Of a DNA stretch of 64,000 bases, positions 1 through 64,000 are shown piece after piece; within the stretch, counting starts at the first letter, position 1, and each line of letters begins with the position of its first letter. The stretch spans positions 1 through 64,000 of the forward strand of contig CALEUG010000005.1 of NCBI GenBank assembly GCA_937920515.1, read 5' to 3'. The stretch comes from an uncultured bacterium. GTDB taxonomy: Bacteria; Acidobacteriota; Aminicenantia; Aminicenantales; Saccharicenantaceae. The position numbers and the translations under genes are program-made. The notes under the pieces were generated by a model, which was given only the letters and a program-made list of their open reading frames with translations, was not told the DNA's origin and did not search any database.

Positions 1-339
1 GGCACGGCCATAGAAGCCCTGGTTTCCAAGGACCTGCTGGTCAGCATCTTTTTTCCAAAATCTCCCCTGCACGACGGGGCAGTCATAATACGCGGCAACA
101 AGATTGTCGCCGCGGCCTGCCTGCTGCCCCTGTCCCAGACCCACACCCCGGGTGAGAATTTTGCCACCCGGACCAGGCACCTGGCCGCCCTGGGACTGGC
201 CCAGCAGACCGACGCCGCGGTCATCGTGGTCAGCGAGCAGACCGGGGAGATTTCACTGGCCGTTAGAGGCCAGATAGAAAAGATGGAGGGCAAGGAAGCC
301 CTGAAAAACAGGCTGAACGAATACCTGAGAATAAAATGA
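1..339 (+). CDS. cdaA: Diadenylate cyclase (CdaA/DacA type), C-terminal part
   Basis: The reading frame is open from the first base to TGA at 337-339, so only the last 112 residues are present. They form the end of a DisA_N (diadenylate cyclase) domain, which makes cyclic di-AMP from two ATP. Visible family motifs are DGAVII at residues 25-30 of this fragment and TRTRHLAA at about 56-63, the counterparts of the catalytic DGA and (G)TRHRAA motifs. The N-terminal membrane helices expected for CdaA lie outside the window. The gene is followed, with an ATGA overlap, by a YbbR-domain gene and then glmM. This cdaA-cdaR-glmM order is conserved in many bacteria and supports CdaA over DisA or CdaS. 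Confidence 0.9.
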   Translation, partial: GTAIEALVSKDLLVSIFFPKSPLHDGAVIIRGNKIVAAACLLPLSQTHTPGENFATRTRHLAALGLAQQTDAAVIVVSEQTGEISLAVRGQIEKMEGKEALKNRLNEYLRIK

Positions 340-1073
340 AAATCATGATAAGAGAAATTATTCTCCGCAACTGGCAGTTAAAGGTTCTGGCTCTTTTTCT
401 GGCCCTGGTCCTGTGGATAATCCTGATCCCGGAAGAGAAAACCTTCGCCGAAAAGAACCTGACCATCAACCTGGAACTGGTTAACATTCCCCCCGAGGTA
501 GAAGTGCTCGAACCGCCCGCCACCAGCCTGAACCTTAAAATCAGAGCCAGGAAAAGGCTGATTAACGACCTGAGGCCGGAGAACTTTTCTGCCCAGCTGG
601 ATATGAGCCGGGCCAGTATCTACCAGCAGGAATACCTGATAGAGGCCGGCATGATCAAGGTCCCGGCCGGAGTGGAAATCGTCAGCTTCAGCCCGGCCTA
701 TGTCCATGTCAAGCTGGAAAGAACCAGGAAACTGGAGATGGAGGTGGTCCCGACCATAATCGGAAGACCTCCGGACGGTTACCACCTGGTCAGAGTGGAA
801 GTCAACCCGACCAGGGTCATGGTGGCCGGGCCGGAGAGCAAAGTCAGGGCGCGGGATAAAGTTATAACCAGCCCCATAGACGCTTCAACCATAAACACCA
901 GTACTGTTCTGGACGTGGACCTGATACTGCCCCGCCCCGAGCTCAGACTGCTCACTCCCTACCCCAGGGCCAGGGTGACACTGATAATAGAGAAAACAGA
1001 CTCCAGAATATCGGGAGCGGCCGGGGGTAAACAGACTGCCGGTAGTTCGAATTTGGCCAGGCTTGATTTATAA
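336..1073 (+). CDS. cdaR: YbbR-domain protein, CdaA regulator CdaR
   Basis: 245 residues. An N-terminal membrane anchor (about residues 14-31, LKVLALFLALVLWIILI) is followed by an extracytoplasmic region with at least two YbbR-like beta-rich repeats. The PTIIGRPPDGYHLVRVEVNP segment near residues 139-158 is typical of the repeat. The start overlaps the cdaA stop (ATGA), so the two are probably translationally coupled. In Firmicutes CdaR binds and modulates the membrane diadenylate cyclase; the same role is inferred here from gene order and domain. It is shorter than the Bacillus protein, which has four YbbR repeats. Confidence 0.85.
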   Translation: MKIMIREIILRNWQLKVLALFLALVLWIILIPEEKTFAEKNLTINLELVNIPPEVEVLEPPATSLNLKIRARKRLINDLRPENFSAQLDMSRASIYQQEYLIEAGMIKVPAGVEIVSFSPAYVHVKLERTRKLEMEVVPTIIGRPPDGYHLVRVEVNPTRVMVAGPESKVRARDKVITSPIDASTINTSTVLDVDLILPRPELRLLTPYPRARVTLIIEKTDSRISGAAGGKQTAGSSNLARLDL

Positions 1074-1132
1074 TATTGCTGAAATTCTTCGCAACCTGTC
1101 AGTCTCAAACTTAAAAAGGAAGAAAGGACGAC

Positions 1133-2476
1133 ATGCCCCAGCTGTTCGGAACCGACGGATTAAGAGCCAGGGCGGGAGAATTTCCGCTTGACGAAAAAAC
1201 GGTAATTATTCTCGGGCGGGCCCTGGCCCGCCTGCTGAGGCGCCGGAAACTCCTGCCCAGAATAGTTACCGGACGCGATACCCGGGAATCGGGAACCTGG
1301 CTGGAAGAGAGCCTGGTTTCAGGTTTTCTGGCCGGTGGCGGCCAAGCGGTCTCGGCCGGGGTCATCACCACCCCGGCAATTTCCTACCTGGTGAGAACCG
1401 GCGATTTCAGTGCCGGCGTGGTCATCTCGGCCTCCCACAATCCGTTCCTTGATAACGGCATAAAAATATTCTCGCACCTGGGCACCAAGATTCCCGAAGA
1501 CTGGGAAGATGAACTGGAAAGCGAGATAACTTCGGAAAACCTTCCGCCCGGCCTGGTCAGAGAGCGCCACTTCGAGGTGGACGATGAACTGAAACTGAGT
1601 TACCTGGATTTCCTGAGGCAGGCCGGTCCCCCCCGACCCGGTAAGAAGCTGAAACTGGTCATTGACTGCGCCAACGGAGCCAGCTCGGAACTGGCCCCGG
1701 CTCTCTTCGGCAGCCTGGGCTTCGAGCTGATAACCATCAACAGCCGGCCCGACGGAAAAAACATAAATAATGGTTGCGGCTCCCTCCATCCTGAGCAGCT
1801 GGCCAAAACAGTGGTGGCAGAAAAGGCTGATCTGGGGGTGGCCTTCGACGGCGACGCCGACCGGGCCATCTGGGCTGACGAGCGGGGCCGTGTCTTAAAT
1901 GGTGACCACACCCTGTTCGTTCAGGCCCTGCACCTTAAAGAAAAAAGGGCCCTTAAAAAAAATACGGTGGTGGCCACCATAATGAGCAACATGGGCCTGG
2001 AAAAAATCCTGGAAGAAAACGAAATCAGGCTCATCCGGACCAGGGTCGGCGACAAGTACGTCCTGGACGAAATGCTCAAAGGCGGGTATAACCTGGGAGG
2101 CGAGCAATCCGGACACACCATTTTCCTGGACCAGTCGGTGGCCGGTGACGGCCTGCTGACCACGCTCAAGATGCTGGAAGTCATTCTGGAAAAAGGGCAA
2201 AACCTCTCCGGACTGGTCAGGGATTTCAGGGAATACCCGCAGGTTCTGCTCAACGTCCGGGTCCGGGAAAAGGTGCCGCTGGCTGAAATCCCCGGCTATG
2301 AAGAAGCAGCAGCCGAGGTCAGGAGCCGGCTGGGAAAAAATGGCCGGCTGGAAGTCCGCTATTCCGGGACCGAAATGCTGGCCCGGGTGATGATTGAAGG
2401 ACCAGACCGGAGCCTGGTCGAAGAGCTGGCGGCCAGGCTGGCCAGGGTCATCGACAGTCATTGCGGGAGCAGGTAG
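1133..2476 (+). CDS. glmM: Phosphoglucosamine mutase
   Basis: 447 residues, the usual length for GlmM, which converts glucosamine-6-phosphate to glucosamine-1-phosphate on the way to UDP-GlcNAc for peptidoglycan and LPS. All signature segments are present: N-terminal LFGTDGLRA, phosphoserine loop ISASHNP with the catalytic Ser at 101, metal-binding DGDADR at 239-244, sugar-binding GEQSGH, and C-terminal phosphate-binding RYSGTE. An AAGGA Shine-Dalgarno element precedes the ATG. The gene follows cdaR by 59 bases, matching the widespread cdaA-cdaR-glmM cluster that links cyclic di-AMP signalling to cell-wall precursor supply. Confidence 0.96.
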   Translation: MPQLFGTDGLRARAGEFPLDEKTVIILGRALARLLRRRKLLPRIVTGRDTRESGTWLEESLVSGFLAGGGQAVSAGVITTPAISYLVRTGDFSAGVVISASHNPFLDNGIKIFSHLGTKIPEDWEDELESEITSENLPPGLVRERHFEVDDELKLSYLDFLRQAGPPRPGKKLKLVIDCANGASSELAPALFGSLGFELITINSRPDGKNINNGCGSLHPEQLAKTVVAEKADLGVAFDGDADRAIWADERGRVLNGDHTLFVQALHLKEKRALKKNTVVATIMSNMGLEKILEENEIRLIRTRVGDKYVLDEMLKGGYNLGGEQSGHTIFLDQSVAGDGLLTTLKMLEVILEKGQNLSGLVRDFREYPQVLLNVRVREKVPLAEIPGYEEAAAEVRSRLGKNGRLEVRYSGTEMLARVMIEGPDRSLVEELAARLARVIDSHCGSR

Positions 2477-2556
2477 ATTTGGCGAACGGTGGAGCCTGGA
2501 AAGGGCCGGCCAGATAATGCTCCCGGGCTGGATTTATATAAAAAACGGAGGTCATC

Positions 2557-3270
2557 ATGCGTCTGTCAGTAAATATTGACCATATTGCCACCATCAGGCA
2601 GGCCAGAAGGGCCAGCGAGCCCGAGCCGGTGCTGGCCGCCCTGCTGGCCGAACAGGCTGGAGCCCACGGCATCGTCTGTCACCTGCGGGGCGACCGGCGC
2701 CATATCCAGGAAAGAGACCTGAAGCTGCTACGGGAAACCATCAAGACCAAACTGAACCTGGAGATGGCCACCACTCCGGAAATGTTCGACATCGCCCGGA
2801 AAGTCAAACCCGACGTGGTTTCTCTCGTGCCGGAAAGCCCGGACGAGGTTACCACCCAGGGCGGCCTCGACGTGGCAGGTCATAAAAAACACCTGGCCCG
2901 CTACATTCCTCCGCTGCAGAAGGCTGGCATCAGGGTTAGCATTTTTGTCGACCCCGACCGGCAACAGGTTGAGGCCTGCCGGCAGGTCGGAGTTGACCTT
3001 ATCGAAATCAATACCGGGAGATACGCTGAGGCCCGGAAAGAGAAGGACCGGCAAAAACACCTGGAAGAAGTCAGGCAGGCCGCTTCCCTGGCCTGTAGCC
3101 TTGGCCTGGAAGTTCATGCCGGGCATGGACTTGATTATCACAACGTCCAGCCGATCGTAGAGATTAAAGAAATAAGCGAGCTGAGCATCGGTTTTGCCAT
3201 CGTGGCCAGGGCAGCCATGGTGGGAATGAGCCAGGCCGTTAAAGAAATGCTGGCCCTGGTGACAGGATAA
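2557..3270 (+). CDS. pdxJ: Pyridoxine 5'-phosphate synthase
   Basis: 237 residues, a full-length PdxJ TIM barrel. The enzyme condenses 1-deoxy-D-xylulose 5-phosphate with 3-amino-2-oxopropyl phosphate to give pyridoxine 5'-phosphate (DXP-dependent vitamin B6 route). Diagnostic segments are the N-terminal NIDHIATIRQAR, the phosphate-binding CHLRGDRRHIQ, the ELNTGRYA-like EINTGRYAEA, and HAGHGLDYHNV near the C-terminus. The start is fixed by GGAGGT a few bases upstream. It lies 80 bases after glmM on the same strand and only 12 bases before the next gene, so it is probably in the same transcript. Confidence 0.96.
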   Translation: MRLSVNIDHIATIRQARRASEPEPVLAALLAEQAGAHGIVCHLRGDRRHIQERDLKLLRETIKTKLNLEMATTPEMFDIARKVKPDVVSLVPESPDEVTTQGGLDVAGHKKHLARYIPPLQKAGIRVSIFVDPDRQQVEACRQVGVDLIEINTGRYAEARKEKDRQKHLEEVRQAASLACSLGLEVHAGHGLDYHNVQPIVEIKEISELSIGFAIVARAAMVGMSQAVKEMLALVTG

Positions 3271-3282
3271 GCCCGCCGGACA

Positions 3283-4521
3283 ATGATAAAAGATTTGAAG
3301 GTCAACTTTGAACGCCTGGTCCGGGACCTGGAAGAACTGGGGAACATCGGGCAGGACTCCAGGGGAGGAATTTCGCGTCCCTCGTTCAGTCTCTCCGACC
3401 TGGAAGCCAGGAAATGGCTCAGGAATAAGATTGAAGATGCCGGCCTGGTTTACAGGCAGGATGGGGCTGGAAACATCTTCGGCCGCCTCCCCGGGAACCA
3501 GCCCCTGGTGGTGATGGCTGGCTCCCACCTGGACACTGTTCTGAACGGCGGCCGCTACGACGGCTCGGTCGGAGTTATGGCCGCCCTGGAATGTCTCCGC
3601 AGGTTAAAGGAAGAAAACATTGTACCCGGAAAAACCCTGGAAGTTGTTTCCTTCACGGATGAAGAGGGCAACCTGATTGGCGATTTCCTGGGCAGTCGGG
3701 CTTTTACCGGGCAGCTCCTGACCGGACAGCTCAAAACCGCCCGGACCCAGTTTGGACATCCCCTGGAAGAAATCCTGCAGAAGGCCGGACTGTCCGTCGA
3801 TTCCGTGCTGGGGGCGTCTGCAGAAAGACCCGAAGTGGCCGCCTTCCTGGAAATCCACATCGAGCAGGGCCCGGTTCTGGAGGAGGAAGGTGTTCCCATC
3901 GGGCTGGTTTCCGCCATAGCCGGCAAAAGATATTACCAGGCCACCTTCGTCGGGCGGTCAGGACATGCCGGCACCACACCTCTCGAGCTGAGACAGGATG
4001 CCTTCATCGCCCTGGCCGATTTCTCCCTGAGGGCCACCCGGCTGGTGGCCAGAAAGTACTACGGCAACACCATCACCATCGGCCGGGTACTGCTCAAACC
4101 GGGTTCGTTCTCCATCATTCCGGGCGAAGCTGATTTCACCCTGGACCTGAGAAGCCAGGAGCCTGCATCCTTAAAGGCAATGGAAGAAGAAGTGCTGGGC
4201 CTGGGCTCGGAGGTGGCCTCCACCCGGGGCCTGTCTTTCTACCGGCGAATCGTGGACAGCACCGAGCCGGTAAAAATCAACGAGAAATTGCTGGACAGGT
4301 TGAAAGGCCTGTGTCAACAACTGGGCTACGAATACCGGTTGCTCCCGAGCGGGGCCGGGCACGACGCCCAGATACTCTCGGCCGTCTGCCCGTCAGCCAT
4401 GATCTTCATACCCTCAATTGACGGCCTCAGCCATACCCCCGAGGAAGCCATCAACCCGGAAGACCTGGAAAAGGCAGCCAATTTACTCCTGCAGGCTTTA
4501 ATCAGTCTGGCCTCCGAGTAA
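3283..4521 (+). CDS. Zn-dependent hydantoinase/carbamoylase-family amidase (M20)
   Basis: 412 residues, matching N-carbamoyl-L-amino-acid hydrolase/allantoate amidohydrolase (HyuC/AmaB/AllC) proteins of peptidase family M20. The binuclear metal site is visible: GSHLDTV (His82), GGRYDGSVG (Asp93), the FTDEEG catalytic Glu127/metal Glu128, EIHIEQGP (His192), and GAGHDAQ near residue 360. The GRSGHAGTTP dimerisation-lid motif near 224-233 is also typical. There is no signal peptide, so it is cytoplasmic. Members cleave N-carbamoyl or ureido groups from amino acids; the substrate cannot be told from sequence. It starts 12 bases after pdxJ. Confidence 0.88.
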   Translation: MIKDLKVNFERLVRDLEELGNIGQDSRGGISRPSFSLSDLEARKWLRNKIEDAGLVYRQDGAGNIFGRLPGNQPLVVMAGSHLDTVLNGGRYDGSVGVMAALECLRRLKEENIVPGKTLEVVSFTDEEGNLIGDFLGSRAFTGQLLTGQLKTARTQFGHPLEEILQKAGLSVDSVLGASAERPEVAAFLEIHIEQGPVLEEEGVPIGLVSAIAGKRYYQATFVGRSGHAGTTPLELRQDAFIALADFSLRATRLVARKYYGNTITIGRVLLKPGSFSIIPGEADFTLDLRSQEPASLKAMEEEVLGLGSEVASTRGLSFYRRIVDSTEPVKINEKLLDRLKGLCQQLGYEYRLLPSGAGHDAQILSAVCPSAMIFIPSIDGLSHTPEEAINPEDLEKAANLLLQALISLASE

Positions 4522-4524
4522 GGC

Positions 4525-4950
4525 TTAATCGGGCTGCCCGGAACCGAGAAAGACTTTTCTCATCTCTTTAAGAAGCGAACGCCTCTTCTTTGCGGCCAGC
4601 ATTTTTTCTTTGGCCTTTTTAGACCTCTTCCGCTTCTGCCTGCGAATTTTTTCCACCCGCTGCTGCTCCTCGGTTTCTTTACCCAGAATCCTGGCTTCCA
4701 GCTTCTCCACCAGGATGCGCCGGGCCAGGAAACGGTTCAAGGCCTGAGAGCGCTCCCGCTGGCATTTTACTTCCAGGCCGGAGGGCAGGTGCTTCAGGTA
4801 AACGCAGGTGGCCGACTTGTTGACCTTCTGCCCGCCTTTACCCCGGGAGCGGATGAACTTCTCTTCCAGGTCGGATTCCCTGATTCCCAGCCTGGCCAGG
4901 CGCTCCAGCAGGTCCTTTTCTTTTTCTGGTCTTACCGGAAACATTCCCAT
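4525..4950 (-). CDS. Short RF-1-domain (peptide chain release factor-like) protein
   Basis: 141 residues. The core is an RF-1 catalytic domain with the peptidyl-tRNA hydrolysis motif RGKGGQKVNKSA (GGQ near residues 37-39), followed by a Lys/Arg-rich tail. The codon-recognition domains of RF1/RF2 are absent, so it cannot be a normal release factor. It resembles bacterial ArfB/YaeJ and the mitochondrial C12orf65-like group, which free peptides from stalled ribosomes or 50S subunits. The start may be two codons downstream (MFPVRP). It converges on the M20 gene with only three bases between stop codons. Confidence 0.85.
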   Translation of the reverse strand: MGMFPVRPEKEKDLLERLARLGIRESDLEEKFIRSRGKGGQKVNKSATCVYLKHLPSGLEVKCQRERSQALNRFLARRILVEKLEARILGKETEEQQRVEKIRRQKRKRSKKAKEKMLAAKKRRSLLKEMRKVFLGSGQPD

Positions 4951-5349
4951 GTTATTAATTCTCCCCGGCTATTTTACAACTCAGGACATTAATGTAAACA
5001 TCTCCGTTTCTTTCCGCCAGGCAGAGACGCCCCAGGCCATCGATTTTATTGGCACCAGCCCGTTCGCTGATGTAATCCTGGAACGAGGCTCGACATTCGC
5101 TTCCCCCGCCCGGGACAGGTCGAGCTAACCGGACTCTTTATCCACCCGGCCGCTTCCAGATAGACCCCTTAGACTGGATAATATGTTTTAGCCGGAAAGA
5201 AAAATTCTGTTGACCGCAAGCGGCCACCGGGGTAAACTCTGATTCTTAACAATTGGTTGCGGTCGGCCTTAATGTTCGGAAGACTATGGAAAAATTCCGG
5301 GCTTCAAGCCTGATAAAATTTTATTTAAATCCAGATAAAGGAAACAGTT
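4951..5349. other. Intergenic region, divergent promoter space
   Basis: About 400 bases between the divergently transcribed release-factor-like gene and the M14 carboxypeptidase gene. No convincing gene is visible; the open frames here lack a Shine-Dalgarno element and any recognisable family. The rightward promoter at 5210-5238 is the one clear signal. A long leader of about 105 bases follows it, and I see no convincing riboswitch fold there. Confidence 0.5.
5210..5238 (+). promoter_or_regulatory. Sigma-70-type promoter for the M14 peptidase gene
   Basis: TTGACC (5210-5215), a 17-base spacer and TAAACT (5233-5238) lie about 110 bases before the ATG at 5350. The -35 matches consensus at 5 of 6 positions. 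The TAAACT -10 recurs at other promoters in this window, which adds weight. Confidence 0.55.
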
Positions 5350-7098
5350 ATGATTCAAAGAAGATTTACTCGCCGTAACATATTCGTCCTGGGCCTGGCC
5401 CTGATCACGGGACTGGCCGTTGTCACGGCTGCCGGGGCCGCCGCCCCGGTTCAACTGAAAACCGGGCAAACTGGCAACCAGAAAAAACAGGCCCGGCCTT
5501 CCCCGGCCCCTCCGCTGGTGATTCCAGAGCAGCTGCTGACGGTGGCCGAAAGAAGTAATTTCACCGCCACTTCTCGCTATGTTGATGTGCTGGGTCTAAT
5601 CACTGAATTCCAGAAGGTCAGTCCCAACCTGGTGGTCCAGGATATCGGGCAGACAGCCGAAGGGCGGCGCATCCCGATGTTAATTCTAAGCAATCCTCCC
5701 CTCCACACCCCCCAGGCTGCCAGGAACCTGAAGAAGAGCATAGTCTACATCCAGGCCAACATTCACGCCGGAGAGGTGGAAGGCAAGGAAGCTTCATTGA
5801 TGCTGGCCAGGGAAATACTGATGAACCCCTCCCATCCCTACCTCAAAAACCTGGTGGTGCTAATTGTCCCCAATCTCAACGCCGACGGCAATGAAAGGAT
5901 AAACCCGGAAAACCGGCGCCAGCAGCCGGGACCGGAACAGGGTGTGGGCATCCGACAGAACGCCCTGAACCTGGACCTCAACCGGGATGCGGTCAAGCTG
6001 GAAAGTCCCGAGATGAAAGCGGTGGTTACCCGCATCCTGAACCTCTGGGACCCGGTCCTGGTTGTGGATTGTCACACCACCAACGGCGCTTACCACGAAG
6101 AAACGGTAACTTACTCCTGGCCGCTCAATCCCAACTCCGACCCGGAACTCCTGGCCTACCAGCGGGATACCATGCTTCCGGCCATCGTCACTACCATGAA
6201 GGAGAAATACAACACCCTGGCCGTCCCCTATGGCATGTTCCGCGACTGGCGCGACATGTCCAGAGGCTGGGTGACTTTTGAACCACAACCGCGCTATTTT
6301 ACCAACTATGTCGGGCTGCGGAACAGGCTATCCATCCTGAATGAAAACTACGTCCATGCCGACTATAAAACGAGGGTGATGAGCTGTTTCTACTTTCTAA
6401 AGGCCATCCTTGATTATTCATCTCTAAAAGCCGACGAGCTGCAGAAGCTGGTGGAGGAAGCAGACCGCCGGACCATCCAGCTCGGGCTCAGTCCCGAAGG
6501 CAGGAGCTTTGCCGTTGAATACGACCTGCAGCCCCTTCCCGGGCCAATCACCATCAATGCCTATGAACTGGAAGTAATAGAAAGGCCGGGCGGGGGTTTT
6601 CCGCAGTTAAAGCCCACTGACCGCAAAAAACCGGTAACTGTTCCTTACTTTGCCGATTACCGGCCGAAAAGAACGGTGCCTTTCCCCTATGCCTACCTGA
6701 TACCGGTACCCGACCCGGAAATCAAGGGAAAATTGCTGGCCCATGGCCTTAGGGTTGAAAGCCTGACGGAGGAGGTCAGCCTGGAAGTCGAAATTTTTAT
6801 GCCCGGAGAACTCAGGGGAGCAGAAAGACCGTTTCAGGGACACCGCCTCAACCAGATTAAAGGCGAATACAAAAAAGAAACCAGGAAATTCCCGGCCGGA
6901 ACCCTTCTGGTCAGGACTGCCCAGCCTTCAGGCTTCCTGGCTGCTTACCTGCTGGAACCGGAGAGCGATGACGGGCTGGTGGCCTGGAATTTCTTCGACC
7001 GTTATCTGGCCGGCCAGTGGCAGCGGGGTTATTCTGAACTCCCGGTCTATCGCCTGCTACGGCCGCTTAACCTGCCGGCCGTGACTTCAGGCAATTAA
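5350..7098 (+). CDS. Exported M14-family zinc carboxypeptidase
   Basis: 582 residues. An N-terminal signal peptide (RRFTRRN then a hydrophobic stretch ending near AAGAAA, residue 32) is followed by a Pro/Gln-rich linker and an M14 carboxypeptidase domain. Zinc ligands are visible as HAGE within NIHAGEVEGKEA (His139, Glu142) and His242 in VVDCHTTNGAYHEE. The substrate-binding NLDLNRD segment lies near 207-213. The roughly 250-residue C-terminal extension has no family I can name. It should act in the periplasm or outside the cell, trimming C-terminal residues from peptides or muropeptides. Its promoter is at 5210-5238, with AAGGAA as a weak Shine-Dalgarno. Confidence 0.88.
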   Translation: MIQRRFTRRNIFVLGLALITGLAVVTAAGAAAPVQLKTGQTGNQKKQARPSPAPPLVIPEQLLTVAERSNFTATSRYVDVLGLITEFQKVSPNLVVQDIGQTAEGRRIPMLILSNPPLHTPQAARNLKKSIVYIQANIHAGEVEGKEASLMLAREILMNPSHPYLKNLVVLIVPNLNADGNERINPENRRQQPGPEQGVGIRQNALNLDLNRDAVKLESPEMKAVVTRILNLWDPVLVVDCHTTNGAYHEETVTYSWPLNPNSDPELLAYQRDTMLPAIVTTMKEKYNTLAVPYGMFRDWRDMSRGWVTFEPQPRYFTNYVGLRNRLSILNENYVHADYKTRVMSCFYFLKAILDYSSLKADELQKLVEEADRRTIQLGLSPEGRSFAVEYDLQPLPGPITINAYELEVIERPGGGFPQLKPTDRKKPVTVPYFADYRPKRTVPFPYAYLIPVPDPEIKGKLLAHGLRVESLTEEVSLEVEIFMPGELRGAERPFQGHRLNQIKGEYKKETRKFPAGTLLVRTAQPSGFLAAYLLEPESDDGLVAWNFFDRYLAGQWQRGYSELPVYRLLRPLNLPAVTSGN

Positions 7099-7174
7099 GC
7101 AAAAAAATTAAAGAGAACAGCCAGCCCAGTTAAATCTTCAGGTTAAGAATAAGTAATAGAAAGGGAGCGGACCG

Positions 7175-8095
7175 CTATTTTCTGGACAGCTTTTTCCTTA
7201 CGCTTTCTTTAGCTCTTCCTGCTTTTTCGGCCCGGGCCGACGGTTTTTCTTTCCGGGCTTTTTCTGCTTTCTCCGCCTTTTCTCTGGCCAATTTTTCTTT
7301 CCGGGCAGCCACCAGGTATTTCCCGCAATTCTCGCAGACGTAGATATCGTTGCTTTCCTCTATGGCTGAGGCCATCTGGGTGGAAACGCTCATGTTACAG
7401 CTCTGACAGACGCCGTCCACCACCTCGGCCACAGCATAGCCGTAGCGGTCCATCAGCAGGTCGAAGCGGGCCAGCAGCGACTGGTCCAGCTCTTCCCGGA
7501 TAAGGTTCCGGTGTTTCTGCAGTTCTTCCAGCTTATCCTTTGGAGCCCGCCTGATCCTGATTTCGATGTCCTGCAGTTTTTTGAGCAGGCTGGCCCGGTT
7601 GATGATCTTGTCTTCCCTGGGAAAAGAAAACCTTATCTCGGACAGAACGGCATGAAGTTCCTCTTTATCTCTGGAATTGAACAACCGGAACCTGTTTTCC
7701 GGCTTTATCAGGAAACTGGCCAGGCCGGCAAAAAGGTGATTGAAAAGGCCGGGCAGGCTCGGGTTCCAGACGACCAGGATGATCAGCCTGACCGGCTGTC
7801 CGTCGGGAGCGTCGAAGTCAATTCCCTGGGCTGAGCGACCAACGGCCACGGCAATCTGACCCTCGGTGTCGACCCGGGCGTGGGGAACGGCCAGGCCGTG
7901 TCCCAGGGCGGTGGATTCAAGGTTTTCCCGGTCCATGATACGGGTGAGGGTCAGGTTCTTGTTGCTGATGAGTTTCAGCCTGACCAGGCTGTCCAGCAGC
8001 TCTTCGATGGCTTCCAGTTTATCCCGGCTTTTAAGGTCGAAGATTATCTGAGAGGGCTTCAGGAATTCGCCGAAAGCAGTCTCTCTGAGGTTCAT
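7175..8095 (-). CDS. PTS EIIA (fructose/nitrogen type) fused to a C4 zinc ribbon
   Basis: 306 residues from the ATG at 8095; an in-frame TTG at 8143 would add 16. I prefer the ATG because MNLRETAFGEFLKPSQI matches the usual start of this domain. Residues 1-150 are a PTS EIIA type-2 domain with the phospho-acceptor His in GLAVPHAR. Then comes a predicted helical coiled-coil segment (about 165-225) and a four-cysteine zinc ribbon, CQSCNMSV then VCENCGKYL. A Lys/Ala/Glu-rich basic tail of about 50 residues ends the protein. The second half resembles C4-type zinc-ribbon (zf-RING_7-like) proteins. The fusion suggests a phosphorylation-controlled regulator that binds nucleic acid or protein, not a sugar permease component. 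No other PTS gene is nearby. Confidence 0.8.
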   Translation of the reverse strand: MNLRETAFGEFLKPSQIIFDLKSRDKLEAIEELLDSLVRLKLISNKNLTLTRIMDRENLESTALGHGLAVPHARVDTEGQIAVAVGRSAQGIDFDAPDGQPVRLIILVVWNPSLPGLFNHLFAGLASFLIKPENRFRLFNSRDKEELHAVLSEIRFSFPREDKIINRASLLKKLQDIEIRIRRAPKDKLEELQKHRNLIREELDQSLLARFDLLMDRYGYAVAEVVDGVCQSCNMSVSTQMASAIEESNDIYVCENCGKYLVAARKEKLAREKAEKAEKARKEKPSARAEKAGRAKESVRKKLSRK

Positions 8096-8160
8096 TTTTG
8101 AATCAGATACTGATTTTATCACAAAGCCGCTGTTTTGCAACAACCGGCCGAAACTTTGGC

Positions 8161-9822
8161 CTATTCTGAAACCGGCCGCTGGAAGGCGCTGTCGGCCCTG
8201 AATTGCGGCAACTTTTCCTGCCGGCCCAGAAGCTCGATTATTTCCCGGGCCCAGCGCAGCAGCTGCAGGGACCCTCCTAAGTCCCAGTCTTCCTGGAATT
8301 CATCCGTTACCTGGTGGTAATGAAATTTCTGGTATTCTTCAGATTTTCTCAAAACCAGATCCGGGTCAGACCCTTTGGCCACTATGCCTTCGTGCAGCCA
8401 GACCGCGGGAATTCCGTGGCGGGCAAAACTCAGCTGGTCCGAGCGAAAGAAAAATCCGTAATTCCCGCCTCGCTCGGGGATATACCGGTAACCAAGTTTC
8501 GCGGCTGCCTGGCGGCAGATATCGTCCAGGTCTGAGAACCTGGCCCCAATGGCATAGACGTCTTCAGTCTCTCCCCAGACATTGCTCATTTCAAAATTAA
8601 TATTGGCCAGGATCATGGAGTTGGGTATGGGCAGATTAGAGGCCAGGTAGTCAGAGCCGAGCAGGTTCTGCTCCTCGGCCGTCACCGCGGCAAAGACCAG
8701 GTTTAGCGGCAGGTCACCCTTGAACTGGGAGTAATACCTGGCCAGGGCCAGCAGGCAGGCTGTGGCCGAACAGTTATCCACGGCCCCGTTGTAGACCTGG
8801 TCCCCCTGGAGGCTGGGGTCTTTCCCCAGGTGGTCGTAGTGAGCAGAAATTATGACGTACTTATTCCTGGCCTCTGGCCGGTTGCTCTTAAGCCAGCCCA
8901 CCACGTTTTCAGCCAGAACTTCCCTGAAGATGGGTTTCTGCCGGACCCGGACCGAAAGACCCAGCGGCCGGGGAGAGAACTCCGGCCTTTCGGCCTCGGC
9001 CAGAAGCTTGTGGCGGTCCAGCCCGGCCGCGGCAAGTATTCTATCGGCCGTCGGACCTGAAACCCAGCCCTGGAAAAAGAGCGTTCTTTTTTTCTCAGGC
9101 AGGAAAAAAGATTCCCTGGCCCAGGAATTGCGGACCACACTCCAGCCGTAGGTGGCCCCCTTATCGTTATGAATGATCAGCACCCCGGCCGCTCCCAGCT
9201 CGGTGGCCTTCTCAAACTTGTAAACCCAGCGCCCGTAATAATTCATATCCTCGCCGTCGAAGATCCCGCCGGGATAATTTCCGGGCTCGTTGATTTCCAC
9301 CAGCAGCACCTTGCCTTTGACATCGTAGCCTTTGAGGTCATCCCACTGGCGTTCCGGGGCCTGGATAAGGTAGCCGCAATAGACAAGCTCGCCGGTGACC
9401 TCAGGCGGGCAATCCTGCCGTTCTGACTTGATGACGAAATCATCAAGGAGCACCGGTCTTAAGACTTCGGCCGACTGTAGGCCTTGGGACGACACTATCT
9501 CCAGCGTGGCCTTGAGGTCCGGCTGGACTCCGACCAGGGTGAAAACCTGACGGTAGCTTTCTCCCGGAAAGGGTTGCAGCCCGAATTGTTTGAAAAAATC
9601 TTCCTGGTAGGCCGCTGCCAGCTCAATACCCCGGCTGCCCAGCCCCCGGCCCTCGTAGATATCGTCTGAAAGAATCCGGATGTGGGCCCGCAGCTCCTCG
9701 GCCGTGATTTCAGACGCGGACCTTTCCCGGCGACAGCCGTTAAAAAACAATAAAGAAGTAACCGCCAGCAGCCCGGATAAAATGGCTTTAACCGTCACCT
9801 GATTTTTGCCAGATAGAATCAT
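8161..9822 (-). CDS. M28-family aminopeptidase, lipoprotein
   Basis: 553 residues. The N-terminal signal ends in a lipobox, FFNGC (Cys30), so it should be lipid-anchored. A PA-like insert domain (about residues 140-260) precedes the M28 catalytic core. Metal ligands and catalytic acids are visible in ISAHYDHLG (His328), GAVDNCSA (Asp349) and TAEEQNLLGSD (Glu383-Glu384), with a later His in AVWLHEG. M28 enzymes of this layout release N-terminal amino acids from peptides. It ends 65 bases before the EIIA ATG (17 before the alternative TTG), so the two may share a transcript. Confidence 0.92.
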   Translation of the reverse strand: MILSGKNQVTVKAILSGLLAVTSLLFFNGCRRERSASEITAEELRAHIRILSDDIYEGRGLGSRGIELAAAYQEDFFKQFGLQPFPGESYRQVFTLVGVQPDLKATLEIVSSQGLQSAEVLRPVLLDDFVIKSERQDCPPEVTGELVYCGYLIQAPERQWDDLKGYDVKGKVLLVEINEPGNYPGGIFDGEDMNYYGRWVYKFEKATELGAAGVLIIHNDKGATYGWSVVRNSWARESFFLPEKKRTLFFQGWVSGPTADRILAAAGLDRHKLLAEAERPEFSPRPLGLSVRVRQKPIFREVLAENVVGWLKSNRPEARNKYVIISAHYDHLGKDPSLQGDQVYNGAVDNCSATACLLALARYYSQFKGDLPLNLVFAAVTAEEQNLLGSDYLASNLPIPNSMILANINFEMSNVWGETEDVYAIGARFSDLDDICRQAAAKLGYRYIPERGGNYGFFFRSDQLSFARHGIPAVWLHEGIVAKGSDPDLVLRKSEEYQKFHYHQVTDEFQEDWDLGGSLQLLRWAREIIELLGRQEKLPQFRADSAFQRPVSE

Positions 9823-9844
9823 TATTCCCTCACGGGTCGGTCCC

Positions 9845-9890
9845 TTAAAATTAAAAGGCCCCGGCCCCGCTGATTACTACCAGCAGGGCC
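9845..9890 (-). terminator. Intrinsic terminator after hppA
   Basis: On the minus strand GGCCCTGCTG (9890-9881) can pair with CAGCGGGGCC (9872-9863), a 10-bp stem with one G-T pair and an 8-base loop. A short GGGGCC run and then TTTTAATTTT follow. It lies about 100 bases past the hppA stop and before the M28 gene on the same strand. Confidence 0.5.
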
Positions 9891-9992
9891 AGAGCCTAAT
9901 TTACTGATTTTGCCCCTGGAAATCCAGGCGAATTTTCTTATTTCCGTTTATCTAACATATGAAAATTCTTTCATATATTCAGTTACCGGCCT

Positions 9993-12179
9993 TTATTTTA
10001 TCAGGGAGAAGGCCACGGTCAGGCCGGCCATGACAATGGAGACCATGCTCATCAGCTTGATGAGAATGTTGAGGCTGGGACCCGAGGTATCCTTGAAGGG
10101 GTCGCCCACGGTATCTCCGACCACAGCCGCCTTGTGAGCCGGTGAACCCTTTCCGCCCAGGTTGCCCTCTTCTATGTACTTCTTGGCGTTGTCCCAGGCC
10201 CCGCCGGCATTGGCCATGAAAACGGCCAGAACAAACCCGGTGGTGGTAGCCCCGATCAGCAGGCCCATTACCCCGGCCACACCCAGCAGCAGCCCGGTGG
10301 CCACCGGAACCACAATGGCCGCCAGCGACGGTACCATCATAGCCTTCTGGGCACCCTTTGTGGAGATGGCCACGCAGCGGGCGTAATCAGGCTCGGCTGT
10401 TCCTTCCCAGACGCCCGGGATTTCTTTGAACTGCCGCCGGACTTCGTCCACCATCTTGCCGGCCGCCTTGCCCACCGCCTGCATGGTCAGGCCGCAGAAG
10501 ACAAAGGCCATCATCGACCCGATGAACATGCCCACCAGGACGATGGGGTTCATCAGCGTCACCCGGAAATAATTCATAAAATCCAGAAAACCGGCCCTGG
10601 CCGTTTCTATGACAGTGCCGTCCAGCATCTGGATGGTATTCTGGCCCAGGCGCATCAACCCGACCTTGAGCTCTTCCACATAGGAAGCCAGCAGGGCCAG
10701 AGCAGTCAGGGCCGCCGAACCAATGGCAAAACCTTTGCCGGTGGCCGCCGTGGTATTGCCCAGGGCATCCAGGGCATCAGTCCGCTTCCTGACCTCGGGC
10801 TCGAGGTTGGACATCTGGGCGTTGCCCCCGGCATTGTCGGCAATCGGCCCGTAGGCGTCGGTGGCCAGGGTAATACCCAGGGTGGACAGCATGCCGACGG
10901 CAGCGATGCCTATCCCATAAAGACCCTGCCCGACGTTGGTCAGGCTGAAGTTGGAAGCGAAGAGATAGGCCAGGATGGTGCCGGCCGCAACCGCCAGGAC
11001 AGGGATGGAAGTGGACAGCATGCCGGTGCCGATGCCGGAGATGATGACCGTGGCCGCACCGGTGGTGGCGCTGTGAGCGATCTTCCTGGTTGGCTTGAAA
11101 GAGTGGGAAGTAAAGTATTCCGTGGATTTACCTATGGCGATTCCGGCCAGGAGCCCGGCCACCAGGGCCAGCCAGGTTCCCAGCGGAAGCTGGAGCAGGC
11201 GAATAATGAAATAGGACAGGATGATTATGAAAACCGAGCTGGCATTGATCCCCCGGCCCAGGGCGTTGATCAAATCTTTCTGGTTGGCTCCTTCTCTGGT
11301 CTTCACCAGGAAAATACCCAGTATGGAAAGTAGCGTTCCCACCGCGGCTATGGCCATGGGAGCCACCACAGCGTTGAGCTGCAGGGCGCCCTGGTCGACA
11401 AAGGCCGAAGCTCCCAGGGCAGCCGTGGCCAGGATGGAACCGGCATAAGACTCATACAGGTCAGCACCCATGCCGGCCACGTCGCCGACGTTATCGCCGA
11501 CGTTATCGGCGATGACCGCCGGGTTTCTGGGATCATCTTCCGGGATGTTGGACTCAACTTTACCCACCAGGTCGGCCCCGACATCGGCAGCCTTGGTGTA
11601 GATACCGCCGCCAACACGAGCGAACAGGGCCTGAGTGGAAGCTCCCATGCCGAAGGTCAGCATGGTGGTGGTTATTATTATCAAATTATGCTCGTCGGAA
11701 ACGGGATAAAAATGCTTCAGTATTAAGAACCAGAGCGAAATATCCAGAAGGGCCAGACCAACCACCGTCAGGCCCATGACCGCACCGCTGCGGAAGGCCA
11801 CTTTCAGGGCGCTGTCCAGGGAGTTCCGGGCGGCGTTGGCCGTCCGGGCTGAGGCGTAGGTGGCGGTTTTCATCCCGAAAAAGCCAGCCAGTCCGGAGAA
11901 AAAACCGCCGGTCAGGAAAGCCACCGGGACCCACCTGTTCTGGACCTTGAGGACGAAAGCCATGAAGGCCAGAAGCAGAATCAGGAAGATAAAAACGATG
12001 GCCACCACTTTATACTGCTGCTTCAGGTAGGCCATGGCTCCTTTTCTTACATAAGAAGCAATTCGGGCCATTCTTTCCGTACCTTCGCTCTTTTTCTTCA
12101 TCTGGTTGTAAAAAAACCAGGCAAAAAACAGGGACAGAATGGAAGCAGCCGGGGCCAGCCAGAAAACAGAATTTAACAT
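9993..12179 (-). CDS. hppA: K+-dependent membrane-bound ion-pumping pyrophosphatase
   Basis: 729 residues from the ATG at 12179, chosen because AGGAGG lies 7 bases upstream. The longer open frame upstream runs through the promoter leader. The protein is a polytopic H+/Na+-translocating pyrophosphatase that couples PPi hydrolysis to ion export. Key motifs are DVGADLVGK (199-207), the acidic [16 protein letters not shown], and the C-terminal [17 protein letters not shown]. The [10 protein letters not shown] motif (474-483) has Ala and Gly at the two positions that separate K+-dependent from K+-independent enzymes (Lys and Thr in the latter), so it is K+-dependent. Sodium pumps belong to that class, but I cannot fix the ion. 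It has its own promoter and terminator. Confidence 0.97.
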
Positions 12180-12256
12180 TTTTTGCCTCCTGCTCAGACT
12201 GATGGTGATTTTATCTGTTGAATCCGGTTGTTTACCCTTTAGAAATTTAAGCTGTA

Positions 12257-12285
12257 AATTTATCATAAACAGGCCCTGCTGTCAA
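12257..12285 (-). promoter_or_regulatory. Sigma-70 promoter of hppA
   Basis: On the minus strand TTGACA (12285-12280), a 17-base spacer and TAAATT (12262-12257). The -35 is a perfect consensus match. The predicted start of transcription is near 12250, giving a leader of about 70 bases. Confidence 0.65.
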
Positions 12286-12386
12286 AAACCCGGCCCTGAC
12301 CGGCTCCAGGACGGCAACCGGTCGCAGAACCTGCAGTACAGTGAAAAAGCGCTCGTTAAAATCCACTGGCTCCGGCCTTCAAAAGA

Positions 12387-12415
12387 TTGATTTCATCCCC
12401 GAAGCCGGATAAATT
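12387..12415 (+). promoter_or_regulatory. Sigma-70-type promoter of the DUF72 gene
   Basis: TTGATT (12387-12392), 17-base spacer, TAAATT (12410-12415). The predicted transcript would start near 12422, only about 13 bases before the ATG at 12435. That argues against translation from the earlier TTG at 12387. Confidence 0.5.
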
Positions 12416-12434
12416 AGAGATGAGGAAAAAAGGG

Positions 12435-13154
12435 ATGAAAATCCACATCGGAACCTCGGGCTGGAGCTATCCCGGCTGGCGAAGCCGGTTCTATCCACCC
12501 GAAATCAAACCCGGGGACTGGCTGGAATACTACGCCGGCCATTTTGACACGGTGGAAATCAATATGACTTTTTACCGCTCGCCCCGAACGGAAACCCTGC
12601 AGGGCTGGGCCAGCAGAACTCCGGCTGACTTCCTCTTTACACTTAAGGCTAACCGGCAGATAACCCACCTCAAGAAGTTGCAAAAGGTGGAACACGACCT
12701 GGAACACCTGGCTTATCTGGCCCGAAAGTTGCAGGGCAAGGTCGGCTGCCTGCTCTACCAGCTCCCGCCTTCTCTGAGTAAGAACCTGGAGCTTCTGGAA
12801 TCCTTCCTTCAAAGCCTGCCCCGGGACTTCAGACAGGTGATTGAATTCCGGCACCCCACCTGGTATGACCCGGCGGTCTATGAACTGATGTCTGGAACCG
12901 GGACCATTTTCTGCGTGGTTTCTTCGGCCAGGGTTCCACCGGAAGTGGTGGTAACAGCCCCGGTGGCTTACTTCCGGTTCCATGGACTGACCGGAGGCTA
13001 CCGCTACCGGTATCCGGATGAAGAATTAAAAAAGTGGGCGGAGGCCATCCATCATTGCGGAGCCGGCGAGGTTTTCATCTACTTCAACAACGACTACCAG
13101 GCTCACGCCGTCTTCAACGCCCTGAAGCTCCGGGAACTGCTGTCCGGTTCCTGA
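12435..13154 (+). CDS. DUF72 (YecE-like) TIM-barrel protein
   Basis: 240 residues from the ATG at 12435 (MKIHIGTSGWSYPGW), preceded by GAGG. Longer in-frame starts exist but overlap the promoter. The IGTSGWSYPGW start, ETVEIN-like DTVEINMTFYRSP, FTLKANRQITH, FEFRHPTW-like IEFRHPTWYD and the C-terminal VFIYFNNDYQAHA motif are hallmarks of DUF72. The family adopts a TIM-barrel fold with no well-established biochemical activity. There is no signal peptide, so it is cytoplasmic. It is divergent from hppA. Confidence 0.9.
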   Translation: MKIHIGTSGWSYPGWRSRFYPPEIKPGDWLEYYAGHFDTVEINMTFYRSPRTETLQGWASRTPADFLFTLKANRQITHLKKLQKVEHDLEHLAYLARKLQGKVGCLLYQLPPSLSKNLELLESFLQSLPRDFRQVIEFRHPTWYDPAVYELMSGTGTIFCVVSSARVPPEVVVTAPVAYFRFHGLTGGYRYRYPDEELKKWAEAIHHCGAGEVFIYFNNDYQAHAVFNALKLRELLSGS

Positions 13155-13362
13155 ACAGAAAACGGAATTCAGCAGAGCACATGAACATTAACCGGAGCCT
13201 CTTACGTATCCGTGGCTTTCCAGGCCGACCGGGTCAGATTTTTCCTTTTCCTTCAAGCAGGCCCTTCCCCGTTCAGCTGAAATTACTCAGATTTGAACCC
13301 CTTCAGCCGTAAAATTTCAGCCCGACCGGTCTTCCGGGCAGAGGTGACCTGCAGGAAGAGAG

Positions 13363-13391
13363 TTGATTTCGGCCGGCAGAAAACATAAACT
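13363..13391 (+). promoter_or_regulatory. Sigma-70-type promoter
   Basis: TTGATT (13363-13368), 17-base spacer, TAAACT (13386-13391), with the ATG of the next gene at 13441. The 286-base gap from 13155 to 13440 holds no gene. Just before the promoter, CTGAAAT (13277-13283) and ATTTCAG (13314-13320) form a long-range inverted repeat of unknown meaning. Confidence 0.5.
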
Positions 13392-13440
13392 TAATTAAAG
13401 GTTCAGCCCTGGAAAAACTTATTCTGAGAGGAGCGTTGCC

Positions 13441-14040
13441 ATGAAAAAACTGGTGTTTCCTGTTGCCCTGATATTGGTCTGTTCATTAACTTCAACTTCC
13501 TTTCCCGGTGGCCAGTCCGTGGCGGCCAGTTCTCCGGTTCTTCTGACCTCCTGCGGGCAGAGCCCGGGGCCGGCCATCATCAAGGTCGTCCTGCAGAGGC
13601 TTGGTATTCCCTTTGAACTTGAGCCTCTGGCCACCGCTTCCAGCCTGCAGAAAAAGAAAGAAGGGGGCCAGTCCTTCGGTTCGGTAATCATAGTAATGGG
13701 AGCCAGCCTCAAGGGCATGGGCGCCGCTGGCATTTCCATCGACGACGAAATCAAGAGAATAAACCAGCTCATCCAGGAAGCCAGGAAACAGGGCTTAAAG
13801 GTCATCGGCGCTCACCTCGAAGGAATGAAAAGGAGAGCCCAGGGGGCGGCGGCCGGCGATACCACCGACGAGCAGAGCATCGACGCCGTGGCTCCCCAGT
13901 CTGACGTTCTCCTGGTTAATAAAGAGGGTAACGCCGACGGCCGTTTCACCACCATCGCCCGGAGCAAGAACATTCCGCTGATTGAAGTCGAAAAGAATAT
14001 GGACCTGGTGGAAGAACTCCGGAAGATTTACGGAAAATAA
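13441..14040 (+). CDS. Small exported protein, possibly DUF6305-like
   Basis: 199 residues with a clear signal peptide (MKKLVFPVALILVCSLTS, cleavage probably near residue 25-30). The mature part has a Rossmann-like alternation of strands and helices: PVLLTSCGQSPGPAIIK, SVIIVMGASLKGMG, LKVIGAHLEG, SDVLLVNKEGN and IPLIEVEK. The layout resembles a short exported family I associate tentatively with DUF6305; I do not know a function. GAGAGGAGC gives a good Shine-Dalgarno. A weak hairpin followed by TTTTT begins at the stop codon (14041-14059) and could be a terminator. Confidence 0.6.
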   Translation: MKKLVFPVALILVCSLTSTSFPGGQSVAASSPVLLTSCGQSPGPAIIKVVLQRLGIPFELEPLATASSLQKKKEGGQSFGSVIIVMGASLKGMGAAGISIDDEIKRINQLIQEARKQGLKVIGAHLEGMKRRAQGAAAGDTTDEQSIDAVAPQSDVLLVNKEGNADGRFTTIARSKNIPLIEVEKNMDLVEELRKIYGK

Positions 14041-14111
14041 AACCCGGGGCCCGGTTTTTCGGTCAGCCGGGCCGAGCGAATCCGGCTGGCAATAGAGTCT
14101 GTCGCTGCCGG

Positions 14112-16193
14112 CTACTTCTTTTTGAGTTCTACCATTCCTGCCTTTTCCAGGGCCTGGAAATACTTCTCAACATCCAGCAGGGGAAGAGGTCCATACTCGG
14201 CCGAGGCCGCATTGCGGATCTCGAATATGGATTTTTTCCCGTCTATAAAATTGCGCAGCTCAAATTCGGCCGGGTAAATCAGAGGAGAGAGCTGAATGTT
14301 CATTTCCCTCAGCCGCATGAGTACCGCCCAGGGGTCTCCTGCCCCGGCCGCCGGTTTTCTCACCGGAACAACCCGGCTCAGTCTCAGTTCTTCCTGGGTC
14401 ATGGTCAGCTTTTCCGGTTTCAGGCCGTGGCGCTGGCAGCTCTGCTGGTACAGCACTTCCAGTTCGTTCAGCCCGGCCGCCTGGAACTGGTCCAGGGTGC
14501 TCAACTTGGCCGCCAGCCAGGCGGCAAACTGGCGGTCGTCCCCGGCGAAAAACCTGGCTGACTCCAGCGCTTCTTTTTCCCGTAAGACAGCCTGCCGCAG
14601 AATATTAACCGCCTCCTTCCTGGACTCGGCCAGGTTCTTACTCCCGGCTTTCATGATCAGGTCAACCGCCCGTCCTTTTTCCCGGCCCAGACGCCCCAGG
14701 CCGCGGGTGCTGACTTCATTCAGTATGGCCCTGGCCTCTTCCGGCCCGGCATTGGCCAGGAAAAGGGCAGAAGCCACGGTCAGGGTAACAACCCTCTTGA
14801 GCTGGGTGGAATCGGATTTGTCGGGCAGGTCGCCGCTGGTGTGGTACCACATATCGGGCCAGCAGATGAACATCACGGCCGGTACCTTTACCGCTCCGTC
14901 TATAAAAACTATATGGTCGCTGCCGCCGGAAAAGGGGTCGATAGAATAATAAAACGGGTCGCGGCTTCCAGCTGGCGATAGCACGGCCAGGTCCTTCCAG
15001 CCCCGGTCCTGAGCAATGCGCTGGCTGGCTCCCATCCATTCTACGAAAGAGGCCACCACGTCGTTCAGGTAAGTCGGGAGAGAATACGGAGTTGTTTCAA
15101 GGCGGAAAGCGCTCAGGTTCTTGACCAGAGCCTCCCCCACCATGTCTTCGTTTATATTGGCAAAAAATCTGCGGGCTATTTCGGGATATTTCTGGATGTA
15201 GGCCCTGGTGCCTGAAATCTCGGGAACGAAGAGAAAACGTATGGATCGTTTAAGCGGCGGGATGGTTCCCTCGGCCATCATCTTCTTGATAACCCGCCCG
15301 GCTTCCAGGATGGCCACGCAGCCGGAGGCATCATCGTTGGCCCCCTGCTTGGCATAACCTTCGAATAGATGGGCGGTAAGGACCAGTTCCTCTTCCGGCT
15401 TCTCCACTCCCTTTATCAGTCCAACAGCCATTTCTTCCCTGGCCGGAACCATCTGTGTCCTGACCAGAGCCCTGACCACGATTCTGGTCTTCCTTTCCAG
15501 GGCCATCTTCAGGTCAAAGTAGGTTCTCTCCGACACCATGAAGGCAAAGGTCGGTTTCTCTTTCGGGCCCACCCTGATTGAACTCCAGCCAATCTGGTCC
15601 CGGTCGAATTCCGGATGGCTGGAAGAGCAGCCGACGAGGCCGACTGCCCCGAATTTCTCCACGGCCAGGCGCCTGGCGGTTTCCGGTGGCCCGTAAACCA
15701 GGACAACTTTTCCCTTAACATCCTTGTTTTTATAGTGGTCCTCGCTGTAACCCGGTCCGACATCTACCAGCTCGGCCGTAACTTCGGCCGGAGCGCTGCC
15801 CGAGCACAGCACGGCCGGTATCTCTTTAAGGTCGGCGATCTTTTTTTTGACCGGTTCGACCATCCATAGCTCGGCCTCTTCAGCATCCCAGACGGCCTGG
15901 TCGCGGGCCGGCAGCTCCACCACCTGGGCTTCATCGTATCCGTATTCCCGCAATTTCTCCAGGATGAATCCGGTCTCAAAGTAGCCGGTGGCATACTCTT
16001 CAGCTTTCCGGTTGCGGTTGACCCCGGTGAGAAAGATTTCGTTCTGCAGGGCCAGCTCCCCGCTGGCTTCGTTTATAATATCCTGGAGCAACTTAAGGGG
16101 AAGAAGAGTCCTGGGCAGTTTTTCCTGGGGCTGGGCTGCAGCCACCGAAACCAAAAACAATAAAACTAAAAGTGCCGCCAGCTGTTTTTTCAT
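14112..16193 (-). CDS. Exported M28-family metallopeptidase with C-terminal extension
   Basis: 693 residues from the ATG at 16193 (MKKQLAALL), preceded by GGAGCAAGAA; upstream frame extension is leader. A signal peptide ends near VAAAQP. The middle carries a PA-like segment and an M28 core with LTAHLFEG (His), GANDDASG (Asp), FVPEISG (Glu), NINEDMVG (acidic) and GGSDHIVF (His). After about residue 480 comes an all-helical region. The end (FIDGKKSIFEI through FQALEKAGMVEL) looks like a small winged-helix-like domain. It is unlike the M28 lipoprotein at 8161-9822 in architecture. Expected role: extracytoplasmic peptide degradation. Confidence 0.82.
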   Translation of the reverse strand: MKKQLAALLVLLFLVSVAAAQPQEKLPRTLLPLKLLQDIINEASGELALQNEIFLTGVNRNRKAEEYATGYFETGFILEKLREYGYDEAQVVELPARDQAVWDAEEAELWMVEPVKKKIADLKEIPAVLCSGSAPAEVTAELVDVGPGYSEDHYKNKDVKGKVVLVYGPPETARRLAVEKFGAVGLVGCSSSHPEFDRDQIGWSSIRVGPKEKPTFAFMVSERTYFDLKMALERKTRIVVRALVRTQMVPAREEMAVGLIKGVEKPEEELVLTAHLFEGYAKQGANDDASGCVAILEAGRVIKKMMAEGTIPPLKRSIRFLFVPEISGTRAYIQKYPEIARRFFANINEDMVGEALVKNLSAFRLETTPYSLPTYLNDVVASFVEWMGASQRIAQDRGWKDLAVLSPAGSRDPFYYSIDPFSGGSDHIVFIDGAVKVPAVMFICWPDMWYHTSGDLPDKSDSTQLKRVVTLTVASALFLANAGPEEARAILNEVSTRGLGRLGREKGRAVDLIMKAGSKNLAESRKEAVNILRQAVLREKEALESARFFAGDDRQFAAWLAAKLSTLDQFQAAGLNELEVLYQQSCQRHGLKPEKLTMTQEELRLSRVVPVRKPAAGAGDPWAVLMRLREMNIQLSPLIYPAEFELRNFIDGKKSIFEIRNAASAEYGPLPLLDVEKYFQALEKAGMVELKKK

Positions 16194-16230
16194 TTCTTGC
16201 TCCTTTGACCGATAAAATATTAAGTAAAAA

Positions 16231-16259
16231 ATTCTATAAACTATTAAACGAATTTGCAA
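16231..16259 (-). promoter_or_regulatory. Sigma-70-type promoter of the second M28 gene
   Basis: On the minus strand TTGCAA (16259-16254), 17-base spacer, TAGAAT (16236-16231). It gives a leader of about 30 bases ahead of the ATG at 16193. The surrounding region is AT-rich, unlike its flanks. Confidence 0.5.
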
Positions 16260-16342
16260 AAGAAAAGTTTTTCCTGGAGGCTTCGGGATGTCAATTTAAT
16301 CTCAATTTTGCTAAAATCTATAAAAGAGAGGCAGGTGAAAAA

Positions 16343-16954
16343 ATGATATCCACCTCGCTGGCCATCAACCTCGTCACCGCACTTCTGGCCATCAACGTCA
16401 TCTGGCTGATTTACATCCTGTTCCGGGGCCATACCGAAAGCCTGGTCCGCACTATCATCATAATCGTCCTTCTGGGTATAATCCTGGGTTACCTCCAGAA
16501 CACAAGATTGACCGTCCTGAGCTTCAAGGCCATCAAGAATGACCTGTTCCCGCCCGATATTCCTGAATACCAATATACCGTTAGCGAGTCGGATACCCTT
16601 TATTCTCACCGGACAATCTACACCTTCTTCACAGGCCAGGAAGTTGAGCGCGACTCCACCATTCCCGCCCCGCCCGAGCTCAAAGTGGTTATGGACCCCA
16701 ACGGCCGGACCTTCACCTTAGAAGACCCTGAATCCCTGAACCTGGTCCTTGACCAGCTCAAGCTGCCCAGGGTCAGTCACGGCGCTAAAGAACTGGTTAC
16801 CATCACGGGAAACCAGACCGATGTGGGAGTCTACCGCTGGGATGACTATCCCCTCGGAACCCTGATCGTGGAAAGGACCCTTTTCCAGAAGAGAGACAAC
16901 CTGCAGAGTTATAATGCCATCTCCAGGATCATCGTCGACAGCCGGAGATATTAA
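16343..16954 (+). CDS. Membrane protein of unknown family
   Basis: 203 residues from the ATG at 16343 (MISTSLAINLVTALLA); the longer upstream frame overlaps the divergent promoter region. Two N-terminal membrane helices (about residues 5-28 and 34-55) are followed by a soluble domain of about 145 residues with no family I recognise. The soluble part includes PPELKVVMDPNGRTFTLED and is mixed alpha/beta in character. It sits 25 bases ahead of the transporter gene at 16980 and leads a four-gene unit, so a role with that transporter or the deacylase is plausible but unproven. Confidence 0.7.
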   Translation: MISTSLAINLVTALLAINVIWLIYILFRGHTESLVRTIIIIVLLGIILGYLQNTRLTVLSFKAIKNDLFPPDIPEYQYTVSESDTLYSHRTIYTFFTGQEVERDSTIPAPPELKVVMDPNGRTFTLEDPESLNLVLDQLKLPRVSHGAKELVTITGNQTDVGVYRWDDYPLGTLIVERTLFQKRDNLQSYNAISRIIVDSRRY

Positions 16955-16979
16955 CAGAGCCAGAAGGAGATAACAAACC

Positions 16980-18272
16980 GTGTCCCCAACCCAGAGCGCC
17001 CTTCTCATCCTGTCGGTGATGGTGGTGGCCTACGCCGCCGCCAAGTTATTCAAGGTATCAACCGAGCTGTCACTTTTTCTGGCAGCTGTGGCCGGAGCCC
17101 TGGCCGGGGGTTATGGATTTCCGGTCCGGCACCTGGCCGAAGGGGCTATCACCTACCTTGATATCTGCCTGATCTTCCTGACAGCCACGCTGTTTATGAA
17201 CCTGCTGAAGGAAGCCGGGGGAGTGGCCTTTGCCGTCAGGGCCATCCTGAAAAAATTTCATCGCCGCCGGTTCATCCTCTTCCTGCTGCTGGTCTTGCTG
17301 CTGTTGATTCCAGGAGCCCTGACCGGGGCTGGCAGCGTCACCGTTCTGATAACCGGCTCGCTGGTGGCCGTGGTCCTGAAATACACGGGCCTGAGCGAAG
17401 TCAGGGTGGCCGCTATCATCTTCCTGATTGCCGGCCTGAGCGCCGCTGCCCCGCCGGTCAGTCTGTGGGCCATGCTGACCGCGGCCGGTATCAACATGCC
17501 ATATGTGGGCTTTTTTTTGCCACTTCTTGTCCCCTGCCTCCTGGCCGCCCTGCTGACCATTTTTATCCTGGGCCATAAGGCCAGTCCGGTCGACATCGAA
17601 AAAGCCCAGGCCGAACTTCCAGTCCCGCCGGAAAAGATGAACTGGTGGCGGCTGGGATTGCCTTTCCTCACCTTCCTGGTCCTGGTCCTGGCCGGAAGGA
17701 TTTTTCCGTTCAGCTTCCCCATCCTGGGCCTGCCGTTAATCTTCGCCCTGACGGCAGCCGTGGCCGTCCTGATCTCTCCCGTCAGGCTTAACCTCTGGAA
17801 GACCTCGCTGGCCACGGCCGAACAGCTGTTGCCGCTCATCGGCACCCTGACCTGCGTGGGAATCCTGGTTCAGGTCATGACTTTAACCGGGGTCAGGGGG
17901 TTGATCTCGGTTTCAGTCGTTACCCTGCCGGCTGCCCTGGTTATTGCTTCTCTTTTTCTGACTCTTCCCATGTCTGAAGCCGTTTTAATGTGGGGAGCGG
18001 CCCCGGTTCTGGGAGTGCCCCTGGTCCTTCTCTTTAACACCAGGGGGCTGGACCCGGTGGTGGCTCTGGCCGGGATGAGTATTATCTGGCCGCTGGGTGA
18101 CGCCCTTCCCCCGACGGCCATCATCGGGCGCCTGACCATGGACACGGTCGGAGTTAAAGAGCGTTACTCGAGTTTCCTGAAGATGTGCCTGGTCCCGGCC
18201 CTGATCATCGCCCTGATGGGGACGCTGATGGTCATTTTCAGCAAGAAACTTTCTTTCCTTACGGTTTTTTAG
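16980..18272 (+). CDS. TRAP/DctM-like polytopic transporter
   Basis: 430 residues starting at GTG, with AAGGAGA 9 bases upstream. About 11-12 hydrophobic helices are arranged as two related halves. Each half carries a helix-breaking Pro-Pro loop, AAPPVSLWAMLTAAGI and DALPPTAIIG, as in the large permease (DctM) of TRAP transporters and other ion-transporter superfamily members. No DctP binding-protein gene and no classical DctQ gene adjoin it. The next gene encodes a 51-residue membrane protein. Substrate unknown; the adjacent AstE/AspA-like deacylase suggests an acidic or N-acylated amino acid. Confidence 0.62.
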   Translation: MSPTQSALLILSVMVVAYAAAKLFKVSTELSLFLAAVAGALAGGYGFPVRHLAEGAITYLDICLIFLTATLFMNLLKEAGGVAFAVRAILKKFHRRRFILFLLLVLLLLIPGALTGAGSVTVLITGSLVAVVLKYTGLSEVRVAAIIFLIAGLSAAAPPVSLWAMLTAAGINMPYVGFFLPLLVPCLLAALLTIFILGHKASPVDIEKAQAELPVPPEKMNWWRLGLPFLTFLVLVLAGRIFPFSFPILGLPLIFALTAAVAVLISPVRLNLWKTSLATAEQLLPLIGTLTCVGILVQVMTLTGVRGLISVSVVTLPAALVIASLFLTLPMSEAVLMWGAAPVLGVPLVLLFNTRGLDPVVALAGMSIIWPLGDALPPTAIIGRLTMDTVGVKERYSSFLKMCLVPALIIALMGTLMVIFSKKLSFLTVF

Positions 18273-18281
18273 GAGACAGTA

Positions 18282-18437
18282 ATGGCCGCTTTCATAACAT
18301 TTCTTTATTACCTGATGGTGGCTTTTTTTTCCGCTTGCTTCATTTGGAACTTCCGGCGGTCAAAGAACTGGCAGACCGAGGTGCTATACCTGATAGTATT
18401 GCTTCCGTTTCTCCTGCGTCTTTTCCGCCTGAAATGA
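18282..18437 (+). CDS. 51-residue two-helix membrane protein
   Basis: A short frame from ATG 18282 to TGA 18435-18437. AGGAGA (18271-18276) overlaps the stop codon of the transporter gene and is well placed for this ATG. The product has two likely membrane helices (about residues 4-22 and 33-48) separated by the charged stretch NFRRSKNWQTE, and ends FRLK. The stop codon overlaps the next gene's ribosome-binding site (TGAGGT). The tight coupling on both sides argues that it is real. It may be an accessory subunit of the transporter, by analogy with small TRAP subunits; that is inference. Confidence 0.65.
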   Translation: MAAFITFLYYLMVAFFSACFIWNFRRSKNWQTEVLYLIVLLPFLLRLFRLK

Positions 18438-18444
18438 GGTCCGT

Positions 18445-19620
18445 ATGAAAAACCGATATGCCCTGCGGAAAACAATTTTCACGGCAGCTTTTCTGCTTGT
18501 TTTCATATTCTCTGGCCTGAGCTTCTACCGCAGCCGTCATTTACGCGAGCCGGTGGTGGCCGGGGATGGCCTGCTGGAGGTCAGAAAGCTCAGCCACTAC
18601 TTTCCCGGCCTCAAAGGCAGTATCAACGACGCCAGTGTTTACCTTCTGGGAAAAGGAACTTCCAGTTCAGGGGAGGGAGCCGCCCTGGTCCTGGGTGGTG
18701 CCCACCCGGAAGAGCCGGCCGGGCGCCTGGCCGCCTGGCTGCTGGTGGAGAATGCCCGCGTAGAAGCAGGGCGACTTTTTGTCATCCTGACAGCCAACCC
18801 GAGTGCTTCCACCTCCACCAGGCCGGGCGGGGCCTATCCCCCGGACTATGAAATTCCCACCCCCTGGGGTCGCCAGAAATTCAGGCAGGGAGACCGCTGG
18901 TCCAACCCTCTCGATCAGTGGCCCGACCCGGAAGTTTACATTCATTATCCATCCCGGCAGCAGCTGGCCTACATGGACATCAGAAACCAGAACCGCACCT
19001 GGCCCGGGCGGCCCGACGGCACGATGACCGAGAAAACCTGCTATGCCATGACTCAGCTAATAATCAAAGAAAAAATCGACCTGGTCATCGACCTGCACGA
19101 GGCCGAGCTGCAGTACCCGGTGATCAACACCATCGTGGCCCACCAGAAGGGAGAAGACCTGGCCGCCCTGGCCTCGATGATGATCAGCAGCGAGGAGGGT
19201 TTTAACATCGGCGTTGAATATTCCCCGGTCGCCCTGCGCGGGTTGTCTCACCGGGAAATAGGCGACCACACTCCGGCCATTCCCCTGCTGCTGGAAACGC
19301 CCGAGCCCTTCCTGGATGCCACCCGCGGTAAAACCGACCGGGCCCTTCTTCTGACCGGAAGGGATGAATTCGTGATGAAGGCCGGTCGCCACGGCCTGCT
19401 GTTTGAAAAGCTGGACGAGAACGGCTGGCCGATAGAGGTCAGGGTGGGGCGCCACCTGTCGTCGATCATCCAGATTTTCAAAGTCTGGACCGAGCTCCAC
19501 CCGGACCGTCCTATCCAGATGGAAAACGTGCCCCGCTACGCTGAAGTTATTGCCAACGGAGTGGGCTACTACCTCAAGAACCCGGACGGGGCGCCGGCCG
19601 GAAGGCTTTTCTACGAATAA
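18445..19620 (+). CDS. Membrane-anchored AstE/AspA-like (M14-type) deacylase
   Basis: 391 residues. An N-terminal helix (about residues 11-26) anchors or exports it. The catalytic part resembles succinylglutamate desuccinylase/aspartoacylase, the M14-related zinc enzymes. Zinc ligands are seen in LGGAHPEEPAG (His and second Glu) and IDLHEAELQYP (His, near residue 216). These enzymes split N-acyl amino acids or peptide-like amides. The GAGGT ribosome site overlaps the preceding small gene's stop codon. Its 3' end overlaps the convergent pgsW gene by 47 bases. The operon context suggests that it releases an amino acid or acid outside the membrane for uptake by the 16980 transporter. Confidence 0.75.
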   Translation: MKNRYALRKTIFTAAFLLVFIFSGLSFYRSRHLREPVVAGDGLLEVRKLSHYFPGLKGSINDASVYLLGKGTSSSGEGAALVLGGAHPEEPAGRLAAWLLVENARVEAGRLFVILTANPSASTSTRPGGAYPPDYEIPTPWGRQKFRQGDRWSNPLDQWPDPEVYIHYPSRQQLAYMDIRNQNRTWPGRPDGTMTEKTCYAMTQLIIKEKIDLVIDLHEAELQYPVINTIVAHQKGEDLAALASMMISSEEGFNIGVEYSPVALRGLSHREIGDHTPAIPLLLETPEPFLDATRGKTDRALLLTGRDEFVMKAGRHGLLFEKLDENGWPIEVRVGRHLSSIIQIFKVWTELHPDRPIQMENVPRYAEVIANGVGYYLKNPDGAPAGRLFYE

Positions 19621-20683
19621 TCCCGGCCAGCAACAGCCAGAGCGCACAGCTGAGAACATAACCTCCAGTTATCAGCCGCAGCGGCTGTTTTCTTTCCGGC
19701 CGGAAAACCGGGTCGCCGGGAGACGGCAACGGCTTCGGGTCCCAGGGGAGTCCATAAATTTCCGCCAGCTTTCTGATGTTAAGAAGATGAATTACTGGAA
19801 CCCCCCTCCGGGCCATCTCCTGGAGAATACCCCGTCGCGAAGCCGGCGGAATCTTCCTGATCCGGGTCAAACCCGGCTGAAGTTTAAGGATGGAAGAATC
19901 CACTCCGAGGTTTACAGAGCTTCCGCCGATGTTGATGAAAGCCTTTATTTTTTTTTCACCCGAGGCCTCCGCAAAAAGTTTCAGGTGCCTCCCGACTCGT
20001 TCCTCGAGACTTCCGGCCTGAAGAAATTGCAGGCCGAGCCTTTGAGCTATGGCCCTTAGCCGGTTTCTGACTTCCTCTGGATATTCTTTTCCGGAATCGT
20101 CTTCACCGCCCCAGGAGACGGCCAGCAGCCGGTGCCGGGTGAACCCGTGCTGGCGGAGGCATTCTTCCATGTCCAGCCAGGAAAATTCCGGGTTGTTGGC
20201 ACCCCACTGGGAGGCGCCAACCGAAATGATAGCCAGAAGCTCCAGGTCAAGGGCCATTGCGGCGCAATAACTGGAGATGATCAGGGAAGGGAAAGAAGCC
20301 GAAGCACCGAGGGCAACGATATCTCCCCTATCTGCACCGGCTTTCCTAAAGAGATTAACCAGCACAGCGGCCAGCTCCGGGTTGGTGGCTGTTCTTTTGG
20401 CCTGAAGGTTTCCGACAGTGGTGGTCAGGGGGCTGTTTTCCAGGCCGATTAAACCTGTTTGATTAGGGTCGAACTCATTATTTTCAGGGTGAAGTCCCCT
20501 GCTCTTCTGGCAGTCGAAGATGATTCTTTCAGCTTCCGCCATCAGCCGGGCGGCTGCGAATTCTTCCGGGTCAGGCCTCGACCACCGGTTAGCCCTCGGG
20601 CCAAGATAGAGGTGCAGGCTAAAAAATAACAGGCTGATGACCGCCAGGCCGACCAGCTTGAAAAGTTTTTCTCCGTTGCCCAT
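19574..20683 (-). CDS. pgsW: Poly-gamma-glutamate system protein
   Basis: 369 residues, with one membrane helix at the N-terminus (about 10-28) and one near the C-terminus (about 337-357) flanking an extracytoplasmic domain. It matches the PgsW-type system protein found next to pgsB and pgsC in many genomes. Recognisable segments are LIGLENSPLTTTVG, VALGASASFPSLI, SVGASQWGANNP and FINIGGSSVNLG. The biochemical role is not established. Its ATG shares one base with the pgsC stop (TGATG), so the two are coupled. Its end overlaps the convergent deacylase gene by 47 bases. Confidence 0.85.
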   Translation of the reverse strand: MGNGEKLFKLVGLAVISLLFFSLHLYLGPRANRWSRPDPEEFAAARLMAEAERIIFDCQKSRGLHPENNEFDPNQTGLIGLENSPLTTTVGNLQAKRTATNPELAAVLVNLFRKAGADRGDIVALGASASFPSLIISSYCAAMALDLELLAIISVGASQWGANNPEFSWLDMEECLRQHGFTRHRLLAVSWGGEDDSGKEYPEEVRNRLRAIAQRLGLQFLQAGSLEERVGRHLKLFAEASGEKKIKAFINIGGSSVNLGVDSSILKLQPGLTRIRKIPPASRRGILQEMARRGVPVIHLLNIRKLAEIYGLPWDPKPLPSPGDPVFRPERKQPLRLITGGYVLSCALWLLLAGIIRRKAFRPAPRPGS

Positions 20684-21117
20684 CAGAAAAAGAGCCTGAC
20701 CAGAAAAAAGGTTAAGACAGAAACGAAGATTAATGAGGCCAGCGTCGGCAGAATCTTCTGCCTTTCCAGGTTGGAAGCCAGGAGCCCGGGCACCACCCAG
20801 CCTATAACCCTGAGTGAAACCGGTTCCATAAAGAGGCCGGGCAGCAGCAGGTACCAGAGCTGGGCCAGGACCACCCCGGTTAGAATCATGAAGACAAAGC
20901 GGCGCCGTCCGAAAAGTATCAGGTAATTACGTACCAGACGATAAAGGCCTGCTGTCAGGAAAGCCACGGATAGGGTGACCAGCGGACGCCAGGGCTGGTC
21001 GAGGTAAATGGCAAAATAACCCGGGACAATTAACCCGCCCGGTGTTAACCCGGTCAGTTCACTGAAAATCAGGGCCAGCACCAGGCCGAGGAACAGAGAA
21101 CTATATTCTGATGGCAT
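20683..21117 (-). CDS. pgsC: Poly-gamma-glutamate biosynthesis protein PgsC/CapC
   Basis: 144 residues, nearly all membrane helices, the usual PgsC/CapC size. The N-terminal SLFLGLVLALIFSELTGLTPGGLIVPGY pattern (only partly written in family profiles as EL.G..PGG.IVPGY) is diagnostic. PgsC works with the PgsB ligase in the membrane to make and move poly-gamma-glutamate. Its start overlaps pgsB by 17 bases and its stop overlaps pgsW by one base, so the three genes form one coupled operon. Confidence 0.9.
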   Translation of the reverse strand: MPSEYSSLFLGLVLALIFSELTGLTPGGLIVPGYFAIYLDQPWRPLVTLSVAFLTAGLYRLVRNYLILFGRRRFVFMILTGVVLAQLWYLLLPGLFMEPVSLRVIGWVVPGLLASNLERQKILPTLASLIFVSVLTFFLVRLFF

Positions 21118-22336
21118 CAGCAGTCCTTTCCAGATAATCTATAAGCCTGCTACCGAAGCCGCCAATGTTGCCCAGCCCGAAGACCAGGCATTTCTCCGCC
21201 GAACCCGGCCACCTCTCCTGGCAGCTGGTCACCAGATTTTTTATTTCTTCAAGATTCTTTTCAGGTTCTCCCTCAGAAAGAAACCATACCGGTCGGCCAG
21301 TCTCCCGGGCCCGCTTCCTTAGTTTTCGGACTATCGCTCCCGCTCCGGGACCTACCAGAATCAAAGATTCCAGGAAATCCGCTTCCCCCGACTGCAGGAA
21401 CCCGGCCCACTGCTGGCTCCGGTCGCCACGGTCAGCCCGCAGGCTCAGCAGCCCGATTTTGCGGCTGTCCTGCCAGCCCAGCCTGCGGGTGATAAGCTCC
21501 ATGGCCAGCAGGCTTGATTCCGGGTCGTTGGCCGCAAACAGGCTGACCAGGTAAAAATGCCTTTCTCCTGGAGCCACGATTTTCCAGACTCGCGGCCGGC
21601 CAAAGTCCGGGTTCAAGCCCGACCAGCCGGCCCGGACCCGGTCGGCTGTCAGCCCGAAATGTTCCAGGACGGCCAGGGCCAGCCTGACATTCACCTCGAA
21701 TTCCGGGTAAGGAAGAATTTCGGTAAGGCGGGCAGATTCGGAACTGCTCCGGACCGCTCTCAGCTCGAAGCCTTTCTTCCGGGCCAAAGGCTCCATCCAG
21801 GGCAGAACCTCTTCTTCTGGAATGAAGGTTATGGTGCCTGGTGGAACTGCTTCCAGCATGGCCCGGGCTATCTCTTCCCTGCGCCGACCGAGAAATTCGG
21901 TGTGGTCAACCCGGAAATTGCTCAGCACCAGGACCTGCGGTTGTAACAGGTACCGCCCCTCAGCTCCGAGACATTCTGGCTGAATGCTCATCATCTCGCT
22001 GACCAGGAAATCCGCCTTCTCAGCCACGGCCGCGGCCACCAGTTTTTTCTGTTCCAGAATGGTCGGCCGGCCCCGCCGGGTAATTTCCACCTCGCGGCCA
22101 TCCGGATAGATGAGAACCGGTCTGGAACCGGTGGTCTTGGCCATAACCTTCGACCCGGCAGCCCTCAGCCCTCCGGCAATCAGCCTGGTGATACTGGATT
22201 TTCCCCGAATTCCGCTGATGGCCACCCTAACGGGAACTTTCTTCAATTTGCGGCGAGCGAGAGCGGCTTCAACAGACAGGTAAACCAATAAAACGAGCAT
22301 AGAAAATGGAGCAATCAGGCTAAACTGTCCCGCCAT
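21101..22336 (-). CDS. pgsB: Poly-gamma-glutamate synthase PgsB/CapB
   Basis: 411 residues. An N-terminal membrane helix (about 5-24) is followed by a Mur-ligase-like amide ligase domain with the ATP-binding GIRGKSSITR (near 42-51). TTGSRP and the VLSNFRVDHTEFLG block follow. The enzyme links gamma-carboxyl groups of glutamate using ATP, at the inner face of the membrane. AAGGA precedes the ATG. It lies 49 bases downstream of the M24 aminopeptidase on the same strand. No pgsA/capA (polymer transport) or capD-type gene is in this window, so the polymer's fate, released or anchored, cannot be told. Confidence 0.92.
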   Translation of the reverse strand: MAGQFSLIAPFSMLVLLVYLSVEAALARRKLKKVPVRVAISGIRGKSSITRLIAGGLRAAGSKVMAKTTGSRPVLIYPDGREVEITRRGRPTILEQKKLVAAAVAEKADFLVSEMMSIQPECLGAEGRYLLQPQVLVLSNFRVDHTEFLGRRREEIARAMLEAVPPGTITFIPEEEVLPWMEPLARKKGFELRAVRSSSESARLTEILPYPEFEVNVRLALAVLEHFGLTADRVRAGWSGLNPDFGRPRVWKIVAPGERHFYLVSLFAANDPESSLLAMELITRRLGWQDSRKIGLLSLRADRGDRSQQWAGFLQSGEADFLESLILVGPGAGAIVRKLRKRARETGRPVWFLSEGEPEKNLEEIKNLVTSCQERWPGSAEKCLVFGLGNIGGFGSRLIDYLERTADAIRI

Positions 22337-22385
22337 CTATCCTTCTTATCTATAAATTTAAGGGGTTCCAGGCTCCGTGATTCTC

Positions 22386-23726
22386 TTAAAACTTTCTCCT
22401 GGCCAGCAGGGCTTCAATCTCCTCTATTTCCTTGGGAACTCCGGAAGTCAGGACCTCGCAGCCATCTCTGGTTATCAGGACTGTATCCTCAATCCTGATT
22501 CCGAGGTTTTTCTCAGGATAATAGAGCCCCGGTTCAATGGCCATGACCATGCCTTCTCTGAGAACCAGTTCCGAAGGCTGGACATCATGGACGGACATCC
22601 CCACCAGGTGACCAAGTCCGCCGCGCAGTCCCAGCGGGTCAATTCCCTTTTCTTTCATCTTCCTGGCCACGTACTCCTGAACCTCCCGGCTGGTAACACC
22701 CGGCCTGAAGGCTTCGATGCAGGCTTTCTGAACCTCCAGCACCGCCCGATAAATCTTCTTTTGTTCTTCGGTGAACCTGCCGGAAACCGGCCAGGTCCTG
22801 GTTATGTCCATCGTCAGGTAATTGAGGTCGCCACCGAAATCCATCAGCACCAGTTCCCCGGCCTGCATTGCCCTGTTGTTCTTTTCATAATGAAGAATGC
22901 AGGTATTCGGTCCAGAACCGATGATGGGCGGGTAGGCCGGTCCCCGGCAGCCGTTTTTGAGCAGGACTTCGACTGCGGCCGCTTCCAGCTCGTACTCGAA
23001 GGCGCCGGGCCTGGAAGCCAGCATGGCCCTTTTGATGGCTTCAGCGGATATCCGACCGTTCTGCCTTAAGACTGCAATTTCTTCTGGCGTTTTTATCATC
23101 CGCAAAGAATCTATCTGTGGGGTAATATCTTTAAGCTGGGCCGCCGGGTAGAGCTGACGGAATCTCTCCGCCCGGAATTGATTCAGGCTGAGCTGAGCGT
23201 TGTAAGGATTCCTGAAGCGTCGGGCCTGGAACAGGGCCGTTTCCGACCGGGCCTCTCCCACCGAGTCTTCGGGCGACAGCCTTAAATAAATAACCTGGTC
23301 CTGCCGCCCTGACAACCTTGACAGAAACTCGTCAAAGTAGCTTACCGGGTAAATGGCTTTAAGTTTCAGCTTTTCCCTGGCCTTTGGGTCATCCAGGCTG
23401 TTTCCGCCTTCCATCATCTTTTCCCGGTCGGTCTTCTGGGGTACAAAGAGATAACTGTCTTTTGTGGACGGGACCATGACCAGGATGGCATTGGCATCCT
23501 CGCACCCTGTAAAATAATAAAAATCATTGTCCTGGCGGAAATGTCCGGACCCGGTGTTTCCGGGATTAGCAAACAGAATAATCAACCCGTTTCCGGCGGT
23601 CTCCATCAGGGCCAGCCGGCGTCTTTCAAACTCGGCCGCAGAATAGCCTGCGGGCGCCTGAGCCCGGGCCAGGAGGGCTGAGACCAGCCCGAGCAGGAAT
23701 ACCATGAATAAAGTTTTTTTCCTCAT
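22386..23726 (-). CDS. Exported Xaa-Pro aminopeptidase (M24B)
   Basis: 446 residues. The signal peptide (MRKKTLFMVFLLGLVSALLARA) directs export, unusual for PepP relatives but common in this type of genome. An aminopeptidase-P N-terminal domain (FERRRLALME, DFYYFTG) precedes the pita-bread catalytic domain. Dinuclear metal ligands are visible as VLMDFGGD and TMDITRTWP (two Asp), GHLVGMSVHD (His), AIEPGLYYP (Glu) and IRIEDTVLIT (Glu). It should remove N-terminal residues preceding proline in the periplasm. A promoter lies at 23765-23793; pgsB follows after 49 bases. Confidence 0.93.
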   Translation of the reverse strand: MRKKTLFMVFLLGLVSALLARAQAPAGYSAAEFERRRLALMETAGNGLIILFANPGNTGSGHFRQDNDFYYFTGCEDANAILVMVPSTKDSYLFVPQKTDREKMMEGGNSLDDPKAREKLKLKAIYPVSYFDEFLSRLSGRQDQVIYLRLSPEDSVGEARSETALFQARRFRNPYNAQLSLNQFRAERFRQLYPAAQLKDITPQIDSLRMIKTPEEIAVLRQNGRISAEAIKRAMLASRPGAFEYELEAAAVEVLLKNGCRGPAYPPIIGSGPNTCILHYEKNNRAMQAGELVLMDFGGDLNYLTMDITRTWPVSGRFTEEQKKIYRAVLEVQKACIEAFRPGVTSREVQEYVARKMKEKGIDPLGLRGGLGHLVGMSVHDVQPSELVLREGMVMAIEPGLYYPEKNLGIRIEDTVLITRDGCEVLTSGVPKEIEEIEALLARRKF

Positions 23727-23764
23727 GACTGCTTTCCTTAAAAAAATATTTCCATAGCAGAATG

Positions 23765-23793
23765 AGTTTAATAAAATTGCCGGCCCGGTGCAA
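23765..23793 (-). promoter_or_regulatory. Sigma-70-type promoter of the M24 gene
   Basis: On the minus strand TTGCAC (23793-23788), 17-base spacer, TAAACT (23770-23765). The ATG is at 23726. This promoter may also serve the pgsBCW operon. Confidence 0.55.
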
Positions 23794-23843
23794 TCAGAAC
23801 GATCACCGGGTAGCCAGCGTTCCTGTCTGCAGTCCTGTGATCT

Positions 23844-23872
23844 TTGACTTGCTGCCCTCTTTATCTTTTAAT
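23844..23872 (+). promoter_or_regulatory. Possible sigma-70-type promoter of the NTPase gene
   Basis: TTGACT (23844-23849), 17-base spacer, TTTAAT (23867-23872), 39 bases before the ATG at 23911. The -35 is good and the -10 is only fair. Confidence 0.4.
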
Positions 23873-23910
23873 ATTCGCAGGCGGAGAGTTCTGACCAGGG
23901 GCGAAATAAC

Positions 23911-24465
23911 ATGACAGAACAAGAGCTAAAAATCCTGGTAACCGGCCTGCCCGGTTCCGGTAAAACCACCCTGGTGGCCAGTCTCCTGGAGAGTCTGCCG
24001 GACAAAAACCTGGTCACCGGCTTTATCACCAGGGAAATCAGGGAAAGGGGAACCAGGCTGGGCTTTGAGCTGATGAGCCCTGAAGGCCGTCGGGCCGTTC
24101 TCAGTCATGTTGAGTTCAGGACCCCGTACCGCCTCGGCAAATACCGGGTGGACCTTCGCAGCTTCGAAAACTTCCTGGAATCGGTCAGGTTCTTCGCTCC
24201 AGAAATCAGGCTGGTGGTCATAGACGAGATAGGCAAAATGGAATGTCTTTCGGAAAAATTCCGGGAAATTGTATTCCGGCTGGTCTCAGGACCCGGGAAT
24301 CTGCTGGCCACTATAGCCCTCAGGGGAACACCTTTCATGGAAGGGATAAAGCTTAGTCCTGGAATACAAATCTACGAACTCACCCCGGCCAACCGTAACA
24401 GACTTCGATTCGAGCTGCTTGAAAAAATTAATCGTCTCCTTGAGCAGGGACAATCCGGTCGATAA
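23911..24465 (+). CDS. THEP1-type nucleoside-triphosphatase
   Basis: 184 residues matching the NTPase_1/THEP1 family. The Walker A motif is TGLPGSGKTTL (near 11-21), Walker B is LVVIDEIGKME (near 106-116), and the family-specific GFITREIRERGTRLGF and ATIALRGTPF segments are present. The family hydrolyses NTPs and is related to AAA/RecA-like kinases; its biological role is unclear. It is a single gene, with its own promoter and a terminator-like hairpin about 60 bases downstream. Confidence 0.9.
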   Translation: MTEQELKILVTGLPGSGKTTLVASLLESLPDKNLVTGFITREIRERGTRLGFELMSPEGRRAVLSHVEFRTPYRLGKYRVDLRSFENFLESVRFFAPEIRLVVIDEIGKMECLSEKFREIVFRLVSGPGNLLATIALRGTPFMEGIKLSPGIQIYELTPANRNRLRFELLEKINRLLEQGQSGR

Positions 24466-24511
24466 GAAAGGAAGCAAAGACCATAAATCTGTTTTGCTTT
24501 CCCTGGCTCAG

Positions 24512-24791
24512 AGAAAAAGAAGAGAGGGGTGCCGCCGTGCACCCCTCTGTTTAATTGAAGGAAGGGGGAATGGAAAGAAGGGCAAAGAAGGGCAAAAAGG
24601 AGGCATTTATAAATTTATGGGTGCGCTCATCGCCATGCCTGCAAATAAAGGGGGAGGGAGAGATTGGCTTTCTGTTCAGCCCGTCAAACCTCAATATCTC
24701 CCTCCCCGGACCAGCAAAACTATCTATGTATAAAAACTGCCTATCACCTGTTTTCGTTTCCACTCTTCTTCCAGCCATTTTTCGTTACCCA
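24512..24791 (-). ncRNA. Candidate sigma-54-dependent structured small RNA
   Basis: The interval runs from the predicted start of the sigma-54 promoter at 24802-24817 to the T-run of the terminator near 24512, about 280 bases. It contains an 11-bp perfect stem, GGGGAGGGAGA (minus strand 24707-24697) with TCTCCCTCCCC (24661-24651). The 35-base loop holds a nested 4-bp GGCT/AGCC hairpin. Downstream is a pyrimidine-rich single-stranded tract with two tandem TTTGCCCTTC copies (24577-24596) and CCTCC (24599-24603), which could pair with Shine-Dalgarno sequences. The longest minus-strand frame (24778-24551, 75 codons) has an atypical composition and no known family. That makes a non-coding RNA the better reading, though a dual-function RNA is possible. 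Everything here is inference from sequence. Confidence 0.5.
24523..24552. terminator. Strong intrinsic terminator, possibly bidirectional
   Basis: AGAGGGGTGC (24523-24532) and GCACCCCTCT (24539-24548) form a perfect 10-bp stem with a 6-base loop. On the minus strand the stem is followed by CTTCTTTTTCTC, a good T-tract. On the plus strand GTTTAATT follows, which is weaker. It can end the NTPase transcript from the left and the candidate small RNA from the right. Confidence 0.7.
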
Positions 24792-24801
24792 CCTGTTTGA
24801 G

Positions 24802-24817
24802 AGCAAGATTTGTGCCA
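24802..24817 (-). promoter_or_regulatory. Near-perfect sigma-54 (RpoN) promoter
   Basis: Minus strand TGGCACAAATCTTGCT. The -24 GG and -12 GC are 12 bases apart, and TGGCAC and TTGCT match the sigma-54 consensus (TGGCACG-N4-TTGCW) at every key position. Predicted start is near 24791. No protein gene of known family lies downstream on this strand before the terminator at 24523-24548. Confidence 0.75.
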
Positions 24818-24858
24818 GAATTCATAGCCCAGAATTCCCCTTAAAAAGAGGCGGGTTG

Positions 24859-24907
24859 TTTGTAAAATTACAAAAAAAAAGTTTAAGGGGCGTAAAAATA
24901 CTTTACG
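24859..24907. promoter_or_regulatory. Two dyads upstream of the sigma-54 promoter, possible activator sites
   Basis: TTTGTAA-N2-TTACAAA (24859-24874) and CGTAAA-N5-TTTACG (24891-24907) are perfect inverted repeats 42-90 bases upstream of the -24 element at 24817. Position and symmetry fit enhancer sites for an NtrC-type activator such as the one encoded at 26582-27940. The rest of 24466-24977 holds no gene I can support other than the candidate RNA. Confidence 0.4.
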
Positions 24908-24977
24908 GAAGCATAACAAATATGAAAAAAGTGAAAGGCGAGACCTGGAATTGGGAAACGTGATGATCCGGGTACAG

Positions 24978-25844
24978 TCAGGCCCTAAGCCGGTGGCTAT
25001 AATTCCGGGACCTCATTATGATCAGGCTGCCCCGGGGAACTCCCAGGTACCTGGAGACAACCCGGCACTTGGCTTTGAGCAGAAAATAGAAAGGTCCACT
25101 GACCTGCTCCAGGCATTCAAAATTTCCCTGGCCCTTGCTGATGATGAGGTCGGCCTGTCCCAGAAGCCTTCTGAATCCGGGCGAGCACTGCTCGTAAACT
25201 GTCCCCGGCGCCCGGCAACCGCTCGTTACCAGTTCCGCCACCTCGGCCAGGCCAGAATCGCGCGCCTCTTCCAGGGTGGCATCGTTGATTATTGGTCCTT
25301 CCCGCACCGCATAGACCGGCCTTCGTCCGGACATTTCTATAAAAAGCCGGTCAAAGACTGTTTCCCCGGCATTGTCGCCCAGAAAGACAATCCGCCTGGC
25401 CTTTTTCAGGTCTTCAGTTAGCTGACGGTAATCATCTATCCCGAAAGGTCCCGGATTAAGAAATTCTACTTCCTCTAAGCAGGCCTCCTCTGAATTAGCC
25501 CCGAAATCTATAACATTTCCGGCCAGAGATATTTCCAGGGCAGCCCGGAGCGGATCGGGCGACCTCTGAGCCAGGTTTTTCAGTTCGGGATAGAGCTTCA
25601 GGGCCCGGGCCACATGGTCTTTTTTCAGTGCCCGGTAAGGGTCAGCATTCCCGGTTAAACGGGCCAGTAAAGAATAAAGGTCTTCTGAAATCTCGGGTGG
25701 TGTCCGGTCAAAATCAGTCCCCGCCAGAAAGGCGCAGCCTTCCCGCATCAGGTCCCGGGCTGTCGTTTCGTCCACACCCAGGACTCCGGCCGTACGCAGC
25801 ACCTGGCCCAGAAGGCAGAGATAGCATTCAGATTCAGCTTTCAT
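24978..25844 (-). CDS. DUF89/ARMT1-like metal-dependent phosphatase
   Basis: 288 residues. The family pattern is clear: N-terminal Cys pair ECYLCLLGQ, then NVIDFGAN (near 111-118), LGDNAGETVFD (near 155-165), VREGPIINDAT, DLIISKGQGNFE and LKAKC. DUF89 proteins are Mn/Co/Ni-dependent phosphatases proposed to clear damaged phosphometabolites. The extra N-terminal cysteines are typical of the bacterial/archaeal subgroup. It lies between the candidate small RNA and the single-domain response regulator, on the same strand as both. No clear promoter is visible in the 204-base gap 25845-26048. Confidence 0.85.
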   Translation of the reverse strand: MKAESECYLCLLGQVLRTAGVLGVDETTARDLMREGCAFLAGTDFDRTPPEISEDLYSLLARLTGNADPYRALKKDHVARALKLYPELKNLAQRSPDPLRAALEISLAGNVIDFGANSEEACLEEVEFLNPGPFGIDDYRQLTEDLKKARRIVFLGDNAGETVFDRLFIEMSGRRPVYAVREGPIINDATLEEARDSGLAEVAELVTSGCRAPGTVYEQCSPGFRRLLGQADLIISKGQGNFECLEQVSGPFYFLLKAKCRVVSRYLGVPRGSLIIMRSRNYSHRLRA

Positions 25845-26048
25845 GGAGACAGTTTAGCATTTCCGGTAAGACAATTTAAGGGATGGTCGGGCAGAATTAA
25901 CCGCTCTTAACATTTTCTCTGCTTAAAATAGCCGGCCCGGGGTGGTCAGGAAAAAAGGCAGCCCGGGATATGGGTTTATGGCTGATCAATCCCGAGATAT
26001 AATTCCCGGACTGAATTCAGGCATTATAAATGTAAAGTTGAGGGCCTA

Positions 26049-26420
26049 TCAGGAGGTGGCATCAGACAGCAGTCTGTCGATAGTTTCTGTCAGCAACTTT
26101 AAGTCCAGGGGTTTGATGAACAGGCGATCAACCTTCAGTTTTTCCAGGTCTTCCGGTCTGACCTGGTCGGCACAGGCAGAAATAAGAATGATGCGGCCCC
26201 GATAACCAGATTGCCTGAAATCGACGAGCATCTGGAGACCGTTTTTCTGGGGAAGCCGCAAGTCGGCTATAATCATGTCCACCGGAGCTTTTTCAAACCG
26301 GGCCAGCGCCTCCCGGGCATCGTGGGCCAGGTAAACGTTATATTTATCAGAAAGCAACAGGAAAAAAGTTTTCCTGATGGATTCATCATCATCCACAATC
26401 ACAATTCTTTTTTCCAGCAT
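26049..26420 (-). CDS. Single-domain response regulator (CheY-like)
   Basis: 123 residues, receiver domain only. The acidic pocket is VDDDES (residues 9-14), the phospho-acceptor is Asp53 in IIADLRLP, the switch residue is Ser81 and the conserved Lys is Lys103 in FIKPLD. There is no output domain. It is encoded 161 bases downstream of the NtrC-type regulator but separated from it by a terminator and given its own sigma-54 promoter. It may therefore be a target of that regulator and act in feedback or phosphotransfer with the kinase at 27937. The leader is short (about 13 bases) with AGG before the ATG. Confidence 0.9.
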   Translation of the reverse strand: MLEKRIVIVDDDESIRKTFFLLLSDKYNVYLAHDAREALARFEKAPVDMIIADLRLPQKNGLQMLVDFRQSGYRGRIILISACADQVRPEDLEKLKVDRLFIKPLDLKLLTETIDRLLSDATS

Positions 26421-26443
26421 GGTCTAACCTGCCAGTGATAGAG

Positions 26444-26459
26444 AGCAGGTTTTGTGCCA
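26444..26459 (-). promoter_or_regulatory. Sigma-54 (RpoN) promoter of the response regulator gene
   Basis: Minus strand TGGCACAAAACCTGCT, with GG and GC 12 bases apart. One position of the -12 block differs from consensus (CTGC for TTGC). The flanks ATTTCTGGCACAAA and TGCTCTC are nearly identical to the promoter at 24802-24817. Predicted start is near 26433. A short dyad, TTGTC-C-GACAA (26513-26523), lies about 55-65 bases upstream. Confidence 0.65.
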
Positions 26460-26461
26460 GA

Positions 26462-26513
26462 AATTAAAAAATCTTCAGGGGAAAACAGGGCGCCTGACTG
26501 GCTTTTCACCCCT
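26462..26513 (-). terminator. Intrinsic terminator after the NtrC-type gene
   Basis: On the minus strand AGGGG (26513-26509) pairs with CCCCT (26481-26477). This is extended by AAAA/TTTT and an inner GCC/GGC hairpin with small bulges, and followed within five bases by TTTTTT. It separates the SBP-kinase-regulator operon from the sigma-54-driven response regulator. Confidence 0.5.
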
Positions 26514-26581
26514 TGTCCGACAACAAATTTTGCAGAGCGTTAATTTTTTTTACAGGGTCACTGGGAAACAGACGCTTCACT

Positions 26582-27940
26582 TTATTCGGAAGTTTCCGCT
26601 TTCAGGTCGTAATCCTTGATTTTTTTATCCAGGGTTGGCCGGCTTATTTCCAGTATCTGGCAGGCCCGGGTCTTGCTGCCCCGGGTGGCTTCCAGCACGT
26701 ACTGGATGTACCTTTTTTCAATTTCCCACAACGGCACCAGTTCCCTGGGCATCTGAAAACTTCCCTGGGCCTGGGTAGCCGGTTCAAAAGGCAGGTGTTC
26801 TTTCAGAATGACATCGCCCTTGGCCAGGATAACGGCCCTGGTCAGGGCATTCTCCAGTTCCCGGACATTACCTTTCCAGGGCTGTTTGACCAGGTATTCC
26901 ATGACTTCAGGTGGAACTTTCCTCACGTTTTTTTTCAGTTCCCTGTTTATTTTTTCCAGCAGGTAAGCCACCAGCTCGGGAATATCCTCGCGCCTGTCCC
27001 GAAGGGGCGGCAGGGTTATCTCCACCACCTTCAACCGGTAATACAGGTCCTCCCGGAATTTGCCCTGGTTTACCAGCTCTTTAAGGTTCTGGTTGGTAGC
27101 GGCAATTATTCTGGCTTCGGTCTTCAATATCTTCTCGCCGCCGACCTTCATGAAATCCCTGGTCTCTATGACCCGGAGGAGCTTGGACTGCAGGTTGGGA
27201 GAAATGTCGCCGATTTCATCCAGGAAAAGCGTTCCCTTGCCGGCAATCTCAAACTTGCCGCGGGTCTCGCTGACGGCATCGGTAAAAGCCCCCTTGACAT
27301 GACCGAAAAGCTCGGATTCCAGCAGGGTATCGGAGATGGCCGAACAGTTAATGACGATAAAGGGCTCATCCCGGAATGGGCTGTTGTAATGGATGGCCTT
27401 GGCCACCAGCTCCTTGCCCGTCCCGCTCTCGCCCTGGATCAGGACGTTGGTTCTGGTATTGGCCACCGAGCCTATCATTTTGAATACTTCACGCATCTGG
27501 GGCGAACGGCCGATGATGTTGTCAATCTGGTATTCCTTCTGCTTTTCTTCGATGAGATAGCTAACCTTTTCTTCCAGCGCTTTAAGCTGAAAGGCCTTGT
27601 CGATAGTGAGGTCCAGCTCCAGGTAATCCAGCGGTTTCACCAGGTATTCGAAGGCACCGGCCTTGATGGCCTCCACCGTGGTTTTCATATCATCAAAAGC
27701 GGTCATCACCACCACGGCCGCATTCTTGCCGGTCTGCCTGATTTGCCTGAGCACCTCCAGGCCGTTGACGTCAGGCAGCTTGACATCCAGCAGGGTCAGG
27801 TCCGGTTGAAATTCTTTGAAAAGCTTTAGCCCTTCCTCCCCGGTCTCTGCCTGTTTCAGCTCGAAACCTTTTTTTTTGAGATGGGTGGCGATGGTCCGGC
27901 TGACCAGGGAATCATCCTCTATTACCAGAATTCGCGTCAT
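26582..27940 (-). CDS. NtrC-family sigma-54-dependent response regulator
   Basis: 452 residues. Receiver domain (1-120) with Asp52 in TLLDVKLP and Lys102; AAA+ activator domain (about 142-370) with Walker A GESGTGKE (170-177) and Walker B LFLDEIGD (Asp241-Glu242); Fis-type helix-turn-helix at about 415-447. The sigma-54 contact loop reads GAFTDA (217-222), not the classical GAFTGA. This variant occurs in other NtrC relatives. The start overlaps the kinase stop by 4 bases (ATGA). Together with the upstream kinase and solute-binding protein it should sense an extracytoplasmic signal and switch on sigma-54 promoters; two lie downstream in this window. Confidence 0.95.
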   Translation of the reverse strand: MTRILVIEDDSLVSRTIATHLKKKGFELKQAETGEEGLKLFKEFQPDLTLLDVKLPDVNGLEVLRQIRQTGKNAAVVVMTAFDDMKTTVEAIKAGAFEYLVKPLDYLELDLTIDKAFQLKALEEKVSYLIEEKQKEYQIDNIIGRSPQMREVFKMIGSVANTRTNVLIQGESGTGKELVAKAIHYNSPFRDEPFIVINCSAISDTLLESELFGHVKGAFTDAVSETRGKFEIAGKGTLFLDEIGDISPNLQSKLLRVIETRDFMKVGGEKILKTEARIIAATNQNLKELVNQGKFREDLYYRLKVVEITLPPLRDRREDIPELVAYLLEKINRELKKNVRKVPPEVMEYLVKQPWKGNVRELENALTRAVILAKGDVILKEHLPFEPATQAQGSFQMPRELVPLWEIEKRYIQYVLEATRGSKTRACQILEISRPTLDKKIKDYDLKAETSE

Positions 27941-29421
27941 GACTGAGCCTCCTGCCTGTTTTCAGGACAGGGCAGAGTTATCAGAAAGCAGCTGCCCCGT
28001 CCCTCCTTTTTATCCACCCGGATGGTACCCCCGTGCTGGTCCAGAAGGCGGCGGGCATTGGCCAGCCCCAGGCCGGCCCCGGAACTCTTGGTGGTAAAGA
28101 ATGGTTCAAAGATATTTTCCCAGTCCTTTTCCGGAATGCCGCAGCCGTCGTCGCTGACCCGGACCTCAAAACAGGGACGATCCTCTTCCCGTTTCATCCG
28201 GAGAGAAATTTCTATCCTTCCCCCGGTGTCCACCGCCTCGTAGGCATTACGAAGCACATTCAGGAAAACCTGGCGCAGCCGGTCGGCATCGACGTAGGCC
28301 GGTGGCAAATCCCGCTGATAATGCCTTTCCACCCTGACATTTTTTTCTTTAAGTGAAGGTTGCAGCACTTTCAAAGATTCCTCCAGGATTTCAGCCAGCG
28401 AAAAATAATCCTTCTGCAGGCTGGAGGCCCGGGTATAGCTCAGCAGGTCCTTGATGAACTTCTCGATCTGCTCGATTCCGGCCTGGGCAATGGCCAGATG
28501 CTCTCTCTCCAGCTCATTCAGGGTAGAAATTTCTGCCAGCTTCTGGATGTTCAACTTAACCGAGGTGAGCGGATTGCGGATTTCGTGGGCAATGGTGGCC
28601 GAAAGCCTTCCGATGGAGGCCAGTTTCTCGGCCTGGAGCAGGCGCCGGCTGGCCTCTTCCATCTGCTCCCGGGCCCGCAGCAATTCCTCGGCCATGTGGT
28701 TGAAACTGCGGGTCAGGTCTCCCACTTCGTCGCTGGAGATAACTGGAATCCGGTAACTGAAATCTCCCCGGGACAGGCGACGCGTCCCCTCCACCAGGTT
28801 CTTGATGGGCCTGGTAATCCTCCGGGCCAGCAAATTGGCCCCGAGCACCGTCAGCAGAAAGGCGACCAGACCCAAGCCCAGCATCGCCAGCCTGGTTCTC
28901 TGTATTCTCCGGAAAACGTCCTCCAGCTTCAACCCGATTTTGACCGAACCCCATTTTTTCTCCGAACCGGGGATGAAAACCGGCACCTCAACTTCCATCA
29001 CTTCCTGAAGGCTCCGCCCCTGCCCCAGCCTGATGGTACTGTAAAAAACGTCGCCAGCGGACACCTCACCGGCGCAGCTGGTCTGGTTTATTACCTCGGC
29101 GTTGTCGGCCACACTCGGGCTGACCACCAACGGCTTGCTATCGGCATCGTAAAAAATGACGTAAGCCAGGTCTTCCCTGATCAACCCCGAAATGTTCTCA
29201 TCTATGGATTCCAGGTCTCCCAGCACCAGGCTCCTGACGTTCATCTCGGAAATGTACCTGACCATTACCAGGCCGCGCTCCCTCTTCTCCTGGTAGATGG
29301 CTTTAACTTCCCTGCTCTGGATTACGTAAAGTACCCCGAACATCAAGAGCAGGATGATAACCGAAGTCCAGAAAACCAGCTGGACGTAAATGGAAATTCG
29401 TGGCCTGGGAATCCTCGTCAT
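27937..29421 (-). CDS. Membrane sensor histidine kinase
   Basis: 494 residues. TM1 at about 12-34, an extracytoplasmic sensor of about 140 residues (probably a Cache-like fold), TM2 at about 178-197, HAMP (about 198-250), HisKA with the phospho-acceptor His279 in TIAHEIRNPLTS, and HATPase_c with NVLRNAYEAV, DDGCGIP and GAGLGLANARR. It overlaps the solute-binding-protein gene upstream and the NtrC-type regulator downstream by 4 bases each, so all three are coupled. This is the NtrB-like partner of the 26582 regulator. Confidence 0.94.
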   Translation of the reverse strand: MTRIPRPRISIYVQLVFWTSVIILLLMFGVLYVIQSREVKAIYQEKRERGLVMVRYISEMNVRSLVLGDLESIDENISGLIREDLAYVIFYDADSKPLVVSPSVADNAEVINQTSCAGEVSAGDVFYSTIRLGQGRSLQEVMEVEVPVFIPGSEKKWGSVKIGLKLEDVFRRIQRTRLAMLGLGLVAFLLTVLGANLLARRITRPIKNLVEGTRRLSRGDFSYRIPVISSDEVGDLTRSFNHMAEELLRAREQMEEASRRLLQAEKLASIGRLSATIAHEIRNPLTSVKLNIQKLAEISTLNELEREHLAIAQAGIEQIEKFIKDLLSYTRASSLQKDYFSLAEILEESLKVLQPSLKEKNVRVERHYQRDLPPAYVDADRLRQVFLNVLRNAYEAVDTGGRIEISLRMKREEDRPCFEVRVSDDGCGIPEKDWENIFEPFFTTKSSGAGLGLANARRLLDQHGGTIRVDKKEGRGSCFLITLPCPENRQEAQS

Positions 29422-31034
29422 CGGTCAATCCAGACATCCCGGAGGTTCAGGGAAAGCAGCCCGCCGGGCCGGGCCCTCAGGTTTTTAAGGTAAGGCTGGT
29501 AGGCCAGTCTCTGTTTATGATAAAAAAGAGGAAGGGCCGGGCTATCGGCCTGAAGAATCTTCTCAACTTCCCTGAAGACATTCACCCGGCGCTCGAAACT
29601 CAGGCCGTTCTTCTGGAGCTCCAGCAGTTCATCAACCTTGTGGTTCCTGTAATGAAACAGGTCCCGGTTGGGATAGCCGGACGAATGAAACAGCGGCCAC
29701 AGAATAAATTCCGGGTCGGGCAGGTCGGGACTCCATTCCAGGAAAAAGATATAGGGCATGTTGTCCCGGGCCAGTTCTTCGGCAGAATAACCTGACTTGA
29801 GCTCCAGCTTGAGGCCGGCTGCTTTCAACTCATCTCTCAAAAACCCGTAGATATTCGGGATGAGTTCTTTGTTGGAGACCTCAAAATAGGTGTTGACCAC
29901 CAGGGGTCTATCCACCCGGCCGAGCCCGGCTTCCTCCAGGACTTTCAGCACCTGGCTCAGGTTTGGCTCTCGCCCGATGCTTTCTGGCATGAAACCCGGA
30001 AGAAAGGGCGGAAGGTAGGTATCCATCGCCTGGCAAAAATTGGCCGTGGTCGAAGCCAGCCCGGCCAGCTGCCTTTTTTCCAGAAAGGCCTGCAGGGCCC
30101 GGCGGACATCAGGCCGGTCAAAGGGCGGAAGATGGCAGCTGAAGAAAAGGTAATTCAGCTGGAGCAGGTTGCCTTCCAGAATCTGGTATTTATCCCTTGA
30201 TATCCTGAAGGTCAGGTAGGGAATGACCTGGACCTCGTTCTGGAAAAAATCGTCCAGCTGGAAAAAGGGACTGACTTCTACCGCTTCCAGGAACGGCTTC
30301 CTGGTAAAATAATTTTCATTCCTGGCCAGCCTGATGCCGATAATATTCAGGCGCCTGTCCCGCAGCCAGTAATCGAACTTAAAGGGACCGGCTCCAACCG
30401 GCTTATCAAAAAACTTCTTTTTCTGGGATTGAACCGGACCGGCTGGTAGAATCCCGGCGAAGCCGGCAGCCAGGAAGTAAAAGTTGGTAATCCCGGGCTG
30501 CTTCCAGTAAATTTCCAGGACTTTATCATCCACCACTCTTAGCCCGCTGACCTCGGAAGCCTTTCCCTTCCAGAATTCCTCCCCGCCTTCTATCCTGCTG
30601 GCCAGCTCGTAAAAAACGGGCCGGCTCTTCAGCTGAAATAGCCTTTCGAGCGAAAACTTGACGTCGGCCGCGGAAACTGCCTGGCCATTATGAAAAAAGG
30701 CCCGCTTTCTCAGGTAGAAGGTGACCTTTTTGCCGTTTTCCGAAACGGACCAGTAGTCGGCCAGACCGGGCATAATGTTCAGGTTCTGGTCCAGCCGTAC
30801 CAGGCCTTCGTAAAGATTTTCCACCACCAGGGCATAACCGTTTCCGGCCGGGTCCAGATCGGTATTCAGGCTTGAACCGAACGGCCTGACCCTGAGTTCT
30901 CCTCCGGGCTTGGGCCTGGGAGTTTCTTCCTGGACAGAAGCAACCAGGGCCAGGCCCAGGATCAGTATTCCTGTCAGGACAATAAAGATGGCCGGGCCTG
31001 TCCGCTCCCGGGGAGTCCTCACAGAACATTCCAT
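29418..31034 (-). CDS. ABC-type family-5 solute-binding protein, probably a sensory partner
   Basis: 538 residues with an N-terminal hydrophobic segment (about 15-34) and no lipobox Cys, so it is either secreted or membrane-tethered. The body is an SBP_bac_5 (DppA/OppA-like) domain: GGELRVRPFG, NLYEGLVRLDQ, ADYWSVSENGKKVTFYLRK, FFHNGQAVSAADVKFS and ENYFTRKPFLEAV. There are no Dpp/Opp permease or ATPase genes nearby. It is the first gene of an overlapping operon with a histidine kinase and an NtrC-type regulator. I infer that it feeds ligand information, perhaps peptides, to the kinase and does not serve transport. Confidence 0.88.
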   Translation of the reverse strand: MECSVRTPRERTGPAIFIVLTGILILGLALVASVQEETPRPKPGGELRVRPFGSSLNTDLDPAGNGYALVVENLYEGLVRLDQNLNIMPGLADYWSVSENGKKVTFYLRKRAFFHNGQAVSAADVKFSLERLFQLKSRPVFYELASRIEGGEEFWKGKASEVSGLRVVDDKVLEIYWKQPGITNFYFLAAGFAGILPAGPVQSQKKKFFDKPVGAGPFKFDYWLRDRRLNIIGIRLARNENYFTRKPFLEAVEVSPFFQLDDFFQNEVQVIPYLTFRISRDKYQILEGNLLQLNYLFFSCHLPPFDRPDVRRALQAFLEKRQLAGLASTTANFCQAMDTYLPPFLPGFMPESIGREPNLSQVLKVLEEAGLGRVDRPLVVNTYFEVSNKELIPNIYGFLRDELKAAGLKLELKSGYSAEELARDNMPYIFFLEWSPDLPDPEFILWPLFHSSGYPNRDLFHYRNHKVDELLELQKNGLSFERRVNVFREVEKILQADSPALPLFYHKQRLAYQPYLKNLRARPGGLLSLNLRDVWIDR

Positions 31035-31146
31035 TGCTTATTAATAATAGCTTAAACTTTCCCTAAAATCATCCGGCAACAGTCCCGGGAAGCTTGCCAG
31101 GCTGGCCGTTTCAGCCCGCGCCCCACTGGAATCAACAGGGCTGGTC

Positions 31147-32427
31147 TCAAGAATGACTCAGTTTCCTGGCCACCGCCCGGACTTCGTTGAAAACCCGGAA
31201 GAAATTCTTTCCCCAGATTTTTTCTATGTCTTTCTGGCTGTAGCCGCGGCGGAGCAGTTCCACGGTGACGTTTATCATCTGGCTGACATCGTTGCAGCCG
31301 AGGACGCCGCCGCCTCCGTCAAAGTCGGTCCCGATGCCCACATAATCCACCCCGACCAGCCTGACCACGTGGTCGATGTGGTCCACCAGGTCCTGAATAG
31401 ATGCCAGGTCGGCCGGGTAACGGCGGTTTAGTTCCTGCATTTCCTCCATTATCTTCCGGCGCTGTTCTTCATCCTGAATGTTACGCCAGTTGCCATACCT
31501 GGCCCGGAACTCGGCCAGGGCCTTATCCCTCTCCGGGTTGGGTTCTGGTTTTTTAACATAGGCGGAAAGGAAGCAGATCTGTATCACTCCTCCCTTGGCG
31601 GCCAGGGCTTTAATCATATCGTCGGTCAGGTTCCTGGGATTATCACAGACAGCCCTGGCGCAGGAATGTGAGGCTATGACAGGGGCCTGGCTGGCCTCAA
31701 GAACATCATAGAAGCTGCGGTCGGAAGCATGGGAAATATCAACGATCATCCCTACCCGGTTGCATTCCCGGACCACCTGCCGGCCAAAATCGCTTAACCC
31801 CCTGTCCTCCGGATCTGACCGATCGGTAGAGGAATCACAGATATCGTTATCGGCTGAATGACAGAGTGTTATATAACGAACCCCGAGGTCGTAGAAATAC
31901 TTTACCAGGCCGGGGTCCCGGCCAATGGCGTAGCCATTCTCTATCGCCAGGAAAGCCGCCAGCCGGCCCTGTTTCTTCAAGCTGTAAGCATCTTCAGGAC
32001 TTAAAGCCAGCCCGATGATTGAGCTGTTGGTCTCAACCATATTCCGGACCGCCTGGATTAGCTCTTCAACCCTCTTTTTGGCCTGGGCATAGCCTTCAGC
32101 GGTCCGCGGCCCCTGCCCGACAAAGGCGGCAAAAAACTCGGCGTCCAGCCCGCCCTCTTTCATCCGGGGCAGGTCTATCTTGCTGCTGCCGGGAGCGGCC
32201 GGGTCGTGTCTTTCTGCCGGATTCCAGTTACCCCGCAGGAGCCACATGGCCGTGTCGCAGTGGGTGTCAACCGTCACAATTTTTTTATGTATTTCGCGGG
32301 CCCTGAGCTCGAGGTCTTGAGTGGAAACCCCGACCCTGGCCTGGCGGCAGGCCGAGAAGAATAAAGGTAAAAACAGCACCGCTGCCAGCAACAGCGGTCT
32401 GGAGGTTAGAACTTTTTTGAAGCGCAT
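31147..32427 (-). CDS. Membrane dipeptidase (M19), lipoprotein
   Basis: 426 residues from the ATG at 32427, chosen because AGGAGAGG lies just upstream; an in-frame start 8 codons earlier has none. The signal sequence ends in the lipobox FFSAC (Cys27). The M19 renal-dipeptidase fold is shown by VDTHCDT (His56, Asp58), DAEFFAAFVGQG, DISHASDR and IASHSCARAVC (zinc His residues), and GIGTDFDGGGG near the C-terminus. It should cleave dipeptides in the periplasm, the last step after the other exported peptidases in this window. Confidence 0.93.
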   Translation of the reverse strand: MRFKKVLTSRPLLLAAVLFLPLFFSACRQARVGVSTQDLELRAREIHKKIVTVDTHCDTAMWLLRGNWNPAERHDPAAPGSSKIDLPRMKEGGLDAEFFAAFVGQGPRTAEGYAQAKKRVEELIQAVRNMVETNSSIIGLALSPEDAYSLKKQGRLAAFLAIENGYAIGRDPGLVKYFYDLGVRYITLCHSADNDICDSSTDRSDPEDRGLSDFGRQVVRECNRVGMIVDISHASDRSFYDVLEASQAPVIASHSCARAVCDNPRNLTDDMIKALAAKGGVIQICFLSAYVKKPEPNPERDKALAEFRARYGNWRNIQDEEQRRKIMEEMQELNRRYPADLASIQDLVDHIDHVVRLVGVDYVGIGTDFDGGGGVLGCNDVSQMINVTVELLRRGYSQKDIEKIWGKNFFRVFNEVRAVARKLSHS

Positions 32428-32572
32428 GTTAATCCTCTCCTGTGGCCGCATGCCGTCCGAGGCGAATTACATCAATCATGCTTCCGGCACCGGCAGTTTT
32501 TAATGGCCTGGTTCAAAGAACAAGATTATAGCAAAGCCGGCTCAAGAGCCGAAATGTTTTTTTATCCTGAAA

Positions 32573-33547
32573 TCACAGGTTGCGTTTTAACAGGTAAAAG
32601 CATCTCTTCTGGCCGGTTTCCGACTTCAAGAAATCCACAACCCGGTAGCCTCGCTGGAAGTAATGCAGGAAAACTTTCCTGGTCAGTAAACGCCAGTCAA
32701 CCGGTATCCGGCGAATTTCAGGATTTTTAACATCGGTCAGGTTTAACATCAGGTAAAAATCGGCCGGAACCGGGACCAGTAGATATTCATCTTCTAAGTC
32801 CAGGCTCGTTCCCAGGGCTACTTCCAGGTAAGCCTGGCCCTTTTCTGTCTGCAGGTGCTGATATTCCATCAGGAGGACGCAGGGCCACCGCCCGATATAA
32901 TTTTCCACATCGGGCTCGGACACCGGGGGACAGAAATTTTCTTTCAAATCCCAGGACATGAAAAACCGGTCAGAGGGGACATCCTGGCGGTTGAGACGCC
33001 CCCCGTATTCTCCATAAGGAGCCACCCGGTATTCCACCACCTTCATGCCGAAGTGGCGGACATTCCGGTAAGCGTTGACCGCAGTCAGCGGGTCGTAGGT
33101 GCAGACCACTGTCTCTATATGCAGGACTTCCAGCAATACCTCCCTCTGAAACTCTTTGATCAGCATCCCGAGCCCGTAATTCAAACGGTCCGGCCGGACT
33201 CCCAGAAACTGGGAATAGAACCAGAGGTTGGAAGGCCGGTCAAACCCCAGTGATTTATCCTTCAGCCCGACAAAGCCGTAGCTGAACCCCACCAGGTGTG
33301 GCCCGTCCAGGACAAACCGGCCGCCTTTATCTTCTTCAAACACCCCCAGGAAGAGGCTGCTCCCCTCGTGCAGAAAATTCTCGCACAGCAGGTTCCTGCT
33401 TCCGGCCAGGTGGTCTTCGGCAAACTGCCAGACGGTCTGGCGGAGGTCTTCATACTTTTTATAATCGGCGGCCTGATGACTGTCTTCCACCCTGAACAGG
33501 AACTTCCTGTCTCTGACCTTGATGACTTTTTCCGGCAGCTTTAGCAT
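32573..33547 (-). CDS. GNAT-like acyltransferase-related protein (COG3375-like)
   Basis: 324 residues, no signal peptide. The central block LGVRPDRLNYGLGMLIKEFQ followed by TYDPLTAVNAYRN and RLNRQDVPSDRFFMSW resembles the COG3375 branch of predicted N-acetyltransferases, which have an acetyl-CoA-loop-like LNYGLG and a conserved DPL..NA.. motif. The C-terminal 100 residues are less conserved. Substrate unknown. No Shine-Dalgarno is seen ahead of the ATG, and a TAAACT box ends only four bases before it. The message may be leaderless or the start may be further in. Confidence 0.6.
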   Translation of the reverse strand: MLKLPEKVIKVRDRKFLFRVEDSHQAADYKKYEDLRQTVWQFAEDHLAGSRNLLCENFLHEGSSLFLGVFEEDKGGRFVLDGPHLVGFSYGFVGLKDKSLGFDRPSNLWFYSQFLGVRPDRLNYGLGMLIKEFQREVLLEVLHIETVVCTYDPLTAVNAYRNVRHFGMKVVEYRVAPYGEYGGRLNRQDVPSDRFFMSWDLKENFCPPVSEPDVENYIGRWPCVLLMEYQHLQTEKGQAYLEVALGTSLDLEDEYLLVPVPADFYLMLNLTDVKNPEIRRIPVDWRLLTRKVFLHYFQRGYRVVDFLKSETGQKRCFYLLKRNL

Positions 33548-33644
33548 AGCAGTTTAATTTTACCATTTTCCGAGCAAAAAAGAATTTATGAACGGGCTGA
33601 TTTTTGTTAGGATGTAAGACTAAGATGTTTTAACGGAGGTAATG

Positions 33645-36098
33645 ATGAAGCTGCACAACCGGACAGCCAGCCTGGTGTTGACCGTTGCCGCCCTGATGGT
33701 CCTGGCAACCGGCCTGGAAGCGACCGTCGAGCTGAAGAAAGTCAGCCGGCCGGAAGAGCTACCCGGCGAACTCTCTTCCCTGGCCAGGGCCGGTGATTAC
33801 CTGGTCAACGATGGGAAATATCTTTACCTGATAGCGGCACAACCGCGGGATTTTGCAGAAATAAATTACTACCCGCAGCCTGACGGCCAGGGAGCCCTGC
33901 TGGCCCTGGTGCCGGCCGACTACCCGTCCGGGAATAAAATTGTGGCCGGGCAGGTTCAGGTCAGAACAGGATTTGACTTTTATTACCCGGGCTATACCGT
34001 GGTCAGGGCAACCGGCCCCGGGACCAGGAACGCCCCTCTGCAGATGGAACTTAAAGCCGATTTCGAAGGAAAGGGTGGAGAAAAGGCCATTATAAATACC
34101 ACCTATACCATTCCGCCGGAAAAGGGTCAGGTTACCATCAAGAGCACCTTCCGCAACAGCGGCCAGAAGACCATCGACCGGCTATCTCTTTCTGTTTATT
34201 TCAATGCCCTGCATTTCTACAATTACAATCCTTACCACCGGGAATATTTCCCGGACCTAAATTTCCGGGTTTACCAGAAAAAGACCCTGTACCTGGGCTG
34301 GGTGAACCTGGGCAGCCGGCCGGCCAAACTGCCCGAACAGCTCCTTCCTGGACAGTCCATAGAGTTTAACCACGCCCTTATAGTAAGGAAAGATGTATCT
34401 GAACTTCTTTCTGTTATCTACGGGCTGCTGAAAAAAGAGGTGTTTCCGGTGGAAGTCAGCCTTAAAAACGGCAGCAAGACCCCGGGCGAAGTTGTGGTGG
34501 AGGAAGTCCTTTCGTCCTCGGTTTTCTTCAGGAATTATTTTATGGGAGGCGAGCAGATTAAAATCTTTCTGCCAGAGGGCATCTACCGTTTTCGAGCTCA
34601 TTTTTTTCCGGCAGTCATAGAAAAAACAATTCGGGTCAGCAAAGTTACCCACAACCGGCTGGAATTAGCGCCCCCCGCCAGCGGCCGCCTGAAGCTCAAG
34701 CTTATAGATAAGAAGGGAAAGCCTCTTCCCGGAAAGATTTCGGTTTTCGGCCTGGAGGGCACCAGGACCCCTTACTTTGCTCCCGAAAACCCGGTGGAGA
34801 GCGGCCGGAGCTGGGAGAGGTTTAAGAATTCAATGTATGCCCATCCCCAGCCGCTGGAAATAGAACTGGCCCCCGGCCGCTACCTGCTCGTTGCCTCCTA
34901 CGGCCCCCTTTATACCAGCGAACGCCAGGTGGTCGAGATTCTTTCGGAGCAAACCAGAGAAATCACTTTCAAACTGGAAAAGGCAGTAAGCCTCAAGGGG
35001 TATATCTCCGTGGACCCGCACCTTCATACCATCAACTCCGACGGAACCCTGAGTGTGGCGGAAAGGCTGAGGTCGATAGTGGCCGAGAACCTGGACGTGG
35101 CCATAGCCACCGACCACAATTACGTCACCGATTATCAACCGGAGCTAAACCGGCTGGGGCTGGGCGACTACCTCCGGGTTTTTTCTGGTGTTGAGGTCAC
35201 GCCCCTCAACAATTACCTCCATTTCAACAACTATCCCGTGGTCGTTAAGCCCGAAGAAAAAACCGGAGGAGCCATTGTTCCCCTCTTTGATAAAGTCGCC
35301 GACCTGTTCAAGGCCTGCCGCCAGAAAAACCCGACCTCCCTTCTGCAGCTCAACCATCCCCGGGCCGGAAACCTGGGCTATTTTGAAAACGTCGGTCTCG
35401 ACCAGAAAGCGGCCGGCTCAGCCCGGGGCGACCTGGAGTTAGGCTTTGACCTGATTGAAATCATGAACGGGGCCAGCTTTCACCGCGGGAATGACCAGGC
35501 GGTAACAGATTGGCTCAACCTTTTGAACCAGGGTTTCCGCTTCCCGGCAGTCGGCTCTTCCGACTCTCACGGGGCAGACGGCGGCGAGCCCGGATATTCC
35601 CGGGTTGTTGTTCGCTGTCCGAAAAAGCTCAAGGACCTCGGCTGGGAAGACCTGGCTTCCTCCCTGAAGAAGGGTCAGTCATTCGTCACCAACGGGCCGC
35701 TGGTCGAATTTACTGTCAACGGTAAGTTTCAGCCGGGAGACCAGTTTACCGACCGTGACGGCAAGGTCAGAGCCAGGATCCGGGTCCAGTCCGCTCCCTG
35801 GATCGAGGTCAGCGAGGTCAGGGTCATCGTCAACGGAGAAAGGAAAATAGTGTTCCCGGTCGGGACCCCGGCTTCCGAGCCAGAGAAATTCAACCGGAAG
35901 GTGGACATTGAACTGGAGGCCGACGCCTACCTGGTGGTGGAAGTTGTCGGAAGACAATCCCTTTACCCCGTGGTCCAGCAGCCGGCCAGAAACGGGCAGC
36001 TCCAAGAAGCTGCCCTGCCTTACGCCATCACCAACCCGGTTTTCGTGGATGTCGACGGCAACGGCCTCTTCAACGCTCCCCGGCCCCGGCTCCTTTGA
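33645..36098 (+). CDS. Exported CehA/McbA-type PHP metallohydrolase
   Basis: 817 residues from the second ATG of an ATGATG pair, 4 bases after GGAGGT; the first ATG is too close. A signal peptide (to about TGLEA) is followed by about 420 residues of beta-rich domains. A PHP/CehA catalytic domain then begins near 450. VDPHLHTINSDG gives the HxH metal ligands, ATDHNYVTDY the next His, then QLNHPRAGN and VGSSDSHGADG. A C-terminal beta domain ends in VDVDGNGLFNAPR, the Asp-rich end often seen in CehA/McbA proteins. CehA hydrolyses carbaryl; the natural substrate of most members is unknown. Confidence 0.85.
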   Translation: MKLHNRTASLVLTVAALMVLATGLEATVELKKVSRPEELPGELSSLARAGDYLVNDGKYLYLIAAQPRDFAEINYYPQPDGQGALLALVPADYPSGNKIVAGQVQVRTGFDFYYPGYTVVRATGPGTRNAPLQMELKADFEGKGGEKAIINTTYTIPPEKGQVTIKSTFRNSGQKTIDRLSLSVYFNALHFYNYNPYHREYFPDLNFRVYQKKTLYLGWVNLGSRPAKLPEQLLPGQSIEFNHALIVRKDVSELLSVIYGLLKKEVFPVEVSLKNGSKTPGEVVVEEVLSSSVFFRNYFMGGEQIKIFLPEGIYRFRAHFFPAVIEKTIRVSKVTHNRLELAPPASGRLKLKLIDKKGKPLPGKISVFGLEGTRTPYFAPENPVESGRSWERFKNSMYAHPQPLEIELAPGRYLLVASYGPLYTSERQVVEILSEQTREITFKLEKAVSLKGYISVDPHLHTINSDGTLSVAERLRSIVAENLDVAIATDHNYVTDYQPELNRLGLGDYLRVFSGVEVTPLNNYLHFNNYPVVVKPEEKTGGAIVPLFDKVADLFKACRQKNPTSLLQLNHPRAGNLGYFENVGLDQKAAGSARGDLELGFDLIEIMNGASFHRGNDQAVTDWLNLLNQGFRFPAVGSSDSHGADGGEPGYSRVVVRCPKKLKDLGWEDLASSLKKGQSFVTNGPLVEFTVNGKFQPGDQFTDRDGKVRARIRVQSAPWIEVSEVRVIVNGERKIVFPVGTPASEPEKFNRKVDIELEADAYLVVEVVGRQSLYPVVQQPARNGQLQEAALPYAITNPVFVDVDGNGLFNAPRPRLL

Positions 36099-36165
36099 CA
36101 GTTCTCCTGGCCCGTGATATAAATAAGACCGTTTCAATCCGGATTTTCCGGTCATTATTAAGTTG

Positions 36166-37113
36166 ATGGAAAACAACAGCGACAGAAAAATTGTCTGCCT
36201 TATCAATCCTCTGGCCGCCAACAGGCGCTGGAAGAGGCGGAGCAGGCTCCGGGCAGAGCTGGTCCGCAAGCTGCCGGGCAGTTGCCTTGACACTCCTAAG
36301 ACCAAAGAAGAAACCGTGGAAATGGCCAGGTCGATCTGTTCCTCGGCGGACCTGGTGGTAGCTGTCGGCGGAGACGGGACCATAGCCGACGTCCTCCAGG
36401 GAATTTTTGAATCGGGACGGCTGGACAGGGTGGTTTTCGGCGTAGTCCCTTTCGGCAGCGGCAACGCTTTCCGAAAATCCCTGGGCATTCCCCGCAACCC
36501 GTTCAAGGCCATCAGGTATATCCTCGAGGGTGATATTTTCAGCATCGACCTCATCCAGATAGAAGACCGGGTGGCCGCCTTCGCCAGCGTCGGGTCGACG
36601 GCCGCGGTCACCGGAGAAAAACTCAGGCATTCAATACCGGGCCTCATCGGCCACCTCCTGGCCGCCCGCAAGCTGCTTTTTTACAGGAGAAAGGAGAACA
36701 TCCTGGAAATGCGAGGGGCGATTGACCAGGAAGGCCGCCAGTATGAAAACCTGACCGTAACCAGCCGCTTTCTCGATTGCGTGATAGGAAACAGCAACTA
36801 CTTCGGCTACAGCTGGCTGGTGGCTCCCCAGGCCAGGCTCGACGATGGCTATCTGGATATAATTCTTTTTGAAATGCCACCCTTAATCTACATTCTTCTG
36901 TTTCCCCTCATCTACTTCGGCTGGGTGCAGAGAAAGCTCAGGCATTTCAAGGCCAGAGAGGTGGTTATCAAGGGGCAGAGCCTCGAAGTCCAGTACAACG
37001 GCGAATACCTTGGCTCCCTGGACTCGGTGCGGGTCAGAGTGTTGCCGACCGCAATTAAGGTAACCGGCAACAGAAAAAAAGCAGCCCGCTTCCTGGTCAA
37101 CCAAAAAGCATAA
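36166..37113 (+). CDS. Diacylglycerol/lipid kinase family protein
   Basis: 315 residues from ATG 36166 (a TTG one codon earlier is also possible). The DAGK catalytic domain has LINPLAANRRW and the nucleotide-binding VAVGGDGT (GGDGT at 68-72), then PFGSGNAFRKSLGIP. The C-terminal half has the YegS-like beta-sandwich with DGYLDIILFE and VQYNGEYLG. It phosphorylates a lipid such as diacylglycerol or a sphingoid/undecaprenyl-type acceptor at the membrane; the exact lipid is unknown. It follows the CehA gene after 67 bases. Confidence 0.88.
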   Translation: MENNSDRKIVCLINPLAANRRWKRRSRLRAELVRKLPGSCLDTPKTKEETVEMARSICSSADLVVAVGGDGTIADVLQGIFESGRLDRVVFGVVPFGSGNAFRKSLGIPRNPFKAIRYILEGDIFSIDLIQIEDRVAAFASVGSTAAVTGEKLRHSIPGLIGHLLAARKLLFYRRKENILEMRGAIDQEGRQYENLTVTSRFLDCVIGNSNYFGYSWLVAPQARLDDGYLDIILFEMPPLIYILLFPLIYFGWVQRKLRHFKAREVVIKGQSLEVQYNGEYLGSLDSVRVRVLPTAIKVTGNRKKAARFLVNQKA

Positions 37114-37176
37114 CTTGAAAGCCAGCAGCGGGTTTAAGGAAATCCCCTTAAGGCTGAATGCCCTGCCTGTTCTTTG

Positions 37177-38385
37177 CTATTTCTTTTCTTCCTTCCGCTC
37201 GTTGCCCCAGAGCTTGCCGCCGCCCTGAGACTGGCGCCAGGCTTCCCGCCAGCGATGAATTTCCACCACACCCACCGCTGGCCTGTTCTGCCTTTCCTCT
37301 TTCGGCCTCAGGGCCGGAAAGGGCTTGTGCGGTTCTTTCTGGTACCAGTAGGCCACGGTTACCAGGTCCAGGACCAGACAGTTGTTGTGTCCGTGTTCAA
37401 TCGTAGCCCTGAGCGATTTTTCAAAGGTTATGGGCGACTCGAGGAAAAATCGGTAGCAGTGGGTCCGGCCCAGCCAGCCGGTTTCGTGGTTAACCCGGGC
37501 ATAGCCAAAAAACGGGTGCTGGTAGATTTCTTTCGGACTCCAGGATGAATTGAAGAAATCCTCTGTTCCGGTTCCATGAAGCGACGGCGGCCATTTTTCA
37601 CCGTCTATGAAAAACATATCATCGCCCTCTCCGTACCACATGGGGGAGGGATTATCCACATAGTAATTAATTCCCACAAACTGCCCTTTGCCCTCGATCT
37701 CGGCAATGAGGTAGTTGCCGGCTCCGTTTAGGTTGGGAGATTGCGGGCCAAGAACCGACCACTCGTTCTCCCCGTCCTGTCCCGGGTCAGTCAGTTCTCT
37801 ATTCCAGAAAGCGTGAAAGCGTCCCAGGTCAGCCGGAAGGCTTTTGTGTTTTTCGTAATCGATGTAGTAGTAAAAGGCGTTGATGGGCTGGTCCGATTGG
37901 TTTTCCAGGGTTATCAGGGCACCGTTGCTGAAAGGCATGGGGAAATAGCTGTTGAGACCGTTGCCGCCACCAGGAGAAGCGGCCAGGGGCAGGCTGACGA
38001 AGTTGTATTTCTCGCCCCAGCCCTGACCGAAGAAATCGCCCAGCGGGCATTCCACGCTGGGATTCTTTTCTCCGTCCCAGTACATGCGCAGCACAGCGTT
38101 TCGTCTTATCATCGGGTCGGGACAGGAAACGGTGATCCAGATGTGGGTGATGATGCCCGCTCCCTCGATTCTGGCCAGCTCGGCTGTTTCTCCGGGTTGA
38201 ATCTTAATGGCATCCGAATTCTTGCCGCTCCGGTCGTAGCTGGATATTCTCAGGCGCTGATAATTTTTCAACCGGGCCAGGTCTTCCAGTAGCGAACTCC
38301 CGGTAAATTTTTCCTGAGCCAGAACCGGCAGGAAAAAAAGCAGCAGACCGAGAACCAGAGCCCATAGATTTTTTTTGGCTTTCAT
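37177..38385 (-). CDS. Exported GH172-family (DUF2961) protein
   Basis: 402 residues from ATG 38385, preceded by GGAGGT; the longer frame lacks such a site. A signal peptide ends near LPVLAQ. The mature protein is a DUF2961 beta-sandwich, now glycoside hydrolase family 172. Signature segments are ARIEGAGIITHIWITV, RMYWDGEKNPSVECPLGDFFG, LNSYFPMPFSNGA, WYGEGDDMFFIDGEKWP and HGTGTEDFFN, the last with the acidic residues typical of the family. GH172 enzymes act on fructan or arabinofuranose linkages. The ending is Glu/Lys-rich. Confidence 0.88.
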   Translation of the reverse strand: MKAKKNLWALVLGLLLFFLPVLAQEKFTGSSLLEDLARLKNYQRLRISSYDRSGKNSDAIKIQPGETAELARIEGAGIITHIWITVSCPDPMIRRNAVLRMYWDGEKNPSVECPLGDFFGQGWGEKYNFVSLPLAASPGGGNGLNSYFPMPFSNGALITLENQSDQPINAFYYYIDYEKHKSLPADLGRFHAFWNRELTDPGQDGENEWSVLGPQSPNLNGAGNYLIAEIEGKGQFVGINYYVDNPSPMWYGEGDDMFFIDGEKWPPSLHGTGTEDFFNSSWSPKEIYQHPFFGYARVNHETGWLGRTHCYRFFLESPITFEKSLRATIEHGHNNCLVLDLVTVAYWYQKEPHKPFPALRPKEERQNRPAVGVVEIHRWREAWRQSQGGGKLWGNERKEEKK

Positions 38386-38401
38386 GCTGGACCTCCAGTT
38401 G

Positions 38402-38430
38402 GTGATAAATACATCTCTGATTATCCTCAA
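38402..38430 (-). promoter_or_regulatory. Possible promoter of the GH172-like gene
   Basis: On the minus strand TTGAGG (38430-38425), 17-base spacer, TATCAC (38407-38402). The predicted leader of about 10 bases barely includes the GGAGGT site, so it is tentative. Confidence 0.3.
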
Positions 38431-38455
38431 AGCGCCGCCGGGCGTCCACCGGAAG

Positions 38456-38484
38456 TTGCCGCCGGGCTGGATTAAATCTATAAT
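38456..38484 (+). promoter_or_regulatory. Sigma-70 promoter of the epimerase gene
   Basis: TTGCCG (38456-38461), 17-base spacer, TATAAT (38479-38484), a perfect -10. The ATG is 30 bases further at 38514. Confidence 0.6.
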
Positions 38485-38513
38485 CCGGGAGGACAGAATT
38501 GAGGTCTTAAAAA

Positions 38514-39506
38514 ATGATAACGGCGGTCACCGGCGGCACCGGGTTTATCGGGCAACACCTGGTCCGGAGCCTTATCCGCGATGGCGAAAACATCCGCCTT
38601 CTGGTCAGAAAACACCGAAGACTGAACCGGTTAGAGAGACTTTCCATGGAAACTGCGGCAGTCGATTTGCTGGACCTGACTGCCCTCAAAAAGGTCCTGA
38701 CCGGCTGTGGCCGACTCTACCACCTGGCCGCTTATGCCCGAAACTGGGCACCTGACGGGAAATTATTTTATAGAGTCAACGTGGAAGGTTTCAGGAACAT
38801 CCTGGAAGCGGCCCTGGCCATTGGCCTGGCAAGGGTGGTCTATGTCAGTTCCTCGGTGGCCAGTGGCCCTTCTAACTCAGGACCGGTAACAGAGGACAGA
38901 AACCGGGGCCACATTCCGTTCCTTACTGAGTACGAAGCCAGCAAGGCTCTTTCGGAAAAAATTGTTCCGGAATATCTCAAGCAGGGCCTGGAAATAGTCA
39001 TCGCCCGCCCGACCAGGGTTTACGGCCCGGGGTTGATTTCAGAAGCCAATTCAGTCACCAGGCTTATAAAATACTATCTAAAATACAGGTTCTGCCCGGT
39101 CCTGAACCGGGGTCGGGAAAGGGGCAATTACGTTTACGTGGAGGACGTGGTGGAGGGACTGAAGCTGTTGATGTCCCGGGGGCAAACCGGCCAGGCCTAT
39201 TTCCTGGGCGACGAGAACATTTCTCTTTCCGGTTTTTATGACCTGCTGGAAGAGGTTTCCGGCCGCCGGGCGCTGCGTCTCAGGATACCACCTTCTGTAG
39301 CCCTAACCCTGGCCAGGCTGGAGGGCTGGAAAGCCAGAAAACTGGGCTTGCCTCCCCTGATAACAGAAGGCTGGGTCCGGACCTTTCTTCAGAACTGGGA
39401 GGTCTCAACTGAAAAAGCCCGGAGCGAGCTCGGCTACCAGCCCCGGGGACTGAGGGCTGGCCTTAAAGCCACCTGTGAATGGCTCGGATACACAACGAGG
39501 GGTTGA
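38514..39506 (+). CDS. NAD-dependent epimerase/dehydratase (extended SDR)
   Basis: 330 residues. The Rossmann NAD(P) motif TGGTGFIG is at residues 6-13, the LYHLAA segment near 68-73, the catalytic Ser in VVYVSSS near 112-114, and YEASK gives Tyr140 and Lys144. ARPTRVYGPG is the usual post-catalytic motif. Overall it resembles dihydroflavonol-reductase/hopanoid-associated and nucleotide-sugar epimerase-like SDRs. Substrate unknown. It stands alone with its own promoter. Confidence 0.88.
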   Translation: MITAVTGGTGFIGQHLVRSLIRDGENIRLLVRKHRRLNRLERLSMETAAVDLLDLTALKKVLTGCGRLYHLAAYARNWAPDGKLFYRVNVEGFRNILEAALAIGLARVVYVSSSVASGPSNSGPVTEDRNRGHIPFLTEYEASKALSEKIVPEYLKQGLEIVIARPTRVYGPGLISEANSVTRLIKYYLKYRFCPVLNRGRERGNYVYVEDVVEGLKLLMSRGQTGQAYFLGDENISLSGFYDLLEEVSGRRALRLRIPPSVALTLARLEGWKARKLGLPPLITEGWVRTFLQNWEVSTEKARSELGYQPRGLRAGLKATCEWLGYTTRG

Positions 39507-39575
39507 AGGACAGCCTGCCTGCCGACGGGCATCCGATGCAGAAGAAGTCATGGCTTCAGCTGGTCTGAATGCTTC

Positions 39576-40493
39576 TTATAGCCGGTTTTGGCCGGAAAAT
39601 CCATTCTGTTTACGGCAGCCTGAACCCGGCCATCGGCCGTGGAGAATCATCCTGGATAGAGGGATGGCCATCCACCCGACTATCATCCCGGCCATCACAT
39701 CCACCGCGTAATGATACTGGCCGTAGACCGTGCTCAAAAAAAACAGGAAAACTAAAGGAACCCACACCAGGGCCACCCGCTTTCCGGCCCTGAGGGAGAA
39801 ATAAATCATCACCGCCCCGGCGGCGCAATGGGCCGAGGGAAAAGAACCGCCGCGGTACTGGGCCGAACTTTCAACCAGGTTCATCAAACGGCGAAACAGA
39901 AACTTGCTTTCCGGGGCAAGTCCTTCAAAATAGAAACGGGGGCTGGAGGCCGGAACCAGGATAAAGAGCAGGAAACAGGCCAGGTAGGCCAGGCCCAGGG
40001 TAAAGGCATAGGATTGAAGACAGTCCTGACCTCTTCTCCTAAAAAGCACCCAGGCCAGCCAGACCACCAGCGGCAGGTAGGCCAGGTAAGCAAACATCAT
40101 CAGCTCGGTCAACCAGGCCGGCTGAAAACGGCTCAGCGCCTGGTTGGGGTTGAAGCCGAAGATGGCCAGGTCCAGGCGGGATAAAAGTTCATCCCGCCAG
40201 GGACGCTGCAGAAAATGAACCAGAGCCCCGGCCAGCTTATAAAGATAGGCATAGCCGGGCAGAGAAAGGGCCGAAAAAATAAAGAGCCCGGCTGGGTTTC
40301 CGCCGAATTTTCGCCTGGCCTGAGGCAGCCAGCAAAAAAGAAGAATTATCGTCAGGCTGAGCGGGACCAGAAAAACTTCGCGGTTTCCCTGCACCAGATG
40401 GTCAACAAGAATCAGAAAAGAAAAAAAGGAGACCGAGAGGACGATTAGCTTTTCCGCCGGAAACAGCCGGTCTCCTTTTGATTTTTCCGTCAT
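39576..40493 (-). CDS. PAP2-family membrane phosphatase/phosphotransferase
   Basis: 305 residues with six or more membrane helices. The PAP2 catalytic motifs are SFPSAH (217-222) and YGQYHYAVDV (His261, Asp265). The first phosphatase motif is degenerate, as in the inositolphosphotransferase-like branch. Likely acts on a phospholipid head group or prenyl phosphate at the outer face of the membrane. It lies 26 bases downstream of the OsmC gene and is probably in the same transcript. Confidence 0.85.
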   Translation of the reverse strand: MTEKSKGDRLFPAEKLIVLSVSFFSFLILVDHLVQGNREVFLVPLSLTIILLFCWLPQARRKFGGNPAGLFIFSALSLPGYAYLYKLAGALVHFLQRPWRDELLSRLDLAIFGFNPNQALSRFQPAWLTELMMFAYLAYLPLVVWLAWVLFRRRGQDCLQSYAFTLGLAYLACFLLFILVPASSPRFYFEGLAPESKFLFRRLMNLVESSAQYRGGSFPSAHCAAGAVMIYFSLRAGKRVALVWVPLVFLFFLSTVYGQYHYAVDVMAGMIVGWMAIPLSRMILHGRWPGSGCRKQNGFSGQNRL

Positions 40494-40519
40494 GGTCCCG
40501 GCCGTCCCCTGCCTCCGGG

Positions 40520-40924
40520 TCAGTCCGGAACAGCCCGCACCTCAAAAGCCGGGGCCTTGAGGATATGGGCTTTAACCGTGCACTGGTCAGCCGCCCTGAC
40601 CACCGCCTCAATATATCTTTCCGGGAAATCTGGCGGCAGGTGTATTTCTATCATAATCTTTTCAATCATTTTGGAAGCCTGTCCCTTTTCCATGGACATG
40701 GTAAGGTAGATACCTCCGGTGGGAAGGCCTCTCTGCTTGCAGAAGGCCAGCACATAATAGCCGGCGCAGGTGGCAATGGAAGCCAGGAACAGGTCAAAAG
40801 GAGCGGGCGCGGACCCGTCTCCGCCGGCATAAGCCGGCTGGTCGGTCAGAATACTAAAGCCTCTGTATTCGGCTTTAACCTTGAGGTTACCCTCAAAGGT
40901 TACCTTTATTTCCCTGTCACTCAT
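40520..40924 (-). CDS. OsmC-family redox protein
   Basis: 134 residues. The two reactive cysteines of OsmC/Ohr-type peroxidases are present, Cys53 in SIATCAGYYV and Cys115 in ADQCTVKAH. The GSAPAPFDLFLASIATC block is typical of the OsmC-like YhfA/OsmC branch. Members reduce organic hydroperoxides or act in thiol redox chemistry in the cytoplasm. GGAGGTTCTT precedes the ATG. Confidence 0.9.
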   Translation of the reverse strand: MSDREIKVTFEGNLKVKAEYRGFSILTDQPAYAGGDGSAPAPFDLFLASIATCAGYYVLAFCKQRGLPTGGIYLTMSMEKGQASKMIEKIMIEIHLPPDFPERYIEAVVRAADQCTVKAHILKAPAFEVRAVPD

Positions 40925-41118
40925 AAGAACCTCCAGGATTCAGATAAGCTTTTATTTTACCTTATCCCTCGACCCCCGCCAAGCAGAGCAGGTCTCGATT
41001 CTACTGTCAGTTGCCCCCGCCCCGCCATAAAAATAGCCCGCCACTTCACCCCAAAAGGCTATGGCAGAGACGAGCCCGGGCCCTTATCATCAGGCTGAAA
41101 CCTGAAAAGGAGGTTTAT

Positions 41119-41742
41119 ATGAAAAAACTTTTCACCTCGATTCTCATTGCCCTGTTTCTTTGCCTGGTGGCTGGTCAGACCGTGGCCCGGGCCGGTATTC
41201 AGTTCGGAATCCGCGGCGGGGGTAACGCGGCCAGGTTGACCGGAGCTGACGTTCAGGACCTGGAAGGAACCATTAAAAATAAAGTCGGGCTGGTAGGTGG
41301 AATATTCCTGGCCATCAACATCGGGAAAATCGTAACCATCCAGCCTGAAGTCCTGTACACCATGAAGGGTTCGCAGATAACCGACCCTCTCGGGGAATAT
41401 ACCGGAAAGCTTTATGGCGATTACCTGGAAATCCCGCTGCTGCTTAAAATCAGGATTCCCACTCCCGGCGTCCAGCCGGCCATCTTTGCCGGTCCATCTG
41501 TCGGTTTCAAGCTCAGAGAAAAATTCCAGTTGAACGGTGAGGATATAGCTCTGGAAGAAAGTCTTATGGAGAACAACGACTACGGGGCCATTTTTGGAGC
41601 CGGGCTTGATTTCGGCCGCCATTTCATGATCGACGTCAGGTACAGCCTGGGCTTGAAAAAAGTGTTGACCGCCATAGAAGAGGGCACCCGGCCGGATGTC
41701 AAGAACGGCGTCTGGTCAGCCACCGTCGGAATCGCTTTCTGA
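41119..41742 (+). CDS. Outer-membrane beta-barrel protein (PorT-like)
   Basis: 207 residues from the ATG at 41119, set by AAGGAGGT; upstream in-frame codons are leader. The signal peptide runs MKKLFTSILIALFLCLVAGQ and is cleaved near ARA. The rest is an alternating-strand barrel of the OMP_b-brl_2 kind: GIQFGIRGGGN, VTIQPEVLYTMKG, YLEIPLLLKI, PAIFAGPSVGF and VDVRYSLGL, ending in a terminal Phe (VGIAF), the outer-membrane insertion signature. It is a paralogue of the 47449 gene. A strong terminator follows. Confidence 0.85.
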   Translation: MKKLFTSILIALFLCLVAGQTVARAGIQFGIRGGGNAARLTGADVQDLEGTIKNKVGLVGGIFLAINIGKIVTIQPEVLYTMKGSQITDPLGEYTGKLYGDYLEIPLLLKIRIPTPGVQPAIFAGPSVGFKLREKFQLNGEDIALEESLMENNDYGAIFGAGLDFGRHFMIDVRYSLGLKKVLTAIEEGTRPDVKNGVWSATVGIAF

Positions 41743-41788
41743 GAACCGAAACAGAGAGCCAGGCTAATTTAAGAAATTAAGAAAATAC

Positions 41789-41823
41789 GCCCTGCCCCGG
41801 GAAGGGGGAGGGCTTATTTTTTT
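41789..41823 (+). terminator. Intrinsic terminator after the beta-barrel gene
   Basis: GCCCT-G-CCCC (41789-41798) pairs with GGGG-G-AGGGC (41804-41813) around a GGGAA loop, with one G-G mismatch. TTATTTTTTT follows directly. Confidence 0.75.
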
Positions 41824-41852
41824 CAAGGATGGCCACGGCAGCCCGCCCGCCT

Positions 41853-44531
41853 TCAGAGCGCAGTGATTATAAACCTGGTGCCCGAACTCCTGTCCACTTC
41901 CACCCGGGCACCGAGTTGACCCCCCAGCAGGCTAACCAGCTGCATTCCGAAGGTCCGGCCTGAATCGAGAGTAAAATTCTCAGGCAGTCCGACCCCATCA
42001 TCGCTTATTTCCAGACTGAAACCCGAGGGGACAATGGCCTTAAAAACGATTCTGACCCGGCCTGACCTCTCGCCCGGAAAGGCATGCTTGAAGCTGTTGG
42101 AAATTAACTCGCTGGCCAGCAATCCAAGAGGGATGGCCGTCCCGATATCCAGCTCAATCGGTTCCAGCTCGGTTTCCAGCCTGATTTTTTCCTGGCTCCG
42201 GAGATGGGCGTTATAGAGATGAACCACCAGCCGGTTCAGGTAATCGGCAAAATTTATCCGGGCCAGGTTGGTGGACTTATAAAGGTGTTCATGGATTATG
42301 GCCATCGACCTGATCCGGTTCTGGCAATCTTTGAGGATGGCGGTCAGCTCCGGGTTCTGGAGGTGGTAGGCCTGCAGGTTGAGCAGGCTGGAGATGACTT
42401 GCATGTTGTTCTTAACCCGGTGATGGATTTCCCGCAACAGCGCTTCTTTTTCCTTGAGAGAAGACTCCAGGGCTTTCTCCAGCTCCACCCGGTGCGAAAT
42501 CTCGCGGGCTATCCCGCAGAGGCCGTAGATTGCTCCGGCTTCGTTGCGAAGAGGGACCTCGGTCACGCTCAGGATCATCTTCTTTCCCCTGAAATCAAGG
42601 TGAACGTCTTCCCGGACGATTTCTCCCCGCAGAACCCTGTCAAATCTTTCCCTGGCCCGGGGCCAGCCCTCGGGCGGATAAAGCTCGCCAAAATATTTCC
42701 CGACCACTTCGGCCGGAGAAAACCCAAAATACCTTTCAGCCGCTTGATTGAAGAGCAAAATCCGGTAATCCTTATCCATGATGAAGATGATATCTTCGGC
42801 GCTGTCCAGGACAGTCTGTAACAGGGCCTTCTGGGCCGTAAGCTTGAGCTCTGCTTCTCTTCTCTCGGTTATGTCCTCGACTGTACCCTCGTAATAAAGC
42901 ACCCTTCCGTTTTCATCTTTTATAGCCCTGGCACTTTCCCTGACGAAGACTGTTGACCCGTCCCGTCTTTTCCAGGCTGCTTCCAGTCCCCGAACCTCCC
43001 CCTCCCTTTCCATTTTTTCTTTGAACATTTTTCTTGGATAACCTGGTTCGAATCCGTCCCGCTCCAGGTTCCGTCTCGCCAATTCCTCAAAACTATTGTA
43101 GCCAAGCATCTTAACCAGAGCTTGATTAGCCAGAAGAATGCGCCCGTCAACAGATGTCCGGTAAAGCCCGAGGGTTGAGTTCTCAAAAAGGGAACGGAAA
43201 TCCCGCTCGCTGGCCATCAATCTTTCTTCGGCCAGTTTTAGTTCGGTAATATTCCGGCTGATGCCTACGATTCCGGTCAGGTTTCCCGACCGGTCAAAAA
43301 CCGGAGCCTTGATGGTCTCAAAATGAACCTTATTTCCTTTCTGGTCCATCAGTGTTTCATAGAACCTCATGGATTTGCGCTCTGCCAGAACCACCCGGTC
43401 AGACTCCCGGCACTGGGCAGCCAGCTCCGCCGGAAATATCTTGTCGTCGGTTTGTCCGATTATTTGACTCCTGCCAAGACCGGTCAGGTCTTCCATGGCC
43501 CGGTTCACAATCAGATTTCTGCCTTCCAGGTCCTTGAAATAAATGATATCGGGCAGGGCTTCCAGCAAAGACTCAAATCGGGCGTTTGCCTCCCTTAGCT
43601 CCTGCTCTATCCTTACCCTCTCGGTAACATCATGAATTATTCCGTAAAAACCGGACGGCTCGCCCGCTTCGTTTTTTAAGAGGGATACAGAAAATTCAAT
43701 TGTGTGCCTCTCACCTCTGACATCCCTGACCTGGGCCTGAAGGCCGAGCCTGGCCTTGCCCGTCCTGAACACCTCGTTGAATATGGCAAAGACCCGGTCG
43801 ATGCTTTCGGCTTCCAGAAAATCCCGGTAGCTTCTTCCCAGCATTTCTTCACGGCTGCGGCCACAGCTCCTGGCCAGGGCTTCGTTGACGAAGGTGAACC
43901 TGCCCTTCAGGTCAACTTCGTAGTAGCCGTCCCGCATCCCATCCAGAATCAGGGTGGTCTTTTCCGATTGAGTGGTCAGGGCTCTCGCTTTCTGCCGTTC
44001 GGCCAGGGCCGAGCCCAGGAACCTGCTCAGGAAATTAAGGAAATCAACTTCATCCTTCTCAAAGGCCCCTTTCTCTCTATCGATGAGGTCCAGCAAGCCC
44101 AAAACCCGACCCTTAAAAATTATGGGAAAGCAAGCTTCTGAGCCAACCTGGATTTTCGGGACCGGAAGAAAATCTTTTTCCTCTGACACATCATTTACCA
44201 CCAGCGGCTGGCGTTTTCTCAAGGCCTTTCCCATAAGTCCCTGACTGATTTTCTGCCGGTAGCCTACGGGCAGGAAACCTTCATCTTCTTTCCAGCCCCC
44301 GAGAAAGAACAACTCCTGGCTCTGCTCGTCGAACAGAAAAAGGGTAACCCGGTCATGCCCGAAAGCCTGACCGAGAAGGCGAGCCGTCCCTTCAAGAAAA
44401 TTCTCAAGATGATTCTCTTTATCGGCTATTTTCTGGAGCTGGCGGAGAAGTCGAAGGGTGCTGGCTTCAAACTCAATCCCGGCCCGTTTACCCGATGAAA
44501 GTTTCTTCCTGGAGCGAGTCTTCCTGTTCAT
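41853..44531 (-). CDS. Soluble GAF/4xPAS sensor histidine kinase (HisKA_2 type)
   Basis: 892 residues from ATG 44531, which has GGGAGGA 9 bases upstream. A basic N-terminus is followed by a GAF domain (about 25-175), then four PAS/PAC units of about 125 residues each, ending at HDVTERV, SRNITEL, VEDITER and AREISHR. The kinase core is HisKA_2 with REIHHRVKNNMQVISSLLNLQA, and the ATPase has SELISNSFKHAF and DDGVGLPEN. There are no membrane helices, so it is a cytoplasmic, multi-input sensor. No response-regulator gene adjoins it. Confidence 0.93.
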   Translation of the reverse strand: MNRKTRSRKKLSSGKRAGIEFEASTLRLLRQLQKIADKENHLENFLEGTARLLGQAFGHDRVTLFLFDEQSQELFFLGGWKEDEGFLPVGYRQKISQGLMGKALRKRQPLVVNDVSEEKDFLPVPKIQVGSEACFPIIFKGRVLGLLDLIDREKGAFEKDEVDFLNFLSRFLGSALAERQKARALTTQSEKTTLILDGMRDGYYEVDLKGRFTFVNEALARSCGRSREEMLGRSYRDFLEAESIDRVFAIFNEVFRTGKARLGLQAQVRDVRGERHTIEFSVSLLKNEAGEPSGFYGIIHDVTERVRIEQELREANARFESLLEALPDIIYFKDLEGRNLIVNRAMEDLTGLGRSQIIGQTDDKIFPAELAAQCRESDRVVLAERKSMRFYETLMDQKGNKVHFETIKAPVFDRSGNLTGIVGISRNITELKLAEERLMASERDFRSLFENSTLGLYRTSVDGRILLANQALVKMLGYNSFEELARRNLERDGFEPGYPRKMFKEKMEREGEVRGLEAAWKRRDGSTVFVRESARAIKDENGRVLYYEGTVEDITERREAELKLTAQKALLQTVLDSAEDIIFIMDKDYRILLFNQAAERYFGFSPAEVVGKYFGELYPPEGWPRARERFDRVLRGEIVREDVHLDFRGKKMILSVTEVPLRNEAGAIYGLCGIAREISHRVELEKALESSLKEKEALLREIHHRVKNNMQVISSLLNLQAYHLQNPELTAILKDCQNRIRSMAIIHEHLYKSTNLARINFADYLNRLVVHLYNAHLRSQEKIRLETELEPIELDIGTAIPLGLLASELISNSFKHAFPGERSGRVRIVFKAIVPSGFSLEISDDGVGLPENFTLDSGRTFGMQLVSLLGGQLGARVEVDRSSGTRFIITAL

Positions 44532-44561
44532 CTGCTGAAATCCTCCCTTGACTTTGTCCTT

Positions 44562-44591
44562 AATATAAACCAGATCGATAGCCGGCTGCAA
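44562..44591 (-). promoter_or_regulatory. Sigma-70-type promoter of the PAS kinase gene
   Basis: On the minus strand TTGCAG (44591-44586), 18-base spacer, TATATT (44567-44562), followed by a short leader that carries the Shine-Dalgarno. The rest of 44592-44796 shows nothing I can name. Confidence 0.45.
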
Positions 44592-44796
44592 TCACGGCTG
44601 ACCGACAACGACACCGGCTCTCAGGAACCCGCCGACAGAAATTCCTGGCAACCAAGACCGGGATGTCTCAATAATAAACGAGAAATGCTCGTCGAGGCAT
44701 CCCACCCTGACCAGTGCAGTGTCCCGATCAGAATCATGAGCCTGAAATTTCAACTGGAGAATCACAGGAATATGATCTCAGCCAAAACTCAGTCGC

Positions 44797-46779
44797 TCAG
44801 GAATCCGGCCCCTCTCCTAAATAATTGAAGGCACTATCCATTGCCCGGTGGTCCCCCACCAGGACCAGGATATCGCCTTCTTCCAGGCGAAATTCAGCTC
44901 CGGGGCCGCTGTGAGTCTTCTCGTTCCTGACCACGGCTATGACCGTAACCCCCGTTTTTCCCCTCAAATCAATCTGGCCCAGGGTTTTCCCGGCCACCCG
45001 GGATTCGGCCGGAACCAGATAAGTTTCCACCACCCCGGCCTCCAGGTAATCATAGATCTTCTCCGGGAGACGACGAGAGGTAGAACGTGCTCCCCTGAGG
45101 ATTCCGTAGCGTTCACTCCGGATAATCTGAACCTGGGTGTTGATGATATTGCGCGGCAGGTGATATTTTTCCAGGACACGGACAAAGATCTCTATCGAAG
45201 TCTCGAATTCTTCCGGGATGACGTCGTTGGCCCCAAGAGAGTACAGCTCTTCTATTTCAGAAGCGAAGCGGGTTCGAACGATTATAAAAATTTCCGGGTT
45301 CAATCTTCTGGCGGTGCTGACCGCTCGCCTGGCTCCCACCGGGTCGGAAATGGCCACCACCAGGGCCCGGGCCCTGACGATGCCGGCTTCATTCAGAATA
45401 ACCTCACTGGCCGCATCCCCGAAAATTATAGATTCTCCGGACTGGCAGGCCCTGCGAAAAGTATCGGGGTTTATTTCTATTATGACATAAGAAATCCCCG
45501 TCTCTTTCAACACCCGGGCCAGGTTCTGCCCGTTAAGACCAAACCCGGCAATGATTACATGGTCCTGAAGCGACAGACTCTCCCTGCCGGTCAGTTCGGG
45601 ACTTACCACCCGGCCGGCACTGTTCCCAATTCTTTCAATCAGCCGTGGACCGATTTCCATTAGAAGCGGGGTTACCAGAATGGTCAGGACAGAAGAAGCC
45701 ACAAATACCTGGAAGACCTGTCCGGTCAGGAGTTCATTTTCCCGGCAGACTCCGGCCAGGACAAAAGAGAACTCCCCGACCTGGGCCAGCCCCAGAGCAG
45801 TCAGCAGAGCAATCCTGGCGTTGAAATTCAGCAACCTGACCGTTATAAAAACGACGACGAACTTGAGCAGGATAATAACGGACACCACGGCCAGCACCCG
45901 CCAGCCGAGATTCCAGACCACCCGGGTGTCGAGCAACAGGCCTATGGAAACAAAGAACAGGCTGTTAAAGACATCCTTGAAGGGCAGGATATCAGAAACC
46001 ACCTGGTGGCTGTAATAGGATTCAGAAATTATAATTCCGGCCAGAAAGGCCCCCGGGGCCAGGGACAGGCCAAGCCGGGAGGTCAGGTAGGCCATCCCCA
46101 GGCAGACCAGCAGGGCCGACATCAGGAAAATCTCCTTGATTCTGGTCCTGATGATAACCGAGATAACCGCCGGCATGACGTTCCTGGCGATGAAAAAGAC
46201 TGCGGCCACAGTCGCCAGGCCCAGGAAAAAACGCCCGCTGAGGGCAGCCAGCGATACCGATTTAAGATTGGCCAGAAGGGGAATGAGGGCCAGCATGGGC
46301 ACCAGAGCCATGTCCTGAAAGATCAGTATGCCCATGGATACCTGGCCGTGGGGGGCCTCGAGCTGATTTCTGTCCGCGAGCAGCTTAAGAACAACAGCCG
46401 TGGAACTCAAGGCCACCAGGAAACCGTAGGTAATGGCTTCCTCCACTGTGGCTCCCATAAGCCGGGACAGCAACCCCACGATGACGATGGTCATGATTAC
46501 CTGCAGGCTGCCGCCAAACCAGAAATAACGCTGGATTCTCTGCAACCGCTCCAGGGAGAACTCGATGCCGATAATAAAAAGGAGCATCATCACCCCGATT
46601 TCGGCCAGGGCGTTGATGACCGCCGGGTTCTTGACCAGAGCCAGGCCGCCGGGACCGAGAACGATACCGGTTATCAGGAACCCGACCACCGCCGGAATCT
46701 TCAAGCGGTGAAACAGGATAATTACCAGAATTGAGGCCAGCAGGACCGTCAGCAGCTCGGCCAGGAGAAAAAGCGTCAT
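44797..46779 (-). CDS. KefB-like cation:proton antiporter with TrkA domains (CPA2)
   Basis: 660 residues. Thirteen or so membrane helices (1-390) form a Na+/H+-exchanger (CPA2) domain, with the family motif VGFLITGIVLGPGGL early and ALGLAQVGEFSFVL later. A TrkA_N/RCK nucleotide-binding domain follows (VIIAGFGLNGQNLA, then IIEINPD), and a TrkA_C domain ends the protein (VAGKTLGQIDLRGKTGVTVIA-like, split here as KTLGQIDL and GVTVIAVVR). Such proteins exchange K+ or Na+ for H+ under ligand control. It may work with the ion-pumping pyrophosphatase in ion homeostasis. Confidence 0.93.
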   Translation of the reverse strand: MTLFLLAELLTVLLASILVIILFHRLKIPAVVGFLITGIVLGPGGLALVKNPAVINALAEIGVMMLLFIIGIEFSLERLQRIQRYFWFGGSLQVIMTIVIVGLLSRLMGATVEEAITYGFLVALSSTAVVLKLLADRNQLEAPHGQVSMGILIFQDMALVPMLALIPLLANLKSVSLAALSGRFFLGLATVAAVFFIARNVMPAVISVIIRTRIKEIFLMSALLVCLGMAYLTSRLGLSLAPGAFLAGIIISESYYSHQVVSDILPFKDVFNSLFFVSIGLLLDTRVVWNLGWRVLAVVSVIILLKFVVVFITVRLLNFNARIALLTALGLAQVGEFSFVLAGVCRENELLTGQVFQVFVASSVLTILVTPLLMEIGPRLIERIGNSAGRVVSPELTGRESLSLQDHVIIAGFGLNGQNLARVLKETGISYVIIEINPDTFRRACQSGESIIFGDAASEVILNEAGIVRARALVVAISDPVGARRAVSTARRLNPEIFIIVRTRFASEIEELYSLGANDVIPEEFETSIEIFVRVLEKYHLPRNIINTQVQIIRSERYGILRGARSTSRRLPEKIYDYLEAGVVETYLVPAESRVAGKTLGQIDLRGKTGVTVIAVVRNEKTHSGPGAEFRLEEGDILVLVGDHRAMDSAFNYLGEGPDS

Positions 46780-46825
46780 GGGAAGTGCTTTCCAGAAAAA
46801 ATTAACGCCTTGAACTTCTTTTAAT

Positions 46826-46854
46826 TAATTACAACAAATTCCCGGCTATGGCAA
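46826..46854 (-). promoter_or_regulatory. Possible sigma-70-type promoter of the antiporter gene
   Basis: On the minus strand TTGCCA (46854-46849), 17-base spacer, TAATTA (46831-46826), 40 bases before the translated region. Confidence 0.4.
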
Positions 46855-47400
46855 CCTGAAGTTAGTCCTTTCGCCCGGAGCCCATAAAGACCACCAGCCC
46901 TGCAATTACAGACATAACTTCCCGCGCTGGAAGACAGGGGCCATCTCACCCTTGGCCATCAAGGCCAGTCCCGCTTTTCTAAGCGGGGATGCGGCCGGCC
47001 GGGCTCCTGTTCTTTCTAAGTCTCTATCAGGTCCGGTTGTTGATGGTAAAAAGAGCGGTTATAAAGCGGTTGGCCTCCAGCATGTCCTTGAATTCCACCT
47101 GAACTGCCTTGCCTTCAGTTCTCCTGACTTACATCAGGCAGGAGGTGGTCTTGGCTTCAAACTGGAACGGCCAGGACATCCTGAACCATTCACTAAATCC
47201 AGTCAGCACTTTCCCGCCTGCTTTCAGGCCAGCTTCACCTTACCAGAAAATCTGGTCTCATTATTGTTAGTTTTTTTTTATCATAACTTAAAATCAGGAT
47301 TATGTTCAGTCTGCAGGTCAGAAGGGATTTTTTCCTGAATCTGCTCTGTAAGCCGACTAATATGACAGATAGAAAATATTGGCCTCATTATAAAAATTTT
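46855..47400. other. Long intergenic region, possibly a decayed gene
   Basis: No intact gene is evident in about 550 bases. On the minus strand a patchwork of protein-like segments can be read. A stretch ending in EFKDMLEANRFITALFTINN precedes a stop near 47034, with an in-frame stop and an apparent frame change upstream (to about 47270). This could be a degraded gene. The 128-codon plus-strand frame across the same interval (46952-47338) has no ribosome site and an odd composition. A perfect hairpin, CCCGCTT-TTCT-AAGCGGG, lies at 46970-46987 with no T-run. Confidence 0.3.
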
Positions 47401-47448
47401 CTTGATTTACGCACGGTAAATTTATAGATTAGCTCAAAGGAGGTAATG

Positions 47449-48102
47449 ATGAAAAAAGGTCTTGTTATTTCCCTCTTGATCCTCATGATGGCCCTGTTCG
47501 CTTCTCCGGCCAGAGCCCTGGTAACCTTTGGAGTTAAGGGTGGTCTGAATAATTCCAAGGTCGTTTTCAGCCCGGCCATCGATATGCCCGGTCAGAAATA
47601 CCTTCAGGGCTACTGCTTCGGCGCCTTCCTCAGCCTCAATTTCGGCCCTGTCGGAATTCAGCCCGAAGTCCTTTATTCCCGCCGCGGAATGGAAGCCCGG
47701 GTTCTGCTGGATCCGAGCGACCCGGCTTCACTGGCTCAGGCCAGGATGACGCTGGATTACATCGAGATACCGCTGCTGGTCAGGCTGAATATAATTCCGG
47801 CCGGACCGGTAAAATTCTACGTTTTCGGCGGACCATCTTACGGCTTCTTGCAAAAAGCCAAGGTCAGGTTGACCTTCATGGGGATTAGCGAAGAAGAAGA
47901 TATTAAAGACGATTTTAAGAGCAATGCCCCGGCCGCCGTGGGAGGTCTGGGTCTTGACATCAAGATACCACTGCTGTTCAAGGTCTCCTTAGATGCCCGC
48001 TACCATTACGGTTTGAGCAATATCCTGTCCGAAGGTTCATCCGTTCCGACCGACAAGGCCAGGAATACCGGTCTTTCGGTCCTCCTGGGCATCAGCTTTT
48101 AG
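47449..48102 (+). CDS. Outer-membrane beta-barrel protein (PorT-like), paralogue
   Basis: 217 residues from the second ATG of ATGATG, 4 bases after AAAGGAGGT. The signal peptide (MKKGLVISLLILMMALFASPARA) is followed by VTFGVKGGLNNSK, GIQPEVLYSRRG, LDYIEIPLLVRL, FYVFGGPSYGFL and VSLDARYHYGLSN, ending LLGISF with a terminal Phe. The order of motifs is the same as in the 41119 protein, so the two are paralogues. An intrinsic terminator lies at 48189-48210. Confidence 0.85.
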   Translation: MKKGLVISLLILMMALFASPARALVTFGVKGGLNNSKVVFSPAIDMPGQKYLQGYCFGAFLSLNFGPVGIQPEVLYSRRGMEARVLLDPSDPASLAQARMTLDYIEIPLLVRLNIIPAGPVKFYVFGGPSYGFLQKAKVRLTFMGISEEEDIKDDFKSNAPAAVGGLGLDIKIPLLFKVSLDARYHYGLSNILSEGSSVPTDKARNTGLSVLLGISF

Positions 48103-48188
48103 GAGAGAATAGATTCAGGTCTAAACAAACCTGCGACCGGGTGACCGGCCTCCACCTTACAAAAGAAAGCAAAAAAGCGCAAATATAC

Positions 48189-48210
48189 GGGGGATAATTT
48201 CCCCCTTTTG
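48189..48210 (+). terminator. Intrinsic terminator after the second beta-barrel gene
   Basis: GGGGG (48189-48193) pairs with CCCCC (48201-48205), extended by one A-T pair, followed by TTTTG. The stem is short but pure G-C. Confidence 0.5.
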
Positions 48211-48272
48211 TATGGCGGCCGAGGTGTGCTTGAATTAATCCGACCGCCAGAGCCACCGGCCGTTAGCTCTCT

Positions 48273-48854
48273 CTATTGAACTTTATCCAGGAGTTGCAGC
48301 CTGCCCTCAGCCAGACCATAGATAAGAGTTGTCTTCTGGCTGGGACAGCACATCGGGTCGTCAGGTCCGTGAGTTAACAGGTCAATCCTGATTTTTCCCC
48401 TGGATACGGCCAGCTTTTTTATATCCACCCGGTCCCCCAGCTCTAAACTGTTTGTTTGCTCCAGGTTCTGGCCCCTGTTGACCAGCACCGTCAATTCGTA
48501 AAAAGAGCCGCTGCCCCCGAAATTGGAAACCAGAATTACCGCGGCCTCTGGCTCCCCGTCATTGTTAAGATCCCCTACGGCCAGATCCGCAATCTTCAGG
48601 CTGACATAGTTATCAAACCCCTCTCCCGACTCATACAGCCCGTTCTTCAACCTGTATTTTGAACCGTCCACCAGGGTGTATTCAAAGTTTCTGGCCAGAT
48701 TCCTTATTTCCTTCTCAGAAAAAGCCGCCTGCGACCGCGCTCCGTCTGGTCCGGTCCAGCCCGGAATGAGCAGCGCCAACAGGAAGACTACCAGAGTCAG
48801 AAAGATAACCCGCACCCGGGGCCTGGCTTTGATGTCTTTTCCAATCCCAAACAT
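48273..48854 (-). CDS. Small exported protein with FG-GAP/VCBS-like repeat
   Basis: 193 residues. An N-terminal signal or anchor helix (about 16-31) is followed by a domain with IADLAVGDLNNDGEPEAAVIL (only its NDG-rich core is diagnostic), resembling an FG-GAP/VCBS calcium-binding repeat. A conserved HGPDDPMCCPSQK motif near 165-177 also occurs in other small exported proteins. Function unknown. It has its own promoter at 48893-48921. Confidence 0.65.
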   Translation of the reverse strand: MFGIGKDIKARPRVRVIFLTLVVFLLALLIPGWTGPDGARSQAAFSEKEIRNLARNFEYTLVDGSKYRLKNGLYESGEGFDNYVSLKIADLAVGDLNNDGEPEAAVILVSNFGGSGSFYELTVLVNRGQNLEQTNSLELGDRVDIKKLAVSRGKIRIDLLTHGPDDPMCCPSQKTTLIYGLAEGRLQLLDKVQ

Positions 48855-48892
48855 CTGAACAGTCCTTTCATTACAAAATCAAAGACATCTTT

Positions 48893-48921
48893 GTTTTAAC
48901 CTCCCAGCCAGATTTTTTCAA
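48893..48921 (-). promoter_or_regulatory. Sigma-70-type promoter of the 48273 gene
   Basis: On the minus strand TTGAAA (48921-48916), 17-base spacer, TAAAAC (48898-48893), about 40 bases before the ATG at 48854. Confidence 0.5.
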
Positions 48922-49138
48922 GCCCTAACCGTTAAGACTGATTTCCGGGCGCTTCAGCCAAATACCCGGGATGGCCTGCCACTTACATCTTTTTTGCCAC
49001 CATGAACATTTTAATAGAACTGATCGTATATTATACCCGGAATAGATTTTCGAGCCTGTTAATTATATGATTAAGCTCCTTCCTGTTTCCGGCCACGGCT
49101 GGATTCCAGGATTGAGACCGGTTCCAGGAGATAAACTT

Positions 49139-50224
49139 ATGATTAATCCAGACGGAAGAAAAAGTCGTTCCAGGCTCGATTGGTCCGGCCAGGCCTGGTT
49201 CAGGATCCGCTGCCTTCTCGTTCTGTTTACTTTTGTCTATGGGGCACTGACAGCCAGTCTTTCTGCTAAAAGCCTGAACCTGCCGTCCAGAGACTGGGGT
49301 ATAAGCTTCGGCAATTCTCAGAAATTCAACGGACTGCGATTCAATTTCAGGGATAGAGATGTGCAGAGGATTAATGGATTAAATTTAACCATCTGGAAAC
49401 CATATCCGGAAAACAAAGCAGCCGTGGTCAACGGTCTTTCCCTCGGAATGCTGCCCGGGGCTTTGCGGATGAATGGCCTCCAGCTTGGTCTTCTCGGGGT
49501 GGGGGCCGAAAGCACCGCCTCCGGCCTCAACCTGGGGGTGGTCGGCCCGGGCGGCGGAGAAAATCTTTACGGCTTGAATATCGGCGGGGTGGGAGCCGGG
49601 GCCGGAAATAAGATGGCTGGCATAAATGCCGCGGGACTGGGGCTTGGGGCCGGAGAGAGTCTTACGGGTCTCAACCTGGCTGGAATCGGACTTGGAGCCG
49701 GTGAGAATGTCACCGGGATGAACCTATCTGCCGGCGGAGTCGGGGCCGGAAAAAATTTAAGGGGCTTGACCCTGGCCGGCCTCGGGGCCGGAGCCGGCAA
49801 AAATCTCTACGGGCTGACCGTGGCTGGACTCGGAGCCGGAGCGGGTGAAGAAATTAAAGGTATCATCGTGGCCGGTATCGGGACCGGAGCCGGGCAGAAA
49901 CTCACCGGCCTGGCTGCTGCCGGGCTGGGAGCGGGAGCCCCTGAGGTGGAAGGGCTCGCGATATCCGGGCTGGTAGCCGGCGGAAGAAAACTCACCGGAG
50001 TCTTTGTGGCTGGCGGCCTGGTCAGACTTTCACGGGACGGTCAGCTCCGGGGACTGGCCTTAAGTTCTTTCAACTACCTGCCGGGCCGGCTGCGGGGACT
50101 GTCAATCGGCCTGGTCAATTATGCCTGGAAGGTGGAGAAGGGCTTCCAGCTCGGCCTGGTCAACATAGTCAGGGACAACCACGGCTGGGCCCGGGTGCTT
50201 CCGGTTTTCAATACCAGCTGGTAA
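49139..50224 (+). CDS. Exported glycine-rich repeat protein (LA_2272-like)
   Basis: 361 residues from ATG 49139, which has CAGGAGAT upstream; an ATG at 49067 lacks one. A membrane or signal helix lies at about residues 23-43. From about residue 110 the protein is built of 16-residue units of the form G-L-x-L-A-G-L-G-x-G-A-G-x-x-L-x. The C-terminal end shifts to GLSIGLVNYA and GFQLGLVNIV, which recall the LA_2272 family of surface repeat proteins known from Leptospira. A beta-solenoid or beta-sheet stack at the cell surface is likely; the function is unknown. Confidence 0.6.
   Translation: MINPDGRKSRSRLDWSGQAWFRIRCLLVLFTFVYGALTASLSAKSLNLPSRDWGISFGNSQKFNGLRFNFRDRDVQRINGLNLTIWKPYPENKAAVVNGLSLGMLPGALRMNGLQLGLLGVGAESTASGLNLGVVGPGGGENLYGLNIGGVGAGAGNKMAGINAAGLGLGAGESLTGLNLAGIGLGAGENVTGMNLSAGGVGAGKNLRGLTLAGLGAGAGKNLYGLTVAGLGAGAGEEIKGIIVAGIGTGAGQKLTGLAAAGLGAGAPEVEGLAISGLVAGGRKLTGVFVAGGLVRLSRDGQLRGLALSSFNYLPGRLRGLSIGLVNYAWKVEKGFQLGLVNIVRDNHGWARVLPVFNTSW
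49571..49951 (+). repeat. Tandem 48-bp coding repeats
   Basis: Seven consecutive 48-bp units starting at 49571, 49619, 49667, 49715, 49763, 49811 and 49859, then a shorter eighth, encode the 16-residue repeats. The units have diverged in DNA but keep strict length and Gly positions. Confidence 0.85.
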
Positions 50225-50445
50225 ACGGCCTCTTAAAAAATACTTTCTCCCCGCTGAATCGATAACGGACATCCATTCCCGGGGTATCACTAATTTAACC
50301 CAAAGCGAATCAGCCATTTGATTCAGCCTTAAATCCCGTTGCTTTCGGGCTTCTGCCACAGGTGATAACCCTGTTAAGTTGAAACAATTCCATCGCCCAC
50401 GACCAGTTTCCTCTTTTCTTTTACGGCATTCGTGTCCAGCCTTTT

Positions 50446-50475
50446 TTGACTGGAAATACAGACCCAGTATTTATA
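50446..50475 (+). promoter_or_regulatory. Possible promoter of the DUF523-DUF1722 gene
   Basis: TTGACT (50446-50451) and an AT-rich -10 around TTTATA (50470-50475, 18-base spacer). The transcript would start just before the ATG at 50489, so the message may be almost leaderless. The preceding gap (50225-50445) holds only a 6-bp hairpin, GAATCA-N6-TGATTC at 50307-50324. Confidence 0.35.
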
Positions 50476-50488
50476 AAATAAAAACATC

Positions 50489-51394
50489 ATGGATAAGCCG
50501 GTAGTGGTCATCAGCGCCTGCCTCAACGGCCACTTTAACCGCTACAACGGCGGGACGGTCAGCGACGACAACGTCAATGTCCTGAAGCCAAGGTTCGAGC
50601 TGATTAACGTCTGCCCCGAAGTTGAAATCGGCCTGGGCATTCCGCGCAAAACGGTCAGCCTGTTTAAGTTCGGCGACCGGGTAGAGGTGATTCAGCGGGA
50701 GACCGGGCTTAACGTTACTAAAGAACTGATTGAGTATTCGGAAAAGACCATAAACAACCTGCCGGAGGTGGACGGCTTCCTCCTCAAGTCCAAGTCCCCG
50801 AGCTGCGGCGTCAAGACGGCCAAGGTTTTCGGCAACCTGGAACACACCAGCATCCTGGGCAGGGACGATGGCATCTTCCCGGCCACGGTCAGAAAGCTGC
50901 GCCCCCACCTTCCCCTGATTGATGAAGGACGGCTTAACGACCGTGAGCTGCGCTGGGAATTCCTGGCCAGGGTTTACCTGCATTTCCTCTTCCGCCAGTC
51001 CAGCGGGAATATCAAATCGCTGATAGACTTCCATTCCCGGGCCAAGTACCTGCTGATGTCCATCTGCCAGAAGGACCTCCAGGAACTGGGCCGGATTCTG
51101 GCCGCTCACCACAAAGGCAAATTTGAAGAAACCCTGGAAAATTACCGGCAGACCTTCTACCGGATTTTGAGCCGGCCCATCAGGAAATCAAACCTGCTCA
51201 ACGCCCTGAACCACATGTTCGGGTATGCCTCCCCGAAACTGACCCCGGCCGAAAGAAGGCATTTTATGAAACTCCTGGAGCGATACCGGTCAGGCCAGAC
51301 TGATTTTGTGACCATCATCGAGTTCCTGCGAGCCTACGGATACCGCTTTAACCTGCAATACCTGCTGGACCAGTACCTGCTGACCCTGGAGTGA
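50489..51394 (+). CDS. DUF523-DUF1722 fusion (TudS/YbgA-like)
   Basis: 301 residues. The N-terminal DUF523 domain (about 1-150) carries three conserved cysteines, Cys11 in ISACLNG, Cys42 in NVCPEVEIGLGIPR and Cys106 in SPSCGV. In the thiouracil desulfurase TudS these bind a [4Fe-4S] cluster. The C-terminal DUF1722/YbgA domain (about 165-295) has HSRAKYLLM and an all-helical pattern. The same fusion is common in bacteria. A role in desulfuration or repair of modified nucleobases is inferred from TudS. Confidence 0.9.
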   Translation: MDKPVVVISACLNGHFNRYNGGTVSDDNVNVLKPRFELINVCPEVEIGLGIPRKTVSLFKFGDRVEVIQRETGLNVTKELIEYSEKTINNLPEVDGFLLKSKSPSCGVKTAKVFGNLEHTSILGRDDGIFPATVRKLRPHLPLIDEGRLNDRELRWEFLARVYLHFLFRQSSGNIKSLIDFHSRAKYLLMSICQKDLQELGRILAAHHKGKFEETLENYRQTFYRILSRPIRKSNLLNALNHMFGYASPKLTPAERRHFMKLLERYRSGQTDFVTIIEFLRAYGYRFNLQYLLDQYLLTLE

Positions 51395-51527
51395 GGGCCG
51401 GACTAAATCTGCTAATCCCCCTGCCAGCGATAATAAATTAATCCGTTAAAATCAGGCCAATATGGAAGAAAATTTGCGACCATACGTCTTAAAGTGAAAT
51501 CTGTTGAAGCAGAGCTTGTGCGGTAAG

Positions 51528-53618
51528 ATGAAAAAAGTTTCAGTTGTACTGATACTGGCTGTGATACTGGCCTGTCAGGTTCCGCTCTTATTCGCCCAGG
51601 ACAGGTCCAGGGTTCTGGAGATAAAAAGAACTGGCCAGCCTCCCAGAATAGACGGGCTGCTGGATGACGCCTGCTGGCAAAACATCCAGCCTGTTTCCGG
51701 CTTTATCCAGTACAACCCGGTCAACGGGGCCCCGGCTTCAGAGGAAACCTACGTCTGGGCGGCTTATGATGACAAATACCTGTATTTCGCCTTCCTGATG
51801 AAGGACTCCCGGCCTGATAAGATCTGGGCTGAACTCACACCGCGTAATGCCTTCGATAAAAACGACTCCATTCAGGTAATCCTTGATACCTATAATGATA
51901 AAAGAACCAGTATTTCCTTCACCCTCAATCCCAGGGGTGTCCAGAAAAACTCGGTTGAGACCATCTGGAAATCAGGAGCCAGAATCAGAGAAGATGGCTG
52001 GTCGGCTGAAATGGCCATACCCTTTAAGTCCCTTCGTTTCTCGACCGCTTCCGAGCAGGTCTGGGGAATAAATTTTTCCAGGTACATCCACCGCCTCAAC
52101 GAAACAGCCTACTGGACCGAGGTCAAGAGAGACCTGCCCCGCCTTCACCAGATGGCCGAGTTAAGGGGTCTGAGCGGGATCAAGGCAGGCCACAACCTGG
52201 AAATTTTTCCTTATGCCGGCGCCCGGGCTTCCCGCTGGGAAAACGAAAAGGATGACAAGCTGGCAGTTGGAGTGGACGTGAAATATGGCATCCAGCCCAA
52301 CCTTTATTTTGATGTCACGGCCAGTCCCGATTTCAGCCAGGTGGAGTCCGACCCGTTTATCTACCAGCTCTCTCCATATGAAAATTACCTGCGGGAGAAT
52401 CGCCCATTTTTTACCGAGGGCAGCCAGTACTTCAGCCTGGCCACCGGCACCAGGATCTTCTATTCCAGGAGAATAAGGGACCCGAGGCTGGCCGCCAAGG
52501 TCTCGGGCAAGACGGGCAAGTATTCATTCGGCATACTTGGCGCTCTGAACAAGACTGGATATGGCTCATCAAAGTTCGGGGTTTTCCGTCTTAAGCGCGA
52601 CATCTTCAAAAACTCCCAGGTTGGAATCTATTACACGGGAGTCGATGAGCTGCACTCCACCAGCCAGAACCTGGCCTTTGATTACAGCTTCAACTTCAAA
52701 AATATTTATTACCTGCGAGGGGCCAGCATTTTCTGTTTCAACTCGGCCGGCGACAATTCCAGAAACGGAATACACCAGATAGAGTTCCAGCGCAGACCGG
52801 ATGCCGGGCTGCAGCTTCAAACTGTCTTTAAACGGGTTGAAGACAGGGCCAGGCTGCGGGCCGGATACCTGGAACGGGTTGACTTCCAGTCATTGGAAGC
52901 CAGGCTGGGCTATGCCTGGCGTTACAACCAGGGAACCGTCCAGCGGTTGAGCTGGAATATCACCGGCAATTTAGGCCAGGACTCCTACGGACGACAGATA
53001 AGCGAAGAACTAAGATTAATGATGTTCTGGAATTTCTTCAACCGGGTCGAATTTAATTATGGAATCTTCACCGGGCGCAGACAATACCAGGTCAGGTCAG
53101 AAGAATCCGGGCTCATCTGGAACGGAGATTTTCTGAAGAATTATGGCGGTTATTGTGGTTTCAACTGGGAGCGGGGAGGATTACTACTAAAAGAACTCAG
53201 TCTAAAAAGCAGCTGGCAGAAAAGGGGCATCTACAATAAGGAATTCACTGCCGTAATGCCCGGAAGCCAGCTCAGCCTGGGGGGCAATATCTCGTTGAAA
53301 CCCAGGAGCAACGTTGAACTATCTTTCGGGGCTGATTACATCAAACAGCTGCTTTCAGCCACCGGCCAGAAAGTGTTCGAGGGACTGACCTACGAAACTT
53401 CCCTGCTTTACCAGATAACCCGGAAGCTCTTTCTCAGCACCATGTTGCTGGGCGAAACAAGGGAGAACCAGTACAGCTTTGATTTCCTGGCCGGCTATCA
53501 CCTGGGCGCCGGCAGCCTCATCCAGCTAAGCTTCAAGAAAAGCCAGCGCCGGGAATTCCTGGAAACTGAAAAGGGACATTCCACCACCCTGAAGGTCTCC
53601 TATCTTTTCAGGTTCTAA
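51528..53618 (+). CDS. Outer-membrane DUF5916 protein with CBM9-like domain
   Basis: 696 residues from ATG 51528 (MKKVSVVLILAVILA), chosen for its signal peptide; an in-frame TTG at 51504 would add 8 residues. After the signal a CBM9-like sugar-binding domain covers about 35-210 (PPRIDGLLDDACWQ, YDDKYLYFAFLMKDS, GWSAEMAIPFKSLRF). DUF5916 follows, with DVTASPDFSQVESDP, LRENRPFFTEGSQYF and ten or more beta-strands to a terminal Phe (SYLFRF), which suggests an outer-membrane barrel. Function unknown. The stop overlaps the end of the DUF429 remnant. Confidence 0.88.
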   Translation: MKKVSVVLILAVILACQVPLLFAQDRSRVLEIKRTGQPPRIDGLLDDACWQNIQPVSGFIQYNPVNGAPASEETYVWAAYDDKYLYFAFLMKDSRPDKIWAELTPRNAFDKNDSIQVILDTYNDKRTSISFTLNPRGVQKNSVETIWKSGARIREDGWSAEMAIPFKSLRFSTASEQVWGINFSRYIHRLNETAYWTEVKRDLPRLHQMAELRGLSGIKAGHNLEIFPYAGARASRWENEKDDKLAVGVDVKYGIQPNLYFDVTASPDFSQVESDPFIYQLSPYENYLRENRPFFTEGSQYFSLATGTRIFYSRRIRDPRLAAKVSGKTGKYSFGILGALNKTGYGSSKFGVFRLKRDIFKNSQVGIYYTGVDELHSTSQNLAFDYSFNFKNIYYLRGASIFCFNSAGDNSRNGIHQIEFQRRPDAGLQLQTVFKRVEDRARLRAGYLERVDFQSLEARLGYAWRYNQGTVQRLSWNITGNLGQDSYGRQISEELRLMMFWNFFNRVEFNYGIFTGRRQYQVRSEESGLIWNGDFLKNYGGYCGFNWERGGLLLKELSLKSSWQKRGIYNKEFTAVMPGSQLSLGGNISLKPRSNVELSFGADYIKQLLSATGQKVFEGLTYETSLLYQITRKLFLSTMLLGETRENQYSFDFLAGYHLGAGSLIQLSFKKSQRREFLETEKGHSTTLKVSYLFRF

Positions 53619-53956
53619 GAGTTGAATCCGGACCGGCTAAATTCCAGCTTCAGCTTCAAACCTCTCTGTGTCAGCTGGCGCATCGGACCAAGGGTTATGG
53701 GGAAAAAATTTACGCCCCGCTTTCTCAGCCCCAGGTCGCAGCTCTGGAAATGACGGCCCTTTCGGTCCTCAATCCATCGCCTGCCCGGAGGCAGGCTCAA
53801 CGGCGCGTCCACGGCCACGACTGCGGGCCCGGCTTTCCTGACTTCCTGGCTGATCTCCCGGTCAGAAAAGAACACAGCGGTAGAAGTTGTCCCCTTCTCA
53901 ATCAGGCAGAAGCCAGTCGGCCGGCCCGGAGAACCGGCCAGGTCGATGCCAACGAT
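53615..53956 (-). pseudogene. DUF429 family remnant
   Basis: A frame of about 114 codons reads VGIDLAGSPGRPTGF at its start and AVDAPLSLPPGRRW, then CDLGLRKRGVNFFPITLG and MRQLTQRGLKLKLEF, all hallmarks of DUF429 (predicted RNase H-fold nuclease). No normal start codon exists: a TGA sits two codons before VGID, and the first GTG (53875) would remove the conserved first strand. The frame also ends at TAG where family members continue for about 100 residues (the EVYPGASQD half). Both ends are therefore damaged, and the 3' end overlaps the neighbouring gene's stop. Confidence 0.7.
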
Positions 53957-54010
53957 TCAGGTCAAGCCTGATAACATGGGAACGGCGCCAGGGTATTAAC
54001 TCTACCCGGC

Positions 54011-54934
54011 TCAGTAGATAACAAGCTGAAAGGCCTCCACCACCTTATCAGGAAAATAGCGCCCTTTTAGCCTCTGTATATCTTCCAGAGAATAAAGCTC
54101 TTCCGGGCCAACCTTCACTTTTCCCTGCCGGGACAGCTTAACATAGAGCTCGGCCAGAGCTATGATCGCTGCCCCAACCGGGATGGAGTTCAGGCTTTTA
54201 TCCATTTCTCCGGCTTTCTGCCGGTAGTGGACGTAATAGCTCTGCAGCAGCGGGTGAATCTCGCTCAGGATTAAGGCCGCGGTCTTCAGCATGATTTTTT
54301 CCCGGTCGTTTAACTGAAGCTGGGCCAGACTTTCCCGCTCCAGGCACTGGGTGGTCTGGCTGAAGAGCGGCAGGCAATTCTGCAGCTCGGGTATATCGCT
54401 CAACAGGGCGGCTGACTTTATGTTCTCCACCTCAACCTTGTTTATCTCCATAACGGCAGCGATCTTTCCGGCCAGCTCCGAGACCTTCTCGGCCTGGGAT
54501 TTTCCTTCCTCGCCAACCTCCAGATATTTCAGGACTATTGACAGAATCCCGGCATGAGCTCTCTTCAGGTTGAAGACTTCCCTCTCGCGCTTTTCGCTCA
54601 GCACCCCGACAATCCAGGCCGTCAGCACCAGGAAGACAGCCCAGGAGACCAGAAAGAACAGGTCATCCCGGTTGAGGCCGAGCTGAATCCCGAAAACCTG
54701 GCGGGAAAAAACCAGGTAAAGGGCTTCCATCAGGATGCAGCTGATAGCAATGGTCACCGCCCGCTGCCGCCCCAGGTAATACCCTGAAAAAATTACCGGC
54801 AGAAAGAAAAAATTCAGCAGATAGGGCTTGTAATGAACCAGGATATTGGTGGCCACTATGGCCAGAACGATAATAATGGCAATTGTGGTTTCAAACCGCT
54901 GACCGGAAAAAACCTTTTTGCCTGCAGGGGGCAT
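54011..54934 (-). CDS. Membrane protein with a degenerate HD-like domain
   Basis: 307 residues. Four membrane helices (about 17-118) form a DUF4118/MASE-like N-terminal module. The cytoplasmic part from about 130 follows the helical plan of HD-GYP/HD domains: AEKVSELAGKIAAVMEINK, then IKSAALLSDIPE where HD proteins have AALLHDIG, then LLQSYYVHYRQK. The metal-binding His-Asp pair is missing, so it is unlikely to be an active phosphohydrolase. It may bind a nucleotide or a partner. GGAGGGAAA is a good Shine-Dalgarno. Confidence 0.65.
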   Translation of the reverse strand: MPPAGKKVFSGQRFETTIAIIIVLAIVATNILVHYKPYLLNFFFLPVIFSGYYLGRQRAVTIAISCILMEALYLVFSRQVFGIQLGLNRDDLFFLVSWAVFLVLTAWIVGVLSEKREREVFNLKRAHAGILSIVLKYLEVGEEGKSQAEKVSELAGKIAAVMEINKVEVENIKSAALLSDIPELQNCLPLFSQTTQCLERESLAQLQLNDREKIMLKTAALILSEIHPLLQSYYVHYRQKAGEMDKSLNSIPVGAAIIALAELYVKLSRQGKVKVGPEELYSLEDIQRLKGRYFPDKVVEAFQLVIY

Positions 54935-54986
54935 TTTCCCTCCTAAATTGTGCCCGCTTGCCGACTTATCCCGCTTCCCGCTTTTT

Positions 54987-55016
54987 TTTATAGCATTAAA
55001 TAAATCATAAAATCAA
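54987..55016 (-). promoter_or_regulatory. Possible sigma-70-type promoter
   Basis: On the minus strand TTGATT (55016-55011), 18-base spacer, TATAAA (54992-54987), about 50 bases before the ATG at 54934. The remainder of 55017-55232 shows nothing identifiable. Confidence 0.45.
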
Positions 55017-55232
55017 CAAGAATCTTTGCTGAAAGTAAGCCACCGGCGAAGGCTCTGAGCCGGGAGCAACTGCCAGATGTTAATTAAATCGGGATAACCG
55101 GCAACCCCGGGCGGCTAAAATTCCCCATTATAGGGAGAAGATAGAAAATTGAAGAGAGTTAGCCTGGCAGGCAAGGGTGGAGGCGGTTGAATTACTACCG
55201 GAGAGAAAACCGGTTTAGCCCGACAACCATGC

Positions 55233-56045
55233 TTAAAACTTATATTTCAGGCTGACGGAAATGACCGGCCCGATTAGTTCCCACTTGAAATCGGTTTCCA
55301 CCCCGTCGGCATTGATAAAGGTCAGGTTCTGACCAGCGAGGCTGGAATCGAGAGAATCGCTTTTTATTTTGAAAGACTTAACCGTGCCGAACGGCACCCT
55401 GATATCGCCGCTGAGATACAGGCGCGAAGAGACCGCCAGGTCGGCCCCGAGGTTGGCATGGGGAAAGACATTCTGGGAGGTGGCCACCACCTTCCGGTTG
55501 CCCTCGGATATTTTGACCAGGTTTTCCTGCCAGAGCCACTCTTCGCTGATCACCGCCCTGTTGAAATAATACCCTACTCCGCCACCAAGATAAACCCTCA
55601 GCGTGGTAATGGGGAGATTGACCCTGATGGTCAGAAGCAGGGGCAGGCTGGACAGCCCTACCTTTCCCTTCTGGGACACATCAATCGCCACCTGCTCCAC
55701 GGTCCCGTTGACTTTCAACTCGTTCCTGACATTCTTGAAAATATACTCAGCTCCAAGGGCCACGAAAAATTGCGGCCCGGCCTTGAATTCCAGTTCGCCG
55801 CCGAAAGAAAAAGTCCCGGAGATTTCGGCCAGGTTCCGTCTGATTCCGGCCATTCCCACTCCGGACAGGAAATCCGACAGCTGCTTCAGGCTGGCGTTGA
55901 CCGCCGGAACATACTCTTTATTAAAAGTGGTGGAAGAGGGAACGTAATAGCTGCCCCGCAGCGAAAAGGCCAGCCTGGGCTCGGCCCCGATAGCCGCCGT
56001 GGCAAGTATCAGAAAGGCAACCAGCAGTGCTCTAATCTTCTTCAT
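55233..56045 (-). CDS. Outer-membrane beta-barrel protein
   Basis: 270 residues from ATG 56045 (GGAGG upstream). Signal peptide MKKIRALLVAFLILATAAIGA, then amphipathic strands such as LAFSLRGSYYVPS, FSFGGELEFKAGPQFFVALGAEYIF and LRVYLGGGVGYYF, ending VSLKYKF with a terminal Phe. It is a barrel of about 8-10 strands, not closely similar to the 41119/47449 pair. It lies 21 bases downstream of the large SBBP protein gene and is probably co-transcribed with it. Confidence 0.75.
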   Translation of the reverse strand: MKKIRALLVAFLILATAAIGAEPRLAFSLRGSYYVPSSTTFNKEYVPAVNASLKQLSDFLSGVGMAGIRRNLAEISGTFSFGGELEFKAGPQFFVALGAEYIFKNVRNELKVNGTVEQVAIDVSQKGKVGLSSLPLLLTIRVNLPITTLRVYLGGGVGYYFNRAVISEEWLWQENLVKISEGNRKVVATSQNVFPHANLGADLAVSSRLYLSGDIRVPFGTVKSFKIKSDSLDSSLAGQNLTFINADGVETDFKWELIGPVISVSLKYKF

Positions 56046-56066
56046 CCTGGCCTCCACAATGATTAC

Positions 56067-59000
56067 TTATTTTCCCGGTTTGTTCTTAATGGCTTCTGAA
56101 AGTTTTTTCAGTTCCAGTTTCTGTTGCTGTCCTCCCGTTCCGCTTCCGCTCGACTCGGTGATAGGTCCGTAGACCACCAGGTTGTTGTCTTCATTCTTCT
56201 CTTCTATCTCGTTGTCGGCATCCATGACCGCTATCAGGTACTTGCCCACCGGGTCCTGGCTCTGGCTGAGATACTGGATAAAGGCCAGTATCCTGGTAGA
56301 ATCAGCCGCCAGATTGTAACTGAGGCTTCTGGTCTCCAGGTGCGTCCCCAGGGCCTGGCCATCGGGAGAAAGGTAGTAGGATATCTTGTAATTTCCTTTC
56401 AGTTCTCCGTCGCCGTCGTTGATCATCTTCAGGAAACCGCTGAGAATTATGGTCCGGCCCAGGAACCGGGAAACTTTTAAGCTGCTCCATTCCCCGGTCA
56501 GGTCAGCCAGGGGATAGGGCCCGAAGACGGCCACTGCCGTCTTATCGCTGTCCATTATGAAGCTGATGGTCCTGGTTGTCCCGGAAATATCGCCCTGCCA
56601 GCTGTCAAATCCGGAGAACTCATCCGGCGTGGCGATTAACTTGACCAGGGTCCCGGCCGGGTAGGTGGCCGAGCAGACTTCTCCGCAGTCTATTTCTTCA
56701 TCCTCGCTGGTTACCTTGCCGTTTCCAGGGCCCGATTTGAGGACAGTCAGGGTATAGGTATCTTCGGCCGGGACAAATTTAGCCGTAACCGCCTTATCGG
56801 AATCCATGGTAATTTTAATCGGATTGTTCGCACTGGTTACATCACCGCTCCAGCCACCAAAAACCGAGCCCTCAGCCGGGGTGGCGGTCAGGGTAACAGT
56901 ATATCCCTCGTCATACAATTCCTGGCAATCCAGGCCGCAATCGATTCCGCCATCCTGGCTGCTGACCAGCCCGCTGCCAGTTCCGGCTCTGCTGACAGTA
57001 AGCTGGTAACTACCGACCGCGGCAAACCTGGCCACAAACACGTCAGTGCCGCTGATTTCCCTGTCGTAAGTTCCTTCGGTCGTTGGGAAATTTGAGGATT
57101 GAGTATAGCCGGTTACATAGACATTCCCCTCGCCATCCAGAGCCAGCCCGTAGGCCAGGTCATCGGCCGACCCGCCGAGAAAAGTTGAAGCCAGGACTGC
57201 CCCCAGCTTGACAGACAGCTTGGTGACCACGGCATCCCATCCTCCGTTGTGGCTGGGGTCGTAGGTGTTTATGGTAATCGGGTATCGGATCGACCTGGTC
57301 CAGCCGGCGATATACGGATTTCCGCGGGAATCCACCACCAGAGCCCGGCAGCGGTCATCTGACACTCCACCCACAAAAGTGGAGCCGATAAGAGAACCAA
57401 GTGAGCTGTCAAGCTTGCTGACGAAAATGTCGGTCAGGCCGGAAAAAGTGGTGTTAAAGGCACCCTCGGTGACCGGAAAATCGCTGCTGCTGGTATATCC
57501 GGCCACATAAACAGCCGGGTCAACTGTTCCATCAAGGCCGATGGCGTAAAGGTAATCAGCCCCGCTACCCCCGATATAAGTCGAAGAATGTATAAAATCA
57601 AGCGATGGGCTGAGGTGCAGCACAAAACCGTCATAGTCTCCGTTATAGGTGACGTCAAGAGCACCGGCGGTCACCGGGAAATCCGGAGACCGGGTCCGCC
57701 CGGCCAGCCAGAAATGGCCGAGGCCATCAACCGCCACGGCCGAAGCCACGTCATAATCGCTGCCGCCGATGAAAGTGGCGGCAGAAAGACCGCCGAGTTC
57801 ACCGGTCAGGATAGCCAGGAAGGCATCCTGGCCACCCCTCAGGCTGGTGCTGTAAGTTCCTCCGGTTACAGGAAAATTGGCTGAATCGGTCATGCCGGCA
57901 ATGACCACATTAAGATTCGGCAGCAGGGTCAGAGCTGCCGCATAATCTGTCCCGCTTCCGCCGAGGTAAGTTGACCCCAGCAGCAGGTCCAGGCCCGGAG
58001 CAATCCTGACCACAAAAGCATCATATTCTCCACCCTGGTACTGAGCCTGGAAGGCCCCGGTGGTCACCGGGAAGTCCCTGGATGAGGTGATACCTGTTAG
58101 GTACAAATTGCCTTCCCCATCGATGGCCAGTCCGTTAACATAATCGGCACCCCGGCCACCAAGGTAAGTGGATGCTTCCAGCTGGGTCAGGGAATTATTG
58201 AACCTGGAAATGAATGCATCATAACTGCCGTTGGCGGAAGTATCTATCACTCCCGTCGTGGTCGGAAAATCAGACTGAAAGACGGACACGGTGTAGCCGG
58301 CCACATAGACCTGGCCTTCGGAATTAACAGCGACGCAGTATCCACGGTCGTTACCCGTCCCGCCGATAAAAGTGGACGCAGACAGAGTGCTCAGGGCCGG
58401 GTCGATGACCAGGGTGTAATCCGGGTTGTAGGGGCCACAGATTTTGAATCCGTACTCATCCCGGGACCTGACCTCGTAGGCCACCTCCACGTACTGCCGC
58501 TGCCCATCAATTTCCTGGTAGCCCACCGGTTTAACCATTTCCAGAGGACCCGCGGCCGAGGCCAGAACCAGCTGCCCCCCATCTGAAAGACTGAGTTCTT
58601 CAACGCCTTCCACCTTAATATTAATATCCTCAACCCGGGAACCAGGACGCAGGTAGAAAAATTTTTCCACGTTCCTGCCTGAAGCCCTGAGTTCAATTTC
58701 TATGCCAGGATAAACCTCGCCCAGCCTGAGAGAATTAAAGCCAGAAAGCCTATTCTTCCAGGAGCCTGAATTCTGCCCGTGAAAATAGGCCACCCTGGTT
58801 GCAACCGGCTCCTGCCCCGAGAGGGAAAATACCGCCTGCTGACCGCTCCCGGTCATAAATTTTTCCTTGAAGACCAGAAGCCGTGCCCTGTCCCCGGCGA
58901 CCTCCGGAAAATCTGCTTCCGGGAATGTCCCGCCCGGCTGGCTGCGGTCGAAAGACAGCAGGCTGAATATCAATTCCCGGTCGGTAACGGCCAGGGCACC

Positions 59001-59243
59001 GGTGAACAGGTCTGTACGGTACTTCAGGCGGCTGTCCCATTGTCCTTCGTTTGGAACGAACGGAAGAGAAATCCCGGCCAGGGCTACCCGGGGAGTCGTG
59101 GTTGGTTTTAGCTCTGCCGGTGAGGCTGGAACGGTTCTGAACCCCGTCAGAATAAGAGCGGCCAGGACCGCAACCGAAACCAACAGGCCAACCAGCCCCA
59201 AAATCCGGCCGCCGCTTACCGGTTTTCCCTTTCTTGAATTCAT
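56067..59243 (-). CDS. Large exported SBBP/beta-propeller protein with InlB-like repeats and CARDB
   Basis: 1058 residues from ATG 59243 (AGGAAGG 6 bases upstream). A signal or anchor helix lies near 15-35. Then come a DUF7948-type domain starting FVPNEGQWDSRLKY (about 60-280), and about 440 residues of SBBP repeats of the form STYLGGSGTDYA...GNVYVTGYT...FPTTEGAYD. Two divergent InlB-type B-repeats follow, each with a Cys pair (IDCGLDC and IDCGEVC), probably disulfides. A CARDB domain ends in DADNEIEEKNEDNN. Likely a cell-surface or secreted adhesin-like protein; no catalytic motif is seen. Confidence 0.88.
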   Translation of the reverse strand: MNSRKGKPVSGGRILGLVGLLVSVAVLAALILTGFRTVPASPAELKPTTTPRVALAGISLPFVPNEGQWDSRLKYRTDLFTGALAVTDRELIFSLLSFDRSQPGGTFPEADFPEVAGDRARLLVFKEKFMTGSGQQAVFSLSGQEPVATRVAYFHGQNSGSWKNRLSGFNSLRLGEVYPGIEIELRASGRNVEKFFYLRPGSRVEDINIKVEGVEELSLSDGGQLVLASAAGPLEMVKPVGYQEIDGQRQYVEVAYEVRSRDEYGFKICGPYNPDYTLVIDPALSTLSASTFIGGTGNDRGYCVAVNSEGQVYVAGYTVSVFQSDFPTTTGVIDTSANGSYDAFISRFNNSLTQLEASTYLGGRGADYVNGLAIDGEGNLYLTGITSSRDFPVTTGAFQAQYQGGEYDAFVVRIAPGLDLLLGSTYLGGSGTDYAAALTLLPNLNVVIAGMTDSANFPVTGGTYSTSLRGGQDAFLAILTGELGGLSAATFIGGSDYDVASAVAVDGLGHFWLAGRTRSPDFPVTAGALDVTYNGDYDGFVLHLSPSLDFIHSSTYIGGSGADYLYAIGLDGTVDPAVYVAGYTSSSDFPVTEGAFNTTFSGLTDIFVSKLDSSLGSLIGSTFVGGVSDDRCRALVVDSRGNPYIAGWTRSIRYPITINTYDPSHNGGWDAVVTKLSVKLGAVLASTFLGGSADDLAYGLALDGEGNVYVTGYTQSSNFPTTEGTYDREISGTDVFVARFAAVGSYQLTVSRAGTGSGLVSSQDGGIDCGLDCQELYDEGYTVTLTATPAEGSVFGGWSGDVTSANNPIKITMDSDKAVTAKFVPAEDTYTLTVLKSGPGNGKVTSEDEEIDCGEVCSATYPAGTLVKLIATPDEFSGFDSWQGDISGTTRTISFIMDSDKTAVAVFGPYPLADLTGEWSSLKVSRFLGRTIILSGFLKMINDGDGELKGNYKISYYLSPDGQALGTHLETRSLSYNLAADSTRILAFIQYLSQSQDPVGKYLIAVMDADNEIEEKNEDNNLVVYGPITESSGSGTGGQQQKLELKKLSEAIKNKPGK

Positions 59244-59482
59244 GGTCAACCTTCCTGACAGTATTTCCAGGCAGCTCCCGGTCTGGTCAGACCGGCCCGC
59301 TATATCAATTATAATAAACTACACAAAGCCAAAACAGATGCATCTCGCTTTCAGCAGCCTTCAGGCCTTTTTCGGCCCTGGTCAGGCTTGAGAACCGTTA
59401 TTATATCCATTTTCGACAAAAAAATCTCACTTCCAGGATAATTTCCTCTGGTTCACCCGTCTGATATCCGTGATATAATTTT

Positions 59483-59512
59483 TTGACTTTTTACGTCGTT
59501 TTAAAGTAATTT
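59483..59512 (+). promoter_or_regulatory. Possible sigma-70-type promoter of the RND operon
   Basis: TTGACT (59483-59488), 18-base spacer, TAATTT (59507-59512), 28 bases before the ATG at 59541. A TATAAT-like box just upstream (near 59473) may be an alternative. The divergent gap 59244-59540 holds no gene. Confidence 0.45.
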
Positions 59513-59540
59513 AGACTTAAATCCAACTCAGGCGGAAAAG

Positions 59541-60785
59541 ATGAGCAAAAGGTCAAAGCCCCTTATCGTCACGCTTATCTTTATTGTAATTTTTTCGCTG
59601 GGCCTGGGCGCCTGGCTGCTTTACAAGAAATCATCCCCGAAGAATGCCGGCAGCGGGGAGACCTCCCAGGCTGTTCCGGCAGCCGAGAACCAGGCTGTAG
59701 CACCCCTGCCGGTCAGGGTAGCCCTGGCCAGGGTAGCCGACCTGGAAAAAAGGATCAAGGCTCCGGGCGAAGTCTTCACCGAGAGAAAAGTCATCCTGAA
59801 GGCCGAGGTTAAAGGAGTGCTGAAAAAACTCCATATCCAGGAAGGCCGGAAAGTGCAAGCCGGTGAAGTCCTGGCCGAGCTTGACGACACCCCCTACCGG
59901 CTGCAGCTGGAACAGGACGAAGCCACAAGACTCAAAGCCCTGTCGGAGTTGCTGCTGGACCGCCTTTTCCAGCAGCCAGAACTGAGCGGAAACCCCGAAG
60001 ACCTGGCAAACCTGAAAAAGGCAGAGGAAGCCTTTCTTCAGGCCGAGATAGCTCACAGGGCAGGCCGGGTCAGCCAGGCCGAGCTGGACCAGGCCCGCCG
60101 CAATTACGAGCTGGCCCTGATCGGTAGCGGTCTTAAAAGGGATGAAATAATTGCCGCTTCCAAGGGCCTGACCCAGGCCGAGGTCAATGTCAAGAGGGCC
60201 AGGATGGAACTGGAGAAGACACGAATCCCCGCCCCGTTTTCCGGCGTGGTCACCCAGATAAAAGTCGCTCCTGGCGAAAATATCGAAGTCGGGCGGGAAA
60301 TCTGCACCCTGGTTGACCTCAGCCAGCTGAAAATTGAAGCCAGGGTGCTGGAAACTCTGATCGGTAAAATAAAGGTCGGCCGGGAAGCCGACGTCCGTTT
60401 TTCAGCTTACCCGGGAAAAGTCTTCCGGGGCCGGGTGGCAGCCATCAGCCCCCTGGTCAGCCCGACAGAAAAAACCTGCAGTGTTTTCATCCGCCTGGAC
60501 AACCCGTCGGAAGAGATAAAGCCCGGCATGCATGCCGAGGTGGAAATAGTTTCTGAGGTTTTTCCCGGCCGGTTGCTGGTACCACAGTCAGCGGTCCTGG
60601 TCAGAGGCGGACGGCCGCTGGTTTTCGTGATAGAAAACGGCCTGGCCAAGTGGCGTTACATCCAGACCGGGGAAGAAAACGAGCAGCTGGTGGAAGTCCT
60701 GGACGGTGTCAGAGAAGGAGAACAGGTCATAGTCGAGGGACACCTGACCCTGGCCCACGACTCGCCGGTCCGGGTGGTAGAATAA
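59541..60785 (+). CDS. RND efflux periplasmic adaptor (HlyD/MFP family)
   Basis: 414 residues. An N-terminal helix (about 9-28) anchors it. The lipoyl/barrel-sandwich halves are VILKAEVKGVLKKLHIQEGRKVQAGEVLAELD (key part EGRKVQAGE, near 95-115) and RIPAPFSGVVTQIKVAPGE-like TRIPAPFSGVVTQI. A long alpha-hairpin lies between them (about 120-225), and beta-barrel and membrane-proximal domains follow (RVAAISPLVSPTEKT, LLVPQSAVL). It links the inner-membrane RND pump to an outer-membrane channel, which is not in this window. It is 24 bases ahead of the pump gene. Confidence 0.93.
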   Translation: MSKRSKPLIVTLIFIVIFSLGLGAWLLYKKSSPKNAGSGETSQAVPAAENQAVAPLPVRVALARVADLEKRIKAPGEVFTERKVILKAEVKGVLKKLHIQEGRKVQAGEVLAELDDTPYRLQLEQDEATRLKALSELLLDRLFQQPELSGNPEDLANLKKAEEAFLQAEIAHRAGRVSQAELDQARRNYELALIGSGLKRDEIIAASKGLTQAEVNVKRARMELEKTRIPAPFSGVVTQIKVAPGENIEVGREICTLVDLSQLKIEARVLETLIGKIKVGREADVRFSAYPGKVFRGRVAAISPLVSPTEKTCSVFIRLDNPSEEIKPGMHAEVEIVSEVFPGRLLVPQSAVLVRGGRPLVFVIENGLAKWRYIQTGEENEQLVEVLDGVREGEQVIVEGHLTLAHDSPVRVVE

Positions 60786-60809
60786 AAGCCTGAAGCTGGA
60801 GAATCGACC

Positions 60810-63800
60810 ATGAACCCCGCCCGATTTTCCATCGAGCGTCCGGTTACCACCCTGATGTTTTTTATCGCCATCATTCTGCTGGGAGTTGTTTCCCTCGGCC
60901 ATCTCAGCATCGACCTTCTGCCTTCCATCAGTTATCCGCGTTTGTCGGTCATCACCCGGTACCCTGGAGTGGCCCCGGAAGAAGTGGAAATGCTGGTCAC
61001 CGTGCCCCTGGAAACATCGGTCAGCCGGATCCCGGGCTTGCGGCGGGTGGAATCCGTTTCCAGGGAAGGTTTTTCCTTCATCAGCCTGGAATTCAGCTGG
61101 GGCACCGACATGGACTTTGCCCTGCTCCACACCCGGGAAAGGCTGGATTCAGCCCGCGACAGCCTGCCCGAGGGCTGCGAAAAGCCGGTCATCATCTCGC
61201 TTGATCCCCAGAGCAGTCCCATCATGACCCTGGCCCTGACCGGGGAGTGGAACCTGCTGGAACTCAAGGAACTGGCTGAGGAGATGATCAAGCCCAGGCT
61301 GGAGCAGATTGAAGGCATCGCCGCGGTGGAAATAACCGGTGGGGTGGAAAGAGAAATCCAGGTGGAGCTGGACCCGGGAAAATTGTCCGGCTACGGCCTG
61401 AATATCGAGACCGTTTCCCAGAAGATAGCCGGATTTAACCGCAGCCTGCAGGGCGGGACCATCCTCAAGGGAAAATTCATCTATTCCCTGAGGATCGCCG
61501 GCGAATTCAACCGGGTCTCTGAAATTGAAGAGATCCCGGTCAAGTTTACCGGGGACGGGGGTGTGGTCCTGCTGAAGCATATCGGCCGGGTGGTGGATAC
61601 CATCAAGGAACGCGAGGGCACCACCAGGCTTAATGGACGGGATAGCATCGGTCTCCTGGTCAGAAAGGAGTACGGGACCAACACCGTCAAGGTCAGCCGG
61701 GCAGCCAGGGAGGTTATAGAGCAAATCAAGAAAGAAAACCCGGAAATAAACCTGGAAATCATCTCCGAGCAGGCCGGTTACATCCAGAGCGCCATAGACT
61801 CCACCAGGGAGGAAATTATCCAGGGTGCCATCCTGGCTTTTCTGACGCTGCTGATTTTCCTGCAGGAATGGAAATCGCCGCTGATTATAGGCACCGTCAT
61901 TCCCATCTCCATCATCGGAGTTTTCAACATACTTTTTCTTCGCGACATGACGTTGAACCTGATGTCTCTGGGAGGCCTGGCCCTGGGTGTGGGCATGCTG
62001 GACGATACGGCCGTGGTGGTCTCGGAAAACATCTTTCGGCACCGTCAGCTGGGGAGACCGGTCAAAGAGGCGGCCAGCCTGGGCACCCGCGAGGTCATCA
62101 GCCCGGTGGCGGCCTCGGTGCTGACCACCATCGTGGTATTTCTGCCGGTAATCTACGTCAAGGGCCTGGCCGGCCAGCTATTCAGGGACACGGCCTTGAC
62201 CGTGACCTACACCCTGCTTTCAGCCCTGCTGGTTTCGGTTACCATGCTGCCGATGCTGGCCTCGCGAGAAAAATCAGTATCCTGGCCCGAAAAAGTCCTG
62301 CCAGGTTTCAATTTTCTTGGCTTCAGTAAAATTCAGGTCGACACCGACCTAAAAGGCTGGTGGCTTTATCCCTGGCTGGGCTTGAAGTTCCTGCTGTACA
62401 ACCTGGTTCTGCTGGTATCCTGGTTGCTGAGAACTGCGGCCAGGGCAGCCGGCTGGTTTCTCGGCCGGATTTTCGGTCTGGTTTCCGGATTGCTTAAACC
62501 GGTTATCGAGTCCATCTTCCTGGTTTTTAACCGCAATTACCAGAAATTCGTGGACCGTCATTCCGTATTTCTGAACTGGTCCCTGGATCACAAGAAAACC
62601 ACATTTTACCTGGCTGCAGTACTTTTCTCCCTGATCCTGGTGCTGGGTTTCCTCCTTCCGCGGGAACTGATGCCCCCGATCAGAACTTCCAGCTTCAACC
62701 TCAACCTGAAGACCCCGGCCGAATACTCTCTGCAGCAGACCGAAGAAATCGTTTCGCTGGTTGAAAACTGGCTGGGCCAGCAGCCTGATTGCCGCAGAGT
62801 CTTTTCCCAGGTGGGGATTATCTCCAGCAGCGAATCCTTCCGCCCGGACGTCTCGGTCAATTCGGCAGTGGTTGCGGTTGAAGTCAGAAATCCCGGAGCC
62901 CTGGACCGCCTGATGGCCGCCGCCAGAAAGTACCTGTCAGGCTTTCCGGAACTGGCCTATTCCGTCAGCCGGGAGCAGACCACCCTGAGTGAATTCCTGG
63001 CCCTGACCTCGGGCGAAATCGTGCTCAAGGTCAAGGGGCAGAATCTGGAAATTCTGCGCCGGATTGCCCGGGAATTTGCCGGAAAATTGCAGTCCGTCCC
63101 CGGCCTGACTGACGTCAACCTCAACCTGCAAAAAGGCAAGCCTCAACTCCTTATAAAAATAAACCGGGAAGCCCTGGCCCGGTACCCGGACCTGTCTCCC
63201 GGAGAACTGGCCAGCTTTCTGGTCCAGGCCGTCAGGGGCTCGCTGGCCACCAGGTACCGGGAAATGGAAAAGAAATATGACGTCCGGGTCTGGCTGGAAC
63301 CGGAATCCAGGAAGACGATCGACCGGGTGCTGAATTCATTCTACCCCCTGGGGCAATCGCTCATCCCGCTGAGGGAGCTGATAAGCTACGAACTGGTGGA
63401 TGGCCTGAATGAAATCAGGCGGGAAAACCAGGAAAGGGAAATCCTGATCACGGCCAACCTCAGGGGCCGGAAGTTCAGCCAGGTGGTCCCTGCCATCCGG
63501 GGTCTCATTCAGCAGATGAACCTCCCGGCCGAATACCGCATACTGTTCGGAGGTGAGAGGGAGGAAATGGCCACCAGCTTCCGCTCGCTGCTGCTGGCCT
63601 TCCTGATGGCCGTCATCCTGATTTACATGATCATGGCCGCTCAGTTTGAATCGCTGCTACATCCCTTCCTGATAATGTTTACTATTCCGATGGGATTAGT
63701 AGGAACCGGCCTCCTGCTGCTGGCCACCGGGCAGAGCCTGAATGTCATCTCCCTGATCGGAGTGGTGGTCCTGGTAGGGATAGTGGTCAACAACGCCATC

Positions 63801-64000
63801 GTGGAGATAGATTACATCAATCAACTGCGGCGCGAGGGACACAACCTGCGCCTGGCGGTAACCGGGGGCACGGCCACCCGACTGCGGCCGATCATGATGT
63901 CTACCCTGAGCACGGTGGCCGGACTGATTCCCATGGCCCTGGGGCTGGGCCGGGGAGCCGAGCTACTCCGGCCCCTGGCCATTGCCGTCATTGGTGGACT
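60810..64000 (+). CDS. RND-family efflux permease, N-terminal part
   Basis: The frame opens at ATG 60810 (GGAG upstream) and runs off the window with 1063 codons and no stop. N-terminal PARFSIERPVTTLMFF and PGVAPEEVEMLVTVPLE are typical of AcrB/HAE1-type pumps. The proton-relay acidic pair is in LGVGMLDDTAVVVSENIF in TM4, and the C-terminal half has TMLPML, IMAAQFESLLHP, GIVVNNAIVEIDYIN and ELLRPLAIAVIGG. Only the last helices are missing. There is an extra hydrophobic/linker segment around residues 505-555 between TM6 and the second half. Substrate class is unknown. Confidence 0.93.
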   Translation, partial: MNPARFSIERPVTTLMFFIAIILLGVVSLGHLSIDLLPSISYPRLSVITRYPGVAPEEVEMLVTVPLETSVSRIPGLRRVESVSREGFSFISLEFSWGTDMDFALLHTRERLDSARDSLPEGCEKPVIISLDPQSSPIMTLALTGEWNLLELKELAEEMIKPRLEQIEGIAAVEITGGVEREIQVELDPGKLSGYGLNIETVSQKIAGFNRSLQGGTILKGKFIYSLRIAGEFNRVSEIEEIPVKFTGDGGVVLLKHIGRVVDTIKEREGTTRLNGRDSIGLLVRKEYGTNTVKVSRAAREVIEQIKKENPEINLEIISEQAGYIQSAIDSTREEIIQGAILAFLTLLIFLQEWKSPLIIGTVIPISIIGVFNILFLRDMTLNLMSLGGLALGVGMLDDTAVVVSENIFRHRQLGRPVKEAASLGTREVISPVAASVLTTIVVFLPVIYVKGLAGQLFRDTALTVTYTLLSALLVSVTMLPMLASREKSVSWPEKVLPGFNFLGFSKIQVDTDLKGWWLYPWLGLKFLLYNLVLLVSWLLRTAARAAGWFLGRIFGLVSGLLKPVIESIFLVFNRNYQKFVDRHSVFLNWSLDHKKTTFYLAAVLFSLILVLGFLLPRELMPPIRTSSFNLNLKTPAEYSLQQTEEIVSLVENWLGQQPDCRRVFSQVGIISSSESFRPDVSVNSAVVAVEVRNPGALDRLMAAARKYLSGFPELAYSVSREQTTLSEFLALTSGEIVLKVKGQNLEILRRIAREFAGKLQSVPGLTDVNLNLQKGKPQLLIKINREALARYPDLSPGELASFLVQAVRGSLATRYREMEKKYDVRVWLEPESRKTIDRVLNSFYPLGQSLIPLRELISYELVDGLNEIRRENQEREILITANLRGRKFSQVVPAIRGLIQQMNLPAEYRILFGGEREEMATSFRSLLLAFLMAVILIYMIMAAQFESLLHPFLIMFTIPMGLVGTGLLLLATGQSLNVISLIGVVVLVGIVVNNAIVEIDYINQLRREGHNLRLAVTGGTATRLRPIMMSTLSTVAGLIPMALGLGRGAELLRPLAIAVIGG

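Follow-up and report, generated by a model that had tools for sequence, protein, structure and literature searches.

Small RNAs that are fired by sigma-54 together with a response regulator include the Qrr RNAs (LuxO) and GlmY (GlrR), and a separate set, exemplified by RsaE/RoxS and FsrA, uses C-rich stretches to target G-rich sites close to the start of translation. In sX13, C-rich loops act on G-rich motifs near translation starts independently of Hfq (PMC3771888). The CrcZ RNA of Pseudomonas forms its own unit downstream of CbrAB, with an NtrC-type activator and sigma-54 dependence, in a synteny that is conserved within a family (PMC8871633). Other RNAs combine regulation with coding. AzuCR of E. 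coli encodes a small protein and also represses mRNAs by base pairing, while SgrS has a conserved pairing part and, in a subset of species, an ORF located upstream of it (PMC8672173). Both kinds of RNA, those driven by sigma-54 beside two-component genes and those with a dual function, are thus already known.

The element described here is encoded on the minus strand of a 64-kb window, the whole stretch of DNA that was analysed, and is conserved in every one of the 18 Candidatus Saccharicenans genomes whose sequence covers the site. Like CrcZ, it is predicted to form an sRNA unit that lies downstream of two-component genes, one of them for an NtrC-type activator; unlike CrcZ, which is non-coding and titrates Hfq/Crc, it joins a C/U tract to a conserved ORF. 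It is a different RNA from Qrr and GlmY, and neither the window nor seven related loci gave an Rfam match at gathering score. For RsaE, the Rfam score here (17.2 bits, E 2.4) is sub-threshold and at chance level; sX13, RsaE/RoxS and FsrA are described as non-coding and have other promoters. SgrS/SgrT and VcdRP are similar in having a short ORF and a distal base-pairing segment, with the SgrS ORF confined to a subset of species, as is proposed here. They differ in activator and sigma factor, and their ORF lies upstream of the pairing segment, whereas the present frame runs through the candidate pairing tract. AzuCR, from an unrelated phylum, is repressed by CRP rather than driven by sigma-54. 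What is new is the combination, the organism group and, above all, the frame through a frozen tract; a search of the literature on Aminicenantes with sigma-54 found no regulatory RNA of this group. We consider it probable that the element is a dual-function transcript under two-component control, which both exerts RNA-based regulation and yields a small protein from the frame through the tract. At the level of sequence, comparison establishes the promoter, candidate enhancer, terminator, frozen core and conserved frame, together with an enhancer–promoter pair that is found across the order and C/U-rich RNAs elsewhere.

At the genus loci, the element follows genes for a solute-binding protein, a histidine kinase, an NtrC-type activator and a receiver protein, the last two being upstream of it in every case; a phosphatase gene and a convergent NTPase gene are variably present. 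In the window, all four are on the minus strand. A family-5 solute-binding protein (29418–31034) is the first gene of the kinase operon and is followed by the partner histidine kinase (27937–29421), with a strong match in 56 of 60 relatives. Next come the proposed regulator, a sigma-54 activator with receiver, AAA+ and Fis-type HTH domains (26582–27940), and a single-domain response regulator (26049–26420; Pfam Response_reg). The element has a sigma-54 promoter, TGGCACAAATCTTGCT (24817–24802), which the first-pass annotation had reported; a promoter of this form is present at the site in 17 of 17 relatives. Its −24/−12 form, TGGCA[CT]N5TTGC[AT] with the invariant GG and GC of a sigma-54 transcription unit, matches at all 18 genus loci with promoter sequence. 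That such a promoter is more than chance, as had been argued, is borne out by a pattern search of the home genome, in which TGGCAYN5TTGC occurs 20 times and the reversed pattern three times. Several further sigma-54 promoters in the home genome (L021–L039) precede genes for exported or envelope proteins, among them beta-barrel and carboxypeptidase-regulatory-like proteins and a pilin-like T2SS protein.

Missed by the first-pass annotation is a conserved palindrome, CGTAAAGTATTTTTACG (24907–24891, minus strand), an inverted repeat whose centre lies ~80 bp upstream of the −24 element. The form YGTAAA-N5-TTTAC is centred 68–82 bp upstream of the promoter in 18 of 18 genus loci with promoter sequence, and this conservation of position and sequence makes it a candidate enhancer for an AAA+ activator. 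When enhancer and promoter were combined into one pattern (GTAAAN5TTTAC-N48-78-TGGCN7TTGC), nearly every well-assembled genus genome contained it twice, and the reversed control gave no occurrence. The two sites belong to this element and to an orthologous gene for a secreted protein of ~350 aa. Only one site was seen in four genomes (G001, G004, G007 and G016), three of which are less complete assemblies. A second palindrome, at C12:6473, was discarded since it falls inside a coding sequence. In the home genome, the secreted protein, the second regulon member, is encoded at L020:136–1188 (G000:C2, minus strand); a strong match to it is present in 79 of the order's 94 genomes, and it has no Pfam, NCBIfam or significant PDB relative.

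Across the order, the enhancer–promoter pair precedes the solute-binding/kinase operon, the secreted-protein gene and a few other genes, and it often occurs around the operon that includes the neighbouring sigma-54 response regulator (26582–27940 in the window). The family-5 solute-binding gene is preceded by an enhancer and sigma-54 site in several other genera. A weaker copy of the pair precedes the receiver-domain gene in the window, where an enhancer-like site with one mismatch, GTAAAAAAAATTAAC (26553–26539, minus strand), is followed by a sigma-54 site, TGGCACAAAACCTGCT (26459–26444, minus strand), with equivalents in sister genera. Because the pair and the activator co-occur, we infer that the product of 26582–27940 would bind the palindrome at 24907–24891. 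In family f6, genes that resemble those for ECF sigma factors by eye lie behind the same enhancer and sigma-54 promoter at L248 (G060:C99) and L260 (G083:C32).

The predicted transcript spans 24791–24512 on the minus strand, ~280 nt, with its start placed from promoter spacing and its end from the terminator. Read along that strand, the order is palindrome, promoter, ATG, 11-bp stem, a near-invariant GAGCGCACC, C/U tract, stop codon and terminator. The terminator is a hairpin with a 10-bp GC-rich stem, AGAGGGGUGC-ACGGCG-GCACCCCUCU (24548–24523), followed by a T-rich tract to 24512; it had been noted before, and on the transcribed strand it has the makeup of an intrinsic terminator. Its stem is invariant save for the outermost pair in two sequences, while the loop differs between clades. 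The earlier proposal of a sigma-54-dependent regulated RNA of this length is well supported by sequence, with promoter, enhancer, invariant core and terminator all conserved, and the tandem TTTGCCCTTC copies that had been pointed out are likewise present. A short ORF followed by a terminator is also what an attenuator or leader of a downstream gene would look like. This reading is extremely improbable: the next gene is convergent in the window and at most genus loci, so that there is no same-strand gene for the terminator to control directly, although a same-strand gene does follow in a few loci.

By DNA search, the region is found in 17 of the 18 other genus genomes and in none of 41 genomes outside the genus. 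The sole exception in the genus is G016, whose contig stops within the gene preceding the element; loss there has nothing in its favour, because the contig stops short of the site. The most constrained part is a C/U-rich core of 52 nt, GCCUCCUUUUUGCCCUUCUUUGCCCUUCUUUCCAUUCCCCCUUCCUUCAAUU (24604–24553, minus strand). As aligned, this tract, GCCTCCTTTTTGCCCTTCTTTGCCCTTCTTTCCATTCCCCCTTCCTTCAATT, is letter-identical in every genus locus that covers it. In a collection that spans 84,980 species, an exact 22-mer from it occurs in only 17 records; all belong to this group and are titled Candidatus Saccharicenans, Candidatus Aminicenantes or Acidobacteriota. Weak protein matches in family f6 were discarded, as two loci inspected had no related element, and weak covariance-model matches outside the locus were discarded as chance after inspection of seven loci, among them one in G005 where the match falls at the 3′ end of the other regulon gene.

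The first-pass annotation had described an RNA with no protein gene. For the genus this no longer holds as far as the frame is concerned: a small ORF of 75 codons, with its ATG at 24778 and its end at 24551 on the minus strand, stays open in each of the 17 genus sequences spanning both ATG and tract, with lengths of 37–80 aa in relatives and a stop codon directly 3′ of the C/U tract. That the frame might be an accident of low stop density in the pyrimidine-rich sequence of a purely non-coding RNA is very unlikely, even though a pyrimidine tract is stop-free in any frame. Counted only over the part before the tract, from the ATG onward, the 950 codons of this frame include no stop, while the two other frames have 88 and 70. 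Every alignment gap within it is a multiple of three, and shuffled full-length versions stay open in only ~0.4–3% of cases. In G005, a large deletion removes the whole 5′ stem and still leaves a 37-codon frame in register. Such conservation suggests an ORF kept by selection, as expected of a dual-function RNA. What speaks for a non-coding RNA is that the N-terminal residues are weakly constrained and that most position-equivalent RNAs in other genera have no such frame. Protein-level conservation of 24778–24551, which the annotation had named as evidence against its own proposal, thus refutes the claim of no protein gene at least as regards the frame, which every covering relative keeps, although the N-terminal residues vary freely.

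The two parts of the ORF evolve in distinct ways. The N-terminal part is fast-evolving (pS 0.42, pN 0.36; pN/pS ~0.86), whereas the C-terminal part, which is the core, has no synonymous change at ~14 synonymous sites per pair and encodes a nearly invariant 19-residue peptide. The small protein has no Pfam or NCBIfam match and is modelled as disordered except for a C-terminal helix of moderate confidence (mean pLDDT 54). One could regard the locus as solely a small protein gene under sigma-54, its nucleotides frozen by selection on the 19-residue C-terminal peptide and its codons, and both the strict maintenance of the frame through indels and the nearly invariant peptide, modelled as a helix, fit this account. 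It is nonetheless quite unlikely, since all synonymous sites of the core are unchanged where synonymous change is common elsewhere in the ORF, the terminator stem is nearly invariant although it lies outside the ORF, and other genera have a C/U tract and terminator, most without a comparable frame. Given a core free of synonymous substitutions in an ORF whose remaining part has a pS of 0.42, the tract nucleotides seem to be kept for more than the peptide. With a frame that stays open through indels and synonymous sites that are frozen in the tract, both the RNA and the frame seem to be selected.

The RNA as a whole folds slightly better than shuffled sequences (z −1.5). Its 11-bp stem, with the 5′ arm GGGGAGGGAGA at 24707–24697 and the 3′ arm TCTCCCTCCCC at 24661–24651, was found as the annotation had it; five of its pairs are changed on both sides, a number that one of 500 shuffles reaches, and the stem is dispensable in G005. 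The near-invariant GAGCGCACC (24628–24620, minus strand) is predicted to base-pair with the UGCCUC that opens the core, a pairing that lacks covariation support because it hardly varies. The C/U tract, which the annotation had described as an unpaired CCTCC-rich stretch, is predicted to be so only if folding is restricted to the 3′ domain (mean unpaired probability ~0.87); folding of the whole transcript pairs most of the tract with the purine-rich 5′ half (0.33–0.53). Folding models thus suggest that translation or 5′ processing may expose the tract. A more specific proposal is that, as the pairing tract is also the end of the conserved frame, translation would compete with regulatory pairing for this 52-nt stretch, which ribosomes or the purine-rich 5′ half would mask. 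We hold this to be rather doubtful; if true, the RNA would report the state of translation besides the two-component signal.

In other genera, the region downstream of the activator was searched for the same enhancer with a sigma-54 site, the −12 element of which is often ATGC. This gave short RNAs that combine a promoter of similar type with a C/U-rich tract and a terminator, most of them without a substantial frame; in several genomes of the order, none was seen up to 5 kb from the activator. In G019, of the same family and another genus, the unit is ~100 nt, and its enhancer and promoter are followed by ...CCCTCCTTCTTTTTTCC and then by a hairpin, GGAGGGGCGC, with its T run. In genus g4, ten genomes have a tract, GATACCCTTCCATAACCCTCCTTC, that is near-identical between them or varies slightly, ahead of a similar hairpin; most of the ten have a recognisable promoter that matches, though in G024 it is only weak. 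Six genomes of family f2 have CTCTCTTCCTTTC and a hairpin of the GGGAGGCG type or similar, and two of family f6 have longer RNAs that hold several such C/U tracts. Aligned over the 3′ domain, G019 and G022 beat all of 300 shuffles, while the alignment with the G049-type RNA does not rise above shuffles. The alignments thus support common descent of the RNAs within the family; beyond the family, the case for it is built on position, promoter type and composition. In genus g4, a tiny frame ending in PDTLP has its stop inside the C/U tract (L297, L298, L300, L301, L303, L289 and L293); in G025, CCTTAA replaces CCATAA with the stop retained. Genus g13 (L290 and L306; G051 and G044) has a corresponding RNA with a frame of 72–73 codons that also runs through a C/U tract.

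The case offers a two-component system with a very small predicted regulon, an RNA partner whose position is constant and a series that leads from short RNAs to a coding RNA. These features make it possible to test how a regulatory RNA acquires a protein frame, and how one stretch of sequence serves regulation and coding together. In the dual-function reading that we prefer, the adjoining system of solute-binding protein, histidine kinase and NtrC-type activator would act through the palindrome at 24907–24891 to fire the sigma-54 promoter, from which transcription would run ~280 nt to the terminator. The older and main function would be RNA-based, with the C/U tract and terminator forming a trans-acting regulator whose tract most likely pairs with, and blocks, purine-rich (G/A-rich) ribosome-binding sites. 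The Saccharicenans RNA would have gained or kept a translated frame of 37–80 codons through the tract, and so may also make a small protein with a hydrophobic C-terminal helix. This reading supposes that the RNA is present in cells, that its frame is translated and that it pairs with mRNAs, with access to the tract controlled by translation or 5′ folding.

The C/U tract may target mRNAs by pairing of the anti-Shine-Dalgarno type. A target proposed earlier, at 41105–41113, is generic: the window has three copies of AAAAGGAGG, one of them on the strand complementary to the element. A blastn-type search of 19 genus genomes with the complement of the core returned, besides the element, short or weak matches only, and among the same 19 genomes no site of extended complementarity to the core recurs across species. 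For the ribosome sites of 41 genes in the window, the computed duplex energies of the core match those of shuffled cores, and the observed mean is reached by 60 of 100 shuffles. The home genome was searched by patterns and in selected stretches. With the mRNA of the co-regulated secreted protein, the core gives −14.8 to −24.5 kcal/mol, not above the window background. This lack of special complementarity to ribosome sites is in keeping with the main rival for the RNA part, in which the RNA titrates a pyrimidine-binding protein, as CrcZ titrates Hfq/Crc, without mRNA pairing and with the frame still translated. The tract contains repeated GCCCUUCUUU units, and position and control resemble those of crcZ adjoining cbrAB (PMC8871633). 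We nevertheless regard titration as unlikely. The entire 52-nt tract is frozen, beyond its repeat units, and the tract differs between genera yet retains CCUUCC or CCUCC motifs, as expected for pairing with ribosome sites. In favour of titration, 38 of the 40 genomes searched encode an Hfq-like protein; the one in the home genome (G000:C4:302527–302685) has a borderline score.
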